Positions 1 to 64,000 of a stretch of DNA of 64,000 nt are shown here, in pieces. The translations under genes and the position numbers were made by a program. The stretch lies in contig NZ_CP031311.1 of NCBI RefSeq assembly GCF_004799685.1, positions 310,001 through 374,000 of the forward strand, in the 5' to 3' direction. Below the pieces are notes generated by a model. It had not been told where the DNA came from, did not search any database, and saw only the letters and a list, made by a program, of their open reading frames with translations. This DNA is from Halobellus limi (lineage in GTDB: Archaea; Halobacteriota; Halobacteria; Halobacteriales; Haloferacaceae). Numbering within the stretch: the stretch's first letter is position 1; each line of letters begins with the position of its first letter.

Positions 1-168
1 GTTTCGAGGGGTGATCGGGAGTATCGTAGCCAACCGGCGGTCCACGGACCCTCGGCCGGCCGCGGTCATCGATTCGCGTGAAACCGAATCTGTGGACCTC
101 GCCGACGATCCCTCGGAGATCCCGAAAACATACGGACCGCGGTTCGCATAGTCCTCCGTGACTCCGCT

Positions 169-681
169 ATGAACCGATCGGACCCTCCACACTCGACCCC
201 GAAGGTGGCCCTCGTCGGCCTCGTCGCCGCCCTCGCCGCCGTCGACCTCGTGCTACTCGTCGCGACGACGTCGCGAACGGAGTTGCTGCGGCTTCTGCTC
301 GCGGTCGGCGCGTTCGGCGTGCCGTTTCTCGGACTCATCCTCGGCCTCGCCGACAGACCGCTTTACGCGGTCGGCGCCGTTCTCTCGCTGCCGCTCGCGG
401 CGTTGTACGCCTACACCGGACTGTTGCTGCCGTGGACGCAGCTCTCCTTCTCGCTCGGCCAGGCCGGGCTCGAACTGCTTCTCGCGGTTCCGGTCCTCGG
501 CGAACCGCTGGCGACCGCGCTGTTCGGCGGCGTCACGCTCGGTCAGGCGACGCTCCGGGCGTCGTTCCGGTATCATTACGCCATCGTCGCGCTCGGCGTC
601 GTCGGGGTCGCAGCGGCGGTCGCGAGGGTCGGGTGGCGGCGCTCGGATTTTGCCCCCTCCGGGGACAGCCCCGGAAACTGA
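169..681 (+). CDS. cytochrome b-like membrane protein fragment
   Basis: A 170-aa protein with about four hydrophobic segments (near residues 10-32, 38-60, 62-82 and 135-158). Residues about 88-145 resemble the helix C, cd-loop and helix D part of cytochrome b/b6: 'LPWTQLSF' recalls the PWGQMSF loop, 'AVPVLGEPL' the IPYIG segment, and 'TLRASFRYHYAIV' the TLxRFFxxHxxLP stretch that carries a haem-ligand His. The helix B pair of haem-ligand histidines is not seen, so ordinary two-haem binding is unlikely. It could be a stand-alone, partly degenerate relative of the bc-complex membrane subunit, or a membrane protein that matches by chance. No other respiratory gene is near. The ATG at 169 is the first good start. 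Confidence 0.65.
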   Translation: MNRSDPPHSTPKVALVGLVAALAAVDLVLLVATTSRTELLRLLLAVGAFGVPFLGLILGLADRPLYAVGAVLSLPLAALYAYTGLLLPWTQLSFSLGQAGLELLLAVPVLGEPLATALFGGVTLGQATLRASFRYHYAIVALGVVGVAAAVARVGWRRSDFAPSGDSPGN

Positions 682-776
682 TGCCGCGTCGAAGCCGCCG
701 ACGGAACCGGACCGGCCGCCCCCGTGACGTCTCGTCCGCCTCCCGCATTTTTCACGCAGCGGCCGGTGTGTCGGGT

Positions 777-1088
777 ATGGTCCCCGACCGCTCCGCCGGT
801 TCCTCCGGTCACGCCGAAACCGACGAAACGTCCGCCGAGGATGTCGACGCCGCCGCGTACGACCTGATCTACCGAGCGACCCGCGATGCGATCTGGGACG
901 TGCTCGGGACGGCCACCCTGATCCTCTTTCACCTGGTACTGGCCGCGATTTCCCTCTCGATCGCCGTCGGCGGGATCGGCCCGTTCCTCCGCGGCTCGGC
1001 GTCGTACGCGGCGCTGGGGGTCGGTGTCGTGGCGCTCGCGGTCGGCGTCTTCGCCGCCGTCCGCGTCTACCGGCTCGTCACCGAGTGA
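777..1088 (+). CDS. small two-helix membrane protein
   Basis: 103 aa. The first 35 residues are acidic and hydrophilic. Two membrane helices follow (about residues 47-68 and 77-96) and a short basic end. The reading frame stays open upstream, but the ATG at 777 is the first start whose product looks like a haloarchaeal protein; the upstream part is arginine-rich shadow of the preceding gene. No family is recognised and no function is proposed. It lies between the cytochrome b-like gene and orc1/cdc6, all on the same strand. Confidence 0.6.
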   Translation: MVPDRSAGSSGHAETDETSAEDVDAAAYDLIYRATRDAIWDVLGTATLILFHLVLAAISLSIAVGGIGPFLRGSASYAALGVGVVALAVGVFAAVRVYRLVTE

Positions 1089-1187
1089 CGGCGCTCGTCG
1101 CGGTTAGCCGCCGGATACGTCACCTGACGCGACAGCGACCGCGCTCCTGGGGAACGATTAAGTAGACTCCTGATCCAGATCCAAGCG

Positions 1188-2312
1188 ATGAGGGACGACC
1201 CCGACGAGGGGATGCTGTCGTGGGACGAGACCGTCTTCCGCGACGAACACGTCTTCGAGATCGACTACGTCCCCGAGACGTTCGAACACCGCGAGAGCCA
1301 ACTGGAGAGCCTGAAGTACGCGCTCCGGCCGGCCGTCCGCGGGTCGCGGCCGCTGAACACGATGGTTCGCGGGCCGCCGGGGACGGGCAAGACGACCGCG
1401 GTTCAGAAACTGTTCGGCGAACTCGGTGCCCAGAGCGGCGTCCAGACCGTCCGCGTGAACTGCCAGGTCGACTCGACGCGCTACGCCGTCTTCTCGCGCA
1501 TCTTCGAGGCGATCTTCGCGTACGAACCCCCGTCGTCGGGCATCTCGTTCAAGAAGCTGTTCGGGCAGATCACCGACCGCCTCGTCGAGGAGGAGCAGGT
1601 CCTCGCGGTCGCCCTCGACGACGTGAACTACCTCTTCTACGAGAACGAGGTCTCCGACACGCTGTACTCGCTGCTCCGGGCTCACGAGGCACACTCGGGA
1701 GCCCGAATCGGCGTCGTCGTCGTCTCCTCGGACCTCTCGCTGGACGTGATCGACGAACTCGACACCCGCGTCCAGAGCGTCTTCCGCCCCGAGGAGGTGT
1801 ACTTCCCCGTCTACGACGTCGACGAGATCGTCGACATCCTGCGCGAGCGGGTCGAACGCGGCTTCCACGACGGCGTCGTGGGTCCGCAAGAGCTCGATCG
1901 GGTCGCCGAACTGACGTCCGAGAGCGGCGACCTCCGGGTGGGGATCGACCTCCTCCGACGCGCCGGCCTCCACGCGGAGATGCGCGCGAGCCGCACCGTC
2001 GGCGTCGAGGACGTCGAGGCCGCCTACGAGAAGTCGAAGTACGTTCACCTCTCGCGAAGCCTCCGCGGGCTCTCCGAGCGCGAGCGCGAACTCGTCCGCG
2101 TCGTCGCCGAACACGACGGCGACCAGGCCGGCGAGGTCTACGAGGCGTTCCACGACGAGACCGACCTTGGCTACACCCGCTACTCGGAGATCGTCAACAA
2201 ACTCGACAAACTCGGCCTCCTCGACGCCGACTACGCCGACATCGAGGGGCGCGGGCGGTCGCGCTCGCTGTCGCTGTCGTACGACGCCGACGCGGTCTTA
2301 GACCGACTGTAG
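1188..2312 (+). CDS. orc: Orc1/Cdc6 family replication initiator
   Basis: 374-aa AAA+ ATPase of the archaeal Orc1/Cdc6 family, which binds origin recognition boxes and loads MCM. Walker A 'GPPGTGKTT' lies at residues 62-70. The Walker B region 'VALDDVNYLF' (141-150) has Asp-Asp rather than the usual Asp-Glu. The last 80 residues are a winged-helix DNA-binding domain ('YTRYSEIVNKLDKLGLL'). A TATA-like gattaagta sits about 25 nt before the ATG at 1188, so the transcript is probably leaderless. Haloarchaea carry many Orc paralogues. The 99-nt upstream gap shows no repeated origin-recognition box, so this copy need not mark an active origin. Confidence 0.93.
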   Translation: MRDDPDEGMLSWDETVFRDEHVFEIDYVPETFEHRESQLESLKYALRPAVRGSRPLNTMVRGPPGTGKTTAVQKLFGELGAQSGVQTVRVNCQVDSTRYAVFSRIFEAIFAYEPPSSGISFKKLFGQITDRLVEEEQVLAVALDDVNYLFYENEVSDTLYSLLRAHEAHSGARIGVVVVSSDLSLDVIDELDTRVQSVFRPEEVYFPVYDVDEIVDILRERVERGFHDGVVGPQELDRVAELTSESGDLRVGIDLLRRAGLHAEMRASRTVGVEDVEAAYEKSKYVHLSRSLRGLSERERELVRVVAEHDGDQAGEVYEAFHDETDLGYTRYSEIVNKLDKLGLLDADYADIEGRGRSRSLSLSYDADAVLDRL

Positions 2313-2385
2313 CCGCCCATCGTCTCGGTCGACAACCCACCCCGAGAGCGGAAGTTTTGTGCCGCGCCTCGTCGAGACGACGCGT

Positions 2386-3078
2386 ATGAAGACGACCGGC
2401 GGAACGGACGACCAGAAGCGACGCGCCGGGGAGCGGGCCGCCGAACTCGTCGCCGAGGGCGACGTCGTCGGCCTCGGAACCGGGAGCACCGCGGCCCACG
2501 CGATCCGGGCGATCGGCCGGGCCGTCGACGAGGGCCTCGACGTCCGGGGCGTCCCGACCTCGTTCGACTCGCGGGCGCTCGCCCGCCAATCCGGGATTCC
2601 GATCTGTTCTCTCGACGAGGTCGACGGCGTCGATCTCGCGATCGACGGCGCAGACCAGATCGACGCCGACCTCAGCGCGATCAAGGGCGGCGGAGCGGCC
2701 CACGCCCGCGAGAAGGTCGTCGACGCCGCGGCCGACCGGTTCGTCGTCGTCGCCGACCCCTCGAAGGTCGCCGAGTCGCTGTCGCGTCCCGTCCCCGTCG
2801 AGGTCCTCCCCGACACCCACGCGGCGGTCGAGCGGGACCTCGAAGGCCTCGGCGGCGCTCCGACGCTCCGGCGGGCCGAGCGGAAGGACGGTCCCGTCGT
2901 CACCGACAACGGGAACCTCCTCCTCGACTGCGACTTCGGCGTCGTCGAGGACCCCGCGTCGCTTTCGACGGCGCTGTCGGGACTGCCGGGCGTCGTCGAA
3001 CACGGCCTCTTCGTCGATCTCGTCGATACGGTCTACGTCGGCACCGACGACGGCGTCGACGTTCGAGAGCGGGGCTGA
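2386..3078 (+). CDS. rpiA: ribose-5-phosphate isomerase A
   Basis: 230 aa. Interconverts ribose-5-phosphate and ribulose-5-phosphate in the cytoplasm, linking sugar metabolism to nucleotide and histidine synthesis. RpiA signatures are clear: 'GLGTGSTAAHAI' near the N terminus, 'AIDGADQID', 'IKGGGAAHAREK' with the catalytic-region Lys and Glu, and 'VTDNGNLLLDC' late in the chain. The ATG at 2386 is preferred over a GTG nine codons upstream because the shorter form matches the family. It converges on the 55-aa histone-fold gene, with a hairpin between the stops. Confidence 0.95.
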   Translation: MKTTGGTDDQKRRAGERAAELVAEGDVVGLGTGSTAAHAIRAIGRAVDEGLDVRGVPTSFDSRALARQSGIPICSLDEVDGVDLAIDGADQIDADLSAIKGGGAAHAREKVVDAAADRFVVVADPSKVAESLSRPVPVEVLPDTHAAVERDLEGLGGAPTLRRAERKDGPVVTDNGNLLLDCDFGVVEDPASLSTALSGLPGVVEHGLFVDLVDTVYVGTDDGVDVRERG

Positions 3079-3112
3079 CGCGCTTCTTTTCCGGCCGCTC
3101 TTTCGCGTTGAG

Positions 3113-3131
3113 GCTCCGCTATCGGCGGAGC
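3113..3131. terminator. hairpin between convergent genes
   Basis: GCTCCGC-tatcg-GCGGAGC is a perfect 7-bp stem with a 5-nt loop, about 35 nt after the rpiA stop and 50 nt beyond the end of the facing gene. T-rich runs (cttctttt and ctctttc) precede it on the + strand, as expected of archaeal termination regions. Termination activity is inferred. Confidence 0.45.
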
Positions 3132-3180
3132 GGCGGCTGCACGTGTGGGTATCGCAAAAAATCGGGGTCGAGTCGCCGAC

Positions 3181-3348
3181 TTACAGGTCGCGGGGCTGGA
3201 CCGTCTTGCGGTCGTTCTGTTCCGCACGACGGGCAGCGTCTTCGAGCAGTTCGTCGACTTCTTCGTCGAGCGCGTCGTAGAAGTCAGAAGCAACGTTTTT
3301 GTCCTGGAGCGCTTCCTTCACGGCCGCTTTGACAATAAGGTCTGCCAT
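3181..3348 (-). CDS. 55-aa histone-fold protein (DUF1931 type)
   Basis: A complete 55-codon gene. The product starts MADLIVKAAVKEAL and ends RKTVQPRDL. The heptad-like hydrophobic pattern and the terminal TVQPRDL match the single-histone-fold DUF1931 proteins of haloarchaea, in which a short chain dimerises through helices and may contact DNA; chromosomal function is not proven. The start is fixed by a strong Shine-Dalgarno sequence (GGAGGT on the minus strand at 3350-3355) just before the ATG. A TATA box (TTTTTATATA, 3371-3380) lies a few tens of nt upstream. It diverges from larB. Confidence 0.85.
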   Translation of the reverse strand: MADLIVKAAVKEALQDKNVASDFYDALDEEVDELLEDAARRAEQNDRKTVQPRDL

Positions 3349-3380
3349 ACACCTCCCTCTATATCGGCACTATATAAAAA
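3349..3380 (-). promoter_or_regulatory. promoter and strong RBS of the histone-fold gene
   Basis: On the minus strand, TTTTTATATA (3371-3380) is followed by gtgccgat and then AGAGGGAGGTGT directly before the ATG. A near-perfect GGAGGT is uncommon in this window, where most starts look leaderless, and suggests heavy translation of the small protein. The TATA-to-start distance is only about 25 nt, so a second TATA at 3443-3452, which also reads as TATATAAATT on this strand, may supply the transcript that carries the RBS. Confidence 0.6.
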
Positions 3381-3442
3381 GATTTTCCAAAACGCCCGCC
3401 TCTCCGTCCGTGCGCGTCGTCTGTAGCGTTTGCCAGGGGAAT

Positions 3443-3655
3443 AATTTATATACCCGGGTGTCACATTAGAACGGTCAGCGAACTTCGGCCGATTCGGCGG
3501 TCGTCACGCGCTGAGCCGAGTGGTTGGGCCGGCTGATAGCGCGGGAGTGAGTCGGCCCGGTCCGCCACGCGCCCGGCCGCTCCCCGCTGCCGGACGTTCA
3601 CTCGTTTCGACCGCCAAGCGATAGGTACGTCCCGCTCGGCGCCCGAACGGGACGT
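3443..3655 (+). promoter_or_regulatory. TATA box and structured leader before larB
   Basis: The 307-nt gap between the histone-fold gene and larB holds a strong TATA box (AATTTATATA, 3443-3452). It predicts a start near 3475-3480 and a leader of about 175 nt. Two hairpins lie in that leader. One is a 9-bp stem with one G-U pair (GGGCCGGCT 3526-3534 with AGTCGGCCC 3550-3558). The other is a perfect 9-bp stem (TACGTCCCG 3626-3634 with CGGGACGTA 3648-3656) whose last base is the A of the larB ATG. The second could hide the start codon in RNA or serve as a DNA operator. No tRNA-like fold or T-arm is present. Confidence 0.5.
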
Positions 3656-4420
3656 ATGCGCGAACTGCTCGAAGCCGTCGCGGCGGGAGAACTCTCGCCG
3701 ACGGAGGCCGAGGCTCGACTGGCCGGATACGTGACGACCGACGCGGGACGGTTCGACGCCGCACGCGAACACCGACGCGGTGCGCCGGAGGGCATCCTCG
3801 CCGAGGGCAAGACCCCCGCCGAGGTCGCGACGCTCGCCACTGCCGCGCTCGACTCGACCGGCCGCGCGATCGTCACGCGGGTCGCCGCCGCGGACGTCGC
3901 CGCCGTCGAGGAGGTCGTCGACGAGTCGGTCGACGTCGTCCACGACGAGCGGGCGAGCACGCTGGTCGCCCGACGCGCGGACTACGAACCGCCGAGGCTG
4001 GATGCGACCGCCGCCATCGTCACCGGCGGGACCGCGGACGCCGCCGTCGCCGGCGAGGCCGCGACGGTCTTGGAGGCGATGGGCGCGACCGTCGAACGGA
4101 TCGACGACGTCGGGGTGGCCCACCTCGGTCGGATTCTGGACCACCTCGACGCGCTCCGCGCGGCGGACGTCCTCGTCGTCGCCGCCGGGCGGGAGGGCGC
4201 GCTCCCGACCGTCGTGGCCGGCCTCGTCGACACGCCCGTGATCGGCGTGCCCGTCTCGACGGGCTACGGCCACGGCGGCGACGGGGCGGCGGCGCTGTCG
4301 GGGATGCTGCAGTCCTGTACCGTCCTCTCGGTCGTCAACGTCGACGCCGGGTTCGTCGCCGGCACGCAGGCGGGACTCGTCGCCCGCGCCGTCAGCGACG
4401 CCCGCGCCGGAGCGGAGTGA
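3656..4420 (+). CDS. larB: LarB-type pyridinium carboxylase
   Basis: 254 aa. LarB carboxylates and hydrolyses nicotinic acid adenine dinucleotide, the first step toward the nickel-pincer nucleotide cofactor of lactate racemase and its relatives. The N-terminal part (about 1-110) is the LarB-specific region. The C-terminal part is an AIR-carboxylase (PurE) fold with 'IVTGGTADAAVAGEA' and the characteristic 'GVPVSTGYGHGGDGAAALSG' near residues 200-220, followed by a Cys (MLQSC). larC and larE are not in this window. The start is set by the hairpin-flanked ATG at 3656. The gene runs alone, upstream of a zinc-ribbon gene. Confidence 0.88.
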   Translation: MRELLEAVAAGELSPTEAEARLAGYVTTDAGRFDAAREHRRGAPEGILAEGKTPAEVATLATAALDSTGRAIVTRVAAADVAAVEEVVDESVDVVHDERASTLVARRADYEPPRLDATAAIVTGGTADAAVAGEAATVLEAMGATVERIDDVGVAHLGRILDHLDALRAADVLVVAAGREGALPTVVAGLVDTPVIGVPVSTGYGHGGDGAAALSGMLQSCTVLSVVNVDAGFVAGTQAGLVARAVSDARAGAE

Positions 4421-4554
4421 CTGCCGGCTCGGACGCCTCTCTTGTCACGCGTGCGCCTCTCGCTACTCGCTCTCTCGCGCGCGTGCGCGGAAAGCCCTAT
4501 AAGTCGCGGGTCCGTATGGGAGTCACCGGCAAATGGTGGCTGCCGGACACACGC

Positions 4555-4704
4555 ATGCCAAGTTGTGACCACTGCGGGTCACACGTCTCCGACCGCTTCG
4601 CGCGCGTGTTCGCCGACAAGCAAGGGCGACTCCTCGCCTGTCCAAACTGCTCGGCGAACGCGGGTATCGCGGAGGTCGCACGGCGACGCACCCGCACAGC
4701 GTGA
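4555..4704 (+). CDS. 49-aa zinc-ribbon protein
   Basis: 49 aa starting MPSCDHCGSHVSDRF. It has two CxxC knuckles (C4/C7 and C31/C34) and is probably a treble-clef or ribbon zinc-binding miniprotein of a type common in haloarchaea (similar to those grouped as DUF7563). An in-frame ATG at 4516 would add 13 residues. The TATA box CCCTATAAG (about 4494-4502) places transcription start near 4524, which excludes that ATG and supports 4555. Function unknown; such proteins may bind nucleic acids or partners. Confidence 0.75.
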   Translation: MPSCDHCGSHVSDRFARVFADKQGRLLACPNCSANAGIAEVARRRTRTA

Positions 4705-4750
4705 CCACTGAAACGGAAACAGACCACCACGCGAAGCCGACTCCCGTTTT

Positions 4751-4780
4751 CGATCGGGCGGACGAACCACCCCCCGATCG
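4751..4780. promoter_or_regulatory. 8-bp inverted repeat before surE
   Basis: CGATCGGG (4751-4758) and CCCGATCG (4773-4780) form a perfect inverted repeat with a 14-nt spacer, preceded by TTTT. It lies 46 nt after the zinc-ribbon stop and 60 nt before the surE start. It could be a terminator for the first gene or an operator for surE; the sequence does not decide. Confidence 0.4.
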
Positions 4781-4840
4781 GCGTATCCACGACCGCTCCG
4801 GACCGGAAGGGCTACCTTGCTCTCCGCGAACTCATCCCCA

Positions 4841-5707
4841 ATGAGCGACGGTCCCGCGATCCTCCTGACCAACGACGACGGCATCGATGCGCCGGGCATC
4901 GCGACGCTCCGGACGGAACTCACCGCACTCGGTGACGTCACGGTCGTCGCCCCCGACGCGAACCAGAGCGGCGTGGGCCGCACCCGGAGCCACACGGCCC
5001 GCATCCGCGAGCACCCCTGGGGGTACCGGCTCTCCGGCACGCCCGCCGACTGCGTCGCCTACGGCCTGCGAGGGCTGGAGACCGACTTCGACGTCGTCGT
5101 CTCCGGCGTCAACAACGGCCCGAACGCCGGCAACTACGTCGTCGGGCGCTCCGGCACCGTCGGCGCGGGCATCGAAGCGGCGTTCCTCGGCACGCCCGCG
5201 CTCGCCATCTCGGCGTACCACTCGACGGACTTCTTCCTCTCGCCGCCGGAGGAGTACGACTTCGCCCGCCCCGCCCGGATCGCCGCGCGACTCGTCTCGC
5301 GGGCGCTCGAATCCGGCGTCTACGACGACGTCGACCTGCTGAACGTCAACGCGCCCGTGGACGCGCCGTCGCCGCCGGTCATCCTCACCGAACCGTACCA
5401 CGACTACGGACAGCACGTCGAACCCGCCGACCCCGAGACGCTCGACGAGGGGGAGATCGACGCCGACGGCGGGGAGTTGGCCGCGGACGAACAGATCGTC
5501 CACCTCCACGACCGGACGTGGCCGGGCGTGGTCGGCTGGGAGAACCCGTTTCCGCCGACGGACGAACACCGCGAGCGCTACCCCGTCGGGACGGACCGCC
5601 GCGCGATGGTCGACGCCTCGGTGAGCGTCTCGCCGCTCGCGGTGACCCACGCCTCGCCCGACAGCGCCGCGCTGGCGGAGGTCGTCGAAACGATCGACGT
5701 GGAGTGA
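4841..5707 (+). CDS. surE: 5'/3'-nucleotidase SurE
   Basis: 288 aa. SurE is a divalent-metal nucleoside monophosphatase, probably acting in nucleotide salvage or stress survival. The metal site is intact: 'LLTNDDGIDAPGI' (the DD pair near residues 11-12), 'APDANQSGVGR' and 'VSGVNNGPNAGNYVVGRSGT' with the conserved Asn residues. The C-terminal half is longer than bacterial SurE and acidic. The ATG at 4841 (MSDGPAI) is chosen over an in-frame start eight codons upstream. The GIY-YIG gene follows by 12 nt and may be co-transcribed. Confidence 0.95.
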   Translation: MSDGPAILLTNDDGIDAPGIATLRTELTALGDVTVVAPDANQSGVGRTRSHTARIREHPWGYRLSGTPADCVAYGLRGLETDFDVVVSGVNNGPNAGNYVVGRSGTVGAGIEAAFLGTPALAISAYHSTDFFLSPPEEYDFARPARIAARLVSRALESGVYDDVDLLNVNAPVDAPSPPVILTEPYHDYGQHVEPADPETLDEGEIDADGGELAADEQIVHLHDRTWPGVVGWENPFPPTDEHRERYPVGTDRRAMVDASVSVSPLAVTHASPDSAALAEVVETIDVE

Positions 5708-5719
5708 CTGTAGCGACCG

Positions 5720-6061
5720 ATGCCCGATGCCGACGCCGACGGAACGACGTTCGAGGCCGACGCCGACGGAACGACGTCCGATGCCGACACTCACGGGACG
5801 ACCGCCGTCCCCGACGCCGACCACTACGTCTACGTCCTAGCGTGCGCCGACGGCTCGCTGTACACCGGCTACACGACCGACGTCGAGCGCCGGGTCGCCG
5901 AACACGACGCCGGCGAGGGCGCGAAGTACACCCGCGGCCGGACGCCCGTCGAACTGGTCCACGTCGAGTCTTTCGATTCGAAGTCGGCTGCGATGTCTCG
6001 CGAGTACGAAATCAAGCAGTTCTCGCGCGCCGAGAAGGAGCGGCTGGTCGGCCTCGACTAG
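5720..6061 (+). CDS. GIY-YIG nuclease domain protein
   Basis: 113 aa. Residues about 34-110 form a UPF0213-type GIY-YIG domain: '[20 protein letters not shown]' has the two short tyrosine-containing strands, followed by '[18 protein letters not shown]', and Glu in '[14 protein letters not shown]' may be the metal ligand. The first 30 residues are three copies of a nine-residue acidic repeat ([27 protein letters not shown]) encoded by a 27-nt tandem repeat. The domain may cut or resolve DNA, but for this family that is inferred from the fold. It lies just downstream of surE. Confidence 0.85.
5726..5806 (+). repeat. three 27-nt tandem repeats inside the GIY-YIG gene
   Basis: Three in-frame 27-nt units encode residues 3-29. 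The first two share GCCGACGCCGACGGAACGAC exactly and the third is diverged. The units precede the folded domain, so copy-number change would alter only an acidic tail. Confidence 0.8.
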
Positions 6062-6217
6062 TCGAAACCGCTCTCACGCGTCTGGACCGTCCACACGGGT
6101 ATCGTGGCGACCGATCTGCAGCGCGGACACAGCGCGTACGCTGCTGTAGCTCCGATTGTGACTGTCTGAGAGAACGAGTCATCGACCATCGCTACGAACG
6201 ACGGGCGAGATGGGTCG

Positions 6218-6424
6218 TTAGTTGCGGACGAGGTTCGTCGCGCGCGGTCCCTTGGGGGACGATTCGATCTCGAACTCGACTTCCTGCCCCTCTTCGAGGT
6301 CCGGACCGCCGACGTCCTCCATGTGGAAGAACACGTCCTCGTCGTCGTCGACAGCGTCGTCGTCAGTCGAAATGAAACCGTAGCCGCCAGTGTCGTTGAA
6401 GAAATCAACTTTACCGTTTGCCAT
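6218..6424 (-). CDS. csp: cold-shock domain protein
   Basis: 68-aa single cold-shock domain, an OB-fold that binds single-stranded RNA or DNA. RNP-1-like 'GGYGFIST' and RNP-2-like 'DVFFHMED' are present. The protein is very acidic in the middle loop (DDDAVDDDED), as usual in halophiles. It starts MANGKVDFFND at 6424 and ends ATNLVRN. It diverges from the zinc protein at 6605. Likely an RNA chaperone; whether it responds to cold cannot be told from sequence. Confidence 0.93.
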   Translation of the reverse strand: MANGKVDFFNDTGGYGFISTDDDAVDDDEDVFFHMEDVGGPDLEEGQEVEFEIESSPKGPRATNLVRN

Positions 6425-6532
6425 TACAAAATAACGGAGTCGCCTTTCGGGGATAACGCTTCCGAGGGTCGAGGTACCACGAGGGTCGGCGACTGCGGAT
6501 GCGGATGTGACCCGTTCGAGCCCCCAGCCGTT

Positions 6533-6553
6533 CGGAGTGCGGTAACCACTCCG
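6533..6553. promoter_or_regulatory. 7-bp inverted repeat before the zinc protein gene
   Basis: CGGAGTG-cggtaac-CACTCCG is perfect, with 7-bp arms and a 7-nt spacer. It lies about 10 nt upstream of the TATA-like GGTATTTACC (about 6567-6576) that would serve the + strand gene at 6605, a usual place for an archaeal activator site. It also lies about 110 nt upstream of the csp start. Regulator unknown. Confidence 0.45.
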
Positions 6554-6604
6554 TTTCGGAGGCAGGTATTTACCGTGTGAACGCGTGGCGTACCGTGCAT
6601 CGCT

Positions 6605-6874
6605 ATGAAACCGTGTCACAGCTGCCAGTCGGTCATCGACGAGTATCTCTTGGATAAACAACTCGAACCGCTGCGCGAACTCACGGCCGACGACTTCAAC
6701 GTCTGTGCGGACTGCGCGACCATCGTCGCGGACGCGTGCGTGGAGTGCGGCGGCGCGGTGTACGTTCCTCGGAGCGGGTCCGTTACTCCCGACTACTGCC
6801 CGGCGTGTCGTTCCGACCTGATCGACCGCACCGGTCACGATCCCGGCTGGACGTGCAGTCACGTGTCCGGCTGA
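6605..6874 (+). CDS. zinc-binding haloarchaeal protein
   Basis: 89 aa with four CxxC pairs (CHSC, CADC, CVEC, CPAC), enough for two zinc sites, and a final Cys-His near the C terminus. It begins MKPCHSCQSVID and has a short charged region (residues 15-30) between the first two knuckles. Conserved only in haloarchaea as far as I recognise. Function unknown; the arrangement suggests a small RNA- or protein-binding zinc ribbon. It converges on the ABC exporter gene with only 6 nt between the stops. Confidence 0.78.
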   Translation: MKPCHSCQSVIDEYLLDKQLEPLRELTADDFNVCADCATIVADACVECGGAVYVPRSGSVTPDYCPACRSDLIDRTGHDPGWTCSHVSG

Positions 6875-6880
6875 GCGACG

Positions 6881-8794
6881 CTACCCCGCTCGATCCGCGC
6901 TGACCGTTGCGGACTCGTCGATCTGGGCGTCCCACAGCGCGGCGTACTCCCCGGATCCGGCGAGTAACTCGTCGTGGGTGCCCGATTCGACGATCTCGCC
7001 GTCGTCGAGGACGACGACCCGGTCGGCGTCCCGGATCGTCGAGAGGCGGTGCGCGATGACGAAGGCGGTCCGGTCCTCGATCAGCCGATCGATGCTCTCT
7101 TTGATCCGCTCTTCGGTCTCGGTGTCGACGTCGCTGGTCGCCTCGTCGAAGACGATGATCGCCGGATCGTTGAGCAGCGCCCGCGCGATCGCGATCCGCT
7201 GTCGCTGGCCGCCGGAGAGCTTGATCCCCCGCTCGCCGATCTGGGTCTCGTAGCCGTCCGGGAGGTCGGCGACGAAGTCGTGGGCGGCCGCGGCTTTCGC
7301 GGCCGAGACGACGCGGTCGCGGTGCTCCCGGTCGCCGTGGCGCTCGGCGGCGAGCACCTCGCTGTCGCCGTAGGCGATGTTCTCGGCGACGGTCCCCGAG
7401 AAGAGGTAGGGGTTCTGCTCGACGACCGCGATCTCCTCGCGGAGCGCCTGGAGGTCGTACTCCCTGACGTCCCGGCCGTCCACGGAGACGGACCCCTCGT
7501 CGACGTCGTGCAGCCGCGGGACGAGTTTCACGAGCGTCGACTTCCCGGCTCCGGTCGCGCCGGCGAGGCCGATCGTCGCGCCGCTCGGAACGTCCAGTGA
7601 GACGTTCCGGAGGACCGACTCGCGGTCGTCGTAACTGAACGAGACGTCCTCGAACGTCACGCGGCCGTCGATCCCGTCGGGCACGTACGGGTCCGCGGGT
7701 TCGGTGACGGTCGGCTCGCGGCCGAGCAGGCCGAACACCCGTTCGGCGCTGGACTTGGCGAGCTGGTACTTGTTGGCCGATCGGCCGATCCGACGCATCG
7801 GCGAGTACAGCCGACGGAGGTACAGGAAGAACGCCGCGAACGCCCCCGTCGAGATCAGGGCCGCTTCCCCGGGCGGCGTCGTGATGATGGCCCGGCCGCC
7901 GACGAAGAGAACGAGGACGAACACGACGCCGGTGAGCAGTCGGAGCGCGGCGAAGAACCCCCGGCGGATGCGCAGCGCGGCGACCTTCTCGTCGTGGTAC
8001 GCCTCGCTCTGCTCGGCGACGCGGTCGCGCTCGAAGGCGTACCGGTTGAACGACTTCACGACGGCGACGCCGCCGAGGTTGTTTTCTAACCGAGTGTTGA
8101 GCCGGGCGACCGTCTCCCGGAGCGACTTGTAGCGCGGTTCGATCCACCGGAGGAACAGCACGCTGCCGAGGCCGATCACGGGGACGGGAGCCAGCGCGAT
8201 GAGCGCGAGCGTCGGCGCGTAGTACCAGAGGATGGCCGCGATCCCCCCGACGGTCGCGACGACGCGGATGAGCTGGCGGAACTCGGTGTTGAGAAACTGC
8301 TCCAACCGGTTGATGTCGCTGTTGAGAATCGACATCAACCCGCCGGTCTGGTGGTCGGCGAAGAAGTCCATCGAGAGGTGCTGGAGGTGATCGTACGTGT
8401 CGTCGCGGAGGTCGCGCTGGATCTTCTGTGCGGACGACTGTAGCAGATACCGCGACCCGAACCGCGTGACAGAGCGCAGGAGGTACGCCAGCGCCGCGAT
8501 CGCGACGAGGCGCTGGAGGAACGCCAACCGGGCGGCCTCGCCGGTGATCGCCCCGCCCGGCAAGAGCCCCGCCTCGGTCAGCAGTCCCGGCTCCTCGGCC
8601 CCGAGGACGATCCGATCGATGGTCGTCGCGACGATGATCGGCGGGACCAGCCGCGCGAACCGGGTCCCGATCGCCGCGATCACGCCAAGCGTGATCCGGG
8701 GCCAGTAGGGGCGAGCGTAGCCGAGCAGGCTCCGCATCGGGTGGCCGTCGACCGTCTCGCTGACGTCCGAAAAGCCGCCGTCTTCGTCGGTCAC
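6881..8794 (-). CDS. ABC exporter, fused membrane and ATPase domains
   Basis: 637 aa, a half-transporter of the MsbA/LmrA type that should work as a homodimer in the membrane. Residues about 30-340 form the six-helix membrane domain. Residues about 375-610 form the nucleotide-binding domain: Walker A 'GATGAGKST', Q-loop in 'VVEQNPYLFSG', signature 'LSGGQRQR', Walker B 'AIIVFDEATSDVD' and H-loop 'AHRLST'. Substrate is not predictable; lipids or drugs are usual for the family. An 18-residue insertion before the signature motif is acidic. A palindrome at 8863-8883 lies upstream. Confidence 0.93.
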   Translation of the reverse strand: MTDEDGGFSDVSETVDGHPMRSLLGYARPYWPRITLGVIAAIGTRFARLVPPIIVATTIDRIVLGAEEPGLLTEAGLLPGGAITGEAARLAFLQRLVAIAALAYLLRSVTRFGSRYLLQSSAQKIQRDLRDDTYDHLQHLSMDFFADHQTGGLMSILNSDINRLEQFLNTEFRQLIRVVATVGGIAAILWYYAPTLALIALAPVPVIGLGSVLFLRWIEPRYKSLRETVARLNTRLENNLGGVAVVKSFNRYAFERDRVAEQSEAYHDEKVAALRIRRGFFAALRLLTGVVFVLVLFVGGRAIITTPPGEAALISTGAFAAFFLYLRRLYSPMRRIGRSANKYQLAKSSAERVFGLLGREPTVTEPADPYVPDGIDGRVTFEDVSFSYDDRESVLRNVSLDVPSGATIGLAGATGAGKSTLVKLVPRLHDVDEGSVSVDGRDVREYDLQALREEIAVVEQNPYLFSGTVAENIAYGDSEVLAAERHGDREHRDRVVSAAKAAAAHDFVADLPDGYETQIGERGIKLSGGQRQRIAIARALLNDPAIIVFDEATSDVDTETEERIKESIDRLIEDRTAFVIAHRLSTIRDADRVVVLDDGEIVESGTHDELLAGSGEYAALWDAQIDESATVSADRAG

Positions 8795-8862
8795 GCGTGC
8801 GGTACCCGACGGTGTGCGCCGTTACCCGTCCGCTCGACACCGGATCTCTCACTCATAATCGA

Positions 8863-8883
8863 GACACGTCGGCCGAACGTGTC
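8863..8883. promoter_or_regulatory. 7-bp palindrome upstream of the ABC exporter
   Basis: GACACGT-cggccga-ACGTGTC is a perfect inverted repeat. On the minus strand it lies next to and upstream of a TATA-like ATTATGAG (about 8851-8858), about 70 nt before the exporter start at 8794. The position suits a transcription factor site controlling the exporter; the factor is unknown. Confidence 0.45.
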
Positions 8884-8960
8884 GGACCCAGACAAAGGTG
8901 TTGTTCGCCCCCGCGATACGCCGGAACTCGACCGCTTTTCGGCTCGGTCGGTCCCGAGTG

Positions 8961-9305
8961 CTACTCGGCTCGCTCGGCTTCGAGCGCTTCGAGCGTCCGG
9001 TAGGCTTCGACGGCGTAGGTCATCGCGGGGCCGCCGCCCATCACGACGGCGATCTTCAACGCGTCGACGATCTCCTCGTGAGTCGCGCCGGCCTCCAGCG
9101 CGGCATCGGTGTGCCAGAGGATGCAGTGATCGCACCTGACGACCACCGAGATCGCCAGCGACAGCAGCTCCTTCGTCTTGTTGTCGATCGTCTCGGTCGC
9201 CTCCGCCGACTCGACGAAGCCGACGAACGACTCCAGTTCCGGCGCTTCTTCGATCAGATCGCCCAGCGACTCCTTGAGTGCTGTGAGCTCTTGCGTGCGG
9301 GACAT
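8961..9305 (-). CDS. carboxymuconolactone decarboxylase / AhpD-like protein
   Basis: 114 aa, all-helical CMD/AhpD fold. The redox motif 'RCDHCILWH' (CxxC followed by His three residues later) is complete, with an upstream Glu in 'KELLSLAISVVV', so a thiol-disulfide or alkylhydroperoxidase role is more likely than a lactone decarboxylase. The ATG at 9305 (MSRTQELTAL) is preferred to a start 23 codons upstream because the TATA box GGATATATG sits at about 9330-9338. A 13-bp palindrome abuts that TATA box, suggesting regulation. Confidence 0.88.
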   Translation of the reverse strand: MSRTQELTALKESLGDLIEEAPELESFVGFVESAEATETIDNKTKELLSLAISVVVRCDHCILWHTDAALEAGATHEEIVDALKIAVVMGGGPAMTYAVEAYRTLEALEAERAE

Positions 9306-9329
9306 CGTTCGAAACGTCGCCGAGATAAC

Positions 9330-9355
9330 ACATATATCCCGCGTGAGATTCTCAC
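9330..9355 (-). promoter_or_regulatory. TATA box and 13-bp palindrome before the AhpD-like gene
   Basis: GTGAGA-T-TCTCAC (9343-9355) is a perfect palindrome. On the minus strand it sits directly upstream of the TATA box GGATATATG (about 9330-9338), overlapping where the BRE is expected. A protein bound here could block or recruit TFB. The gene's redox motif makes an oxidant-responsive regulator a fair guess, no more. Confidence 0.5.
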
Positions 9356-9404
9356 CGCGTAACAACGGTCTCACGCGCCGATCGCCGGGTGTCCGAGCCG
9401 TCGC

Positions 9405-9947
9405 TCAGCCTCTCGAATCCGGATGCAGCCGCCGCGCCTCCTCGACGACCGCTACGCCCAGTTCTTCGAGTCGCCGTCGCGCGTCGGCGTCGGTGAGGCG
9501 GTCGCCGTCGTACTTCTTCGAGGCGTTCCGGACGCCCACCTGTTCCGGAACCGTGTGGCCGTGGACGCCCCGGACCGTGCTCCGCATGTGTTCCAACGTC
9601 GGGCCGTAGGAGCCGCCGCCGGCGGTCGCGACCAGGCCGACGGCCGTGTCTCGAAACTCCTCTTTCGAGCAGTAGTCGTGGAAGTTGCGGAACGTCGAGG
9701 AGTACGAGCCGTGGTAGACGGGCGAGCCCAGGACGACCGCCTCGGCCTCGCGGACGCGACGCGTCAGCGCGGCCGAGTCGCCCTGCTCGTCGCGGTCGGG
9801 GTGATACAGCGGGAGGTCGACCGCGCCGAGGTCGATCATCCCCGTTTCGACGCCCATCTCGCCCGCGGCGTCGAGGACGACCCGCAGGGACTTCTTCGTG
9901 TAACTCCGTTCGCGCCGGCTCCCGGAGACCGCGAGGAGCGTGGTCAT
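9405..9947 (-). CDS. NADPH-dependent FMN reductase family protein
   Basis: 180-aa flavodoxin-like protein. 'AVSGSRRERSYTKKSL' near the N terminus is the phosphate-binding loop for FMN, and 'VVLGSPVYHGSYSSTFRNF' is the second flavin-binding segment found in NADPH:FMN reductases and quinone reductases. A glycine loop 'VATAGGGSYG' follows. The ATG at 9947 (MTTLLAVSG) puts the flavin loop where the family has it. It may supply reduced flavin or detoxify quinones. It is divergent from the phosphohexomutase gene. Confidence 0.9.
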   Translation of the reverse strand: MTTLLAVSGSRRERSYTKKSLRVVLDAAGEMGVETGMIDLGAVDLPLYHPDRDEQGDSAALTRRVREAEAVVLGSPVYHGSYSSTFRNFHDYCSKEEFRDTAVGLVATAGGGSYGPTLEHMRSTVRGVHGHTVPEQVGVRNASKKYDGDRLTDADARRRLEELGVAVVEEARRLHPDSRG

Positions 9948-10064
9948 TGCCCACTCTCGGTGTTCGAGAGCGAAAAGAACCGCGGGTCCGGCGGATGGTG
10001 GCACCGCCGACGCGGCGCGCGGCCTCGCCGCATCTTTTTATCCGATGCTGGACACAGATTCGGT

Positions 10065-11438
10065 ATGGACGCCATCTCCTTCGGCACGGACGGCTGGCGG
10101 GCGACGCTCGACATCTTCACCGACGAGCGCGTGCGGATCGTCGGGCAGGCGGTCGCCGACTACCTCGCCGACGAGGGCTACGACGACCCCGTCGTGATCG
10201 GTTACGACGCCCGTCAGAGTTCCGAGGGGTTCGCCGACACGTTGGCCGACGTGCTCACGGGCAATGGGTTCGACGTCCTCCTCCCAAAGCGCGACTGTCC
10301 GACGCCGCTCGTCGCGCACGCCATCGTCGACCGCGGGCTCTCCGGCGGGCTGATGATCACGGCCTCGCACAACCCCCCCAAGTACAACGGCGTGAAGTTC
10401 ATCCCCGCCGACGGCGCGCCGGCGCTCCCGGCGGTGACCGACGCCGTCGCAGAGCGGCTCGCGGAGCCGAAACTCCGCCCCGAGGACGAACGCGGGAGCG
10501 TCAGGCGGGTCGACCTCGTGACGCCGCACGCCGAGCGGGCCCGCGAACTCGTCGACGCGGACCTCTCGGGGCTCACGGTCGTCCACGACGCGATGCACGG
10601 CTCCGGCCGCGGCGTCACCGACGAACTCCTCCGCTCGGCCGGCGCGGAGGTGTTCAACGTCCGCGACGACCGCGACCCCGAGTTCGGGGGGACGCCGCCG
10701 GAGCCGAGCGCCGAGAACCTCGGGCCGCTCGTCGAGGCGGTGGACAGGTACGACGCCGACCTCGGGGTCGCCAACGACGGCGACTCCGACCGCGTCGCGT
10801 TCGTGACGCCCGAGCGCGGCCACTTAGATGAAAACCTCTTCTTCGCCGCCGCCTACGACTACCTGCTGGAGTCCGATTCCGGCCCGGCGATCCGGACGGT
10901 CTCGACGACGTTCCTGATCGACCGGATCGCCGAGGCGCACAACGAGGAGGTGTTCGAGACGGCGGTCGGGTTCAAGTGGGTCGCGGAGGCGATGGGCGAA
11001 CACGACGCGCTGATGGGGGGCGAGGAGTCCGGCGGGTTCTCGATCCGCGGGCACGTACGCGAGAAGGACGGCGTCCTGATGGGGCTGCTCGGCGCGGCCG
11101 CGACGGCCGCCGAACCGATGGACGACCGGGTCGACCGCCTGCTCGACGCCCACGGCGACATCGTCGCCGACAAGATCGGCCTCGACTGCCCGGACTCGGA
11201 GAAGGAACGCGTGATCTCCGAACTCGACGACGTGCTCCCGGACCAGATCGCCGACCGCGACATCGCGGAGGTGGTGACCCTCGACGGCTTCAAACTCCTT
11301 CTCGAGGACGGCTCGTGGCTCCTCGTTCGCCCCTCCGGGACCGAACCCAAGATTCGGATCTACGCCGAGGCCGCGAGCCAGGAGCGCGCGGACGCGTTGC
11401 TGGCGGCGGGCCGGGAGTTGGTCGAGCCGCTCATTTGA
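10065..11438 (+). CDS. phosphoglucomutase/phosphomannomutase family enzyme
   Basis: 457-aa alpha-D-phosphohexomutase that interconverts hexose 1- and 6-phosphates through a phosphoserine. The active-site loop 'MITASHNPPKYNGVK' holds the catalytic Ser. The metal loop is 'NDGDSDRVAF', the sugar-binding loop 'GGEESGGFS', and the phosphate-binding loop 'RPSGTEPKIR' lies near the C terminus, so all four domains are present. TATA-like CTTTTTATCC (about 10033-10042) lies 25 nt before the ATG at 10065, so the transcript is probably leaderless. Glucose and mannose (or glucosamine) substrates cannot be separated by eye. Confidence 0.93.
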   Translation: MDAISFGTDGWRATLDIFTDERVRIVGQAVADYLADEGYDDPVVIGYDARQSSEGFADTLADVLTGNGFDVLLPKRDCPTPLVAHAIVDRGLSGGLMITASHNPPKYNGVKFIPADGAPALPAVTDAVAERLAEPKLRPEDERGSVRRVDLVTPHAERARELVDADLSGLTVVHDAMHGSGRGVTDELLRSAGAEVFNVRDDRDPEFGGTPPEPSAENLGPLVEAVDRYDADLGVANDGDSDRVAFVTPERGHLDENLFFAAAYDYLLESDSGPAIRTVSTTFLIDRIAEAHNEEVFETAVGFKWVAEAMGEHDALMGGEESGGFSIRGHVREKDGVLMGLLGAAATAAEPMDDRVDRLLDAHGDIVADKIGLDCPDSEKERVISELDDVLPDQIADRDIAEVVTLDGFKLLLEDGSWLLVRPSGTEPKIRIYAEAASQERADALLAAGRELVEPLI

Positions 11439-11460
11439 TGATGAGCGGGTCGCAACCCGC

Positions 11461-12123
11461 TCACCTGAGCACGCCGTACAGGCGGTCGTCGCTGCCGGCG
11501 GGATCACCGGCGTGCTCGACACCGCCGTCTTCCGACCCGCCGACGCCGGTCCCCGATTCGTCGTCGCGGCTCGTCTCGCCCCCGTGCTCGCGGATCTCGA
11601 ACCCGAGGGCGTCGTAGAACGGCCGCACCTGCTCGTGGAACCGGGCGACGAGCGGCCCCGACGCACGCGCCGCGGCCGCGTCGACGAGCGCGCGTCCGAT
11701 CCCGCGCCCGCGACGGGAGCGATGAACCGCGATCGATTCGATCTCGGTCGCGGGGCGATCGGTTCCGACGAGGTCCGAGACGGCCGCGAAATCGCCCACC
11801 TCCGTCGGTGCCAGTCCGGTCGCGTCGCCGTCATCGTCTACCGCTCCGAGCACGCAGACGCCGACGACGCGGTCCGCCGACGTCTCAGAGCCGTCGGTGT
11901 CGCGGTCTCCCCTCTCGGTTTCGCCCTCGCGCTCCGTCTCACCGCCTCCGGATTCGTCGACGTCCGCGGGCGTTCCGTACTCGTCGACCACGGCCACGAG
12001 CACGTCTCCGTCGTCGATCCGGCGGCGCACCCGCTCGCGGTCGAACTCCAGCATCGCGGCGTCGAGCAGTCGGGCGACGTCGTCAGCGTCGTCGGCCGTC
12101 GCCTCGCGGATCTGGTGGCTCAC
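11461..12123 (-). CDS. GNAT N-acetyltransferase with acidic insert
   Basis: 220 aa. The GNAT fold starts at 'IREATADDADDVARLLD'. The acetyl-CoA loop is 'HRSRRGRGIGRAL' (R/QxxGxG) near residues 140-150, followed by 'PFYDALGFEIR', the usual terminal helix-strand. Between 'VAVVDEYG' and 'VVGVCVLG' there is about 40 residues of low-complexity acidic sequence (residues about 50-88), and the C-terminal 45 residues are also disordered-looking and acidic. Substrate unknown. It is 22 nt downstream of samp2 on the same strand, possibly in one transcript. Confidence 0.85.
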   Translation of the reverse strand: MSHQIREATADDADDVARLLDAAMLEFDRERVRRRIDDGDVLVAVVDEYGTPADVDESGGGETEREGETERGDRDTDGSETSADRVVGVCVLGAVDDDGDATGLAPTEVGDFAAVSDLVGTDRPATEIESIAVHRSRRGRGIGRALVDAAAARASGPLVARFHEQVRPFYDALGFEIREHGGETSRDDESGTGVGGSEDGGVEHAGDPAGSDDRLYGVLR

Positions 12124-12145
12124 GGTCGGATTCCGGGGTGCAAAC

Positions 12146-12358
12146 TCACCGCGGCGACGACCCGCCCTTGATGAGTCGAAGCACTCGCACGCGGTCGACC
12201 TCGACGGGCTGGTCCTCCGGAACGGGAGCGCCGTCGACCATCACGGACACCTCGTGAGGCGAGTAGCCGACGGCTCGGACGAGATCGGCGTACGTGTCGC
12301 CGTCGTCGACCGCGACTGTCTCTTCGCCCTCGCCGACGACGTCGACGGTCACGCGCAT
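12146..12358 (-). CDS. samp2: ubiquitin-like modifier SAMP2 with C-terminal tail
   Basis: 70-aa beta-grasp protein matching small archaeal modifier protein 2. SAMP2 is activated by the E1-like UbaA and attached through its terminal Gly-Gly to lysines, and it also serves tRNA wobble-uridine thiolation. Residues 1-66 follow Haloferax SAMP2 closely ('[19 protein letters not shown]', 'VLRLIKGG'). Here four residues, SSPR, follow the Gly65-Gly66 pair, whereas the studied Haloferax protein ends at Gly-Gly. The tail would have to be removed before activation, for instance by a JAMM/MPN+ protease. The start at 12358 is the only ATG that gives the family length. Confidence 0.88.
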
Positions 12359-12515
12359 ACGCTCGCTTCGAGCCTCTGGGGCTTGCCGGTTTCGCTTCTC
12401 CCAGGCTCGCCGGTTTCGGCTCGGGCGTGACGGACTGGGTCGGCGGCACGCTCGACCGCCCTCTGTCGCGACGAAACGCGGGTGGTTTATGAGCCACGGG
12501 CCCCCTCTCTCGCGT

Positions 12516-13496
12516 ATGAGTGAGGCCGACGCCTCGGAGGGGGCCCCGGCGGGACGCGAGATCTGGATCGAGAAGTACCGACCGGAGTCGTTCGAGGACA
12601 TCTACGGACAAGAGGAGATCGTCGAACGGCTCCGGTCCTACGTCGAGCGCGACGACCTGCCGCACCTGCTCTTCTCGGGGCCGGCCGGCGTGGGGAAAAC
12701 CACCGCGGCCACCGCGATCGCCCGCGAAGTGTACGGCGACGACTGGCGCAACAACTTCCTCGAACTGAACGCCTCCGACGAGCGGGGAATCGACGTCGTC
12801 CGCGATCGGATCAAGAACTTCGCTCGCTCGTCGTTCGGCGGCTACGACCACCGGATCATCTTCCTCGACGAGGCGGACTCTCTCACCGACGACGCCCAGT
12901 CAGCGCTGCGCCGGACGATGGAGCAGTTCTCCGACAACACGCGCTTCATCCTCTCGTGTAACTACTCCTCGAAGATCATCGACCCGATCCAGTCGCGGTG
13001 TGCGGTCTTCCGCTTCTCGCCGCTGTCGGACGACGCGGTCCGCCAGCAGGTCGAAGACATCGCCGCGGCGGAGGGAATCGAGGTCACCGAAGACGGTCTC
13101 GACGCGCTCGTCTACGCCGCGAGCGGGGATATGCGCCGCGCGATCAACTCCCTGCAGGCGGCGGCGACGACCGGCGACGTCGTCGACGAGGAGGCGGTGT
13201 ATCTCATCACCTCGACCGCCCGCCCCGAGCAGATCGAGGAGATGGTCGAGGCGGCAATCGACGGCGACTTCGCGTCGGCGCGGTCCCAACTCGAAACGCT
13301 GCTGGTCGACACCGGGATGGCCGGCGGCGACGTCATCGATCAGCTGCACCGCTCGGCGTGGGAATTCGACCTCGACGAGCGCACGACCGTTCGGTTGATG
13401 GAGCGGATCGGCGAGGCCGACTACCGGATCACCGCCGGGGCGAACGAGCGGGTCCAGCTGGAGGCGCTGTTGGCCTCCCTCGCGGCCGAGGAGTAG
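12516..13496 (+). CDS. rfcS: replication factor C small subunit
   Basis: 326-aa AAA+ clamp-loader subunit that with RfcL opens PCNA and loads it on DNA. It has '[16 protein letters not shown]' (RFC box II), Walker A 'GPAGVGKTT', Walker B '[10 protein letters not shown]', the sensor/arginine-finger 'SRCAVFRF' (SRC motif) and the C-terminal collar helices. It is intein-free, unlike some archaeal RfcS genes. An in-frame ATG at 12489 overlaps the TATA-like GGTTTATG, so 12516, about 27 nt downstream, is the likely leaderless start. Divergent from samp2. Confidence 0.95.
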
Positions 13497-13618
13497 GCTC
13501 GACCGACGGCGACGCGTCGGCGTCGGCCGCTAATCGCTCGTTAAACGCCCTCGGACGCCCGTCCGTCCTCTCCCGCTCCCGGAACTGTTTTACCCGGCCG
13601 TGGGCCAACTGACGGGTA

Positions 13619-16387
13619 ATGAGTGAACTCGAAGCGGAGTATCGCCTCGACTACTTCGAGGAGGAGGGGTTCCACCGGAAGCAGTGTCCGGTGACTGACG
13701 TCCACTTCTGGACGCGCGACCCCGACCGCGAGACGTGCGGCGAGCCGCCCGCGGACGACTACTCCTTCATCGATAACCCCGGCTTCGACGAGGAGTACAC
13801 CTTAGAGGAGATGCGAGAGGAGTTCCTCTCGTTCTTCGAGGAGCACGGCCACGAGCGGATCGAGCCGTACCCGGTCGCGGCGAACCGCTGGCGGGACGAC
13901 GTCCTCCTGACGCAGGCGTCGATCTACGACTTCCAGCCGCTGGTCACGAGCGGGCAGACGCCCCCGCCGGCGAACCCCCTCACCATCTCCCAGCCCTGCA
14001 TCCGGATGCAGGACATCGACAACGTCGGCAAGACCGGCCGGCACACGATGGCCTTCGAGATGATGGCCCACCACGCGTTCAACGCCCGCGAGGAGGCCGG
14101 CGACCAGTACGCCTACTCCGGCGAGGTCTACTGGAAGGACGAGACCGTCGAACTCTGCGATCAGTTCTTCGAGCACATGGGCGCAGACCTCGAAGAGATC
14201 ACCTACATCGAGGACCCGTGGGTCGGCGGCGGCAACGCCGGCCCCGCCTTCGAGGTCCTGTACCGCGGCGCCGAACTCGCGACGCTCGTCTTCATGTCGA
14301 TGGAGCAGGACGAGGACGGCGACTACGAGATGAAGGACGGCAACCGGTACTCGCCGATGGACACCTACATCGTCGACACCGGCTACGGCCTCGAACGCTG
14401 GACGTGGGTGTCGCAGGGGACGCCCACCGTCTACGAGGCGGTCTACCCCGACATGATCGAGTTCCTCAAGGAGAACGCCAACGTCTCGCTGACGGACGAC
14501 GAGGAGGAACTCGTCCACCGCGCGGCGAAGCTCTCGGGGTATCTCGACATCGACGAGGTCGACGACCTGACCGCGGCCCGGGCGGACGTCGCCGACGAAC
14601 TCGGCGTCGATTCGGAGGAACTCACGGAACTCCTCGAACCGCTGGAGACGATCTACGCCATCGCGGATCACTGCCGGACGCTGGCCTACATGTTCGGCGA
14701 CGAGATCGTCCCCTCGAACGTCGGCACGGGCTACCTCGCGCGGATGGTCCTGCGGCGGACGAAGCGACTCGTCGACGACGTCGGCGTCGACGCGCCGCTG
14801 GACGAACTCGTGGATATGCAGGCCGAGCGCCTCGACTACGAGAACCGGGACACGATCCGCGACATCGTCCGCACCGAGGAGCGCAAGTACCGGGAGACCC
14901 TCGAACGCGGCCGTCGGAAGGTCGAGAACCTGGCCGCCGAGTACGCCGACAGAGCGGAGTCGATCCCCGTCGAGGAGCTCATCGAACTGTACGACTCCCA
15001 CGGCATCCAGCCCGAGATGGTCGAGGAGATCGCGGCCGACCGCGGGGCGAGCGTCGACGTCCCCGACGACTTCTACTCGCTGGTCGCGGAGCGCCACGAG
15101 GGCGAGGGGGCGTCCCGAGAGGCCGTCGAACGCAGCGAGCGCCTCGCGAACCTCCCCGAGACCGAGCGGCTCTACTACGACGACCAGGAGCGCACCGAGT
15201 TCGAGGCGGTCGTCCTCGACGTCATCGAGCGCGAGGAGGGCTACGACGTCGTCCTCGATCAGACGATGTTCTACCCCGAGGGCGGCGGTCAGCCGGCCGA
15301 CCACGGGACGCTCGCGACCGACGACGCGACGGTGCAGGTGACGGACGTCCAGATCCGCGACGGGATCGTCCTCCACCGGACCGACGGCAACCCCGGCAAG
15401 GGCGAGTTCGTCCGCGGCCAACTCGACGTCGAGCGCCGCCGTCGCCTGATGCGGCATCACACCGCCACGCACGTCATCGGCTACGCCGCCCGCCAGGTCC
15501 TCGGCGAGCACGTCCGGCAGGCCGGCGCACAGAAGGGCACGCACCGCTCGCGGCTCGACGTCAGACACTACGAGCGGATCACGCGAGAGGAGGTAAAGCG
15601 GATCGAGGCGGTCGCCAACGACCTCGTGATGCGCAACGTCTCGGTCAAGCAGCACTGGCCGGACCGACACGAGGCCGAGGAGGAGTACGGCTTCGACCTC
15701 TATCAGGGCGGCATCCCGCCGGGGCAGAACATCCGGACGATCACCATCGAAGACGACGTCCAGGCCTGCGGTGGGACGCACGTGAGCCGCACCGGCGACA
15801 TCGGGACGATCAAGATCCTCACGACCGAGCCGGTCCAAGACGGCGTCGAGCGGATCGCCTTCGCCGCCGGCGACGCCGCGATCGAGGCCACCCAGCGCAC
15901 CGAGGACGCCCTCTACGAGGCGGCGGAGGTGCTCGACGTGACGCCCGAGGACGTTCCCGAGACGGCCGAGCGGTTCTTCACCGAGTGGAAGGAGCGCGGC
16001 AAGACGATCGACCGGCTGAAGACCGAACTGGCGGAGGCGCGCGCGGCCGCCGGCGAGGACGAGATCGACGTCGACGGGACGCCCGCCGTCGTGCGGCGAC
16101 TCGACGGCGACGCCGACGAACTCCGCGCGACCGCCAACGCGCTCGTCGAGGAGGGCACGGTGGCGGTGCTCGGCTCCGCGAGCGGCGGCAGCGCCCAGTT
16201 CGTCGTCGGCGTTCCCGACGGCGTCGGCATCAACGCGGGCGAGGTGGTCGGAGAGCTCGCCGGCCGCGTCGGCGGCGGCGGCGGCGGCCCGCCGGACTTC
16301 GCGCAGGGCGGCGGCCCCGACGTGGACGCGCTCGACGACGCGCTCGAAGCGGCCCCCGAGATCCTCCGCGCGGTTCGAAGCGCCTGA
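13619..16387 (+). CDS. alaS: alanyl-tRNA synthetase, archaeal type
   Basis: 922 aa. Charges tRNA-Ala and edits mischarged Ser/Gly. The N-terminal region with Cys/His near residues 22-45 (the archaeal extension) precedes the class II catalytic core ('[19 protein letters not shown]'). The editing domain carries '[15 protein letters not shown]' (zinc/editing HxxxH near residue 612) and '[10 protein letters not shown]' near residue 717. The C-terminal dimerisation domain ends with a glycine-rich loop typical of the family. Length fits archaeal AlaRS. TATA-like GTTTTAC lies about 30 nt upstream. Confidence 0.97.
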
Positions 16388-16469
16388 TCGACGGTCCGAA
16401 CCCCTGTCGATTCCGACAACGGATTCCGTCGTCACAAGACTTATCGACACTTGTTGATATTCCAACACT

Positions 16470-17075
16470 GTGTCCTCCATCGAACGGGTGGTGTCTCAGG
16501 TCGCCGGGGCGTCCACCGTGTTGGTCCTCCGGCCCCAGTCGGCGCGTCTCGGCGACGTCGAGTGCAAGGGGGCGCTCGTCGAGCGTCCGAACGAGGTCGA
16601 ACTGCTCGGCGTCTCCTTTTCGCAGCCGCCCGGCGTCTGGTACGACGAGTGGGTCGAAGCGCTCGGGACCGCTCCCGACGCGGCGGCCGTGATCACGACG
16701 CCGGAACTGGCGGACGGGGGTCTCGGCGACCGCGACCTCGACGTCGAGACGGTGGCTTCGCCGTCGAACCTCACGGGCATCGGCGTCAAATCGACGTCGT
16801 ACCTGAGCCGGTGGGACGACGCGCTCGCGGTCGTCGAATCGCTCACGGTCCCGCTCCAGTACGCCGACACGCAGAGCGTCTACAAGTTCCTCCACGTCCT
16901 GACGACCCGGCTCCAGGCCACCGGCGCGGCGGGACAGTTCTATCTCGATCCGACCGTGGAGACGGACCGAACCGTCGAACTGTTCAAGACGCTGTTCGAC
17001 GCGGTCGTCGAGTGCGAGGTCGGCGACGGCGACGACCGGACGGTCGAGTGGTCGGTGACGCGCCGCGACGGCTGA
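16470..17075 (+). CDS. degenerate KaiC/RecA-like haloarchaeal protein
   Basis: 201 aa starting at a GTG that sits about 27 nt after a TATA-like ACTTATCG, consistent with a leaderless transcript. The pattern of alternating strands and helices (e.g. 'STVLVLRPQS', 'ELLGVSFSQPP', 'AAVITTPE', 'YKFLHVLTTRLQATGAAGQF') recalls the haloarchaeal RecA/KaiC-like families (probably that labelled DUF7504), but no Walker A glycine-lysine motif is present, so ATP hydrolysis is not expected. It may be a signalling partner. It follows alaS after 82 nt of AT-richer sequence with its own promoter. Confidence 0.7.
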   Translation: MSSIERVVSQVAGASTVLVLRPQSARLGDVECKGALVERPNEVELLGVSFSQPPGVWYDEWVEALGTAPDAAAVITTPELADGGLGDRDLDVETVASPSNLTGIGVKSTSYLSRWDDALAVVESLTVPLQYADTQSVYKFLHVLTTRLQATGAAGQFYLDPTVETDRTVELFKTLFDAVVECEVGDGDDRTVEWSVTRRDG

Positions 17076-17179
17076 GCGGCGGGCTCTCGTTCGAGGATCG
17101 AGCGGCCCGCTCGCTGCGACGCGTTCGCGTCGTGGCCGCGCTTCGAGACGCCTAAACCGCTCCCGAGCGAGGCGTACCT

Positions 17180-17959
17180 ATGGCTCGCACCTCGAACGGC
17201 GACGTCTCGCTCTACTACGAGACGGCCGGCAGCGGCCCGACCGTCGCGTTCGTCGGGGACGTCGGCTACGGCGCGTGGCAGTGGGGCTGGCAGCACGCCG
17301 CGGTCGCGGGCCCCTACGAGAGCCTCGTGGCCGACCTCCGCGGCACCGGGCGGTCGGACGCGCCGGCCGGCCCGTACGCCGTCGGGGACCTCGTCGAGGA
17401 CCTCACGACGGTCCTCTCGGACGCTGGCGTCCGCTCGGCGCACGTCGTCGGCGCGGGCCTTGGCGGGGCCGTCGCCCTGGAGGCGGCGCGAACCACGTCC
17501 CGGGTCGACAGCCTGTTCCTCCTCGGCACCGCCGCCCGCGGGACCGGAATCGACCTCGAACCGCTGTGGGGCGACCCCGACGACGCCGACGCGCTCGAAC
17601 GCTCGCTCGCGGCGGGCCTCTCGGCGTCGTTCGTCGACGCCCGCGAGGACGCCGTCGCGCAGATGGTCGAGTGGCGTTCCGCGGAGGACGCCGACCGGCC
17701 CGCGTGGGAGGCACAGGCCGCCGCGGTCGACGGCTTCGACGTCTCGGACCGGCTCTACGAAATCACCGTCCCCGCGCTCGCCGTCCACGGCCGCGACGAC
17801 GCCGTCTGGCCGCCCGAGCGCGGAGAGAAACTGGCCGAGGGGCTCCCGCGTGGGGGATTCCGTCCGATCGAGAACGCGGGACATCTCGTCCACGTCGAGG
17901 CCTCGAAGCGGGTCAACGACGAACTGTTGGGATTTCTCGCAGACCGCGAGGACGACTAG
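17180..17959 (+). CDS. alpha/beta-hydrolase fold protein without catalytic Ser
   Basis: 259 aa, clearly of the 3-oxoadipate enol-lactonase / haloperoxidase-like branch: 'YYETAGSGPTVAFVGDVGYG', 'DLRGTGRSDAPAGPY', 'HGRDDAVWPPERG' and 'ENAGHLVHVEA' supply the oxyanion region, the acid (about residue 208) and the His (about 233). At the nucleophile elbow, where the family has G-H-S-x-G-G, this protein reads G91-A-G-L-G-G, so the Ser position is Gly93. The codons (ggc gcg ggc ctt ggc) are unambiguous. It is either non-hydrolytic or uses another residue. TATA-like CCTAAACC lies about 28 nt upstream. Confidence 0.85.
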   Translation: MARTSNGDVSLYYETAGSGPTVAFVGDVGYGAWQWGWQHAAVAGPYESLVADLRGTGRSDAPAGPYAVGDLVEDLTTVLSDAGVRSAHVVGAGLGGAVALEAARTTSRVDSLFLLGTAARGTGIDLEPLWGDPDDADALERSLAAGLSASFVDAREDAVAQMVEWRSAEDADRPAWEAQAAAVDGFDVSDRLYEITVPALAVHGRDDAVWPPERGEKLAEGLPRGGFRPIENAGHLVHVEASKRVNDELLGFLADREDD

Positions 17960-18057
17960 TCCGGCGCGGACGCGATTCCGGGGAGGAGCAGTCGCCGTCG
18001 GGGCGCATTCGAGCGACTGTCGCCGAACTACGCCCGTGAGGCCGTCGGCCCGCCCGC

Positions 18058-18155
18058 GTCGGAAGAACCCTCGCCAGCGTCGGCAACACCGTCGCCAGCC
18101 CGCCCACGTCGGCAACACCGTCGTCACCGCCGGCGTCGGAGAGACCGGCACGACC
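18058..18155. repeat. four imperfect 21-nt repeats, intergenic
   Basis: Units beginning GTCGG occur at 18058, 18079, 18108 and 18135. The second and third share CGTCGGCAACACCGTCG exactly, while the first and fourth are diverged; short spacers of 6-8 nt separate the later copies. They fill most of the gap between the hydrolase-fold gene and the amidotransferase gene. No gene is seen here. The role could be regulatory or simple slippage. Confidence 0.65.
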
Positions 18156-18202
18156 GCCCGCGGGCGCAAGGCATTTTCCCTCGCGTCGCGTTCCGAACAC
18201 TG

Positions 18203-18916
18203 ATGACTGCGGCACGCGACCGACTCCGCCTCGCACTCCTGGACGCCTCCCACGGCGACGAGCACACGCCACGGAACTTCCGCCGGGAGCTCGACGCCGA
18301 CCTCGTCGAGTTCGACGTGACGGACGGCGAGCGGCCGGCCGGGTTCGACTTCGACGGCGTCGTCGTCACCGGCTCTCGCTCGTCGGTCTACTGGGACCGC
18401 GACTGGATCCGCCCGCTGGTCGACTACGTCGCCGAAGCCGACGAGCGCGGGCTGCCCATCCTCGGCGTCTGTTACGGCCACCAGGTCGTCGCCGCGGCGC
18501 TGGGCGGCCGCGTCGAGGACATGGGCGAGTACGAGATCGGTTACCGCGAGATCCGGAAGACGGCAGACGACGAACTCCTCGACGGCGTCGACGAGACCTT
18601 CACGGCGTTCACGACCCACTCGGACGCGGTCACCGAACTCCCGCCCGGGGCCGAACTGCTCGCCGAGAACGACTACGGGGTCCACGCGTTCCGCCGGGGC
18701 GACGCGTGGGGCGTGCAGTTCCACCCCGAGTACGACCGCGAGACGGCGGTCGCGATCACGAACGAGAAGGACCTCTCCGCCGAGCGCCGCCGCTCGGTGC
18801 TCGACGGCATCGACGACGAGAACTACGCCGCCGCCTGCCGCACGAAGCGGCTGTTCGACAACTTCACCGACGCCGTCCGGCGGATTCGGGGCGAACGGGC
18901 GGCCGCGGCCGACTGA
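18203..18916 (+). CDS. class I glutamine amidotransferase
   Basis: 237-aa GATase1 domain protein. The catalytic triad is present: nucleophile Cys90 in 'LGVCYGHQVVAAALGG', His174 and Glu176 in 'WGVQFHPEYDRE'. It resembles stand-alone GMP-synthase-like amidotransferases that release ammonia from glutamine, or gamma-glutamyl hydrolase relatives; there is no synthetase partner adjacent. The C-terminal 60 residues are helical and extend past the core. The ATG at 18203 follows a 240-nt gap containing short repeats. Confidence 0.9.
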   Translation: MTAARDRLRLALLDASHGDEHTPRNFRRELDADLVEFDVTDGERPAGFDFDGVVVTGSRSSVYWDRDWIRPLVDYVAEADERGLPILGVCYGHQVVAAALGGRVEDMGEYEIGYREIRKTADDELLDGVDETFTAFTTHSDAVTELPPGAELLAENDYGVHAFRRGDAWGVQFHPEYDRETAVAITNEKDLSAERRRSVLDGIDDENYAAACRTKRLFDNFTDAVRRIRGERAAAAD

Positions 18917-18964
18917 ACAGCCGATTGCGGGGCGCGCTCGACCTCCCCGCCGCCGGCCGCCCGA

Positions 18965-19450
18965 TCAGGACTCGCCCTCCCAGTAGTCGACGTCGTCGTC
19001 GCGGCGGTAGTACCCGGAGACCACCCGCTCGTCGGCGTCGCCGCCGGGCGGTGATCCCGCGTACACGCCGATCTTCTCGGAGTCGGGATAGACGGTCACG
19101 TCGGGGTCCTGCATCGTCGAGACGGCGAGGAATCGGAGCGGGTCGTCGCCGTCGTTGTGGAGTCGGTGCGCGCCGTCCGGATCCGCCGGGAAGGCGCAGA
19201 AGTCGCCCGGTTCGATCCGCTCCTCGCCGTCGGGCGTCCGGAGCACGCCGCTGCCGGCGAGGACGTACACCGCCTCCTCGTTGCCGGCGTGGAAGTGATA
19301 CGGCCACGACGACGCCCCCGGCGGGAGTTCGTAGAGGCTCGCGCCGAGGTCCTCGGCGTCGGTCTCGCCCGCGAGTTGCTTTCGCCTGAAGTGCGTCTCC
19401 TCGCGTTCGGTTTCGGTCCACTCGACGTCGCGCTCGTTGACACGACCCAT
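18965..19450 (-). CDS. cupin domain protein
   Basis: 161-aa single-domain cupin. The two metal-binding motifs are visible: 'PYHFHAGNEEAVYVLAGSG' (HxH...E) and 'PGDFCAFPADPDGAHRLHND' with the final His. It probably binds a divalent metal and a small ligand; enzymatic or sensory role unknown. The C-terminal 40 residues are acidic with a tyrosine-rich end. The ATG at 19450 (MGRVNERDVEW) is close to the divergent ferredoxin promoter. Confidence 0.88.
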   Translation of the reverse strand: MGRVNERDVEWTETEREETHFRRKQLAGETDAEDLGASLYELPPGASSWPYHFHAGNEEAVYVLAGSGVLRTPDGEERIEPGDFCAFPADPDGAHRLHNDGDDPLRFLAVSTMQDPDVTVYPDSEKIGVYAGSPPGGDADERVVSGYYRRDDDVDYWEGES

Positions 19451-19470
19451 ACGCTCCGTCCCGGAGCTAG

Positions 19471-19965
<495 letters not shown>

Positions 19966-20083
19966 CACCGATCACTCTCACGTTGTCCCGCCGAGCGCCA
20001 CCCCCGTCGACGGCGCTCGGCGGGAAGAGACGGGAGTACCCAGTATGAGTCGGTTCTTCCTCTTCCGACTGCGCTCGCCGTGT

Positions 20084-20137
20084 TGTCGACGCACCTCGAA
20101 CTGCCGACGGACCTCGCACTGTCGACGCGCCTCGCAC
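20084..20137. repeat. three 18-nt tandem repeats, intergenic
   Basis: TGTCGACGCACCTCGAAC (20084-20101) is repeated with a few changes at 20102-20119 and 20120-20137. The array lies just past the stop of the glycosyltransferase gene (minus strand, 20142) and after the ferredoxin gene, so it sits between two convergent genes and is not coding. A slippage origin is likely. Confidence 0.75.
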
Positions 20138-20141
20138 GGCG

Positions 20142-21476
20142 TCACTCGGTAACGCCCCGGACCGCTGCCCGACCCCGGCTCCCGGCCCGGACGACCGCCC
20201 GGTAGAGACGCACGTCGTACGTCGCCGCCGCGCACGCGATCAACATAATTATAATTCCGTACAGCGGCACCGTCGCGAACGTGAAGACGTCGACGAGGAC
20301 GACTTCTAGGAGGGGCGGAAAACCGAACTCCCGAACCGCCTCGACGAGCGAGCCCGGATACTCGTTGGCGAACATCACCGCGCCGCCGGCCAGAAAGAGC
20401 CGGCGTCCCGGCCCCTCCCAGACGTACCACAGCGGAATCATCGGGAAGAAGAGCAGCACGAGATACCACTGCAGCGCCGGGATCAGCGTGACCGTCACGA
20501 CCAGCGTCGCGAAGACGGCGATCAGCCGCCCCCGGAGCGTCTCCACGTCGGCGTAGAGAGCCAGGAGGATTCCCGCACCGGCGAGCGCGGCGAGCGGCGT
20601 CAGCACCTCCGGCGGAGCGTTCGGAAAGAGCCCCCAGACGACGTGCGACAGCGGCCGCTGGAGCGTCACGTAGAACGTCGCGTCCGCGGGGTAGCCGCCG
20701 ACGAAGGCCGCGGTCTCCGCGCGGTCGAACACGACCTTCGAGAAGAACGTGACCGTCGGCTCCGTCCCGTACGCGACGACGCCCGCGAGGAGGCCGCCGA
20801 CGCCGACGGCCGTCGCGCTCGCGACCGCGCGCCACGACCGGCGTTTCAGCAGCCATACGCCGACGATGGCCGGGAAGAGTTTGAACAGCGCGGCGAGTCC
20901 GAACGCGGCGCCGGCGACGCCCTCGCGGTCGTTTCCGAGCGCGAGGAAGCCGGCGACGAACGCCAGCGCGACGAGCAGGTTGATGTTGCCGTAGTAGATC
21001 GTCCCGAAGGTGAACGGCGAGACGAGTACGACCCCCGTGATCAGTCCGACGTCGAGCCACCCGAGCCTGTACGCCGTCCGATCGACGAATCGAACGACGG
21101 CGGCCGCGACGGCGAGGCCCGCGAGGACGTTCAGCGCGACGACGATCCAGTAGCCGGTGAGCCACTCGAAGCCGGTGAACGGGTAGTAGACGGTGACGGT
21201 GATCGGCGGGTAGAGATACACCGCCCACTCGCCCAGTTCCGGCGGGGCGACGCCGTAGAACGACTGTCCCTCCCGGGCCAGTTTCGCGGCGTACCGGTAG
21301 GTCCGGACGTTCGCGCCGAGGTTGCCGCCGGGGCTCCACGCCCACTCGGTCCAGTCGGGATTGAAGTTGCGGTCGTACGCGGCGGCGCCCCACAGGATCG
21401 CGAAGGCCATCGCGGCCCAGACGGTTCTCTTCGAGCGGGCGACGAGGGGTCGGCCGAGCGGGTCTGGGAGGGCCAT
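20142..21476 (-). CDS. GT87-type polyprenyl-phosphate-sugar glycosyltransferase
   Basis: 444-aa integral membrane protein of the DUF2029/GT87 family, which transfers mannose or another sugar from a polyprenyl phosphate donor on the outer face of the membrane. About ten to twelve helices are seen. The early extracellular loop 'YDRNFNPDWTEWAWSPGG' holds the expected acidic residue for catalysis, and 'YLYPPITVTVYYPF', 'GNINLLVALAF' and 'FKLFPAIV' are family-like. It may add sugars to glycoprotein or glycolipid surface molecules. A TATA-like GATTATAAGG lies near 21531, giving a leader of about 30 nt that contains an inverted repeat. Confidence 0.88.
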   Translation of the reverse strand: MALPDPLGRPLVARSKRTVWAAMAFAILWGAAAYDRNFNPDWTEWAWSPGGNLGANVRTYRYAAKLAREGQSFYGVAPPELGEWAVYLYPPITVTVYYPFTGFEWLTGYWIVVALNVLAGLAVAAAVVRFVDRTAYRLGWLDVGLITGVVLVSPFTFGTIYYGNINLLVALAFVAGFLALGNDREGVAGAAFGLAALFKLFPAIVGVWLLKRRSWRAVASATAVGVGGLLAGVVAYGTEPTVTFFSKVVFDRAETAAFVGGYPADATFYVTLQRPLSHVVWGLFPNAPPEVLTPLAALAGAGILLALYADVETLRGRLIAVFATLVVTVTLIPALQWYLVLLFFPMIPLWYVWEGPGRRLFLAGGAVMFANEYPGSLVEAVREFGFPPLLEVVLVDVFTFATVPLYGIIIMLIACAAATYDVRLYRAVVRAGSRGRAAVRGVTE

Positions 21477-21480
21477 CGAT

Positions 21481-21506
21481 CGTCACGCCGTGGTCGACTC
21501 GTGACG
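21481..21506. promoter_or_regulatory. 7-bp inverted repeat in the GT87 leader
   Basis: CGTCACG (21481-21487) and CGTGACG (21500-21506) form a perfect inverted repeat with a 12-nt spacer. On the minus strand it falls between the predicted transcript start (about 21508) and the ATG at 21476. It could be a repressor site or an RNA hairpin. Confidence 0.4.
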
Positions 21507-21630
21507 GATGCACAGTCACCGTTCGAGTCCTTATAATCTCCCGTGTCGACCCGCCGGATGCGGGCGACGCACACCCGCGGACGACGAAGCGCCCCGGACA
21601 CTGGCGTCGGTCGGAGTCGTCGCCGCAGTC

Positions 21631-22986
21631 CTACCCGACGGTGGGGCTGAGCGCCCGCCAGACCACTGCGGGACGGAACAGCGACGACGGGGGCCGATCG
21701 AGTATGAGGACGCGGCCGACCGCGGTGCGCAACGCGGGGTCGTCGTGGCCGCGACGGATCAGCCGCGACAGGTAGCGGTTGGTGAGGTCGGTCCCGAACG
21801 GCTTCGGGCCGGTCGTCTCCTCGAAGCCGAAGTCGCTGCCGACGGCGATCTGCCAGACGACGTCGACGACGTCTCCGACGGCCGCGAAGTACCGCTCCGG
21901 GAGGTTCCGGAGGCCGCCCTCGGCGAGCGCGTGGTGGAGTAACAGCGCGTCCAGGGCCGCGACCGACATCCCCTGTCCGTAGATCGGATTGAAACTGGCG
22001 ACGCCGTCGCCGGTCACGACCAGGCCGTCGGGGAAGCGATCGAGTTCGGCGTAGCGGCGGCGGAGGCTCGACGGGAACGGATAGCGGTGGACCGACTCGT
22101 CGACCCACGGTTGCGAGCGGACCACTTCCGCGAGTTCCCCGACCGGCAACCGATCGAGGAAGTCGGTCACTCCCTCGCGTTCGGCCGGCGTCTCGACGTC
22201 GTGGACGCCCTGCAGGAGCACCTGCCACTGGTCGCCCTCGATGGGGATGACGTAGGTCCCCCGCTTCCGGGGGGCAGACGGCGGGACGAAGAACAGCCGA
22301 CGGTCCTCGGGCGGTCGCTCGATGCGGACCGTGCTGTAGTCCACGTCGATCCGGACCCGGTCGACCGGCGGGCTCTCGAACCCGTTGTCGTCGAGCCACC
22401 CCGGCGTCCGACTCGTTCGGCCCATCGCGTCGACGACGAGGTCGGCGTCGAGGCGCCGTTCCGCGCCGTTCCCGTCCCGATAGGCGACGCCGGTCACCGC
22501 CGTCGAGTCCTCCCCTGTGAGATAGTCGAAGAACCGGCAGCCGTCCCGGAACTCGACGCTCCCGATCGAGCGGACGTGCCGCCGGACGACGTGCTCGAAG
22601 AGCGGCCTGCTCGCCGCGTACATCGGCGACCGCTCGGAGCCGTCGGCGACGAACCCGCCCTCGTCGTACCACTTGATGTCGGAGAACGCGTCGATCAGCA
22701 GCCCGCCCTCGCGCAGGACGTCGTCGCCGAACCCCGGAAAGAGGTCCTCGAGCGTGGCGCGTCCCGCCTCCAGCAACGCGTGCGGGTGCCCCGTCTGTGG
22801 CGCCCCGTCCCGCGCGACCGGCTCGTCGGACAACTCGTCGCGCTCGACGATCACGACCTCCTCGAAGGCGTCCGAGAGGACGCGCGCCGCGCACAGGCCG
22901 GCCAGGCTCCCCCCGACGACGACGCCGCGGTCGCCGACGGAATCGACTGCCTCGGGGTCGTAGCGGTCGACCTCGGTCAGTACCAT
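21631..22986 (-). CDS. FAD-dependent monooxygenase-like oxidoreductase
   Basis: 451 aa, group A flavoprotein monooxygenase fold. The dinucleotide-binding motif 'GVVVGGSLAGLCAARVL' is near residue 21 with a Glu-ending strand ('VVIVERDE'), and the second FAD contact is 'VTGDGVASFNPIYGQGMS' near residue 325. 'DLVVDAMGRTSRTPGWL' is the middle DG-like motif. It resembles bacterial squalene-epoxidase and halogenase relatives. Substrate unknown; possibly a hydrophobic isoprenoid or pigment. Promoter TATA GATTTTATC lies about 40 nt upstream of the ATG. Confidence 0.88.
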   Translation of the reverse strand: MVLTEVDRYDPEAVDSVGDRGVVVGGSLAGLCAARVLSDAFEEVVIVERDELSDEPVARDGAPQTGHPHALLEAGRATLEDLFPGFGDDVLREGGLLIDAFSDIKWYDEGGFVADGSERSPMYAASRPLFEHVVRRHVRSIGSVEFRDGCRFFDYLTGEDSTAVTGVAYRDGNGAERRLDADLVVDAMGRTSRTPGWLDDNGFESPPVDRVRIDVDYSTVRIERPPEDRRLFFVPPSAPRKRGTYVIPIEGDQWQVLLQGVHDVETPAEREGVTDFLDRLPVGELAEVVRSQPWVDESVHRYPFPSSLRRRYAELDRFPDGLVVTGDGVASFNPIYGQGMSVAALDALLLHHALAEGGLRNLPERYFAAVGDVVDVVWQIAVGSDFGFEETTGPKPFGTDLTNRYLSRLIRRGHDDPALRTAVGRVLILDRPPSSLFRPAVVWRALSPTVG

Positions 22987-23193
22987 ACCGATTCACCCCA
23001 CGCCGATAATGACAGTCAGAAATGATAAAATCACGTGACGTTCCGGACGTAGAGACGATCGCGATCTGTCGTCCCGTGCCCGGGCCGCCGGTCTCGGCTC
23101 GTCCCGTCGACCGGGGTCCCACCGCGGCGTTCGGCTCCCGTCGCCGATCCCGTCGACAGTATCTTGCCGCCGGCGACCGAACGTCTACCCACG

Positions 23194-23646
23194 ATGTCTG
23201 ACGAAGTCGTTCGGCTGCTCCAGAAGGCCTACCAGGACGAGATCGAGACCGTGATGAACTACATGACGAACTCCATCGTCCTCGACGGCGTCCGCGCCGA
23301 AGAGATCAAGGAGTCCCTCCAGCAGGACATCCAGGAGGAACTCGGCCACGCCGAGCAGCTCGGAAACCGGCTCAAGCAGCTCGACGAGCATCCGCCCGGC
23401 TCGGCCGCCTTCGAGGCGAACCAGCTGAGCCTCCAGCCGCCGGAGGACACCACGGACGTGCTCTCGGTGATCGAGGGCGTCCTCGACGCCGAGGACGACG
23501 CCATCGAGACGTACCGCGCGCTCGTCGTCGCGGCCGACGAGGCCGACGACCCGGTGACCGAGGACCTGGCGGTGACGCTCCTGGCCGACGAGGAGGCCCA
23601 CCGGACGGAGTTCCGCGGGTTCAAGAAGGAGTACAGCCAGGAGTAG
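23194..23646 (+). CDS. ferritin-like (DPS/bacterioferritin-type) protein
   Basis: 150-aa four-helix bundle with ferritin-type metal ligands: 'AYQDEIETVMNYM' (helix A Glu), 'IQEELGHAEQLGNRL' (ExxH), a Glu in 'EDDAIETYRALV' and 'LLADEEAHRTEF' (ExxH). A di-iron site is therefore plausible. It may oxidise or store iron or protect DNA. The ATG at 23194 is chosen; an upstream in-frame start adds only ten unlikely residues. It converges on bioN with a 42-nt gap. Confidence 0.88.
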   Translation: MSDEVVRLLQKAYQDEIETVMNYMTNSIVLDGVRAEEIKESLQQDIQEELGHAEQLGNRLKQLDEHPPGSAAFEANQLSLQPPEDTTDVLSVIEGVLDAEDDAIETYRALVVAADEADDPVTEDLAVTLLADEEAHRTEFRGFKKEYSQE

Positions 23647-23688
23647 CCCTTCCTCCTTCCTCGACGGCCGAGGGGGACTGCACCGCTT

Positions 23689-24450
23689 TCAGAACGCGAT
23701 CGATCCCGTGAGCGCCGCGGCGACGAGCAGACCCAGGAGGTCGACCCGTCCGAACCGCAGCGCCGGGAGCGTCGGATTCCACGCGAAGCAGCGGGCGCGG
23801 AGCGCGAGCGCCAGGCGATCGGCGCGGCCGAACGCCCGCCGGATTCCCGCCGCGGCGACGAGCCGCATCCGCTCGCGGAGCGGCCGCTCCGTACCCAGAC
23901 GGGCGGCCGAGGCCTCCCGGACCGACCGGAGGTCCGAGCGCAGGAGCGGGAGGAAGCGGAACACGAGCGCGACGCCGACGCCGAGCAGGCGGCCGCCGCG
24001 GCCCGGAACGAGGCGCTGGATCGCCGCCCGGGAGTCGCGGACGGGCGTCGTGTGCAGGTAGACCGCCGACACGAGCAGGATGAGAAGCACCCGGTAGCTC
24101 GCCAGCAGCGGGTCGGTCGCCGCCGCGGGATCGATTCCGAGCGACCACGCCGCCCCGCCGTTTCCGACCGGCCACGTCGCCGCCTCCGCGACCCCGGTGA
24201 CCTCGACGTCGACGACCGAGACCAGCGGCCCGGCCGCCAGAAACGGCAGCGCCGGTAGATAGCCGCGGACCGCTCGGAGGGGCGAGAGCCGACCGGCGGC
24301 GAGGAACGCCGCAGCGACGACGGTCGCCCACAGAAGCCCTCTCGGCGTCGTGTGCGCGAACGCGGCGGCGGCGAAGGCGGCCTGTGCGAGCAGTTTCGTC
24401 CGCGGGTCGAGGCGGTGGGCGAGCGAGTCGCCGGGCGTGTACGTCAGCAT
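23689..24450 (-). CDS. bioN: ECF transporter transmembrane subunit (biotin)
   Basis: 253 aa, the EcfT/CbiQ family membrane subunit that couples ATPase and substrate-binding parts. It starts 'MLTYTPGDSLAHRLDPRTKL', the usual N terminus, has about five helices and the coupling-helix region near 'RVLLILLVSAVYLHTTP' and 'SVREASAARLGTE'. The ATG at 24450 overlaps the end of the ATPase gene by 7 nt, indicating translational coupling. With bioY next in the operon, the substrate is very probably biotin. Located in the cytoplasmic membrane. Confidence 0.9.
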   Translation of the reverse strand: MLTYTPGDSLAHRLDPRTKLLAQAAFAAAAFAHTTPRGLLWATVVAAAFLAAGRLSPLRAVRGYLPALPFLAAGPLVSVVDVEVTGVAEAATWPVGNGGAAWSLGIDPAAATDPLLASYRVLLILLVSAVYLHTTPVRDSRAAIQRLVPGRGGRLLGVGVALVFRFLPLLRSDLRSVREASAARLGTERPLRERMRLVAAAGIRRAFGRADRLALALRARCFAWNPTLPALRFGRVDLLGLLVAAALTGSIAF

Positions 24451-25196
24451 CGACGGGGCGGACGGGCCGAGCGGTCGCGAGTGTCGGCTTCGGCCCGCTC
24501 CGGCACGCGAATGTCGTATCCAGCCAGGGAGTCGACGACGTCTCCGGGTGCGCCGTCGACTGCGACGCGGCCGTCGGCCATCGCGAGGACCCGGTCCGCC
24601 AGTCCGAGGACGTCGCGGAGGTCGTGGGTGACGATCACGACGCCCGTCCCCGACGCCGACAGCGCGCGGAGCCGATCCAGGACAGACTTCCGAGCGGGGT
24701 CGTCGAGCCCGGTGAACGGCTCGTCGAGCACGAGGTGGTCGGGCTCCATCGCCAGCGCGCCCGCGATGGCGACCCGTTCGCGCTCGCCGCCGGAGAGTTC
24801 GTCGACCCGATCCTCTCGGCGATTCGCGAGGTTCACCGCCGCGAGCGCCTCCTCGACGCGCCGGTCGATCTCCCCTCTCGCGAGCCCGAGGTTCTCCGGT
24901 CCGAAGGCGACGTCCGCGCCCACCGTGGCCGCGACTAACTGATCGCGCGGCTCCTGAAACACCATTCCCACCACCGTCCGGGCGGCGACGAGGTCGCCCG
25001 CCACGTCGCGGCCGTTCACCTCGACCCTTCCCTCGTCCGGTTCCAGCAGCCCGTTGAAGTGGCGGACGAGCGTGGTCTTCCCGGAGCCGTTCGCGCCCGC
25101 GAGGACGACGCACTCGCCGTCGTCGATCGCGAGCGACACGTCGTCGACGGCGACGACGTCGCCGTAGCGGTGGGTCAGCCCCTCGGTTCGGATCAT
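24444..25196 (-). CDS. bioM: ECF transporter ATPase subunit (biotin)
   Basis: 250-aa ABC ATPase. Walker A 'GANGSGKTT', Q-loop 'VFQEPRDQLVA', signature 'LSGGERERVAIAGAL', Walker B 'HLVLDEPFTGLD' and H-loop His in 'IVTHDL' are all in place. Only one EcfA-type ATPase gene is present, so the complex may use it as a homodimer, as in other BioMNY systems. The C-terminal 25 residues are a short arginine-rich tail overlapping the start of bioN. It lies between bioY and bioN and powers biotin uptake. Confidence 0.92.
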   Translation of the reverse strand: MIRTEGLTHRYGDVVAVDDVSLAIDDGECVVLAGANGSGKTTLVRHFNGLLEPDEGRVEVNGRDVAGDLVAARTVVGMVFQEPRDQLVAATVGADVAFGPENLGLARGEIDRRVEEALAAVNLANRREDRVDELSGGERERVAIAGALAMEPDHLVLDEPFTGLDDPARKSVLDRLRALSASGTGVVIVTHDLRDVLGLADRVLAMADGRVAVDGAPGDVVDSLAGYDIRVPERAEADTRDRSARPPRRC

Positions 25197-25256
25197 CGCG
25201 GCCCGGCCCTCGCGCTCCCGGTCATCGTCCTCGACCGGCTACGAGATGCATCGCTC

Positions 25257-25838
25257 TCACGCGGCCGCCGCGGCGTCGCTGCGGACGACGCCGACGGCCG
25301 CCGCGATCTTCACGGCCTCGAAGGGGACGAACGCCAGCGCGCTCACCGCGAACGCCTCGACGAGACCGACGTTCTGGACGAGTGCGAACCCGACCGTGCC
25401 GAGCGCGTAGATCACGACCGTCCCGGCGAGCATCCCGCCGACCAGCCGGGGGGTACCGACCGCCTTCGGGTCGCTCAGGCCGTCGAACCCGTGGACGGCG
25501 GCGCCGACCAGCGCCGCGGCGAACGGGTACGACCAGAGGTAGCCCGCGGTGTACCCGACGAGCGGACCGAACCCGGCGGAGCCGCCGGCGAAGATCGGCG
25601 CCCCCGCGGCGCCGGCGACCAGGTAGAACGCCATCGACGCGCCGCCCCAGACCGGCCCCAGGAACACCCCCGCGAGGAAGACGCCGAGCACTTGGAGACT
25701 CACCGGGACCGGCGAGATCGGATTCGGGAACGATACGTACGCGAACGCGCCGGTGAGCGCCGCGAACAACGCCGCACGCGCGACGTTGCCGACGACGTCC
25801 TCGCCGACGAGTTCGACCGACTGCGTCTCTGCGGACAT
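25257..25838 (-). CDS. bioY: biotin ECF substrate-binding subunit BioY
   Basis: 193-aa S component with six helices. Family features include 'ALTGAFAYVSFPNPISPVPV', 'SLQVLGVFLAGVFLGPVWGG', 'YLVAGAAGAPIFAGGSAG' and the late 'FVPFEAVKIAAAV'. It binds biotin in the membrane and docks onto BioMN. First gene of a three-gene operon (bioY-bioM-bioN; 60-nt and -7-nt gaps). Just upstream, 14 nt from the ATG, is a BirA-type inverted repeat, so biotin-protein ligase probably represses this operon when biotin is plentiful. Confidence 0.93.
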   Translation of the reverse strand: MSAETQSVELVGEDVVGNVARAALFAALTGAFAYVSFPNPISPVPVSLQVLGVFLAGVFLGPVWGGASMAFYLVAGAAGAPIFAGGSAGFGPLVGYTAGYLWSYPFAAALVGAAVHGFDGLSDPKAVGTPRLVGGMLAGTVVIYALGTVGFALVQNVGLVEAFAVSALAFVPFEAVKIAAAVGVVRSDAAAAA

Positions 25839-25851
25839 ACCTTCCCTCGTC

Positions 25852-25883
25852 TCGTAAACCCAAATGAATACTTCGGTTTACGA
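25852..25883. promoter_or_regulatory. BirA-type operator before bioY
   Basis: TCGTAAACC-N14-GGTTTACGA is a perfect 9-bp inverted repeat. It matches the known BirA recognition pattern, TTGTAAACC-N14-16-GGTTTACAA, at all but one base per arm. The spacer holds the AT-rich TATA candidate AAGTATTCATTT of bioY (minus strand), so binding would cover the promoter. Its other end is 39 nt before the facing gene at 25923, so it could also touch that promoter. The regulator, a BirA with a DNA-binding domain, is not in this window. Confidence 0.85.
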
Positions 25884-25922
25884 TGGCAATCTTTGTACGT
25901 CCGCGGACCCTATCTCTCCCCG

Positions 25923-26657
25923 ATGGACGAGAAGACGGCCGAACTCCGGGACCTCTTCGTGGAGACGACCGGCGAGGAGACCGTGACCGAGTCGCAGTCG
26001 GCGCCGCGCGGTTCCCTCGGGAGCGACCGCGACGACGCGGCCGTCGACGAGCGGTTGACGGCCATCGTCGAGGAGATGCGCGACCGCTACGCGTTCGCGT
26101 CGTCGCTATCGGTCCCCGACCTTCGACGGGTCGTCCGCGCGTTCTTCGACCCCGACGCCGTGGCCGCGGACGCCGAGTCGTGGTCGGCCGAGGCCGACGC
26201 CGCGCTCGCGGAGTCGCTCGCCGCCGACGTCGCCGCCGAGGAGGTCTTCCGCGCCCGGATGGACCTCCACCTCGTCGCCGACGCGGACCGGGACGGGCCC
26301 GTTCCGTACGACCGGCTCCGCCGGCGCGTTCTGGAATCCACCGAGGACAGTCTCGGCCCCGTCCGAGACGACCTCGACGAGGACGCGCTCGCGACCGAAC
26401 TCGCAGCGGAGGCTGACGACGAACTCGCTGCGGCGGCCGACGAAGAGACCGCCGCAGAACTCGACCCCGAAGCGGTCCGCCGATCCCGACGCGTCGTCGA
26501 GGCCGACCTCGCCTCCCGACGGGTGAACCACCGCTTCCGCGACGCCTTCGCCGACCTGCTGACCGACGCGGACCTGTCGACCCGTCTCGCGACCGATGCC
26601 CGCCGCGACGGGCTGAAAGAGGCCACCGAGGACATCGAGACGGACGTGTCGCTGTAG
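25923..26657 (+). CDS. conserved haloarchaeal protein upstream of mcm
   Basis: 244 aa, highly acidic and predicted largely helical, with no membrane segment and no metal motif. The C-terminal two thirds alternate acidic helices ('LATELAAEADDELAAAADEE'), and a conserved-looking core spans about residues 40-110 ('RLTAIVEEMRDRYAFASSLS'). Homologues sit beside mcm in haloarchaea; I recall one as 'conditioned medium-induced protein 4', but cannot confirm it from sequence. Possibly transcribed from the same intergenic region as bioY. Function unknown. Confidence 0.75.
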   Translation: MDEKTAELRDLFVETTGEETVTESQSAPRGSLGSDRDDAAVDERLTAIVEEMRDRYAFASSLSVPDLRRVVRAFFDPDAVAADAESWSAEADAALAESLAADVAAEEVFRARMDLHLVADADRDGPVPYDRLRRRVLESTEDSLGPVRDDLDEDALATELAAEADDELAAAADEETAAELDPEAVRRSRRVVEADLASRRVNHRFRDAFADLLTDADLSTRLATDARRDGLKEATEDIETDVSL

Positions 26658-26776
26658 GGGTTCGAGCGGAGCCTGGGGGGCCGGTTTTTCCTGGACTGAC
26701 ACCGGTCGGCGACGCCCGACTACTTTCGCTCCTCTTGGCGAAGACTCTTACCCGAGGGGGCCCCTACTCCGGTGCG

Positions 26777-29700
26777 ATGGCCCAGGCCCCCCAGGACTCC
26801 CGCGACCTCACCGATCGGTTCATCCAGTTCTATCGGAAGTACTACCGCGACGAGATCGGCACGCTCGCGCAGAAGTACCCGAACGAACAGCGCTCGCTGT
26901 ACGTCGACTACGAGGACCTCTACAAGTTCGACGCGGAGTTGGCCGAGGACTACAAGCAGAAGCCCGACCAGATGCGGGAGTACGCCGAGGAGGCGCTGCG
27001 GCTCTACGACCTGCCGGCCGACGTCAAACTCGGCCGCGCGCACGTCCGCCTCTCGAACCTCCCCGAGACGGTCGACATTCGCGGCATCCGCGTCCACGAC
27101 GACCACATCGGTCGGATGATCGCCGTCCAGGGGATCGTCCGGAAGGCCACGGACGTCCGGCCGAAGATCACCGAGGCGGCCTTCGAGTGCCAGCGCTGCG
27201 GGACGATGACCTACATCCCCCAGTCGGACAGCGGCTTCCAGGAACCCCACGAGTGTCAGGGGTGTGAGCGCCAGGGGCCGTTCCACGTCGACTTCGACCA
27301 GTCCGAGTTCGTCGACGCCCAGAAGGTGCGCGTCCAGGAGAGCCCCGAGGGCCTGCGGGGCGGCGAGACGCCACAGAGCATCGACGTCGACCTCGAAGAC
27401 GACGTCACCGGCCGGGTGACCGCCGGCGACCACGTCACCGTGACGGGCGTCCTCCACATCGAACAGCAGACCTCCGGCAACGAGAAGACGGCCATCTTCG
27501 ACCTCTACATGGACGGGGTCGCCGTCGAGATCGAAGACGAGGAGTTCGAGGACATGGACATCACCGACGAGGACGTCGCCGAGATCGTCGACCTCTCGAA
27601 CGAGCCCGACATCTACGAGAAGATGGTCGCCTCCGTCGCTCCGTCGATCTACGGGTACGAACAGGAGAAACTCGCGATGATCCTGCAACTGTTCTCGGGC
27701 GTGACCAAGCACCTCCCCGACGGCTCGCGGATCCGCGGCGACCTGCACATGCTCTTGATCGGGGACCCCGGAACCGGAAAGTGCGTCGACGGGGATACAC
27801 TCGTAACGCTTTCGGACGAATCCGAGATTCCGATTCGGGAGTTGGTAGAGAACAATCTCGACGATCCGAAGTCGATTGACGACGGCGTATGGGACGCCGT
27901 CGACTTCGAGGTACCATCGATGGCCCCCGACGGCTCGCTCACAACCCAGCGGGCGACGAAGGTCTGGAAGCGCGAAGCGCCGGAGAAGATGTATCGGATC
28001 CGGACCGCGAGCGGGAAGGAACTGACTGCGACCCCGTCGCATCCGTTATTTGTCGTACGCGATGGACGGCCGGACGCAGTCGTCGCAGACGATCTCCGAG
28101 TCGGACAACCCGTCGCGGTCCCGAATACAAACGGCGATCGCGAGAACGGATTCGGTGTCGAAACGGCGGAACGCAGGCGAAGTGTCGTCCCGGACGGCGG
28201 CATCTCGACGGACCGAATTACGTCGATCGAAGCACTCCCTCCGAAAGATGACTGGGTGTACGACCTCGAAGTCGCGGGAACGCACTCGTATCTTTCCAAC
28301 AATATCGTCTCTCACAACTCCGCGATGCTTCAATACATACGCAATATCGCACCCCGATCCGTCTACACCTCCGGGAAAGGCAGTTCCTCGGCCGGTCTCA
28401 CGGCGGCGGCCGTCCGCGACGACTTCGGCGACGGCCAGCAGTGGACGCTCGAAGCCGGTGCGCTCGTGCTGGCCGACAAGGGGATCGCGGCTGTGGACGA
28501 ATTGGACAAGATGAGGTGCGTGACTGGAGACACGCTCGTCCACACGACAGACGGAATCCGGCCGATCCGCGAGCTCGCACACGAAGCTGCGCTCTCGGGA
28601 GCCATTGAGCCATTGTCGAACGGGCGGACGATCCGCGACGACGTCGCTGACGTCTGGACGCTCGCAGAGGACGGGACACTCGTCACACGGCCCGTTATCG
28701 CAGTCCACGAGTACGACGCTCCTGACACGCTCTACGAAGTGACACTCGAATCCGGGGAAGCAGTATCGGCTACTTCGGATCACCCCTTCTTCGTCTTCGA
28801 GGGCGGTGAGCGAGCCGAGAAAGCCACTGGGGAACTTGAGCCCGGCGATTGGGTGTACGTGCCCGAGGCCGTTCGGGAAACGGCGACTGACGGTGGTACG
28901 GCATCGGTTACGACTCCAGAAACGGTCGGGGGCGAGTCCGGAGCTACGGCGAGTCTCCCACCGACAAAGGGTGCGATACTAGGGTATCTCGCCGGCGACG
29001 GCAACGTTTACAGCAACGAATCCGAAGGAAGTCACGGGATCCGGTTTACGAACAAGGAAGAACAACTCCTGAGTCACTTCGAATCCGTCTGTCGAACGGC
29101 GTACGGCAAAGAAGCGGTTCGTCACCCCAGTGAACAGCGAGATGACGGGGTCGAAACCGTCCGACTCCACGGAAAAGAGTATGTTGACGATCTCCTTGAA
29201 TCCGGCCTGAACCTCGAAACGTACGAAAACAAACGTGTTCCGGTCGAAGTCACTCGGGGCGGTCGCGACACGAAAGCCGCCTTCATCCGAGCCCTCGCCG
29301 ATTCGGAGGCGACCGTGGACGTACGGTCGGTCAAGATCCACTCCAGCAGTTACGACCTGCTGCTAGGGACGAAAATGCTCCTCTCGGAGTTCGGAATCCG
29401 CAGTCAGATACAGACCCGCTCGTACGCGAACAAGCGTGACCTCTATATTCTGGCGATTACTGCGGCAGATTCCTTGGAGGCGTACAACCGCGAAATCGGA
29501 TTCACACTCGACAGAAAGCAGTCGGCGTTGAACGAGGCAGCCGAACGGACGACTGGAGACAGAGCGATTATCGATGTCCTCCCGGAGATCGGGGACCGAC
29601 TCCAGCGACTCCGAGAGTCGCTTCGACTTTATCAGTCCGAGTGCGGGCTCAACGATGCCACGTATTGCAATTTCGAGAACGGCGATGCCAACCCATCGCT

Positions 29701-31357
29701 TCATCGGGCTAGACGGATTGTCACCCGATTCACGGAACGCCGGCACCAGGCCTACGCTGACTTGGAACTCCTTGATGGGTCCCCGTCGTGGACGGTTTTG
29801 AACGTTCTCCGTGAGGAGTATCACGTCTCACAGCGAGAACTCGCCGAAGAAACAGCGTACACGCAGCAACAGATCTCTCGTCTCTGGGAGCAAAACAATG
29901 CGCTCCGGCGAACCGTCACAAACCGGTTCCGAAGCATCCTGAAACGCGTCTCGAATACAAATATATCTGGCATTTCCGAGCTTGTCGAGGCTGACGTTCG
30001 GTGGCGGCGGGTCAAGTCTGTCAAGCCGACAGTTCCGTCTTCAGGCGACGACAGGATCCCGGTTTTGGAGCGTCAGTTAGCCGATGAGATCGGTTGCGAT
30101 CGTGATCACGCCCGGGAGTCCGCTCGGATGCTACTCGCTACGGAGCCGACAGCCGAATCGTGGGACGAACTCCGCTGCGAACTCGAACGGCACGGCGTTT
30201 CGTTCCAGCGGCTCGCTGAGCAGTTAGACGTTGCAGGATCGACTGTCTCTCGATGGTTCTCGGGAACGGTTGATGTCGACAACTTCGAGGAAGTGCGACG
30301 TGCCGCATTCGAGTTGATCGAAGCGGTTCGAGCGCGGATCGCGTCGATTCACGACGAAATCGAGAGCCGGAATCGGTCACCAAAAGTGTACGATCTCACG
30401 GTCCAAGGAACGCACAACTTCGTCGCGAACGGAATGGTTGTCCACAACTCAGAGGACCGCTCTGCAATGCACGAAGCGCTGGAACAGCAATCGATTTCCG
30501 TATCAAAGGCCGGCATCAACGCCACCCTGAAATCCCGGTGTTCGCTGCTCGGAGCGGCCAATCCGAAGTACGGCCGATTCGACCAGTACGAGCCGATCGG
30601 CGAGCAGATCGATCTCGAACCCGCGCTCATCTCCCGCTTCGATCTGATCTTCACGGTCACGGACAACCCCGACCCCGAGACCGACGCCGAACTCGCAGAA
30701 CACATCATCAACACGAACTACGCGGGCGAGCTCAACACCCAGAAGTCGAAGGTCCCCAGTTCGGAGTTCACCGACGGGGAGGTCGAGAGCGCGACCGAGG
30801 AAGTGACACCCGAGATCGACGCCGAACTCCTGCGGAAGTACATCGCCTACGCGAAGCGCAACTGCTACCCGACGATGACCGACGAGGCCAAGGAGGTCAT
30901 CCGGGACTTCTACGTCGACTTCCGGGCGAAGGGGGCCGACGATGACGCCCCCGTCCCGGTGACGGCGCGGAAACTGGAAGCGCTGGTCCGGCTCTCGGAG
31001 GCCTCCGCGCGGCTCCGGCTCTCGGATACGGTCGAACGCGAGGACGCCGTCCGCGTCACCGAGATCGTCGAGTCCTGTCTCCGGGACATCGGAATGGACC
31101 CCGAAACGGGAGAGTTCGACGCCGACATCGTCGAGACCGGTACCTCGAAGAACCAGCGCGACCGCATCAAGGACATCAAGCACCTGATCGAGGAGCTCGA
31201 AGACGAGTACGAGGAGGGCGCGCCGGTCGAGCAGGTCATCGAACGGGCGGGCACGGATCTCGGCTTGGAGGAGACGAAGGCCGAAGACGAGATCGAGAAC
31301 CTCAAGCGGAAGGGAGAGCTCTACGAACCGCGACAGAGTTACCTCCGGACGACGTAA
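26777..31357 (+). CDS. mcm: MCM replicative helicase containing two inteins
   Basis: 1526-aa precursor. Removal of inteins at residues 336-514 and 581-1224 leaves a 703-aa MCM, the usual haloarchaeal size. The extein has the N-terminal OB/zinc part ('CQRCGTMTYIPQ', 'CQGCERQG'), Walker A 'GDPGTGK|S' split by intein 1 after Lys335, Walker B 'ADKGIAAVDELDKM' with intein 2 placed after the following Arg, and the arginine finger 'LISRFDLIF'. It unwinds DNA at the replication fork. The ATG at 26777 (MAQAPQDSRDL) is preferred to one 14 codons upstream. The next gene's start overlaps its stop (TAATG). Codons flanking the inteins are AT-rich compared with the rest. Confidence 0.97.
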   Translation: MAQAPQDSRDLTDRFIQFYRKYYRDEIGTLAQKYPNEQRSLYVDYEDLYKFDAELAEDYKQKPDQMREYAEEALRLYDLPADVKLGRAHVRLSNLPETVDIRGIRVHDDHIGRMIAVQGIVRKATDVRPKITEAAFECQRCGTMTYIPQSDSGFQEPHECQGCERQGPFHVDFDQSEFVDAQKVRVQESPEGLRGGETPQSIDVDLEDDVTGRVTAGDHVTVTGVLHIEQQTSGNEKTAIFDLYMDGVAVEIEDEEFEDMDITDEDVAEIVDLSNEPDIYEKMVASVAPSIYGYEQEKLAMILQLFSGVTKHLPDGSRIRGDLHMLLIGDPGTGKCVDGDTLVTLSDESEIPIRELVENNLDDPKSIDDGVWDAVDFEVPSMAPDGSLTTQRATKVWKREAPEKMYRIRTASGKELTATPSHPLFVVRDGRPDAVVADDLRVGQPVAVPNTNGDRENGFGVETAERRRSVVPDGGISTDRITSIEALPPKDDWVYDLEVAGTHSYLSNNIVSHNSAMLQYIRNIAPRSVYTSGKGSSSAGLTAAAVRDDFGDGQQWTLEAGALVLADKGIAAVDELDKMRCVTGDTLVHTTDGIRPIRELAHEAALSGAIEPLSNGRTIRDDVADVWTLAEDGTLVTRPVIAVHEYDAPDTLYEVTLESGEAVSATSDHPFFVFEGGERAEKATGELEPGDWVYVPEAVRETATDGGTASVTTPETVGGESGATASLPPTKGAILGYLAGDGNVYSNESEGSHGIRFTNKEEQLLSHFESVCRTAYGKEAVRHPSEQRDDGVETVRLHGKEYVDDLLESGLNLETYENKRVPVEVTRGGRDTKAAFIRALADSEATVDVRSVKIHSSSYDLLLGTKMLLSEFGIRSQIQTRSYANKRDLYILAITAADSLEAYNREIGFTLDRKQSALNEAAERTTGDRAIIDVLPEIGDRLQRLRESLRLYQSECGLNDATYCNFENGDANPSLHRARRIVTRFTERRHQAYADLELLDGSPSWTVLNVLREEYHVSQRELAEETAYTQQQISRLWEQNNALRRTVTNRFRSILKRVSNTNISGISELVEADVRWRRVKSVKPTVPSSGDDRIPVLERQLADEIGCDRDHARESARMLLATEPTAESWDELRCELERHGVSFQRLAEQLDVAGSTVSRWFSGTVDVDNFEEVRRAAFELIEAVRARIASIHDEIESRNRSPKVYDLTVQGTHNFVANGMVVHNSEDRSAMHEALEQQSISVSKAGINATLKSRCSLLGAANPKYGRFDQYEPIGEQIDLEPALISRFDLIFTVTDNPDPETDAELAEHIINTNYAGELNTQKSKVPSSEFTDGEVESATEEVTPEIDAELLRKYIAYAKRNCYPTMTDEAKEVIRDFYVDFRAKGADDDAPVPVTARKLEALVRLSEASARLRLSDTVEREDAVRVTEIVESCLRDIGMDPETGEFDADIVETGTSKNQRDRIKDIKHLIEELEDEYEEGAPVEQVIERAGTDLGLEETKAEDEIENLKRKGELYEPRQSYLRTT
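27782..28318 (+). other. MCM intein 1 (mini-intein, 179 aa)
   Basis: Inserted after the Walker A Lys, between K335 and S515. It begins with Cys in 'CVDGDTLVTLSDES' (block A), has block B 'ELTATPSHPLFV' (TxxH), block F 'YDLEVAGTHSYLSNN' and ends 'IVSHN' followed by Ser, so the splicing residues Cys1, His-Asn and Ser+1 are all present. It lacks any LAGLIDADG endonuclease, making it a 179-aa mini-intein. Base composition is clearly lower in GC than the extein (codons such as gta, tca, aat). Confidence 0.95.
28517..30448 (+). other. MCM intein 2 with LAGLIDADG and HTH segments
   Basis: 644 aa between Arg580 and Ser1225. Block A is 'CVTGDTLVHTTDG', block B 'AVSATSDHPFFV', block F 'YDLTVQGTHNFVANG', and it ends 'VVHN' followed by Ser: all splicing residues present. 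Block C 'GYLAGDGNV' (about intein residue 155) and block E 'IRALADSEATV' (about 257) form a LAGLIDADG homing endonuclease. After it are three Cro/XRE-like helix-turn-helix segments (about intein residues 363-391, 428-460 and 556-585), e.g. 'SQRELAEETAYTQQQISRLW' and 'FQRLAEQLDVAGSTVSRWFS'. This is longer than most inteins and may help DNA target binding. Confidence 0.95.
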
Positions 31358-31641
31358 TGGACCGAATATCCGCGCTCCGGAACGTCGAGGAGGCGCTGCG
31401 GGACTTCGAGGCCGGCGAGTCGGACCTCGCGGCGACCGAACAGCGCGTCGTGACGATCCTCCGGACGTACGCGACCGACTTCGAGGGCGAGGAGGGCCTC
31501 CGGGCGTACCAGGCGACCGGCGACGGCCGCGCGCACGGCCTGGTCGTCGTCGCCGAGAGCGAGAGCGAGGCTCGCGAGCGCATCGCCGACCTGCTGGGCG
31601 AGGCACCGTCGGCGCTCGACGTCGACATCTCGCCGGTGTGA
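31357..31641 (+). CDS. conserved 94-aa haloarchaeal protein after mcm
   Basis: 94 aa, two-part chain: a helical acidic first half ('ALRNVEEALRDFEAGESDL') and a beta-containing second half ('GLVVVAESESEARERIADLL'). Its ATG shares a base with the mcm stop codon (TAATG), indicating coupled translation, so it is likely made with MCM. No enzyme motif. Haloarchaea-specific as far as I recognise; role unknown, possibly related to replication by context. Confidence 0.82.
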   Translation: MDRISALRNVEEALRDFEAGESDLAATEQRVVTILRTYATDFEGEEGLRAYQATGDGRAHGLVVVAESESEARERIADLLGEAPSALDVDISPV

Positions 31642-31753
31642 TCCGATTCCGGCTCGGCCGGTGTAAGTCGCCTTCGTGGATATCCCGCCGGCGTGTGTCG
31701 GTTTCGCCGGTGTAGATGGATTTTTATCCCGTCCCGGAAACCTGGGCGTAGCC

Positions 31754-32092
31754 GTGTTGTTGGTGGTGACGTACTCGCGTCGGGCGCGCGAGACGCTGCG
31801 AAACGCCTGCCGGGCGCACGAGGAGACCGTCGTCAGGCAGTTCGGCCGCGCCGCGCTCCTGCGGGAGACGGAGTACGGCGCGTTTCTGGCGTGTCGGCTC
31901 CGCGAGCGACACGCCGCCGACGTGCAGGTCGAGCGGACCGAACCGTTCAACGAGTTCGCCGACGCGCCCGACGCCGTCCGGGAAGCCGCGGCCGCCTACG
32001 AGGCGCGGGAGTCGCCGAGCACGCCGTACGACCGGTTCGCGGCCGGCACCGACCACCCGAACTCCGACGCGATGCGAGAGCGGGAGCTGTGA
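31754..32092 (+). CDS. conserved 112-aa haloarchaeal protein
   Basis: 112 aa. The GTG at 31754 (MLLVVTYSRRARETLRN after the initiator change) lies 26-30 nt after the TATA-like GGATTTTTATCCC (about 31718-31730), so it is the likely leaderless start, and the upstream open frame is not coding. The short N-terminal hydrophobic strand is followed by 'LRNACRAHEETVVRQFG', 'LRETEYGAFLACRLRERH' and an acidic end. No known motif. Its stop overlaps the next gene's start (GTGA), so the two are coupled. Confidence 0.75.
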   Translation: MLLVVTYSRRARETLRNACRAHEETVVRQFGRAALLRETEYGAFLACRLRERHAADVQVERTEPFNEFADAPDAVREAAAAYEARESPSTPYDRFAAGTDHPNSDAMREREL

Positions 32093-33006
32093 CCGGCGAC
32101 GTCGCAGAGCGGGACTTCGTGATCCGGCTCCCGGACGGAACCACGGAGGACGGCCCGATCGCCGACCTCCGCGGCGCGGACGCCTCGGTGGTCCCGACCC
32201 CCTCCCAGCTTCGACGGGCGATCTGCGGTGGATGTCCGGGCCCGTCTGACGCTCCCATCGTCCACGCGCCGGCCCCCGGTCGGGCTCACGTCCACGTCGC
32301 ACGACTCGCCGCTGAGACGACCGTTCGCATACGCCCCGCGCTCGCCGCCGTCGCCGCCGCTCACGGAGTCGAGACGCCGCACGACGACGACCTGGCCGAC
32401 GCGATCGGATCGCTTCGATCGCTCCCGCCCGCGCCCGTCGCTGACGCCGATCTGCGAAATGCGCGGCGCCGCGCCGCCGAGGCGGGGGCGGAGACGGAGC
32501 GACTCAGAGAGCGGGTCGCCACCGTCCGCGGGCGGCTGACCGCGCTCCGCGACGGTGCCGCCGGGGACGACGAGGCGTTGACCGCCGCGGAGGCGTCGCT
32601 GTCGGAACCGACCCGGCGGCTCTCGGAGGTGGCGACAGAACGCGTCGCCGCAGCCCAGCGGTTGGCACTCCTCGAAGAGCGCGCGCGACGCGCCCGCGAC
32701 CGGCGGGAGGCCCGACTGCGACTCGAAGACCGGATCGGGAACCTCGAACGGGCGGTCCGGGCCGCCCGCGTCGACGCCGTCGCGGACGACTTCCGCGACG
32801 CTCGCCGGGCGCTCGCGGCTCTGAACCGAGACGTAGACGGCGACACCGCCGTCTTCGAGGCGACGTCCGAACTCCTCGATGCACTGGCCGTCGTCCGGGT
32901 GGCCCCCATCCGCGCGCCCATCGTCGTCGACCCCGAGGTTGCCGCCGCCTTCGGCGGCCCTCGGCGGGCGTTCGAGGCGCTCGACGCCCCGCTGGTGATC
33001 CGATAG
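32089..33006 (+). CDS. coiled-coil haloarchaeal protein
   Basis: 305 aa. Residues about 130-260 are arginine- and alanine-rich with long stretches of helix ('RRRAAEAGAETERLRERVAT'), predicted to form a coiled coil. An N-terminal beta-rich domain contains 'CGGCPGPSD' (CGGC), and the C-terminal 45 residues form a small domain ('FEALDAPLVIR'). The GTG start overlaps the previous stop. Unusually basic for this organism. It may be a structural or scaffolding partner in the mcm-downstream group; no function is proposed. Confidence 0.75.
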   Translation: MTGDVAERDFVIRLPDGTTEDGPIADLRGADASVVPTPSQLRRAICGGCPGPSDAPIVHAPAPGRAHVHVARLAAETTVRIRPALAAVAAAHGVETPHDDDLADAIGSLRSLPPAPVADADLRNARRRAAEAGAETERLRERVATVRGRLTALRDGAAGDDEALTAAEASLSEPTRRLSEVATERVAAAQRLALLEERARRARDRREARLRLEDRIGNLERAVRAARVDAVADDFRDARRALAALNRDVDGDTAVFEATSELLDALAVVRVAPIRAPIVVDPEVAAAFGGPRRAFEALDAPLVIR

Positions 33007-33073
33007 GCCGCGGCGTCTGATGGGGCGGCCTCCGGCCCGACGGTTTATGTACTAACGCGGGACCAGAGCCGGC

Positions 33074-34078
33074 GTGCAAACCGCTTTCGACGACGCTAAC
33101 CCGACCGCCGAACCGCCCTCGTCTGCCGATCCGACCTCGGCCGCCGCCGACCCGACTGCCGAACCGGTCCCGCCCGCCGACGAGCCGCTGGAGACGAGCG
33201 TCACGACGACGTCCCTCTCTGGCGTGACGCTCGTGCAGGTCGAGCTTCGCAGCACCGTCGACGCCGACCTGCGCGTCCGGGTCGCGAACGACCTCGACGG
33301 TCCCGTCCTCCCGCCGCGTCGGGAGGGCGTCCCCGTCGCCGGCTGGGACGCCGACGGCTTCCGTGGAGTCGTTCCCGGGTCCGGACGCCTCGGCGTCGGC
33401 TACGCGTGTCCGGTCTCGACGCCCGACGAGGGGTCGCCCGTCGGTTCCGACCCCGCTCGCGAGTCGCCCGCGACGGTGGACGGTACCGACGCGGTCTCGG
33501 TCGAACTGCTCGGCCCCGTCGACGGAACGGACTCGCCGTCGGCTCCCGTCGCGACGGCGATCCGGTCGCTCGGACGGGCCGCGCCGCCCGCCGACGCGGT
33601 GCCCGACGGCGCTGGTGCCGGCTCGTTCGGGACCACCGCGGGCGATGCGACGGACCCATCGATCGGTGCCGACGCGCTCCCCGCGGCGGTCGAAGAGTGG
33701 CTCGACGCGGTCGAATCCCGCGTGCAGCGCGCCGAACGGTTGACGGACGCCTCGGCCGCGGAGGCGACGGCGGTGCTCGTCGACTCCGGCGGCGTCGACC
33801 CGCTCGCGGGGCTCCCCGACGCGGTCGCCGCCGACGAGTCCGCGCTACGGACCGTCGCAAGCCGGGCGTCTGCGATCGCTGAACGCGCGGCGGCGACGGA
33901 CGCTCGCCCGGTGGTCTCCTCGCTGTCGGCGGCCGCAGAGAGAAGGGGTCTCGACGACGGGACGTCGCCGAGTGGCGATCGATTCGCCGATCTCCCCTCG
34001 GACGGAGACCAGTCCGCCGATCTCTCCTCGCCCGAAGACCAGTCTGCCGACCCCCTCTCGACCGGGGCCGACCGATGA
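33074..34078 (+). CDS. haloarchaeal protein with conserved N-terminal domain and disordered tail
   Basis: 334 aa starting at GTG 33074. A low-complexity proline/alanine leader (residues 1-40) precedes a compact beta domain, residues about 40-115 ('TLVQVELRSTVDADLRVRVA', 'GYACPVSTPDEGSPVGS'), then helical segments and a short repeat near the end (ADLPSDGDQ, ADLSSPEDQ, ADPLSTGA). No enzyme motif is visible. The stop overlaps the start of the MinD-like gene (ATGA). Probably acts with that ATPase; function unknown. Confidence 0.72.
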   Translation: MQTAFDDANPTAEPPSSADPTSAAADPTAEPVPPADEPLETSVTTTSLSGVTLVQVELRSTVDADLRVRVANDLDGPVLPPRREGVPVAGWDADGFRGVVPGSGRLGVGYACPVSTPDEGSPVGSDPARESPATVDGTDAVSVELLGPVDGTDSPSAPVATAIRSLGRAAPPADAVPDGAGAGSFGTTAGDATDPSIGADALPAAVEEWLDAVESRVQRAERLTDASAAEATAVLVDSGGVDPLAGLPDAVAADESALRTVASRASAIAERAAATDARPVVSSLSAAAERRGLDDGTSPSGDRFADLPSDGDQSADLSSPEDQSADPLSTGADR

Positions 34079-34743
34079 TCGTCGCCGTCACCGGCGGCAA
34101 GGGCGGCGTCGGCAAGTCGACGATCTCCGTCGAACTCGGCGCGGCCCTGGACGCCACGGTCGTCGACGCCGACCTCGGGATGGCGGACCTCCCGACCGGC
34201 CCCGGACCGGACCTCCACGACGTGCTCGCCGGGCGCGCGGATCCCGTCGAGGCGGTACGGGAGGGCTGCGGGCCGGTCCGGCTGCTCCCGTGCGGCCGCT
34301 CGCTCGCGGGCGCTCGCGCGGCGGACGTGGGTGCGCTCGCTGAGACGCTCCGCGCCGTCGAGGGCGCTTACGGCGACGTCGTCGTCGACTGTCCCGCGGG
34401 AATGAAAGCCGACGCGGGCGTGCCGCTGGCCGTCGCCGACGCCTGCGTCGTCGTGGCGTCGCCGCAGCCGTACGCGCTCGCCGACGCCGTCCGCTCGCGT
34501 GAACTCGCACGCGAACTCGACGCGGGGCTCGTCGGCGTCGTGGTCAACCGCGTCGTCGACGATCCGCCGACGGGGGCCTTCGAGGAGGTGCTGGGGGCGC
34601 CCGCCGTTGCGGTTCCGGCGGATCCACGCGTCGGGGAGACGGTGGCGTCGTTCCGTCCGGTCGTCCGCTCTGCGCCGTCGACGCGGGCGGCCCGCGCGGT
34701 GACGGACGTCGCGGACGCGGTGCGTCGGGCGAAACGCGTGTGA
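34075..34743 (+). CDS. MinD/ParA-like ATPase
   Basis: 222-aa deviant-Walker-A ATPase. 'GGKGGVGKST' (residues 7-16) has both signature and catalytic Lys, so ATP-dependent dimerisation is expected. 'TVVDADLGMADLPT' is the Walker A' segment and 'VVVDCPAGMKADAG' the Walker B. The chain is shorter than MinD and has no obvious C-terminal membrane-targeting helix. Such proteins position cell components or act as regulators. It ends the overlapping gene chain started by mcm, and its ATG overlaps the previous stop. Confidence 0.9.
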   Translation: MIVAVTGGKGGVGKSTISVELGAALDATVVDADLGMADLPTGPGPDLHDVLAGRADPVEAVREGCGPVRLLPCGRSLAGARAADVGALAETLRAVEGAYGDVVVDCPAGMKADAGVPLAVADACVVVASPQPYALADAVRSRELARELDAGLVGVVVNRVVDDPPTGAFEEVLGAPAVAVPADPRVGETVASFRPVVRSAPSTRAARAVTDVADAVRRAKRV

Positions 34744-34893
34744 CCGTAGCGGAGAGGGCGCGGACGCTGGCGGATCCGCACGCGCAGCGTCCGGGGTGAC
34801 TGTTCACAGCATCGGAGAACCGCCCCGAGGAACCGTTCGCCGCGTTCGACGCGCGGACGGCGTCGAGGTATACCCGTCCAGCGGTAACGTCGC

Positions 34894-35781
34894 CTACTCG
34901 TCGTCGAGCGCCTGGTAGGTCGATCGCAGCGTCACCGGCGTGACGCCGGCGACGTCGGCGGCCTCCCGCTGGGTCACCCCGGCACCGACGTCGCGGCCGG
35001 CGGTGTAGAGACACGCGGCGGCGACGCCGCTCGGGTTTCGTCCGGCGACGATGCCGCGCTCGGTCGCCTCGGCGACGTACTCGCGGGCGCGCCGTTCGAC
35101 CTCCCCGGAGAGGTCGAGCCGGGAGGCGAAGCGGGGGACGTACTCCGCGGGATCGATCGGTCCGACGGGAAGCCCGAGTTCGCGATTGATCGCGTCGTAG
35201 GCGGCGGTCTGTTCGTCCTCCGTCGCCTTCGCCGCCTCGGCGACTTCCTGGACCGTTCGCGACACGCGGGCGACGCGACAGGCCGCGTAGACGCAGGCCG
35301 CGGCGAATCCCTCCAGCGAGCGGCCGGGGAGCAGGTCCTCAGACTGGGCGGAGCGGAACAGCGAGCAGGCGTGATCGCGGATCCGGTCCGGGAGCGACAG
35401 CACGCTCGTGAGCCGTCGGATCTCGGTGAACGCGTACACCTGGTTTCGCTCGCGCTTCGAGGAGATTCGGGCGCGGTTGTGCTGCCGGCGCATCCGCGCG
35501 AACTGCCGGCGCTTGCGCCCCTTCGCCCGCGTCGAGCGACCGATCTTCGTCGACAGCCCCCGGTCGTGACGCGAGCGCGTCAGGGGCGCGCCGGTCCGCT
35601 TCGGATCCCTGTCGTCGTCGGCGAAGGAGCGCCAGTCGGGGCCGTGGTCGATCCGGTACTCCGAGAGCACGAGACCGCAGTCCCCACACAGCGTCTCCCC
35701 GCGAGCGGTCTCCGGGCGACCGCCGCATTCGGGGCAGGCGTTCGTCGTCGTGGCGGCGTCGGCGGCGGGTGCTTCACTCAT
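34894..35781 (-). CDS. tfb: transcription initiation factor TFB
   Basis: 295 aa. TFB joins TBP on the promoter, contacts the BRE and recruits RNA polymerase. The N-terminal zinc ribbon is 'CPECGG...LCGDCGLV' (Cys 16, 19, 33, 36). The B-reader/linker is 'DWRSFADDDRDPKRTGAPLT', followed by 'SRHDRGLSTKIG' and two cyclin folds. The ATG at 35781 is chosen over a GTG one codon upstream. TATA ATATTTAAA (about 35808-35816) lies 27 nt before it. Haloarchaea have many TFBs, so this may serve a subset of promoters. The basic 'KGRKRRQFARMRRQ' helix is marked. Confidence 0.95.
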   Translation of the reverse strand: MSEAPAADAATTTNACPECGGRPETARGETLCGDCGLVLSEYRIDHGPDWRSFADDDRDPKRTGAPLTRSRHDRGLSTKIGRSTRAKGRKRRQFARMRRQHNRARISSKRERNQVYAFTEIRRLTSVLSLPDRIRDHACSLFRSAQSEDLLPGRSLEGFAAACVYAACRVARVSRTVQEVAEAAKATEDEQTAAYDAINRELGLPVGPIDPAEYVPRFASRLDLSGEVERRAREYVAEATERGIVAGRNPSGVAAACLYTAGRDVGAGVTQREAADVAGVTPVTLRSTYQALDDE

Positions 35782-35784
35782 CAC

Positions 35785-35945
35785 AATTGAAACTCGGTCG
35801 CGAAGCCATATTTAAAGACGTGAGAAAACGCCACTCTGACCCCGATTCGGCGGTCAACAACCAACCGGTTACCGGTAGGTATTCGAAATCATATTTGATA
35901 TTTGAAGCGAACCTTCTTATCGGAAGGGGTGGACACACAGTCACG
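35785..35945. promoter_or_regulatory. AT-rich divergent promoter region (tfb and 35946)
   Basis: 161-nt spacer of lower GC. TATA ATATTTAAA serves tfb; CTTCTTATCGG (about 35913-35923) serves the + gene. ACCGGT occurs twice with one base between (about 35866-35878), and a repeated catatttgatatttga runs from about 35890. These could be regulator sites. Confidence 0.5.
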
Positions 35946-36467
35946 ATGGGTTTGTCGGAGATCGCAGCGGGCCTGGAGTTGAGAACGGAGCAGGTACAGC
36001 GCGGCGTCGCGACCGTCGACGACACGGACGTCGACCTCGACGCGCGGCTCCGGGAGTACGAGGCCGACCTCCCGTGTACGGCCGCCGCGGCGTCGACCGT
36101 GCTCGAACGGTACGACGAGGGCGCGAGCGTCGGCGACGCGGGCGAGGCGGCGGCGCTCGCCCCGGTCACGGCCGCGAAGCTACTGCACCGGTGCGGGTTC
36201 GAGGGCGTGACGCCGCTGTCGCCGACGGCTCGACGCGTGCTCCGCGACTGGATCGACGGGCGACTCTCGCGGGCGGACGCGCTCGAACTCACGAGTTCGG
36301 ACGAGGCGGAGTTCGCGCTCGCCGCCTACGTCGAGACCCACGACCCGATCACGGAACTCGCAGAAGCCGTCCGCCGCGACGCCTCGGCACCGATCGCGGG
36401 CGACGCGCTGGTCTCGAAGCGCGACGCGCTCGCGGAGACGATGACCGGCAGTGCTGATCTCCGGTAG
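35946..36467 (+). CDS. conserved 173-aa haloarchaeal protein
   Basis: 173 aa, acidic, predicted all helical. 'LSRADALELTSSDEAEFALA' and 'AALAPVTAAKLLHRCG' are suggestive of short helix-turn-helix or tandem helical repeats, but not convincing. The start is placed about 25 nt after a TATA-like CTTAT, so it is leaderless. It is divergent from tfb, which may hint at a transcription-related role. Function unknown; not recognised outside haloarchaea. Confidence 0.72.
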   Translation: MGLSEIAAGLELRTEQVQRGVATVDDTDVDLDARLREYEADLPCTAAAASTVLERYDEGASVGDAGEAAALAPVTAAKLLHRCGFEGVTPLSPTARRVLRDWIDGRLSRADALELTSSDEAEFALAAYVETHDPITELAEAVRRDASAPIAGDALVSKRDALAETMTGSADLR

Positions 36468-36554
36468 TACGGCGGTCGGATTCTCCCGACGCCGCGGCCG
36501 CCCGGCCCTTCCGCTGTTCGATTCTTTCGATCGAGACTGACGCCGGCGGCTCCG

Positions 36555-37316
36555 TTATCGGCCGACGAGTTCCCCGACCGAGCCGAGCAGGCCGCCGCCT
36601 CCGGCCTCCGGCTCCGCGAGTTCCTCCTCTGTGACTGCGGCGGCCACGCGCTGGATCGCGCGGGCGAACGCGTCGTCGCCGCCGAGGCAGGCGGGAGCGG
36701 CGTCGACCGCCGTCGCTTCGGTTCCCGGCACCGACACGTCGGCGGTCTCCAGTTCCCCTCGGACCGAGACCACGAGCGAGGCCCCGGTACCGACGTCGGC
36801 CAGTCGCTCGTGACACCGCTGGATCGCTTCCGTGCCCCGGTCGCTCGCCGGCGCGACGACGGCGATCCGGTCCGCAGCGTTCACCGCGGCGACGGCCTGG
36901 TTCGCGGCGATCGGTGGCACGTCCAAGAGGACGTGATCGAACCGCGCCGCCGCGGTCTCGATCAGCGACTCGAACCGCCGGGCCGCCTCGACGCGTTTCG
37001 CGCGGGCCAGTCGCTCGAAGGGGGCGTGTGCGGGGCAGACGGCGACCCGGCCGGGGACCCGTTCCGGGAGGGCCACCTCTCGCAGTCCGGTCGAGAGGTC
37101 CCGCTCGTCGTCGACGAGAAGGCGCGTCAGGTCCGGGTCGATCCGACCCCCGACGTAGTCGGCCAGTCCCTGCGTCGCGAACGCGGCGTCGAGGATCGCG
37201 ACCTCGCGGCCGCCGGCCGCCAGCGCCGCGCCGACCTCGATCCCGGTCCGCGTCGTCCCCGCCCCGCCCGCCGCACCGACGAACGCCGTGACGTCAGCCG
37301 TCTCCGTCTCTCTCAT
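36555..37316 (-). CDS. ParA/MinD-like protein with altered P-loop
   Basis: 253 aa. The fold is that of MinD/CpaE: 'TAFVGAAGGAGTTRTGIEVG' lies where Walker A should be, 'EVAILDAAFATQG' is the second motif and 'HVLLDVPPIAANQ' is Walker B. Both lysines of the deviant Walker A (KGGxGKT) are replaced: signature Lys by Ala, catalytic Lys by Thr (GAAGGAGTT). It may bind nucleotide weakly or not hydrolyse it. The ATG at 37316 lies about 25 nt after TTTAAAT, so it is leaderless. The C terminus ends in a glycine-rich, possibly membrane-associating segment. Confidence 0.85.
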   Translation of the reverse strand: MRETETADVTAFVGAAGGAGTTRTGIEVGAALAAGGREVAILDAAFATQGLADYVGGRIDPDLTRLLVDDERDLSTGLREVALPERVPGRVAVCPAHAPFERLARAKRVEAARRFESLIETAAARFDHVLLDVPPIAANQAVAAVNAADRIAVVAPASDRGTEAIQRCHERLADVGTGASLVVSVRGELETADVSVPGTEATAVDAAPACLGGDDAFARAIQRVAAAVTEEELAEPEAGGGGLLGSVGELVGR

Positions 37317-37461
37317 ACCCACTCTGGCCGCGCACTGGGATTTAAAGAATCCGGTCGGTTCTTCGGGACGATCCGACGCCGTCACCGAAGTCGCCTCGCT
37401 TCGCAGGTCGCGATGGCGGCGACGTCGACCTCGCTGCCGACGCCGACTGCGACGTCGCGGC

Positions 37462-37890
37462 TCACTCCCCGGTCTCGATGGCGGCGGCGATGTCGTCGAG
37501 TTCGTCGTCGGAGAGGTCCGGCCGGCCCCCCGCGACCGCGTGGATCGGCCTGCCGCCGTCGCCCTCGAAGCGAGGGACGATGTGGACGTGCACGTGCGGG
37601 ACCTCCTGGCCGGCGGCGCTGCCGTTGTTCACCCCGACGTTCGACGCGTCGGCGTCGACCGCGGATTCGATCCGCGGCGTCAGTTCCTGGACGGCCGCCC
37701 AGACGTCGGCGGCGACGTCCTCGGGCAGTTCGTCGAGCCGCTCGTAAGCCTCCTTCGGCACCACGAGCGTGTGGCCGGGCGCGAGCGGGTTCGCGTCGAG
37801 GAACGCCGCGACGGTGTCGGTCTCGTAGACGATCCGCGCCGGGATGTCGCCGGCGACGATCTGCTCGAAGATGGTCGGGTCGTCGCTCAT
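37462..37890 (-). CDS. HIT family nucleotide hydrolase
   Basis: 142 aa. The histidine triad 'HVHVHIVPR' (near residue 100) supplies the nucleophile His. N-terminal 'TDTVAAFLDANPLAPGHTLV' and 'NNGSAAGQEV' are typical of the Hint/Fhit branch. It hydrolyses dinucleoside polyphosphates or AMP-linked compounds. The ATG at 37890 (MSDDPTIFEQI) is in family register. It is followed after 145 nt by the altered ParA-like gene on the same strand. Confidence 0.93.
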   Translation of the reverse strand: MSDDPTIFEQIVAGDIPARIVYETDTVAAFLDANPLAPGHTLVVPKEAYERLDELPEDVAADVWAAVQELTPRIESAVDADASNVGVNNGSAAGQEVPHVHVHIVPRFEGDGGRPIHAVAGGRPDLSDDELDDIAAAIETGE

Positions 37891-38156
37891 ACGCGTCTCA
37901 TCGGACGAATCGCCGAAGTAAGTTCGGGTCTCTATGGGGACGACGCTGCAAACGGGGTGACCAGTGATTCGGCAGCGGGATTGAACTCGGAAGCCCCCGC
38001 GCGCTCGACTCGGGGGACTCGTTGCGCGCGCTCGCTGTGCTCGCGTGCTTACATCGTCCGCCGTCGCCGAGCGCGCGGCCCCTTCCAGTCCCGCCCGTGT
38101 GGTTGTGGCTGTCTCTGCGACCATCGCACGCCGGAAGCCGCTTTTCGACCCCGAAA
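37891..38156. other. gap with hairpin and possible interspersed repeat
   Basis: 266 nt between the HIT gene and the glycosylase gene. It holds CCCCCG-N13-CGGGGG (about 37995-38019) and simple CGCGCGCTCGC repeats (about 38025-38050). The preceding gcgggattgaactcggaag resembles a tRNA T-arm in reverse but does not pair into one. No gene is seen. It may be a small dispersed repeat of the genome. Confidence 0.4.
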
Positions 38157-38786
38157 TCAGGACGGGTCGTCGTCGAGCGCCGCTCGGAGCGCGTCGTGGA
38201 CCGCCTCGCGGTACTCCTCGGCGCTGTAACCGAGTCGCGCCCGCCAGATGTCCTGATAGGAGGGATGGAGGACGGGGAGCAGCGTCGAAAAGGGCAGTTC
38301 GATCGGCTCCAAGATCCGATCGACGAAGCCGTCGATCGTTCGGTTATCGAGCGCCAGCGTCGTCGTCGTGGCGTGTTTGCCGGTCGCGACGATCACCGTC
38401 GGATCGACGGTCTCGATCTCCTCTCGGAGGTGCGTCCGGCAGTTCGCGCGCTCTGTCTCGGTGGGTTCGCGGTTCGAGCCCTCGCCGTCGCAGGGGAAGC
38501 ACTTCACGGCGTTCGTGACGTAGGCTGTGGGCCGGCCGATCTCGGCGAGCAGCCGTCGGACGCGACGCCCCGAGTGCCGCGCCGTGTAGGCCTTCCCGGT
38601 CCAGTTTCCGCCGCGCCACCGCTCGGCGTCGGGGTTCCCGGCGCCGGGCGCTTCGCCGACGACCATCACGTCGGCGTCGAGGTCGCCGGTGCCCCACGAG
38701 ATCCGCTCGCGACACTCGACGAGCGCGGGGCAGCGCGCGCAGTCGGCTTCGAGGGCGTGCTGTTCGGTTGGAAATTCGGGTTCCAT
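38157..38786 (-). CDS. udg: iron-sulfur uracil-DNA glycosylase family protein
   Basis: 209 aa, uracil-DNA glycosylase superfamily, family 4-like. Cys16 and Cys19 (CARC), with later Cys in 'TNAVKCFPC' and 'ERANCRTHL', suggest a [4Fe-4S] cluster. Motif 1 is 'GEAPGAGNPDAERW' (usual GEAPGxxE), followed by an unusually basic stretch 'GKAYTARHSGRRVRRLL'. Motif 2 near the C terminus is 'LPVLHPSYQDI' (HPS). It probably removes uracil from DNA, but the altered motif 1 may change specificity. It lies directly behind prs on the same strand. Confidence 0.88.
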   Translation of the reverse strand: MEPEFPTEQHALEADCARCPALVECRERISWGTGDLDADVMVVGEAPGAGNPDAERWRGGNWTGKAYTARHSGRRVRRLLAEIGRPTAYVTNAVKCFPCDGEGSNREPTETERANCRTHLREEIETVDPTVIVATGKHATTTTLALDNRTIDGFVDRILEPIELPFSTLLPVLHPSYQDIWRARLGYSAEEYREAVHDALRAALDDDPS

Positions 38787-38813
38787 CGTTCGTCCTGGTC
38801 CGCAAGCCCTCCG

Positions 38814-39680
38814 CTACGCCGCTTCGACCGCGTCCACGGCGGCGGCGACGATCGGTGCGACGGAGACGGCGCTCACGTCGCGCTCGACCGTGTCGGTCCC
38901 GACGATCCGCTCGATCCCGGCGCGTTCGAGCTTCGTCCGGGCGTTTCGAGCCAGGAGCGGGTGGACGCACGCCGCGAAGACGCGCTCGGCCCCGTCGTCG
39001 GCGAGGTGGGCGACGGCCTCGCTCATCGTCGAGCCGGTCGCGACGATGTCGTCGACGATCACGACGTCGCGACCCGCGGCGTCGGCGTCGCTCGGCGAGA
39101 TCTCGACCTCGGTTCCGGAGTGACGGGTCTTCTCGAAGTAGTCGGTCTCGCCGCGTCCGTAGGCGTCACAGGTGGCTGCCGCGAGTTCGACCGCGCCGGA
39201 ATCGGGGGAGAGAAAGAGCGGCTCCGCGAGGTCGTCGGGCAGCGGCTCGGCGAGCAGCCCCGCGGCGTCACAGACGGTGACGTGGGCGTCGAAGAAGTCC
39301 GCGACCGACTCCTCGTGGGGGTTCACGAGGACGACCCGGTCGGCGCCGGTCGAGACCGCCCGGGCCATCGCTCGCGCGGAGACGGGTTCGCCGGAGTCGA
39401 ACGCCTCGTCCTGGCGCGCGTAGCCCATATACGGGATCACGGTGACGACCTCGCTCGCGCCGGCCTCCCGGACGGCGTCCTGCAGTTGGAGCAGTTCGAC
39501 CCACGCGTCGTTCGAGTCCGTCGTGGCGACGACCACCGCGCGCTCGGCGTCGAAGTCGGGGACGGCGGCGAGCGTCTCGCCGTCGGGGAAGCGGTCGTAC
39601 TCGACGGCCGAGAGCGGTTCGCCCAACTCCGAGGCGAGCGCGGCCGCGAGCGCCTGTGAGGATGCGCCGGGAACGATCAT
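38814..39680 (-). CDS. prs: ribose-phosphate pyrophosphokinase
   Basis: 288 aa, archaeal class of PRPP synthetase. Makes PRPP from ribose-5-phosphate and ATP for nucleotide, His and Trp synthesis. 'YDRFPDGETLAAVP' and 'YMGYARQDEAFDSGEPVSA' are the ATP/Mg region, and the PRPP-binding loop 'VVIVDDIVATGSTMSEAVAH' is intact. TATA-like GGTTTTACC lies about 25 nt upstream. The rpiA product in the same window supplies its substrate, but the genes are not linked. Confidence 0.96.
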   Translation of the reverse strand: MIVPGASSQALAAALASELGEPLSAVEYDRFPDGETLAAVPDFDAERAVVVATTDSNDAWVELLQLQDAVREAGASEVVTVIPYMGYARQDEAFDSGEPVSARAMARAVSTGADRVVLVNPHEESVADFFDAHVTVCDAAGLLAEPLPDDLAEPLFLSPDSGAVELAAATCDAYGRGETDYFEKTRHSGTEVEISPSDADAAGRDVVIVDDIVATGSTMSEAVAHLADDGAERVFAACVHPLLARNARTKLERAGIERIVGTDTVERDVSAVSVAPIVAAAVDAVEAA

Positions 39681-39778
39681 ACCCGGTATCTCTCGACCCG
39701 CGGTAAAACCCCTTTTCGTCTCGGCTTCCGGGGCGGTTCGCCGTTCGGACCGCCCGACGGACGCCCGACAGCGATCTC

Positions 39779-40666
39779 CTACACCGCGGCGGCGACGACG
39801 TCGCGGACGCCCACGCCCCGGTACCGCCACTCCCCGTCCGGCAGCCGCACGGCGAACGTGCCGCCCTCCGTGACCGCGTACGACGCCTCGACGCCGTGGG
39901 CCACGGCCGCGACGGGCTCTTCGACGGGCAGCCGCTCCTCGCGCCACTCCGCGTCGGGGGCGTCGCCGGCCCGCCGGACGTAGAGCCGCCCGTCGACGGC
40001 GGCCTGCGCGCTCGCTCCGCCGGCGTCCACCGCGTCGACCGGGCCGTCGAGCACGTCCATCCAGCCGTTGCCGAGTTTGTACAGCCCGGTCCCGGTCGCG
40101 ACGAGCGGTTCCGCGTCCACGTCGCGGGCGTCGTCGAGGCCGGCGTGGGTCACGCCGTCGGAACCCATCCGGTAGACGCCGTCGGCGGCGGCGACGAGGC
40201 CGCCGTCGATGGCGCGCACCGGACCGGTCGTCCCGATCTCGGTCCAGCCGCCGGTCTCGCTCGCATCCGCGCCGCCGGCCTCGCTCGGGGCGCCGAGTCG
40301 CGCGACGCGCCCGTCCCCGTCGCCGGCGACGAGTTCGCCGGTGTCGCCCGCGCCGCCGTCGAAGCCGACGGCCGTGGCGGGACCGAATCCGGTGGCCTCG
40401 AACGCGAGCGCCTCGGCCGCCGACACCGTCGAGTCGCCCTCGTCGTCGACGTCTCGGTCGGCGACTAGGACGTCCTCGTCGGTCGCGACGGCGACGCGCC
40501 GGCCCGCGGTCGCCACGTCGCGAGCCTGACAGCGGTGGGCGATGCCGAACTCCCCGATCAGGTCGTCGGAGACCGAGACCGCGACGACGCCGAGCCCCGA
40601 GGCGAGGTAGACGGTCTCGGTCCCGGCGTTGTCGGTGTACACCCGCTTCTCGTCGATCGTGGGCAT
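39779..40666 (-). CDS. HVO_0234-type beta-propeller protein
   Basis: 295 aa made of repeated short strands with 'VAVATDEDVLVADRD', 'GGLVAAADGVYRMGSDG' and 'VATGTGLYKLGNGWMDVL', the repeated pattern of a beta-propeller. It resembles the haloarchaeal HVO_0234 family, which is found next to prs. Function unknown; likely a scaffold or ligand-binding protein in the cytoplasm. Acidic throughout, with an insert at residues about 115-140 ('EAGGADASETGG'). Confidence 0.82.
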   Translation of the reverse strand: MPTIDEKRVYTDNAGTETVYLASGLGVVAVSVSDDLIGEFGIAHRCQARDVATAGRRVAVATDEDVLVADRDVDDEGDSTVSAAEALAFEATGFGPATAVGFDGGAGDTGELVAGDGDGRVARLGAPSEAGGADASETGGWTEIGTTGPVRAIDGGLVAAADGVYRMGSDGVTHAGLDDARDVDAEPLVATGTGLYKLGNGWMDVLDGPVDAVDAGGASAQAAVDGRLYVRRAGDAPDAEWREERLPVEEPVAAVAHGVEASYAVTEGGTFAVRLPDGEWRYRGVGVRDVVAAAV

Positions 40667-40753
40667 TACCGGTCGTTCGCCGAGACGGCGTAAAAACGGT
40701 GCGGAGCGATCGACGGGAGGAGGTGATGCTCGCTCGTGTCGCCCGGCCCCCTC

Positions 40754-41797
40754 TCAGTTCGGCGTGATGACCGCGCGACCGTCGATCTCGCCGTGTTCGA
40801 GTCGCGTTGCGACCGTGTTGATCTCCGAGAGGTCGTACCGTGTCGTCTGGAGTTCGACGTCGCCGCGCTCGACGAGTCGGACGAGCTCCTGCAGCTCGGT
40901 GTACCTGCCGACGAGGGTCCCCCGATAGGAGAACTCGCCGTCGACGAGCGCCTGCGCGGGTTCGTGGACGTGGCCGCCGTACCCGACGACGTGGTGGTCG
41001 CCGCCGGGAGCCACGATGTCTGGCGCGTACGCCGTCGTCTCGTCGGCGCCGACGAAGTCGAGGACCTGTTCGGCGCCGTGGCCGTCCGTCAGGTCGTCGA
41101 TCGCGCCGGCGACGTCTTCGGTGCTCGGATCGATCGTGTGGCGCGCGCCGAGGTCGGCGGCGAGGTCCCTCGCGCTCTCCTTCACGTCGAGCGCGACGAC
41201 GTTCGCCGCGCTCATCGCGTCGAGACACTGGAGGCCGATGTGGCCCAGTCCCCCGACGCCGATGACGACCGCCGGGTCGCCGGGGTTCAGTTCGTCGACC
41301 GCCTTCTTCACCGCGTGGTACGCCGTGATCCCGGCGTCGGCGTGCGGCGCGATCTTCGCGGGATCGACGCCGTCCGGGAGGGGAACCGTCGCGCGCTCGC
41401 TTGTCAGCAGGAACTCGGCGAACCCGCCGTCGGTGGTGAGCCCCGGAAACGAGAGGTCCTCGCAGTACATATCCTCGCCGAGGCGGCACTGCCGGCACGT
41501 CCCGCAGGTCGTCACCGGGTGACAGATCACCGTATCCCCGACCTCGACCGTCGTGACCTCCTCGCCGACCTCGACGACCTCACCGGCGTTCTCGTGGCCG
41601 AGCGTCATCGGGAGGTCCTGCTCGACGTAGTCGGTCCACATCCCCTCGATGATGTGGTTGTCCGTCTGGCACCACCCCGCGCCCTCGACGCGGACGACGA
41701 CGCCGTCCGAGCGAGTGACCTCCGGCCGGTCGACCTCGTCGATGCTGAGCGCGTCGCTCATCTCCTCTGTGTACTCGTGGAGTCTCGCGGCTTGCAT
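40754..41797 (-). CDS. adh: zinc-dependent alcohol dehydrogenase
   Basis: 347-aa medium-chain dehydrogenase. Catalytic zinc ligands lie in 'GWCQTDNH' and 'GHENAGEVV'. The structural-zinc loop 'CGTCRQCRLGEDMYC' has the four Cys, and the NAD loop is 'VIGVGGLGHIG'. The acidic residue after the second strand of the Rossmann fold ('VVALDVKESA') suggests NAD rather than NADP. The ATG at 41797 is placed 27 nt after a TATA-like GCTTATGCC; an upstream ATG adds 13 residues. Substrate unknown; simple alcohols or aldehydes are likely. Confidence 0.93.
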   Translation of the reverse strand: MQAARLHEYTEEMSDALSIDEVDRPEVTRSDGVVVRVEGAGWCQTDNHIIEGMWTDYVEQDLPMTLGHENAGEVVEVGEEVTTVEVGDTVICHPVTTCGTCRQCRLGEDMYCEDLSFPGLTTDGGFAEFLLTSERATVPLPDGVDPAKIAPHADAGITAYHAVKKAVDELNPGDPAVVIGVGGLGHIGLQCLDAMSAANVVALDVKESARDLAADLGARHTIDPSTEDVAGAIDDLTDGHGAEQVLDFVGADETTAYAPDIVAPGGDHHVVGYGGHVHEPAQALVDGEFSYRGTLVGRYTELQELVRLVERGDVELQTTRYDLSEINTVATRLEHGEIDGRAVITPN

Positions 41798-41900
41798 CGT
41801 GTCAGCAATGATCGCGGAATCGGCATAAGCGTTCACCGGGCTCCGCCGGTCGGCGGCCGTCGGCCAACTCTCGGTCGGTTCCGGACGCGATTGGCTGCCC

Positions 41901-42449
41901 TCACAGGAAGTCGCGAACCTCGGAGTACCACATCTCGTGGTGGTCGACCTCGCCGATGCGCTCGGCGATGGCGACCGCGAGGACGTGCCAGCAGCGCTCG
42001 GTCGGATCCTCCGGGTCGAGGTTGTAGGCGCTGTCCTTGCAGGTGCACCCCCCGTCCTCGACGACGTACTCGTCCTCGTGGCCGACGACGACGGTGAAGT
42101 CGCGGTAGCGCTTGACCCGCCCCTCGGAGACGGCCTCGACGGCGCGCGCCCCGCGGTCGTCGTGACGCGAGATCAGGGCGTCGACGGCGTCGGGCGTGAG
42201 TTCGCCGCGCTCGGCCAACTCGCGCCGCCAGGCGGTCTCGGCGTCGGTCCCCGTCTCGGTCGGGACGACGAAGTCGTCGTCCCGGGCCTCGGCGTCGGGG
42301 ACGCTCTCGTCACCGCCTCCGGATCCGGCGTCGCGGGAGCTTTCGCTGTCGCTCGCGGTCCCCGTGTCGCGGGCGCGACCGCCGTCCCGCCCGCCCGAGT
42401 CCTGAGGGCCTCCGCTCTCGTCTCCTCCCGATCCGTCGCCGTCGTTCAC
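41901..42449 (-). CDS. SWIM zinc-finger protein
   Basis: 182 aa from the GTG at 42449; the upstream frame is arginine-rich and not coding. The SWIM motif is '[21 protein letters not shown]' split as CxC-...-CxH (residues about 145-165), which binds zinc and DNA or protein. The first 75 residues are low-complexity and acidic ('[17 protein letters not shown]'). SWIM proteins in archaea are linked to DNA handling, sometimes with SWI2/SNF2-type ATPases, not present here. Confidence 0.82.
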
Positions 42450-42547
42450 TGTCCGTTCTTCCCCCGGCCCCGACAAAACCTCACCGGTGGCACGGCCCGC
42501 CCGCACCGACCGCATCGCTTTTCGCCGCGGAGCGTCCGACCGGTGGT

Positions 42548-43663
42548 ATGGACGTTCGTGAGGGCGGCGTCGAGGTGTCGGTCCCCGACGCCCGCGACGG
42601 CGCATCCGAGGGGGCGGGCGACGGCGTGTTCTACAACCCGACACAGGAACTCAACCGCGACGTGACGGTGGCGACGCTGCGGGCCTACCGCGAGCGCGAA
42701 CCCCGCGCGAGTTCGTACCTCGACGCGATGGCCGCCAGCGGGATCCGCGGGGTCCGGGCCGCCGCCGAGGGGTACGACGTCACCTGTGCGGACGTCGACG
42801 CCGACGCGGTCGAACTGGCCCGCGAGAACCTCGCGCGCAACGGCCTCGACGGCGAGGCCGTCGAGCGCGACGTCAACGCGCTGCTGTACGAGTCGCTTTT
42901 CGACGTCGTCGACCTCGACCCGTTCGGCACGCCGATCCCCTTCGCCGACGCGGCGCTGTCGAACGCGCGGAGTATGGTCTGCGTCACCGCCACCGACACC
43001 GCGCCGCTGTGCGGGGCCCACCAGCGCTCCGGGATTCGGAAGTACTCGACGCTCCCGCAGAACACCGACTACCACCCCGAGATGGGGCTTCGGGTCCTGC
43101 TTTCGGCGCTGATCCGCACGGCCGCCCGCTACGACAAGGCGGCCGTCCCGATCCTCTCGCACGTCTCGCGTCACTACGTCCGCACGTACCTCCAGATCGA
43201 CGCTCGGGCCACGCAGGCGGACGAACTGATCGACCGACTGGGCTACGTCCACCACTGCGAGGACTGCCTCCGCCGGACGCACGAGTTCGGCCTGATCGCG
43301 CACCCGCCCGAGGCCTGCGACGCCTGCGGCGGCGACCGCATTCTCTCGGCGGGCCCGCTCTACCTCGGCGCGGTCCGCGACGCCGACTTCGCCCGCACGG
43401 TCCGCGAGCACGTCACCGACGAGATGGGCGAGGCCGCGCGGGCCGGACGGCTGTTGGAGACGGTCGAGGCGGAACTCGACACGCCGACGCACTACGACCA
43501 GCACCGCCTCTGCAAGCAGTGGAGCCGGTCCGCCCCCGCGATGGACGACTTCCTGGCGTCGCTTCGGGACGCCGGCTTCGCGGCCACGCGAGCGCACTAC
43601 TCGGGGACGGCGTTCAAGACCGACGCGACCGTCCCGGAGATCCGCGAGGCAACGGCCGAGTGA
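42548..43663 (+). CDS. trm1: tRNA (guanine26-N2)-dimethyltransferase Trm1
   Basis: 371 aa. Trm1 adds one or two methyl groups to G26 of tRNA with S-adenosylmethionine. '[16 protein letters not shown]' at the N terminus, SAM motif '[18 protein letters not shown]', '[14 protein letters not shown]' (DPFG) and C-terminal zinc-ribbon Cys in '[11 protein letters not shown]' and 'CDACGGDR' are all present. Length is standard for archaeal Trm1. The ATG at 42548 is the only good start and diverges from the SWIM gene. Confidence 0.95.
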
Positions 43664-43751
43664 GCGGTCGCGTTCCGTTCACCGGAACAGCGGCCCCGTC
43701 GCCGACGCCCGCGCCGGGTGATTCTTGTGTGGATCCGCCGAACCGGACCGT

Positions 43752-45104
43752 GTGAGCGTCTCGATCCGCGACCGACTCGCCGTACCGCGCTCGATCGTCG
43801 CGACCGTCCGCGACCGGGAGGTGACCTTCCTCGCGGCGGGCATCTCCTATTACGTCCTCGTCTCGCTCGTGCCGCTTCTCACGCTCGCGGTCGTCGTCGC
43901 GGCCGTCGTCGGGGGCGCGGACCTCGCGACGCAGGTCCAGTCGATCGCACAGCGGTATCTGCTCCCGACCGGCTCCGAGCTCGTCGCGAGTGCGATCACG
44001 GACCCCACGGGACGCGGGACGCTCTCGGTCCTCAGCCTCCTGGTCACGACGTGGGGCGCGCTGAAGCTCTTCCGCGGCATCGACGTGGCCTTCGCCAGGA
44101 TCTACGAGTATCCGACGAGCCCGATCGTCGAGCAGCTGTCGGACGGGCTCATCACGCTCGCGACGCTCGGCGGCGCGACGATCGGCGTCGTGATCACGAC
44201 GGCGGTGATGGCGCTCGTCGACGTTCCGTTCGTCGGGATCGTGAGCCCGCTCGTCCTCCTCGCGTTCCTCGTCGTCGCCTTCCTCCCGCTGTATGCCGTC
44301 ATCCCGGACGTTCCGGTCGGGGTTCGCGACGCCCTCCCCGGCGCGGTCTTCGCCGCCGTCGGCTGGGCCGTCCTGAGCGCCGGATTCGGGCTGTACGCCC
44401 AGCTCTCGACCGGCGTCGCCGGCGCGCTCGGCGCGGTCCTCTTGCTCGTCACGTGGTTCTACTTCTCGGGGATCCTCGTGCTCACCGGCGCGGTGCTCAA
44501 CGCGGTTCTCGCGGGGCGAGGAGAAGACCGAGACCGGCAGGTACAACACCCGCGGGACCGACGTCCCGAGCGGACGATGAGCGCGGACGACGAGACGACC
44601 GACGACGACGCCGTGTCCGGGGACGCCGGCCCCGCGAGCGACGCACGCGAGGACCCGAACGGCGCCGACAGCGGCGCCGGCGACGCCGACGATTCCTCGG
44701 CCGCCGACACCGACGTGGACCCCCGTGGCGCGCCCGACATCGACCGGCTCGACCGCCGCGTCGAGGAACTGCGCGCCGACCTCGACGCCTTCGAGGAGGA
44801 CGTCCAGTCCCGTACGGTCGAGCGGCCCGACGTCGAATCGGAGATGCGCCGCTACGTCCGCGGGCGACTCCGGCGGGGGAAGGCCCGCGGCTGGGGGCCG
44901 TACCTCGTGCTCCTGTACGGCACGGCGGCGACCATCGCCGCGTTCTACCTGCTGGAGGACGACCTGCTGGCGGTGGTCGCGATGCTCGTGATCTACCTCT
45001 CGACGCTCGGGCTCTACGCGCTGTTCGTGATCTTCGGCGTGGGCCTGAACGCCCTCGGGGTGCCCGGCCGCCTCGTCGACTGGGTTCGCGACCGACGGTC
45101 CTGA
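43752..45104 (+). CDS. YihY/virulence factor BrkB family membrane protein
   Basis: 450 aa from the GTG at 43752; the upstream ATG would add nine residues. Residues about 20-260 form the six-helix YihY domain ('FLAAGISYYVLVSLVPLLTL', 'FYFSGILVLTGAVLNAVL'). After it comes a 100-residue acidic linker with coiled coil ('LDRRVEELRADLDAFEEDV') and two more helices near residues 385-440. Transport or membrane-structure role uncertain; the family was once called ribonuclease BN without good support. A strong hairpin lies 65 nt beyond the stop. Confidence 0.87.
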   Translation: MSVSIRDRLAVPRSIVATVRDREVTFLAAGISYYVLVSLVPLLTLAVVVAAVVGGADLATQVQSIAQRYLLPTGSELVASAITDPTGRGTLSVLSLLVTTWGALKLFRGIDVAFARIYEYPTSPIVEQLSDGLITLATLGGATIGVVITTAVMALVDVPFVGIVSPLVLLAFLVVAFLPLYAVIPDVPVGVRDALPGAVFAAVGWAVLSAGFGLYAQLSTGVAGALGAVLLLVTWFYFSGILVLTGAVLNAVLAGRGEDRDRQVQHPRDRRPERTMSADDETTDDDAVSGDAGPASDAREDPNGADSGAGDADDSSAADTDVDPRGAPDIDRLDRRVEELRADLDAFEEDVQSRTVERPDVESEMRRYVRGRLRRGKARGWGPYLVLLYGTAATIAAFYLLEDDLLAVVAMLVIYLSTLGLYALFVIFGVGLNALGVPGRLVDWVRDRRS

Positions 45105-45168
45105 GTCGGTTCTGTTCTGAACCTTCCGATCCTGAACCCTCTGGTCCAGTCCCGAACGGGGAGTCGTC

Positions 45169-45202
45169 GCCGTCGTCGGGGTCGTCGCACCCCGACGGCG
45201 GC
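45169..45202. terminator. 14-bp stem-loop after the YihY gene
   Basis: A 14-bp stem with one G-T pair (left arm 45169-45182, right arm 45189-45202) and a 6-nt loop, lying between the YihY stop (45104) and the PAP2 start (45287). It is the strongest hairpin I saw in the window. It may end transcription or form an RNA structure; no T-run follows. Confidence 0.5.
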
Positions 45203-45286
45203 GTCCGATCCGCCCTGGCGGCCCGATCCTTCGTGACTGTTCGATTCCCGTGGCTATTTGTCTCCCCCGCGGCGAGTGAGTGATCG

Positions 45287-46204
45287 ATGACCGCTCCAGT
45301 AACGCCGCTGGCCTCCCGCGGCGTCGGCGAGATCGCGTTCGCCGAGTCGCTCCCCGAGGCGGTCGCGTCCGTCTTCTGGGTGCTCACACACCTCGGAAAC
45401 CCGTATCTCCTCCTCGCGCTCGTCGCGCTCGCGTACCTCCTGGGCGACCGCGTCGGCATCTCTCGCCGAAGCGCCGCGTTCGCGCTCGGCCTCGGACTGT
45501 GCGCTATCGGGCTCACGGTCGGACTGAAACACCTCTTCGGGCTCCCGCGCCCGCCGGTCTCCTATCGCGACGGCCTGGGCTTCCCAAGCGGGCACGCGCT
45601 CGGTTCGACGACGTTCTGGGGCGGCGTCGCCGTCCTCGCCCACCGCGGGCGATGGCGACGCCGACTCGCGCTCGCCGGGGGTGTCGTCGCGGTCGTCGCG
45701 CTCTCCCGCGTCCTCATCGGCGTTCACTACCTCGCGGACGTCGCGGCCGGCGTCGCGATCGGCGTCGCCTTCCTCGCGGCGGCGTTCGCGCTCGGACCGG
45801 GGTTCGCTCTCGACGATCCGACCGGGGCGCTCGCGGCCCCGACACGCCGGCACGTCACGGCGCTCTTCGGCGCCGCGCTCGCCTTCGGCCTCGCGGCGCT
45901 CCTCGTCGCCCCGGGCGAGAGCGAACTGTTCCTCGGGATCGGCACCGCGGCGGGGGCCGTCGTCGCCTGGCACCGACTCGGCGACCGCGCGGCGACGGCG
46001 ACGATCGACCTCTCGGGACGCGCGCTCGCCGTCGGCGGAACCGGGCTGGCGGTCGTCCTCGGCGCGATGAGCGGGACGGCGAAACTGGCCGAGAGCGGCC
46101 TCTTGATCGCTCTCGTCGGTGCCGTCGGTGCGGCCTGCCTGCTCGCGCTCCCGGTCGTCCTGGCACGGACCGCGACGGGCGAGTCCGAGACCCGGAGCTC
46201 CTAG
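45287..46204 (+). CDS. PAP2-family membrane phosphatase
   Basis: 305 aa, about eight helices. The three phosphatase motifs are clear: 'KHLFGLPRP' (KxxxxxxRP), 'FPSGHALGST' (PSGH) and 'SRVLIGVHYLADVAAG' (SRxxxxxHxxxD). It dephosphorylates a lipid phosphate on the outer membrane face, perhaps recycling dolichyl or polyprenyl diphosphate. The C-terminal third adds helices beyond the core. TATA-like GGCTATTTG lies about 35 nt upstream. It converges on glnA over 38 nt. Confidence 0.92.
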   Translation: MTAPVTPLASRGVGEIAFAESLPEAVASVFWVLTHLGNPYLLLALVALAYLLGDRVGISRRSAAFALGLGLCAIGLTVGLKHLFGLPRPPVSYRDGLGFPSGHALGSTTFWGGVAVLAHRGRWRRRLALAGGVVAVVALSRVLIGVHYLADVAAGVAIGVAFLAAAFALGPGFALDDPTGALAAPTRRHVTALFGAALAFGLAALLVAPGESELFLGIGTAAGAVVAWHRLGDRAATATIDLSGRALAVGGTGLAVVLGAMSGTAKLAESGLLIALVGAVGAACLLALPVVLARTATGESETRSS

Positions 46205-46242
46205 ACTGACGAAAGAAAAAACCGAAGCGGGGGCCGTCGCGT

Positions 46243-47616
46243 TCAGTACGTCTCGAGGTAGCGGTCGAGTTCCCACTGGGAGACGTCGATGCGGAACTCG
46301 TCGTACTCCTGGGTCTTCGCCTCGATGAACTTCTCGTAGACGTGCTCGCCGAGCGCCTCCTCGATGACCTCGTCCTCTTCGAGCGCGGAGACGGCTTCGC
46401 CGAGGTTCGCCGGCAGCGTGTCGATGCCGTACTCCTCGCGTTTCTCCTCGTCGAACTCGTAGATGTTCTCTCTGACCGGGTCGGGCGCTTCGAGGCCCTC
46501 CTCGATGCCGTCGAGACCGGCCGTGATGATCGCCGCGAAGGCGAGGTAGGGGTTACACGACGGGTCCGGCGAGCGGAGTTCGATCCGGGAGGCCGCGGGG
46601 ACGCGGGCGGCCGGCTTGCGGATCAGCGCCGAGCGGTTCCGGTCGGACCACGCGACGTAGACGGGCGCCTCGTACCCGGGGACGAGGCGCTTGTAGGAGT
46701 TCACCGTCGGGTCGGCGACGGCCGTGATCGCCGGGGCGTGTTCGAGGACGCCCGCGAGGAACGAGTGCGCGGTGTCCGAGAGGTTGAACTCGTCGTCCTC
46801 GTCGTGGAAGGCGTTGTTGCCGTCCTCGTCGAACAGCGAGACGTGGGTGTGCATCCCCGAGCCGTTGATCTTCGGGATCGGCTTGGGCATGAACGTCGCG
46901 TGGAGGTCGTGCTGGGCCGCGATGGCGCGGACGACCGTCCGGAACGTCCCGACGTTGTCGGCGGTGGTGAGGGCGTCGTCGTACTCGAAGTTGATCTCGT
47001 GTTGGCCCTCGGCGACCTCGTGGTGGCTGGCCTCGATCTCGAAGTCCATCTGTTCGAGGCCGTAGATGATGTCGCGGCGGACGTCGCTCGCGAGGTCCTT
47101 CGGCGCGAGGTCGAAGTAGCCGCCGGCGTCGTTGGTCTTCGTCGTCGCGCGGCCCTCCTCGTCCTCCTCGAAGAGGAAGAACTCCGGTTCGGGGGCGACG
47201 TTGACGGTGTATCCCATGTCCTCTGCGCGTTCGAGCACGCGCTTGAGGACGGTTCGCGGGTCGCCCTCGAAGGGCTCGCCCGTCGACGTGTTGATGACGT
47301 CGCAGATGAGTCGCGCCGACCGGCCGTCGCGCCACGGGAGGATCGCGAACGTCTCGGGGTCGGGCTTGAGGCGCATGTCCGACTCCTGGATGCGGACGAA
47401 GCCCTCGATGCTGGACCCGTCGAAGTAGATGCCGTCCGTGAAGGCCTTCTCGGCCTGCGTCGCCGGGACGGCGACGTTCTTTACGGTCCCGAGGATGTCG
47501 GTGAACTGCAGGCGGAGAAAGTCGACGTCTTTCTCCTCGATCTCGTCGATGACGCGCTGTGCTTCGGCGGAGAGCCCGCCGTCGGGTGCGGCGGAAGATT
47601 CGTTTTCGTCCGTCAT
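46243..47616 (-). CDS. glnA: glutamine synthetase
   Basis: 457 aa, type I glutamine synthetase, which makes glutamine from glutamate and ammonia in the cytoplasm. N-terminal beta-grasp is followed by the catalytic domain with '[18 protein letters not shown]', 'EPEFFLFEE', '[12 protein letters not shown]' and 'NPYLAFAAI'. There is no tyrosine adenylylation loop of the NLYDLPPE type. TATA CTTTATACTGG (about 47645-47655) lies about 30 nt upstream of the ATG. Lrp is encoded in the opposite direction from the same promoter region. Confidence 0.97.
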
Positions 47617-47742
47617 ATCCTGGACAATCGAATCCGAACACTCCCAGTATAAAGACGTTATCGCTTAGTGCAAATGCCCCTACTCTCATTTTGAATTGGA
47701 TATTCGTAAAATTCTAATGCCCCGAGACGCATCGTGAGTGTA
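47617..47742. promoter_or_regulatory. shared promoter region of glnA and lrp
   Basis: 126 nt of AT-rich sequence between divergent glnA and lrp. The glnA TATA is CTTTATACTGG (about 47645-47655, minus strand). The lrp TATA candidate is CGTAAAATTC (about 47706-47715). ATTTTGAATTGGATATTC lies between. Binding of Lrp could control both. Confidence 0.6.
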
Positions 47743-48201
47743 ATGACGTACGAAAACCTCGACGCAAAACTGATCAACGCACTACTCGGGGACGGTCGCG
47801 CCAGCCTCCGAAGCCTCGCGGAGGACCTCGACGTCTCGGTCACGACCGTCTCGAATCACCTCCGGGACCTCGAAGACGAGGGCGTCATCGAGGGGTACTC
47901 CCCGCGCGTGAACTACGACGCGCTCGGCTACGACGTCACGGCGATCATCCAGCTGAAGGTCGAGGGGAGCGCCCTCCCGGACATCACCGAACGGCTCAAG
48001 GGACACAAACAGATGGTCACCGTCTACGAGGTGACCGGCGACTACGACGTCATCGCGGTCGGGAAGTTCGAGGACACCGACGGGATGAACGACCAGATCA
48101 AAGAGCTGCTCACGGACACGGACATCCGCGAGTCGAACACGAGCGTCGTCCTCAACGCCGTCGTCGAGAACGCGCAGTTCGATCTCGACGTCGACGAGTA
48201 G
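47743..48201 (+). CDS. lrp: Lrp/AsnC family transcriptional regulator
   Basis: 152 aa. N-terminal helix-turn-helix (residues about 8-55: '[20 protein letters not shown]', '[20 protein letters not shown]') and C-terminal RAM ligand-binding domain ('[17 protein letters not shown]' with the GDYD turn). Binds amino acids and assembles as dimers or octamers. It faces glnA and probably controls it and itself. The ATG at 47743 is preferred to the GTG three codons upstream. Confidence 0.95.
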
Positions 48202-48240
48202 CCCCGACACCGGCGTCGTCGGGACGCTCACCGACGACGG

Positions 48241-49152
48241 TCAGTCCGAGAGCGGTTCGTCCTCCGCGTGGGCGCGCACCCAGAGCTGCCCGATCCGCGA
48301 GAGCCGGGTCCGGTAGGACTTCCCGTGTTCCTCCTGTTCGATGTACCCCTTCCCGCCCGGGCCGAGTCGGTCGACGTTGTAGATGACCTTCGATCTGAAC
48401 GAGTCGGTGTACTCCTCGTTCATGTCGCGGGCGAGCGTCTCCGCGAGCTCGGAGACCGAGTCGAACTCGCCGTACTCGCCGAGCTCGAAGAGGATGACCT
48501 CCTCGAACGGCTTGACGTTCTGGAAGGACGCGATCGGCAGCTCGACGATGTGGCTGTCGCCGATGCGCTTCGCGCCGATGGTCGTCCCGCGCTCGTCGAA
48601 CTCCTCTAGGATGTCTTCGGCCGACTCGTAGCGCTCGCGGACCCGCTCGTCCTCGACGTCCGCGCCGGCCAGCAGCTCTCCGAGCAGTTCCTTCGCCGCG
48701 CGGACCTCCTCGGCGAGATCGGTCTCTAAGTACTTCTCCGGAGCCGTGTAGTAGGTGTGGATCCGGTCGCGGTCCTCCTGGCGCTCGACCATGATCGAGT
48801 GGGCGGCGGTGGCGAAGGCGAAGGAGACCGGCCGCGGCATCGCCGAGACGTTCACCCACACCTCCGAGTCCCCGGCGGCGTCGAGTTCGGCGTTGATGAG
48901 GTCGTAGGCCTGCTCGAACGCCGCGTCGTAGTCGTACACGTCGGCGACGACGACGCGCTCGGTGTCGGATCCGAGCAGGTTCTGGAAGTCCTTCTCCAAC
49001 TTCCCCGAGAGGTTCCGCGAGTACTCGACGTTCGACTCGCTGCCGACGGCCCCCTCCAGGAGGATCACCCGGTCGACGTCCTGCTGGTCCCGGATGAGCG
49101 GGGCGATGAGCCGGTCGTAGTCGAAGCCGACCGGCACGATGTGAGTCTGCAT
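48241..49152 (-). CDS. HFX_2341-type regulator with CARF-like domain
   Basis: 303 aa. Residues about 1-140 form a Rossmann-type CARF-like (DUF6293) domain: 'MQTHIVPVGFDYDRLIAPLI', 'NVSAMPRPVSFAFATAAHS' with the conserved Ser/Arg. Residues about 160-300 include a winged helix ('FEEVILFELGEYGEF', 'RTRLSRIGQLWVRAHAEDE'). It probably senses a small ligand, perhaps a nucleotide, and binds DNA. No CRISPR gene is in the window. TATA was not found near the start. Convergent with lrp. Confidence 0.85.
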   Translation of the reverse strand: MQTHIVPVGFDYDRLIAPLIRDQQDVDRVILLEGAVGSESNVEYSRNLSGKLEKDFQNLLGSDTERVVVADVYDYDAAFEQAYDLINAELDAAGDSEVWVNVSAMPRPVSFAFATAAHSIMVERQEDRDRIHTYYTAPEKYLETDLAEEVRAAKELLGELLAGADVEDERVRERYESAEDILEEFDERGTTIGAKRIGDSHIVELPIASFQNVKPFEEVILFELGEYGEFDSVSELAETLARDMNEEYTDSFRSKVIYNVDRLGPGGKGYIEQEEHGKSYRTRLSRIGQLWVRAHAEDEPLSD

Positions 49153-49299
49153 ACGCCCTCGTTCGCCGGGGGCGACCATAAAAAGCGCGAGGCGGTCGGC
49201 CGCGGGAGGCGAGCGCCGCGTGGCGGAAGATACCACCGAGGTCGACCGCGCGACATATTTATCATTATCTACCGTGTTATTCTAGACAGGGTGGTATGT

Positions 49300-49563
49300 G
49301 TGACCACACCGAGGCGGGCGAAGGCGGACCGGCGCCGAGAGGCGGTCCTCTCGGGTAGCACGCTCTGGGCGTCCCTAGAGTGTCTGCTGGGCGGCGTCGC
49401 CGCGGGCGTCCTCGTACTCCTCGCGCTGCCGACGCTCTCGGATCTGGCGGGGTCATTAGGCCTGCTCTCGACGACGGTCCTGGCGTTCGTCTTTCTCTTC
49501 TTGTGGCTCTCGCTGTGGGCGGTCATCGGAACGGTTCACGAGCGGGCCGCGGCGACCGGCTGA
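49300..49563 (+). CDS. small two-helix membrane protein
   Basis: 87 aa from the GTG at 49300 (VTTPRRAK). Another in-frame GTG at 49291 is possible. TATA CATATTTATC (about 49253-49262) gives a start near 49283. Basic N terminus, then two membrane helices (residues about 22-45 and 53-76) and a short end. No known family or function. Confidence 0.6.
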   Translation: MTTPRRAKADRRREAVLSGSTLWASLECLLGGVAAGVLVLLALPTLSDLAGSLGLLSTTVLAFVFLFLWLSLWAVIGTVHERAAATG

Positions 49564-49662
49564 CGCGGTCCGTCTCTGCGTCTCGAGCTGCGCCCCCGGC
49601 GCAGACCGTCCCTTTGCCGCGCTACGCGCGACTGTCCCCGCCGATCCCGACGCCGTCCACCC

Positions 49663-50268
49663 CTACGCGCCGGGTTCTCGCCGGACCGCCGCGAGCACGT
49701 CGTCGGTCCCGACCACGTCGGCGAACTCGCCGTACAGGTGCGTCAGCGCGGTTCGGTGGACTTCCGAGGCGACGTAGTGCGTTCCGTCGGGGGCGTCGCG
49801 CTCGAACGTCGCGGTCGCGTCGGCGACGACGACCGGATCGAACCCGAGGTTCTCCGCCAGGCGCGTCGTCGTCGACACGCAGTGGTCCGTCGTGAGGCCG
49901 ACGATCACGACGGTCTCACACCCGCGTTCGCGGAGCCGTTCCTCCAGATCGGTCCCGACGAACGCCGCGTTCACCCGCTTCGTGAACACCGGCTCGTCGT
50001 CGCGGGGCGCAGTCTCGGGTTTCCACGCGAAGCCGGGGGCGTCCCCGCGAAGCGGGGAGTCGGGTTCCGTGGAGTCGTGGCGGACGTGGAACCGGGGCAG
50101 GTCGGCCGCGCGCCACGCCTCCAGGAGGCGCGCGGCGTTCGCCTCGGCGTCGGGGTTGTTGCGCTCGCCCCAGGCGGGATCGTCGAACCCCGTCTGGAGG
50201 TCGACGAGCACGAGCGCGGGCGCGTCGCCGAGGCGCTCACGGAGCCGCGCGGGTTCAGTTTCGGGCAT
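49663..50268 (-). CDS. isochorismatase-type cysteine hydrolase
   Basis: 201 aa. Asp in '[10 protein letters not shown]', Lys in '[11 protein letters not shown]' and Cys in '[13 protein letters not shown]' make the Asp-Lys-Cys triad of the isochorismatase/nicotinamidase family. Substrate unclear; nicotinamidase is one option but metal-binding histidines of that subfamily are not obvious. The ATG at 50268 is preferred to the GTG at 50283, which would overlap the next gene. It follows the YqcI/YcgG gene closely (4 nt) and may be co-transcribed. Confidence 0.9.
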
Positions 50269-50272
50269 CGGC

Positions 50273-51091
50273 TCAGTCGTCACCGGCCGAGGCCCGCGGC
50301 TCCGTCCGCGGCGGCGCGGCCTTCGGGTGCTCGCGCGTCACCGCGATCGGACACTCGTCGGGCGACTGCTCGGGGTCCTCTCGGAACAGGTACTGCGGCC
50401 ACTCGTGGTCGCCCTCGACGCCCCAGTCGCCGAGGTCCGCGTGCGGACAGACGCCGTCGTACTCCTCCAGTCGCCCCTGGATCTGCTCGCGTGCGCGCTC
50501 GCCCGCCTCGGTGTCGTGGGTGATGCCGTCGAAGAGGGCGCGAGGCTGGAACGTGATCTCCAGGCCGACCGGACAGTAGCGGCTCTTTCGGTCGTCGTAG
50601 AACGGTGCTCGGCACGTCGGGAACATCGGTTCGCCGCCGAAGCAGAACTCCCAGTGGGGGTCGTCGGGGTCGGTCGGGATGTCCGCGGGCCACGGTTCGG
50701 GGTCGTGGACGTGGAGGAACTGGAGGAGGTGCCACAGCGTCTCGTGGTAGTCGGCCTCCGTGAACGCCCGCTCGGGCGGCTTGAAGAACGTCACCAGCGA
50801 GGCCCGCCCCGGCGCGTCGGGGTAGGCGTCGAGGTACTCGAGCAGCGTGTCGCGAAACGCCAGGAGCGCGTCGGGGTCGGTGGTCGACGGCACGGCCGTG
50901 TAGAGCGGTTCGCCGTCGCGGACCGACTGCGCCCCGAAGTGACACGGGAACGGCGTTCCGTTCCGCTCGCCGAGCAGCGCGTCGGTGAAGGTCTCGAAGT
51001 GGCGGCGGACCCACCGGGGGACGTCGCCGTCGTCGACGCGGGCCGAAAGCGTCTCCTGGTCCACGAGCGACTGGACACCCGATTCGTTCAT
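50273..51091 (-). CDS. YqcI/YcgG family protein
   Basis: 272 aa. '[16 protein letters not shown]' near residue 45 and '[20 protein letters not shown]' are the family signatures, with '[14 protein letters not shown]' after. The conserved Cys and His may form a metal or haem site but the biochemistry is not settled. The C-terminal 60 residues ('[19 protein letters not shown]') are longer than in the bacterial form. It is upstream of and nearly touching the isochorismatase-like gene. Confidence 0.87.
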
Positions 51092-51170
51092 ACCGAGGGC
51101 ACGGATTCCGCGATCAAGAGCGCTTCGCCGGCTCCGAGACGTCGGGAAGGGAACCCGGACGACCGGCCCG

Positions 51171-52673
51171 TCAGTCCGCGCGCGTCCCGACGGCGAACCG
51201 ATCGGCGCGCTCGTCGGCGTCGGCCGCGGTCAGGAGCGAGCCGCCGACGGTGAGAAGCAGGGAGAGCGCCATCCCGTAGAGCGCGAAGTCCCAGGTGAAG
51301 TACGTCGAACCGAACACCGCGACGCCGCCGATCGTCGTCGCGGGGACGAACACGTGGGCGACGTAGAACAGTTGCGAGCCCACGATGCCGGCGAACATCC
51401 CCTGACGGGTCGTCCGCGGCCAGTAGAGCGCGACGATCACCGGCAGGGCGAGCTGGGCGTAGCCGCCGAAGGCGGTGTCGCCGACGGTGATGAGCGTCCC
51501 CGGCCGGAACAGGCTGACGACGAACGTCCCGATCGCGAAGGCCGCGACGCCCAGGCGGGCGATCCACGCCTCGCGGGTCGTGGAGGCGTCGGGGTTGACG
51601 AACGGTCGATAGAGGTCCCGGGTCAGGTACGACGACCCCGAGAGCAGCATCGAATCGGAGGAGGACATCATCGCCGCCATCGCGCCGGCGACGACGAGCG
51701 CGGCGAACCACGCGGGCGTGTACGCGTTCAAGACGACCGGCACGACGTTCGCGCCCTCGGGGACGGCCACGCCGAGGCCCGCCGCCCACGTGCCCAGGAG
51801 GAACGCCGGCACGAAGAGCAGGAGGACGAGCACCGGCCACAGCGAGAAGGAGCGCTTCAGCACCCGGACGTCCTTGGCGACGAAGAAGCGCTGGTTGATC
51901 TGCGGGAACATCGCGACGCCGAAGGCGATGGTGACGGCCTGGGCGATCATCCACTGCGGCGAGTACAGGCCCCCGCCGAGGCTGAGGAACTCGGGGTTCG
52001 ACGCCGCGAGCGACGTCGACACCGCGTCGAGACCGCCCGCGGCCGAGAGCACCCAGCCGACGGCGATCCAGACGATCCCGAGCATAAACACGCCCTGGAT
52101 CGTGTCGGTCCAGGCGACGCCGCGGAGGCCCGCGAGGACGACGTAGACGATCATGAACAGCGTGATCGCGGCCGCGCCGATCCAGTAGGGAACCGCCCCG
52201 TCGGAGAGGCCGACGATGGCCTCGCCCGCGCCCATCTGCTGGAGCATCACGTACGGGAACAGCCAGAAGAGCGAGACGCCGGCGACGAGCGCGCGGAGGC
52301 GCTTCGAGCCGAACCGGTCGCCCAGCATCTCGCCGAGGGTCACGTAGCTCTCGTAGCGGCCGATGAGCCACTGGCGGTAGCCGATCACGTACCAGAGGAT
52401 CGCGAAGAGGATCCCGTCCATCAGCCCCATCACGAGGATCCACTCGGGGCCGGCGGTGTACGCGAGGTTGGGGCCGCCGAAGAAGGTGAAGGCCGACAGC
52501 AGCGTCGCGAACGTCGTGAACAGGAGGACGCCGGTGCCGATCGAGCGACTCGCGAGGTAGTAGTCCTCGGCGTCCCGCCCGGTCACCCGGTAGGCGAACA
52601 CGCCGACCGCGAGCGCGACCACGAGGTACGCGCCCACGACCCCGAGTTGGACGAGCAGTTCCGATTCAGCCAT
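51171..52673 (-). CDS. sodium:solute symporter
   Basis: 500 aa, thirteen-helix SSS family transporter. 'VALAVGVFAYRVTGRDAEDY' and 'YLASRSIGTGVLL' are the N-terminal signature. 'GLRGVAWTDTIQGVFMLG' and 'AAMMSSSDSMLLSGSSYLTRD' are the sodium-site region; the Ser-rich SSSDS is typical. The solute is not predictable. It overlaps the DUF3311 gene by 8 nt; this pair is common and the small protein is likely a partner. Confidence 0.93.
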   Translation of the reverse strand: MAESELLVQLGVVGAYLVVALAVGVFAYRVTGRDAEDYYLASRSIGTGVLLFTTFATLLSAFTFFGGPNLAYTAGPEWILVMGLMDGILFAILWYVIGYRQWLIGRYESYVTLGEMLGDRFGSKRLRALVAGVSLFWLFPYVMLQQMGAGEAIVGLSDGAVPYWIGAAAITLFMIVYVVLAGLRGVAWTDTIQGVFMLGIVWIAVGWVLSAAGGLDAVSTSLAASNPEFLSLGGGLYSPQWMIAQAVTIAFGVAMFPQINQRFFVAKDVRVLKRSFSLWPVLVLLLFVPAFLLGTWAAGLGVAVPEGANVVPVVLNAYTPAWFAALVVAGAMAAMMSSSDSMLLSGSSYLTRDLYRPFVNPDASTTREAWIARLGVAAFAIGTFVVSLFRPGTLITVGDTAFGGYAQLALPVIVALYWPRTTRQGMFAGIVGSQLFYVAHVFVPATTIGGVAVFGSTYFTWDFALYGMALSLLLTVGGSLLTAADADERADRFAVGTRAD

Positions 52674-52899
52674 CGAACCCCACCTCCTCGGGGTCCACGT
52701 TCATCCCCCGGTCCCACGCCCCGCGGGCGAACAACGCGAACGCGACCGAGGCGAGCCCCATCCAGCCGATGTGCCACCAGAGCCACACCGGGAGCCCGAG
52801 CCACGTCGCCGCGTTCCCCCAGAGGAACCACGGGATTGCGAACGCGACGAGCACTACGAAGACGCCGATCCACAGATAATCCGTCTTCCGTCGTCTCAT
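52666..52899 (-). CDS. DUF3311 small membrane partner of the symporter
   Basis: 77 aa, two helices ('YLWIGVFVVLVAFAIPWFLW', 'VWLWWHIGWMGLASVAFALF') with the DUF3311 pattern of tryptophans. The start at 52899 (MRRRKTDY) is favoured over 52923, because the TATA AATATTTAC (about 52927-52936) lies upstream of both and predicts transcription start near 52905. Upstream gene of a symporter operon. Confidence 0.87.
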   Translation of the reverse strand: MRRRKTDYLWIGVFVVLVAFAIPWFLWGNAATWLGLPVWLWWHIGWMGLASVAFALFARGAWDRGMNVDPEEVGFDG

Positions 52900-53206
52900 C
52901 GGAGCAGAGTAATTACTCGACATACGTAAATATTGCTCTTATGAGTTCATTAGCACACTACGAAGAATATTTTTCTTCGATAAGCCAGAACGGAGTCTCT
53001 CGGCATCTCACTCGCGCACGCGGAGATCTTACGTTCGGACGTCGACCGACGCGGTCCCGCGCCCCGCATCCGAGCGATCGGCGTCGATCGCCGCTGCTCC
53101 TCTCAGGTACGATAGATATTTGCCGCGAGCAGCCCATATATAAGCACGTCATCGGGTTTCCCATGACGCTCACATCACCATCACGCCCCTTCGGGGGTAT
53201 TCACCA
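52900..53206 (+). promoter_or_regulatory. intergenic region with dnaG leader and UUCG hairpin
   Basis: 307 nt without a supported gene. It holds the symporter TATA on the minus strand, and on the plus strand CATATATAAGC (about 53129-53139), which predicts a dnaG transcript start near 53160 and a leader of about 45 nt. The leader contains CCCC-TTCG-GGGG (53186-53197), a UUCG-type tetraloop ending nine bases before the ATG. An open frame from ATG 52941 has unlike codon use and is not called. Confidence 0.6.
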
Positions 53207-54907
53207 ATGGAAGACACCGAAAAATACCTCATCCACGCAGCGATCACCGCCGACGGCATCGTCGAACGGTCCGACGTCGTCGGGGCCATCTTCGGGCAGA
53301 CCGAAGGGCTCCTCGGCGACGACCTGGACCTCCGCGACCTCCAGCAGTCGTCGAAGGTCGGGCGCATCGACGTCGAAATCGACTCCCAGAACGGCCAGTC
53401 GTTCGGGACAGTCACCATCGCGAGCAGCCTCGACCGGGTCAAGACCGCGATCCTCGCCGCCTCCCTCGAGACGATCACCCGCGTCGGGCCCTGCCGGGCC
53501 ACCGTCGAGGTAACCGACATCGAAGACGTCCGGGAGGCGAAGCGGCGCGAGGTCGTCGAGCGGGCGAAGGAACTCCTCTCCGAATCGTTCGACGAGAGCG
53601 TGATCTCCTCGACGGAGATCTTAGAGGAGGTCAAAGAGAGCGTCCGCATCGAGGACATAAGCGAGTACGAGGGCCTCCCCGCCGGCCCCCACGTCGCGGA
53701 CTCCGACGCGGTGGTCGTCGTCGAGGGTCGGGCGGACGTCCTGACGCTTCTGAGCTACGGCATCAAGAACGCCATCGCCGTCGAGGGGACGAACGTCCCC
53801 GACGCCGTGGCCGATCTCACCGCCGAACGGACCACGACCGCCTTCTTCGACGGCGACCGCGGCGGCGAACTCATCCTCCGCGAACTCACCCAGGTGGGCG
53901 ACGTCGACTACGTCGCGTTCGCGCCGAAGGGGCGGTCCGTCGAGGACCTCGAACGCCACGAGGTCTTCGCCGCGCTCCGCGACAAGGAACCGATCGAGTC
54001 CTTCGAGATCGAGGGGACGGTCCCGAGCGGGGACGACGCGGAGCCGGCCGGAGAGGGTGACCAACCGGACCCTCTGCGGGGGTCGCCGACGACTGAGTCG
54101 GCGGCCCCGCGGTCCGACGGATCCGAATCGAAGCGCGCGAACGAACGCGATCCCGTCACGGATTCGGGGCTGACGCCGCCGAACGACGCCGGGGCGGTCG
54201 GAGAGTCGGACTCCGCGTCGCCCGAGTGTTCGACCGGAAGCGCCGCGGTCGGCGCGACCGACGTGATCGACGAACCGGCCGAAGACGACGGCACGTCGGA
54301 CGCGGCGCCCGAGGACGTCGGAACCGCGTCCGCCCGATCCGCCGGGTCGGACGTCGAGCGCGATCCCGACTCCGGAACCCCCGACACGGACGCAGGCGAC
54401 GTCGCGCCCGGGGATGCGACGGACGCCGCGTCTACGGGAGGCGCCGTTTCCGACGCTCCCGCGGGAGACACCGCTTCCGACGCGACGGCCTCTGAACGCG
54501 ACGACGACGAGGACGGCACGGAGGCGGACTCGGACGCCTCGGCCGAAACGGATGCCGAAGGGGAGGACGCGGCGGAGGCAGACGCCGCCGGCGACCGCCC
54601 GCGCTCGCTCAGAGACCACGTCCGCGAGGTCATCGACGGCGACACCGGGGCGATCCGTCTCCTCGACGACGAGTTCGGCACCCTCGAGGAGCGGCCGGCC
54701 GAGGACGCCTTCGACGCCCTCGCCGACGCCGACCCGGCGCCGTACGCCGCGGTCGTCGACGGTGAGTTCACGCAGCGGCTCCTCGACGTGGCGGCCCAGC
54801 GCGGGGTCGACCACGCCGTCGCGACGTCGACCGGCGAGTTCGTCAAGAAACCGGTCGGGACGCGGCTCCTGACGGCGGACCAGCTCGCGAACTCGGTCGC
54901 GAACTGA
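53207..54907 (+). CDS. dnaG: archaeal DnaG primase-like protein
   Basis: 566 aa, longer than most archaeal DnaG. The N-terminal domain (1-165) is the exosome-binding, primase-like part; the TOPRIM domain has '[17 protein letters not shown]' (Glu) and '[14 protein letters not shown]' (DxD). A very acidic linker of about 190 residues (275-465), rich in Ser, Asp, Glu and Gly, follows. The last 100 residues ('[20 protein letters not shown]', '[17 protein letters not shown]') form a conserved end domain. Archaeal DnaG joins the RNA exosome and can make short primers. The leader carries a UUCG hairpin. Confidence 0.96.
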
Positions 54908-54908
54908 G

Positions 54909-55460
54909 TCATACGACGTCGTAGGCGTAGAAGACGGCGTCTCTCGACCCCTCCATCGATCCCTCCTCGTAGAACGCCGGCCGGTAGTCGATCCGCCGGA
55001 ACCCGACCGACTCGTACAGCGAGCGCGCGGGGTCGTTGTCGGCGGCGACGGCGAGCGTCACCCGCGTCCCCGGCTCCTGGCAGTCGATCGCTGCCCGGAG
55101 GAGCGCCCGTCCGCGGCCCTCTCTGCGGTGGGCGGGGTGGACGACGAGCTCCGCGAGGTGGACGTCGTCGCCGCCGATCAAGAGGACGTAGCCGACGGGC
55201 GTGCCGGCGGTCGCCGGACGGTTGCTGTCGACCGCCGGGCAGTCGCTGTCGATCGTCAAGTGATCGTTGTCGATCGTCGAGCGGTCGCTGTCGGTCGCGC
55301 CGGTGTCGGCCGCCGTCCCCGGATGCCCCTCGTCGGCGACGCTGACGAGACAGGTCCCGAGCGACGCGAACGAGGCGAGCAGTCGCGGTGAGGGCGCATC
55401 GAGGTGCGACTGGAGCGAAGCCAGTACCGGCGCGTCGGAGGGTCGTGCGCTTCGGATCAC
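54909..55460 (-). CDS. GNAT acetyltransferase with a 7-residue repeat insert
   Basis: 183 aa, RimI-like GNAT. 'IRSARPSDAPVLASLQSHL' begins the fold, 'AELVVHPAHRREGRGRALL' carries the acetyl-CoA loop (RREGRG), and 'ARSLYESVGFRRIDYR' is the final strand-helix. Between residues about 50 and 85 there are four seven-residue repeats (DSDRSTI, DNDHLTI, DSDCPAV, DSNRPAT). The stop overlaps the end of dnaG on the other strand by a few bases' margin only. Acceptor protein not known. Confidence 0.87.
   Translation of the reverse strand: MIRSARPSDAPVLASLQSHLDAPSPRLLASFASLGTCLVSVADEGHPGTAADTGATDSDRSTIDNDHLTIDSDCPAVDSNRPATAGTPVGYVLLIGGDDVHLAELVVHPAHRREGRGRALLRAAIDCQEPGTRVTLAVAADNDPARSLYESVGFRRIDYRPAFYEEGSMEGSRDAVFYAYDVV
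55209..55292 (-). repeat. four 21-nt repeats within the GNAT gene
   Basis: Four in-frame 21-nt units encode residues 57-84 of the GNAT protein. GTCGATCGTCGA-like cores (on the plus strand tcgatcgtcgagcggtcgct and relatives) make the repeats. They add an acidic loop between two strands, probably by slippage. Confidence 0.7.
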
Positions 55461-55476
55461 GACTGTATCGGGACCG

Positions 55477-56781
55477 TCACAGCAGCGCGAACACGGCGAG
55501 CGCGCTGACGACCGCGCCGACGAGGGTCGCGGCGAAGTTGACCGCCTCGTTGCCGAACGTCGCGCCCTCGACGGTCGCGCCCAGGAGGCTGTCGGCGTTC
55601 ATCCCGAGGAACCCGCCGAGCGCGACGACGGCCGCGCCGAGCGGCGTGACCCCGGGCAGGAGCGCGAGGGCGACGGCGCCGACGACGGCCGAGCCGATCA
55701 GTCCGAACACCTCGCCCTGCCAGGTGACTCCCCCGTCGGTGCCCGGCGGCACGGTCTCGAACGTCGTGATGAGCCGCGGGTCGTCGTACAGTCCGCCGAG
55801 TTCCGAGGAGAGCGTGTCGCTCAGCGCGGCCGCCATCGACCCGGCGAAGGCGTACTGAAAGAGGGTCCCGTCGACCGGGAACGACTGACTGGCGGCGAAG
55901 CAGATGACGCAGACCAGCGCGACGGCGGCGTTCCCGAGCACGTTCCCGGTCCCGCGGGCGCCCTCGTTCTCCTCGGCGATCCCGCGCTCGGTCTTCTCGT
56001 CGTATCGGTACTTCGTCGAGAGCGACCCGACGCCGAAGAAACTGATGAGCACGGCGAACCAGCCGACGCCGCCGAAGACGATCACGAGCAGGCCGAGGAG
56101 GACCCCCGAGAGCATCCCGGCGACCGAGGCCGCCCCGAGCGCGTAGGAGGCGATCCCCAGCGCGACCGTGACGGCGAGGCCGGCGACCACGTCGAGGGTC
56201 CCGACGGCGACCGCGAGCGCGTCGAACAGCCACAGCAGCATCCCCGTCGAGAGCATCACCAGCGGGTCGTCGCGCTCGAAGAGCATCTCCCTGAACAGCG
56301 CCGCGACGAGCGTGCCCGCGACCGCGAGGAAGGCAAAGCGCGGCAGGAGGACCGCCGTCGACGACAGCGACGCCACCGCGGCCTGCCCCGCGACGCCCGC
56401 GAGGCTCCCGCCGAGTCCGAACCCGGCCGCCCCGAGGAACGGGTTGTCCGTCGTCTCGGCGACGAGGCGCTTGCCGAGGTTGCCGTAGGCGAGGACCATC
56501 ACGGCGGCGACGAAAAGCGGCACGGGCAGGCCGATCTCGGTCGCGAGGATGGCGAGTCCGGCGGCCGCCAGCGCGAACCCGGCGAGCCCGTTCAGTCGGC
56601 CCTCGCGGCGGTCCGCCGGCCGGGCGAACAGCTCGAACAGCGGGCCGTCGGTGATCCCGAACGCGGCGGCGACCGCGACCGCGGCGAAGGGGGCGAACGC
56701 CGCCCGTCCGAGCACCGGCGCGGCCACCGCCAGGGTCCCCACCAGGGCGAACCCGCCCGCCCGCCGGAGCGTCGGTTGCAC
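55477..56781 (-). CDS. DUF92 membrane protein
   Basis: 434 aa from the GTG at 56781, about 24 nt after the TATA-like GGTTAAGTG (about 56803-56811); an ATG at 56829 is in frame but lies upstream of that TATA. About ten helices. 'AGSMAAALSDTLSSELG' and 'VPPGTDGGVTWQGEVFGLIG' are DUF92/TMEM19-like. In plants and cyanobacteria a related family phosphorylates phytol (VTE6), so an isoprenoid-lipid kinase role is possible, but not shown. Confidence 0.85.
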   Translation of the reverse strand: MQPTLRRAGGFALVGTLAVAAPVLGRAAFAPFAAVAVAAAFGITDGPLFELFARPADRREGRLNGLAGFALAAAGLAILATEIGLPVPLFVAAVMVLAYGNLGKRLVAETTDNPFLGAAGFGLGGSLAGVAGQAAVASLSSTAVLLPRFAFLAVAGTLVAALFREMLFERDDPLVMLSTGMLLWLFDALAVAVGTLDVVAGLAVTVALGIASYALGAASVAGMLSGVLLGLLVIVFGGVGWFAVLISFFGVGSLSTKYRYDEKTERGIAEENEGARGTGNVLGNAAVALVCVICFAASQSFPVDGTLFQYAFAGSMAAALSDTLSSELGGLYDDPRLITTFETVPPGTDGGVTWQGEVFGLIGSAVVGAVALALLPGVTPLGAAVVALGGFLGMNADSLLGATVEGATFGNEAVNFAATLVGAVVSALAVFALL

Positions 56782-56958
56782 GTCTCCGGATACCCCCGAC
56801 GCGCACTTAACCCTCCCGACATCCGGCATCGCCGTCCCCCGGCCTGCGGACCCGCCGACCCCGGACGGTGTCTCGCCCCCGCCGCGTCGGCCCCGCCGTT
56901 GCTGTCCCGAACGTGACCGTCTGCGCGACCGACGCTCTCGATGCTTCCGGCGCCGAGA

Positions 56959-57714
56959 TCACAGCGTCGACGTCACCTGCTCGGCGCTCGCGACCTCGGG
57001 GATGATCACCTCGTCCGCGCCGGCGCGGCGCGCGAGCGCCTCGTACATCCCGTCGCCGACGCGGACGACCAGTCGGACCGTCGGCGCGATCTGGCTCGCC
57101 CCCATCGCGATCTGGATGTTCGCGTTCGAGTCGTCGATCGCGCCGACGACCGTCGCCGCCCGTTTGACACCGGCGTCCCGCAGCACCTGCTCCCGTCGAG
57201 CGTCGCCCTGCACCGCGAGGATGTCGTCGTCGATCGCGCGCTGAAACTCCGCGTCCTGCTGTTCGATCACCACCACGTCCCGGCCCTCGTCTCGAAGCCG
57301 CCAGGCGACGGTCTTCCCGAACGTGCCGTAGCCGCAGATGATGATGTGGCCGTCCAACTCGTCGATCGTCCGTTCGATCTGCATCTCTCTGAACTCCGTC
57401 CGTATCCGTCCGCCGAAGGCGGCCGAGAACACCGTCTCACCGATCCAGAGGCCGGTGACGACGAGCCCCGACAGCACGACGACCGCGTACCCCTTCGTGA
57501 GCGTCTCGGCTCCCCCGTGCGCCTGGAAGTGCAACTCGATGCTCGTCGGGTCCAAGAGCCAGAAGAGCGCGTCGACGACGCCGACGCCGCCCAGCGAACT
57601 GAATCCCGCGACGCCGAGGACGACGACGGCCCCGAAGGCCGCGACCGGGCGGAGGAGCCGGCGCAGCAGCGGTCGCTGAACGACTGCCCGAATCGGTCCG
57701 GACGAACCGCTCAC
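56959..57714 (-). CDS. channel-like membrane protein with TrkA-N domain
   Basis: 251 aa. Two membrane helices (residues about 25-50 and 75-98) flank a pore-like loop 'ALFWLLDPTSIELHF', and a RCK/TrkA-N NAD-binding domain follows ('IIICGYGTFGKTVAWRL', GxGxxG; 'VVVIEQQD'). The loop lacks the TVGYG potassium filter; 'LDPT' and the Gly later recall CASTOR/POLLUX-like channels. So the ion is uncertain. The start at 57714 follows the TATA AATATAAAAATATG (minus, about 57746-57759). Confidence 0.85.
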   Translation of the reverse strand: MSGSSGPIRAVVQRPLLRRLLRPVAAFGAVVVLGVAGFSSLGGVGVVDALFWLLDPTSIELHFQAHGGAETLTKGYAVVVLSGLVVTGLWIGETVFSAAFGGRIRTEFREMQIERTIDELDGHIIICGYGTFGKTVAWRLRDEGRDVVVIEQQDAEFQRAIDDDILAVQGDARREQVLRDAGVKRAATVVGAIDDSNANIQIAMGASQIAPTVRLVVRVGDGMYEALARRAGADEVIIPEVASAEQVTSTL

Positions 57715-57937
57715 GGCTCTCCCCGGCCCGATGTCCGCCTTCGGATCATATTTTTATATTCCGGTGCTAGAAACGCATTGAGCCCCGTCATCGTATACCT
57801 ATCTCGTGGAGTGGAGTCTCTTCCAACACTTAATATCGCTTTCTATGACATAATTTAACATAATATTGTCTCGCTGAGGTGTTCGGCCCCTCCGCGAAAA
57901 CCGGAGGCATATATCGCCGTGGCTCGCAAAACCACCC
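57715..57937. promoter_or_regulatory. AT-rich divergent promoter region
   Basis: 223 nt with much lower GC than its surroundings. TATA boxes face both ways (AATATAAAAATATG for the channel-like gene; GGCATATATCGC at about 57906-57917 for the cis-prenyltransferase-like gene, 25 nt before its GTG). CATAAT is repeated in the run ending 57871 (cataatttaacataatatt). No gene is seen. Confidence 0.6.
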
Positions 57938-58546
57938 GTGGGACTGTACGACCGCTACCTCGCCCTCCGTCACCGGCTCCACGACGCCGACCCGCCCGCG
58001 CACGTCGCGGTCGTGATCACCGAGCGGGACCTGCTCGAACAGGGGGCCTACGGGACGCTCGCGGAGTTCCTCGGGTGGGCCTTCGAGTACGGCGCCGAGC
58101 GCGTCACCGTCTCGGTGAGCGTGCTCGACGAGGCCGTGGTGCCGACCCTGTCGCGAGAGCTTCGGAACGTCGAGTCGCCCCGCCCCGTCGCGGTCCGCGA
58201 ACCGGGCGACACCGAACGGGCCGACGCGCCCGTTCGGGTGAACATCGGGCTCGGCGGGAAGCGCGAGTTCGCCGCGGCGGTGCGCCGGATCGCCGAGTCC
58301 GTCGAATCGGGTGAACTCTCGCCCGACGAGGTCGACGCCGGCGAGATAGAAGAGCGGCTCGTCTTCGACGACGAGCCGGACCTGCTGATCAAGACCGGCG
58401 CCGAGCGCCTGTCTGACTTCCTCATCTGGCAGTCGGTCTACTCGGAACTGTACTTCACCGACGTCAACTGGCGGGACTTCCGGCGGCGGGACTACCTCCG
58501 CGCCGTGTTGGACTACCAGAACCGACAGCGGCGGTTCGGTCGGTGA
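57938..58546 (+). CDS. degenerate cis-prenyltransferase subunit (NgBR-like)
   Basis: 202 aa in the UppS/DHDDS superfamily, but the active-site motif is gone. '[11 protein letters not shown]' lines up with 'THVAIIQDGNR' of the catalytic neighbour, so the catalytic Asp is Thr28 and no D-G-N-R motif remains. Later motifs are kept: '[19 protein letters not shown]', '[18 protein letters not shown]' and '[15 protein letters not shown]'. The chain ends 'NRQRRFGR', carrying the R-x-G motif (R199-F-G201) needed in trans by eukaryotic NgBR. It likely pairs with the catalytic subunit at 58640-59581 to make polyprenyl diphosphates. Start GTG 57938 is leaderless. Confidence 0.88.
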
Positions 58547-58639
58547 TCGGCGCCGGCGGCGTCTCGCGAGACCAGTTGCCTCGCGGGGCGGACACGCTAC
58601 GGCGGTGCGAACTGTCGCCGGTCGTGGAACGGCGGCCGA

Positions 58640-59581
58640 TCAGTCCGCGCGCTCGCCCGCCTCCGCGCCGCGCTGGCGCTCCAGTTCCGCGGAGACCTCG
58701 CGAGCGCCCGCGGAGGGGAGTTGCGTCCGAAGCCGTCCGGCGACGGTCTTCGCGTCCGCGAGCTCGGTCTCGGCGACCGCCCGGAGGATGCCGACGGCGC
58801 GTTCGGTCCGGGACTGCTGCCAGGACTGCTCGCGGGCCTGGTAGGTGCGCAGACCGCGGAGGAAGTCCACCTTCGAGAACTCCGGCCAGTAGGGCGCACA
58901 GAAGTAGACGGCCGCCTCGTTGCCGTTGGCGTGCCACGGCAGGAAGTTCGAGGTCCGCTCGTCGCCGCCGGTCCGGATGATCAGGTCGACGTCCCGCGTC
59001 GTGTGCTCCGCCAGACGGTCCTCGACGGCGTCGGCGTCGACCTCGTCGGGCGAAAGCTCCCCGGCGGCGACCTCGTCCGCGACCGTCCTGGCCGCACCCA
59101 GCAGTTCGGACCGGCCGCCGTACGCCAGGGCGACGTTGAGTCGGAGCGAGTCGTACTCGGCCGTCCGCGACTCCGCGTAGTCGACGGCGTCGCGGACCCG
59201 CGCGGGCAGTCGCTCGACGTCGCCGATCGCGCCGATCCGGACGCCGTTCTCGTGGACGCGGTCGGCGTCGGCGAACTCGTAGAGCTTCGATTCCAGCAGG
59301 TCGAAGAGGGGTTCGAGCTCCTCGTCGGGACGGTCGAAGTTCTCCGTCGAGAAGGCATACAGCGTGAGTTCCTCGATCCCCAGCTCCTCACACCAGTCGA
59401 GGACGCGTTCCGTCGTCTTCGCGCCCTCGCGGTGTCCGTCGGGGGCGTCCGCGCCGCGCTCGCGGGCGTAGCGTCGGTTGCCGTCCTGGATGATCGCGAC
59501 GTGGGTGGGCGCGGCCTCCAGCTGTCGGCGGAGCATCCGCTCGTACGCGTCGGTGAAGCGTCGGCGGAGCCACTTCGGCAT
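58640..59581 (-). CDS. uppS: cis-prenyltransferase catalytic subunit (UppS-like)
   Basis: 313 aa. The catalytic P-loop motif 'HVAIIQDGNRRYARERG' has Asp33. 'LTLYAFSTENFDRP', 'LNVALAYGGRSELLGA' and 'LIIRTGGDERTSNFLPW' are family motifs, and Glu in 'NGNEAAVYF' matches the conserved Glu. The end differs: after 'WPEFSKVDFLRGLRTY' there is a 60-residue basic helical extension and no R-x-G motif. It should build long-chain polyprenyl (dolichol-type) diphosphates for glycan transfer. It faces the degenerate subunit, 93 nt stop to stop. Confidence 0.93.
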   Translation of the reverse strand: MPKWLRRRFTDAYERMLRRQLEAAPTHVAIIQDGNRRYARERGADAPDGHREGAKTTERVLDWCEELGIEELTLYAFSTENFDRPDEELEPLFDLLESKLYEFADADRVHENGVRIGAIGDVERLPARVRDAVDYAESRTAEYDSLRLNVALAYGGRSELLGAARTVADEVAAGELSPDEVDADAVEDRLAEHTTRDVDLIIRTGGDERTSNFLPWHANGNEAAVYFCAPYWPEFSKVDFLRGLRTYQAREQSWQQSRTERAVGILRAVAETELADAKTVAGRLRTQLPSAGAREVSAELERQRGAEAGERAD

Positions 59582-59781
59582 ACCTACCCGGACTCCGGCC
59601 TCGGATATGTGTCTTTTCGTTGTGACACGTTGACATTCGCGGTCACCCGGCGCCGCGGCGGGTGTCGGCTCGACCGCCGCTCCCGGCCCGGTCTCGGTGA
59701 CTCCGGTCCCGACGCGTCGGTTCGGTTCCGGACGCCCGCTGATGCGACACGGTTTTGCCACGTCCCGGAGAACCGACGGGT

Positions 59782-61164
59782 ATGATCGGGAGACAGTTCC
59801 TCCGCGAGAACCCGGAGACGGTTCGGGCGGCGCTGGAACAGAAGGGCGTCGAGGACGTCGATCTCGACCGCGTTCTCGCCGTCGACGAGGAGTGGCGAGA
59901 GCTCAAACAGCGCGGCGACGACCTGCGACACGAGCGCAACCAGATCTCCTCGAAGATCGGCGATCTGAAGGCCGAGGGCGACGACGAGGCCGCCGAGGAG
60001 GCGATCGAGCGCTCCCAGGAACTCAAGGCCGAACTCGAAGAGATCGAAGAGCGGGCCGACGAGTTGGAGGCCGAACTGGAGGCGGCGCTCTTAGAGATCC
60101 CGCAGATCCCCGACGACGACGTCCCGATCGGGGAGGACGAATCGGAGAACGTCGAACGCCGCCGCGAGGGCTTCGACGACCGCCGGACGCTCCCCGCGGA
60201 GGTCGTCCCCCACTACGACCTCGGCGAGGACCTCGAAATCCTGGATTTCGCCCGCGGCGCGAAGGTGACCGGCGGCGGGTTCTACTTCACGAAGGGCGAC
60301 GGCGCGCGCCTCGAACACGCCCTGATCCAGTTCATGATGGACGTCCACCGCGAACAGGGCTACGTGGACGTCTTCCCCCCGATCCCCGTCAACTCCCGAT
60401 CGATGGTCGGAACCGGCCAGTTCCCGAAGTTCACCGAGGACGCCTACCGCATCGGCGGCGCGAACGAGGAGCCCTGGGACGACGACGACCTGTGGCTCTG
60501 CCCGACCGCGGAGGTGCCGGTGACGAACATGTTCCGCGACGAGATCCTGCTGGACGACGACCTCCCGCTGAAGCTGCAAGCGTACACGCCGAACTTCCGC
60601 CGCGAGGCCGGCGAACACGGCACGGAGACCCGCGGCATCGTCCGCGTCCACCAGTTCAACAAGGTCGAGATGGTGAACTTCGTGCGCCCCGACGAGAGTG
60701 AAGCGCGCTTCGAGGGCCTCGTCGACGAGGCCGAGGAGGTCCTTCGACGACTCGAACTCCCCTACCGCATCCTGGAGATGTGCACCGGCGACCTCGGGTT
60801 CACCCAGCGAAAGAAGTACGACCTCGAGGTGTGGGCGCCGGCCGACGATATGGACGACGGCCCCGAGGAGGGCGGCCGCTGGCTCGAGGTCTCCTCGGTC
60901 TCGAACTTCGGCGCGTTCCAGGCGCGGCGCGCGGGCCTGCGCTACCGACCCGAGCGCCACGAGTCCGCCGACTACCTCCACACGCTGAACGGCTCCGGGC
61001 TCGCCATCCCTCGGGTGATGGTCGCGATCTTGGAGTACTACCAGAACGACGACGGCACGGTGACGGTTCCGGAGGCGCTCCGGCCGTACATGGGCGGAAC
61101 CGAGGTCATCGAGGGCCACGACCCGGTCGGCGAGTCCGCCGTCGGCGCCGGCAAGCGGGACTGA
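59782..61164 (+). CDS. serS: seryl-tRNA synthetase
   Basis: 460 aa, class II synthetase of the common (bacterial-type) SerRS. N-terminal antiparallel coiled coil (residues about 30-110) that grips tRNA-Ser, then motif 2 'TPNFRREAGEHGTETRGI' (FRxE) and motif 3 'LNGSGLAIPRVMVAILE' (GxGxxR). 'LWLCPTAEVPVTN' is the TxE serine-recognition loop. The ATG at 59782 (MIGRQFLREN) is the family start; an upstream ATG would add nine residues. Divergent from uppS. Confidence 0.97.
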   Translation: MIGRQFLRENPETVRAALEQKGVEDVDLDRVLAVDEEWRELKQRGDDLRHERNQISSKIGDLKAEGDDEAAEEAIERSQELKAELEEIEERADELEAELEAALLEIPQIPDDDVPIGEDESENVERRREGFDDRRTLPAEVVPHYDLGEDLEILDFARGAKVTGGGFYFTKGDGARLEHALIQFMMDVHREQGYVDVFPPIPVNSRSMVGTGQFPKFTEDAYRIGGANEEPWDDDDLWLCPTAEVPVTNMFRDEILLDDDLPLKLQAYTPNFRREAGEHGTETRGIVRVHQFNKVEMVNFVRPDESEARFEGLVDEAEEVLRRLELPYRILEMCTGDLGFTQRKKYDLEVWAPADDMDDGPEEGGRWLEVSSVSNFGAFQARRAGLRYRPERHESADYLHTLNGSGLAIPRVMVAILEYYQNDDGTVTVPEALRPYMGGTEVIEGHDPVGESAVGAGKRD

Positions 61165-61223
61165 TCGGCGCCCCCGCCGTCCGCGTCGCTCTCGATACGG
61201 TGTCGATAGGGAGCCGAAACGAC

Positions 61224-61262
61224 CCATTAAATCGGATAATCCGGCTAAATCGGGCTTAATCA
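61224..61262 (+). promoter_or_regulatory. AT-rich repeats upstream of the HalOD1 gene
   Basis: TAAATCGG occurs at 61228-61235 and 61246-61253 (18-nt spacing), with a TTAATCAG relative at 61257. CGGAT-a-ATCCG (61233-61243) is a perfect palindrome between them. This is 50-90 nt upstream of the start and may be regulator binding sites. Confidence 0.45.
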
Positions 61263-61312
61263 GTACCCCACTGTCGATCCGTTTCTTGTCCCGATAGCCG
61301 GTAGTGAGCGGT

Positions 61313-61618
61313 ATGAACCACCGACCGACGGACGCCGACCGAAACGAGCGGTCAGACTGGAACGTCGTCGCACACCACGACTTCGGAGGCGCCACCGAAC
61401 TCGACGCGACCATCGTGACCGCCCTCGAAACCGAGGGCTGCTGCGGCGACTCGCCCCTGTACGCCGCGGTCGACACCGAGCCCGCCGAGCGGTTCTTGTC
61501 TTCCGTCGAGGGCGACGACGCGAGCGTGGTCTTCACCGTCTCCGAGCGGATCGTCCGCGTGTCGGCCGACGGAACGGTCGAGGCCCGGGACGTCCAGGGA
61601 CTCTCGGGCCCGGACTGA
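61313..61618 (+). CDS. HalOD1 output-domain protein
   Basis: 101 aa. Matches the small haloarchaeal HalOD1 domain ('FGGATELDATIVTALET', 'PLYAAVDTEPAERFLSS', 'VVFTVSERIVRVSADGTVE'), usually the output module of response regulators; here it stands alone. Role unknown, perhaps a signalling module. ATG 61313 chosen over GTG 61304. The upstream 100 nt are AT-rich with repeats. Confidence 0.85.
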   Translation: MNHRPTDADRNERSDWNVVAHHDFGGATELDATIVTALETEGCCGDSPLYAAVDTEPAERFLSSVEGDDASVVFTVSERIVRVSADGTVEARDVQGLSGPD

Positions 61619-61669
61619 TCCCCGCGCGGACGACGAACGGCTTTTCTCCCCGGCCCGCCTCTCCCGACT

Positions 61670-62236
61670 GTGACCGGCGACACGGACGATCGCGCGTCGA
61701 TCGGGGCCGACGGGGGAGCCTCCGGCGACGATCGCTACGAGCTGCACGTCCGATACGAGGGCGACGACGACCCCGCGAAGTGCACCGCGCGGAAGCTCGC
61801 GCGCTTCGACCTCGTCGACCTGCACCGCTCGGACCGGGCGACGCCGTACGGCGTCGTCCTCAACCCCCACGCCGAGCGCGCGCTCTCGCCCGCGGACGCC
61901 GACTCGACCCGACTCGTCGCGCTCGACTGCTCGTGGGAGTCCGCCGGGGAGGCGCGTTTCTCCCTCCCCGGCGAGCACCGGGCGCTCCCGTACCTCGTCG
62001 CCGCCAACCCCGTCAACTTCGGCCGACCGATGCGGCTGACGACCGTCGAGGCGCTCGCGGCGGCGCTCGCGATCTTCGACCGGCGCGAGCGCGCGGAGAC
62101 GTTGCTCTCGAAGTTCACCTGGGGACACACGTTCCTGGAACTGAACGACGAACCGCTCCGCCGGTACGCCGAGTGCGACGACTCCTCCGAGATCGTCGCC
62201 GTCCAGGGGGAGTACCTCGACCGCGGCGAGGGGTGA
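61670..62236 (+). CDS. tsr3: Tsr3 rRNA aminocarboxypropyltransferase
   Basis: 188 aa starting at GTG. Tsr3 adds the acp group to a hypermodified uridine of small-subunit rRNA (position corresponding to N1-methyl-pseudouridine) using S-adenosylmethionine. Signatures: '[13 protein letters not shown]', '[16 protein letters not shown]', '[19 protein letters not shown]' and '[18 protein letters not shown]'. Length is normal for archaeal Tsr3 with an acidic 20-residue leader. Downstream of HalOD1. Confidence 0.93.
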
Positions 62237-62275
62237 TGTCCCAGCTTTCGCGCAACGCCGCCGCGCGCTCGCCGC

Positions 62276-62638
62276 TCACCGGGTGAGCAGGCCGCCGATC
62301 GCCCCGCCGATGGCGCTGTCGATCGCGAAAAGCAGCGTGACGACGACGCCGACGAGGAAGACCCCCGCGCCGCCGAGGAATCCACCCAACGGCCCGCCCG
62401 CGAGCCCGATCAACCCGCCGAGCAGCGCGGCGAGCACGGAGACCGCGATCCCGGAGATCGAGCCGGCGACCAGCCCGTTCCACGCGCCGTTCCCGATCCC
62501 GCCGGCGAGGTAGCCGGCGACGAAGCCGCCGACGAGGCCGGCACCGACCTGTCCGACGACCGGGAGCCACAGGCCGAACGCGCCGACGACGAGCATCACG
62601 ACGAAGCCGATGCCGACCGCCCGCCAGTCCGTGTTCAT
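62276..62638 (-). CDS. DUF5518 membrane protein
   Basis: 120 aa, four glycine-rich membrane helices ('VGIGFVVMLVVGAFGLWLPV', 'AGLVGGFVAGYLAGGIGNGA', 'GLIGLAGGPLGGFLGGAGVF'). It is typical of the haloarchaeal DUF5518 family. Function unknown. The ATG at 62638 begins MNTDWRAV. Convergent with tsr3. Confidence 0.85.
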   Translation of the reverse strand: MNTDWRAVGIGFVVMLVVGAFGLWLPVVGQVGAGLVGGFVAGYLAGGIGNGAWNGLVAGSISGIAVSVLAALLGGLIGLAGGPLGGFLGGAGVFLVGVVVTLLFAIDSAIGGAIGGLLTR

Positions 62639-62753
62639 ACCCGGAGAGAGGACCCGGTCGGACAAAACCTCCGCGAACGGCCCGAAGCGAGCGAGGCACA
62701 CGCGACCGCCGAACGGACGCGCTTTTACGGTTCGGCGATGTAACGTGACCAAT

Positions 62754-63728
62754 ATGATTTTCGAGTCCCTCCCGACGACGCCCCGGTCGGAGGAACTTCT
62801 CGACAAGGCGTTCTCCCGGGCGGCCCGCGCGGGGCGCGCGAAGTCCGGCCTGGAGGCCCAGCAGTCGATGCTTCAGACCGCTTCGTCGATCCTCTCGGAC
62901 AACCTCGAGAACGTCGTCACGCAGTGGCCCGACTTCGGCACGGTCGACCCCTTCTACTACGAACTCGCCGACGCCATCGTCGACGTCGACGAACTCAGAC
63001 AGAGCCTCTCGCGGGTCACGTGGACGAGTCGACAGATCGGCGAACTCCGGCGGGAGTACCAGCCGAAGCTCCGGAAGACCGACGCCGACACGGCGAGGAA
63101 GCACCGGAAACAGGCGTTCGCGCGGATGGCCGACCTCGTCGAGGACGTCGCCGACGACCTCGAACGGATCGGCGAGGCCCGCGACGCGCTGAAGACGCTC
63201 CCGGACATCCGCCCGGACGAACCGGCCATCGTCGTCGCCGGCTATCCGAACGTCGGGAAGTCCTCGTTCGTCAACGAAGTCACCCGCGCGACGAACGAGA
63301 TCGCCCGCTATCCCTTCACGACGAAGGGCGTCCACGTCGGACACTTCGAACGGGATCGCATCCGGTATCAGATCATCGACACGCCGGGGCTGCTCGACCG
63401 GCCGGAGGCGGAGCGCAACGACATCGAGCGGCAGGCGGTGAGCGCGATCGAACACCTCGCGGACGCGGTCGTCTTCGTCGTCGACGCGAGCGAGGCCTGC
63501 GGCTACCCGCTGGCGGCGCAGCTGGAACTCCGCGAGTCGGTCGCCGAACGGTTCCGCGAGCGCGACGTCCCCGTGCTCACGGTGAACAACAAGAGCGACC
63601 GCTCGCGCGACGTCGAGGCGGACCTGCATATGAGCGTCGAGGGCGGCGAGGGCGTCGACGCGGTCCTCGACGCGGCGGTCGAGGCGGTCGACTGGACGCC
63701 CGACATCCCGCCGTCGCGCCAGGAGTAG
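62754..63728 (+). CDS. Nog1-type GTPase
   Basis: 324 aa, OBG-like/Nog1 family GTPase for ribosome assembly. A helical N-terminal domain (1-150) precedes the G domain: G1 'GYPNVGKSSF' near residue 163, switch region 'RYPFTTKGVHVGHF', G3 'DTPGLLD', G4 'NNKSD' (NKxD). The C-terminal extension of yeast Nog1 is missing, as in archaea. TATA-like GCTTTTACGG lies about 28 nt upstream. Confidence 0.95.
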   Translation: MIFESLPTTPRSEELLDKAFSRAARAGRAKSGLEAQQSMLQTASSILSDNLENVVTQWPDFGTVDPFYYELADAIVDVDELRQSLSRVTWTSRQIGELRREYQPKLRKTDADTARKHRKQAFARMADLVEDVADDLERIGEARDALKTLPDIRPDEPAIVVAGYPNVGKSSFVNEVTRATNEIARYPFTTKGVHVGHFERDRIRYQIIDTPGLLDRPEAERNDIERQAVSAIEHLADAVVFVVDASEACGYPLAAQLELRESVAERFRERDVPVLTVNNKSDRSRDVEADLHMSVEGGEGVDAVLDAAVEAVDWTPDIPPSRQE

Positions 63729-63782
63729 CCCGCGCCGACCGAACACGCGCCGCTCGCAGCACCGAGATACACCCGGCAACCG

Positions 63783-64000
63783 ATGTTCGACCCACTCACC
63801 GCTCCCCTGTCGGAAGTCGTCCTGCGACTCCTCGTCGCGACCAGCCTCGGCGCGCTCATCGGACTGGAACGCGAACAGAGCGAGTCGGCCGGGCGGTTCG
63901 CCGGCAGTCGGACGTTCCCGCTGTTCGCGCTGTACGGGGCGCTGACGTTCGCGTTCTTCGGCGGGACGCTACTCGCTGCGCTCGGCGTCCTCGTCGTTCC
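63783..64000 (+). CDS. MgtC/SapB family membrane protein, 3' end beyond the window
   Basis: Partial: the first 72 codons. 'RLLVATSLGALIGLEREQ' and 'AGSRTFPLFALYGALTFAFF' are the MgtC/SapB N-terminal signature (GLERE, AGxRTFPLFAL). These membrane proteins often have a larger DUF4010 extension, to be seen past the window edge. Start ATG at 63783, 54 nt after the GTPase stop. Confidence 0.85.
   Translation, partial: MFDPLTAPLSEVVLRLLVATSLGALIGLEREQSESAGRFAGSRTFPLFALYGALTFAFFGGTLLAALGVLVV

Follow-up and report, generated by a model that had tools for sequence, protein, structure and literature searches.

A convergent gene pair of Halobellus limi that probably encodes a two-subunit cis-prenyltransferase completed by an R-x-G motif in trans

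The window analysed here, by which we mean the whole stretch of 64,000 nucleotides from Halobellus limi, carries two genes that converge tail to tail with 93 bp between their stop codons (Table 1). Both products match the family PF01255. The + strand protein, which we refer to as the helper, scores 92.5 bits and the − strand protein, the putative catalytic subunit, 231.9 bits (cut-off 27); in the latter the match covers residues 31-253, so that a tail of 60 residues remains. The pair accounts for every PF01255 gene of the Halobellus limi genome (3.75 Mb, 99.9% complete). The coordinates and reading frames given in the initial annotation are correct for both genes, and the ATG with which the catalytic subunit begins lines up with the points at which related proteins begin. 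That either gene might be a chance or misannotated open reading frame is ruled out by GC content by codon position, which for both is of the coding type for this genome, and by the presence of orthologues everywhere. The initial annotation had also described the genes as convergent rather than as an operon, and this is indeed their order; convergence is no argument against pairing, however, because the arrangement is itself conserved (see below).

Table 1. Features at the locus. Positions are those of the window; subunit names follow the reading proposed in the text.
Feature	Position	Strand	Remarks
DUF92 (PF01940/TIGR00297) integral membrane protein gene	55477..56829	-	divergent from helper; conserved neighbour
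TrkA_N protein gene	56959..57714	-	between DUF92 and helper
Non-catalytic (NgBR-like) subunit, "helper"	57938..58546	+	202 aa, GTG start, PF01255; T28 at catalytic Asp position
Helper C-terminal R-R-F-G-R	58529..58543	+	R-x-G plus exactly one residue before stop; trans role proposed
Catalytic (DHDDS-like) subunit	58640..59581	-	313 aa; D33-G-N-R-R, F77-S-T-E-N, R84, R203-x-G-G, R209-x-S211, E222
Catalytic subunit C-terminal extension, residues 254-313	58640..58822	-	helical; S-W-Q replaces R-x-G

What does each protein keep of the motifs of the superfamily? We aligned 86 helpers and 83 catalytic proteins of haloarchaea with about 40 of each subunit from a second genome set, mostly from elsewhere in the phylum, and transferred the numbering of E. 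coli UppS to this alignment. The initial annotation had pictured two proteins with complementary losses, and the alignment bears this out, except that the losses are broader than a single Asp. The Asp position of H-V-A-x-x-(D) is T28 in the helper and Thr in 86/86 haloarchaeal helpers. The haloarchaeal helpers are also without equivalents of N28, R30, F70, S71 and N74 (UppS numbering); the R39-H43 loop and the W75-R77 segments are deleted, F70, S71, E73 and N74 are changed in every haloarchaeal row, and R194 is replaced by Lys. What the helper retains, again in UppS numbering, is R200, S202, E213 and R242-F-G244. The catalytic subunit shows the reverse pattern. D33, N35, R37, S78, E80, N81, R84, R203, R209, S211 and E222 are invariant across all 83 haloarchaeal rows, as is R36, and D33-G-N-R-R and FSTEN are found in every one of them. 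In UppS terms, equivalents of D26, N28, R30, S71, R77, R194, R200 and S202 are present in 83/83 haloarchaeal and 41/41 other catalytic rows, N74 is retained throughout, and E73 and E213 almost throughout; across the wider phylum D-G-N-R occurs in every catalytic protein. The position of R242-x-G244 reads S253-W254-Q/R in haloarchaea (S253 in 81 and W254 in 80 of the 83 rows). The catalytic gene is as first described, with D-G-N-R, an extension of about 60 residues and no R-x-G.

The end of the helper is fixed not only in motif but also in length. As initially noted, the Halobellus protein ends in RRFGR, and in all 86 haloarchaeal helpers exactly one residue follows the Gly of R-F-G before the chain stops. 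Among the 48 helper rows of the tree set (see below), 46 end in R-x-G plus one residue and the other two in K-x-G plus one residue. In human NgBR, whose C-terminus is R-L-G-K, the phosphate of the IPP site is held by the Gly and the residue before it, the Arg spans both diphosphate sites, and the terminal carboxylate of K293 reaches into DHDDS and contacts R37 and R85; removal of K293 or addition of one extra Ala reduces activity (PMC7573591). R37 and R85 of DHDDS correspond to R36 and R84 of the haloarchaeal catalytic subunit. It is hard to see why the length after R-x-G should be fixed if the free carboxylate itself were not used. We regard this overhang, which was absent from the original observation, as the strongest sequence-level argument for a mechanism in trans, although the step from conservation to contact is one that we infer.

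Models of the fold are consistent with this assignment. AF2 models of the single chains, built from shallow haloarchaeal alignments, have a mean pLDDT of 80.5 (helper) and 76.8 (catalytic subunit). Their active-site loops are modelled with little confidence, namely residues 157-168 and 199-202 in the helper and 208-223 in the catalytic subunit. The helper model aligns end to end with residues 80-291 of NgBR (7pay_B: Z 15.1, rmsd 4.0, 177 aligned), and matches UppS-type chains about equally (Z up to 16.3). The catalytic model matches many cis-prenyltransferases, DHDDS among them (7pb1_A: Z 25.3, rmsd 2.8, 242 aligned). Helices are modelled in the region of its extension at residues 237-270, 274-287 and 290-309, and a profile of the full-length protein runs through DHDDS 10-301; a sequence search with the extension alone gave no match to the DHDDS extension, a helix-turn-helix by which DHDDS forms its tetramer.

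The pair is common to essentially all haloarchaea and to most families of the phylum, methanogen relatives included. PF01255 matches were found in 292/292 haloarchaeal genomes sampled, nearly all of which have two or more, and a helper profile search recovered the helper from 116/116 haloarchaeal genomes. Two or more PF01255 genes are likewise present in almost all of 197 genomes across the phylum, and a gene-by-gene examination of 27 non-haloarchaeal genomes showed a single helper in each, together with one or more catalytic proteins. In family f18, neither subunit gene was found in any of five genomes (G298, G307, G316, G325 and G332; 75-91% complete), and such joint absence is what we would expect if the two genes made a single enzyme. 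Single subunits turned up in five drafts: the helper alone in G072 and G442 (99% and 95% complete) and the catalytic gene alone in G376, G411 and G447 (83-89% complete). All five assemblies consist of 80-330 contigs, and the absences are more likely, though not provably, due to contig gaps.

Some haloarchaea depart from the simple one-to-one pattern. Two catalytic genes are present in several genomes (G068, G195, G105, G061 and G148, at L172/L179, L173/L180, L174/L182, L171/L183 and L016/L181, respectively), and G195 carries a second full pair; in one of its two pairs both genes lie on the same strand (L180). Possibly these extra genes and pairs serve separate carrier pools. A further haloarchaeon, G002, carries an open frame of 622 residues (L184:1489-3354) of which residues 387-590 resemble the catalytic subunit but are without D-G-N-R, and which would be a third, fused cis-prenyltransferase-like protein in that genome.

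In a maximum-likelihood tree of 104 rows (LG+C20+F+G4 by PMSF), all helpers form one clan (branch 100/99) and the catalytic subunits another (99/91), the latter apart from bacterial UppS and from MM_0014-type enzymes. Note that the helpers L126, L139, L186 and L187 sit on long branches and that their exact placement is unsure. The simplest reading of the tree is that catalytic and helper proteins split once, before the phylum radiated.

We compared 80 named haloarchaeal helper loci, taking up to 4 kb on each side. The catalytic gene lies downstream on the opposite strand in 57 of the 80 and on the same strand in none, and in the 63 linked pairs the median gap is 90 bp, with 39 gaps below 200 bp. 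The tail-to-tail order also recurs in nine families on the methanogen side (f14, f21, f22, f23, f25, f26, f28, f29 and f30). The arrangement is inherited, so these counts are not independent and speak to conservation of the neighbourhood rather than providing a test of function. The two genes, almost always tail to tail where they are linked, are unlinked in most Halorubrum loci and in Methanosarcina-like genomes. Helpers of the Halorubrum type (L101, L103, L106 and L178) have an insertion near residues 90-100, and their loci are without a linked catalytic or DUF92 gene.

A second conserved neighbour lies on the other side of the helper. In 66/80 haloarchaeal loci the DUF92 gene adjoins the helper and is read from the opposite strand; it also stands beside the helper in 9 of 18 methanogen-side regions and is single-copy in the Halobellus limi genome. 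We take VTE6, the phytyl-phosphate kinase of plants and cyanobacteria, to be a member of the DUF92 family. This would make the DUF92 protein a candidate prenyl-lipid kinase of the VTE6 family beside a polyprenyl synthase, a link that is suggestive only, because DUF92 also occurs in genomes that have neither synthase gene. We rejected DUF92 as a strict third subunit: it is present in the five f18 genomes that are without the pair, and in about half of the methanogen-side regions it is not linked. The TrkA_N gene that intervenes at the Halobellus locus was ruled out as a part of the system; it occurs in only 5 of the 80 loci, all of them Halobellus.

We consider it highly probable that the two convergent genes encode one heteromeric cis-prenyltransferase, a polyprenyl diphosphate synthase, with its R-x-G acting in trans. 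The two proteins would form a complex in which both are needed. The − strand protein would bind the allylic diphosphate and IPP and catalyse chain elongation, while the + strand protein, as a catalytically dead paralogue, would insert its C-terminal R-F-G-R-COOH into the active site of the partner and so supply the R-x-G that the catalytic subunit is missing. On the pattern of NgBR, the IPP phosphate would be held by the backbone beside the Gly, the Arg would span both diphosphates, and R36 and R84 of the partner would be contacted by the terminal carboxylate of the helper. The product is most likely a medium-chain (about C50-60) precursor of the dolichyl-phosphate carrier for N-glycosylation of the S-layer and archaellins. 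The initial annotation had proposed an enzyme of this DHDDS-NgBR-like kind, and the proposal draws support from the complementary motif loss, the genome-wide exclusivity of the pair, its conservation across class and phylum, its joint absence from f18, the resemblance in fold to NgBR and DHDDS, and the single residue that always follows R-x-G. Dependence on the helper need not be absolute: human DHDDS alone retains some activity (PMC7573591), and by analogy the haloarchaeal catalytic subunit may not strictly require its partner.

There are other scenarios that might explain two such genes. Imagine that the catalytic protein worked alone as a homodimer, with some other residue in place of R-x-G, and that the helper were a regulator or had an unrelated function. 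Homodimers of human DHDDS are weakly active (PMC7573591), the S253-W254 that occupies the R-x-G site in haloarchaea is almost invariant, and the two genes are not always linked, all of which would fit. Yet the catalytic subunits have no equivalent of R-x-G at that position, the helper strictly keeps an intact phosphate-binding tail of R-x-G plus one residue for which no other use is evident, both genes are missing together from f18, and the M. mazei paralogues are cited as parts of a single heteromeric enzyme (PMC8131916). We therefore regard a self-sufficient catalytic protein as improbable.

Models that focus on the helper fare worse still. It might itself be catalytically active, through a displaced active site in which, for example, T28-E29-R30-D31 replaces D-G-N-R, and make a different product. 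That stretch is almost invariant, T28, E29, D31, L32 and L33 being invariant in haloarchaea, and the phosphate-site residues of the second half of the protein (R157, S159 and E170) are retained. Against this, the R39-H43 and W75-R77 deletions and the changes at F70, S71, E73 and N74 affect all haloarchaeal rows, and outside haloarchaea residue 28 is Thr in 12 helpers, Ser in 9, Asp in 5 and Ala in 4, a variability not expected of a catalytic residue; we give this model very little credence. Should the helper instead be a decaying, functionless duplicate, loss of the catalytic motifs would be accounted for, and this is the one point in its favour. However, 66 of 202 columns are invariant among 45 helpers, the gene is present in every haloarchaeal genome searched, and helpers form one ancient clan that spans the phylum. 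Decay is already contradicted by this conservation, and we hold it to be the least credible of these models.

Returning to the heteromeric enzyme, one may ask how far the proposal extends. It is possible, though we put it forward only tentatively, that such an enzyme is ancestral to the whole phylum, that a three-gene locus of DUF92 (on the opposite strand), helper and catalytic gene was its place of origin and is still where it is mostly found, and that DUF92 is a lipid-carrier kinase or related enzyme. If so, the three-gene locus would mark an archaeal polyprenyl/dolichyl-phosphate pathway with otherwise unassigned enzymes. The conserved DUF92 neighbour is in any case a concrete candidate for a missing step in archaeal carrier-lipid metabolism.

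To our knowledge, heteromeric cis-prenyltransferases were long regarded as eukaryotic, a single methanogen apart. The design itself is already known, from humans and, biochemically, from one methanogen pair, and it is not peculiar to the Halobellus genome; the split is general and ancient in the phylum that unites haloarchaea and Methanosarcina-like methanogens. The open-access papers searched contain no account of a heteromeric enzyme from haloarchaea, keeping in mind that Emi et al. 2019 may already discuss haloarchaea. How general the pair is, the constant length of the helper's C-terminal overhang and the conservation of the three-gene neighbourhood all seem to be unrecorded in the literature searched, and the DUF92 gene beside the helper likewise looks unreported. 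Where haloarchaeal genes carry the plain annotation UppS, assays should be done on the pair. Haloferax and Halobacterium are genetically tractable, which makes them suitable for asking how an active site is completed by a dead subunit; the question carries medical weight in that the NgBR substitution R290H causes disease.

How does the pair compare with known systems? The closest is that of M. mazei, where MM_0618 and MM_1083, like the haloarchaeal pair two cis-prenyltransferase paralogues, form a heteromeric enzyme with C45-50 products, to which the glycosyl carrier lipids are attributed (Emi et al. 2019, as cited in PMC8131916). Our comparison with that system runs through a Methanosarcina-like genome (G424) with three PF01255 genes, of which one (L156) is of the MM_0014 type, matching 7caq, and the other two are one catalytic and one helper gene that fall in the same two clans as the Halobellus genes. 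Methanosarcina-like genomes contribute one row to each of these clans. By elimination via this genome, G424, the Halobellus pair is very probably orthologous to MM_0618/MM_1083. The systems differ in that the two genes are unlinked in the Methanosarcina-like genomes examined whereas they lie tail to tail in Halobellus, and in that Halobellus limi is without a third enzyme of the MM_0014 type, so that the pair is its only cis-prenyltransferase.

The human enzyme offers the same division of labour. DHDDS resembles the catalytic subunit in having D-G-N-R, FSxEN and a helical C-terminal extension but no R-x-G, although it makes C85-100 chains and haloarchaeal carriers are expected to be shorter. 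NgBR resembles the helper in being dead, in its cis-prenyltransferase fold and in ending with R-x-G plus exactly one residue. NgBR is membrane anchored, whereas the archaeal helper is without a membrane segment: the maximum 19-residue hydropathy of the Halobellus protein is 0.88, and no 19-residue window above 1.6 that would indicate an N-terminal transmembrane anchor was found in the 86 haloarchaeal or the 48 tree-set helpers. In sequence, too, bacterial UppS, in its C-terminal half, is a nearer match to the helper than NUS1 is; the helper profile scores 23 bits against NUS1, over the full length (17-202), and 103 bits against E. coli UppS, in the C-terminal half only. With a match this weak and no membrane anchor we did not file the helper as an NgBR/NUS1 orthologue, and common descent of the two is not established. 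Bacterial UppS enzymes, the homodimers of E. coli and A. baumannii, are like the − strand protein in fold and catalytic motifs and are its best PDB matches. They differ from the haloarchaeal pair in where the active-site parts reside: UppS holds Asp and R-x-G in one chain, and in haloarchaea these are divided between two.
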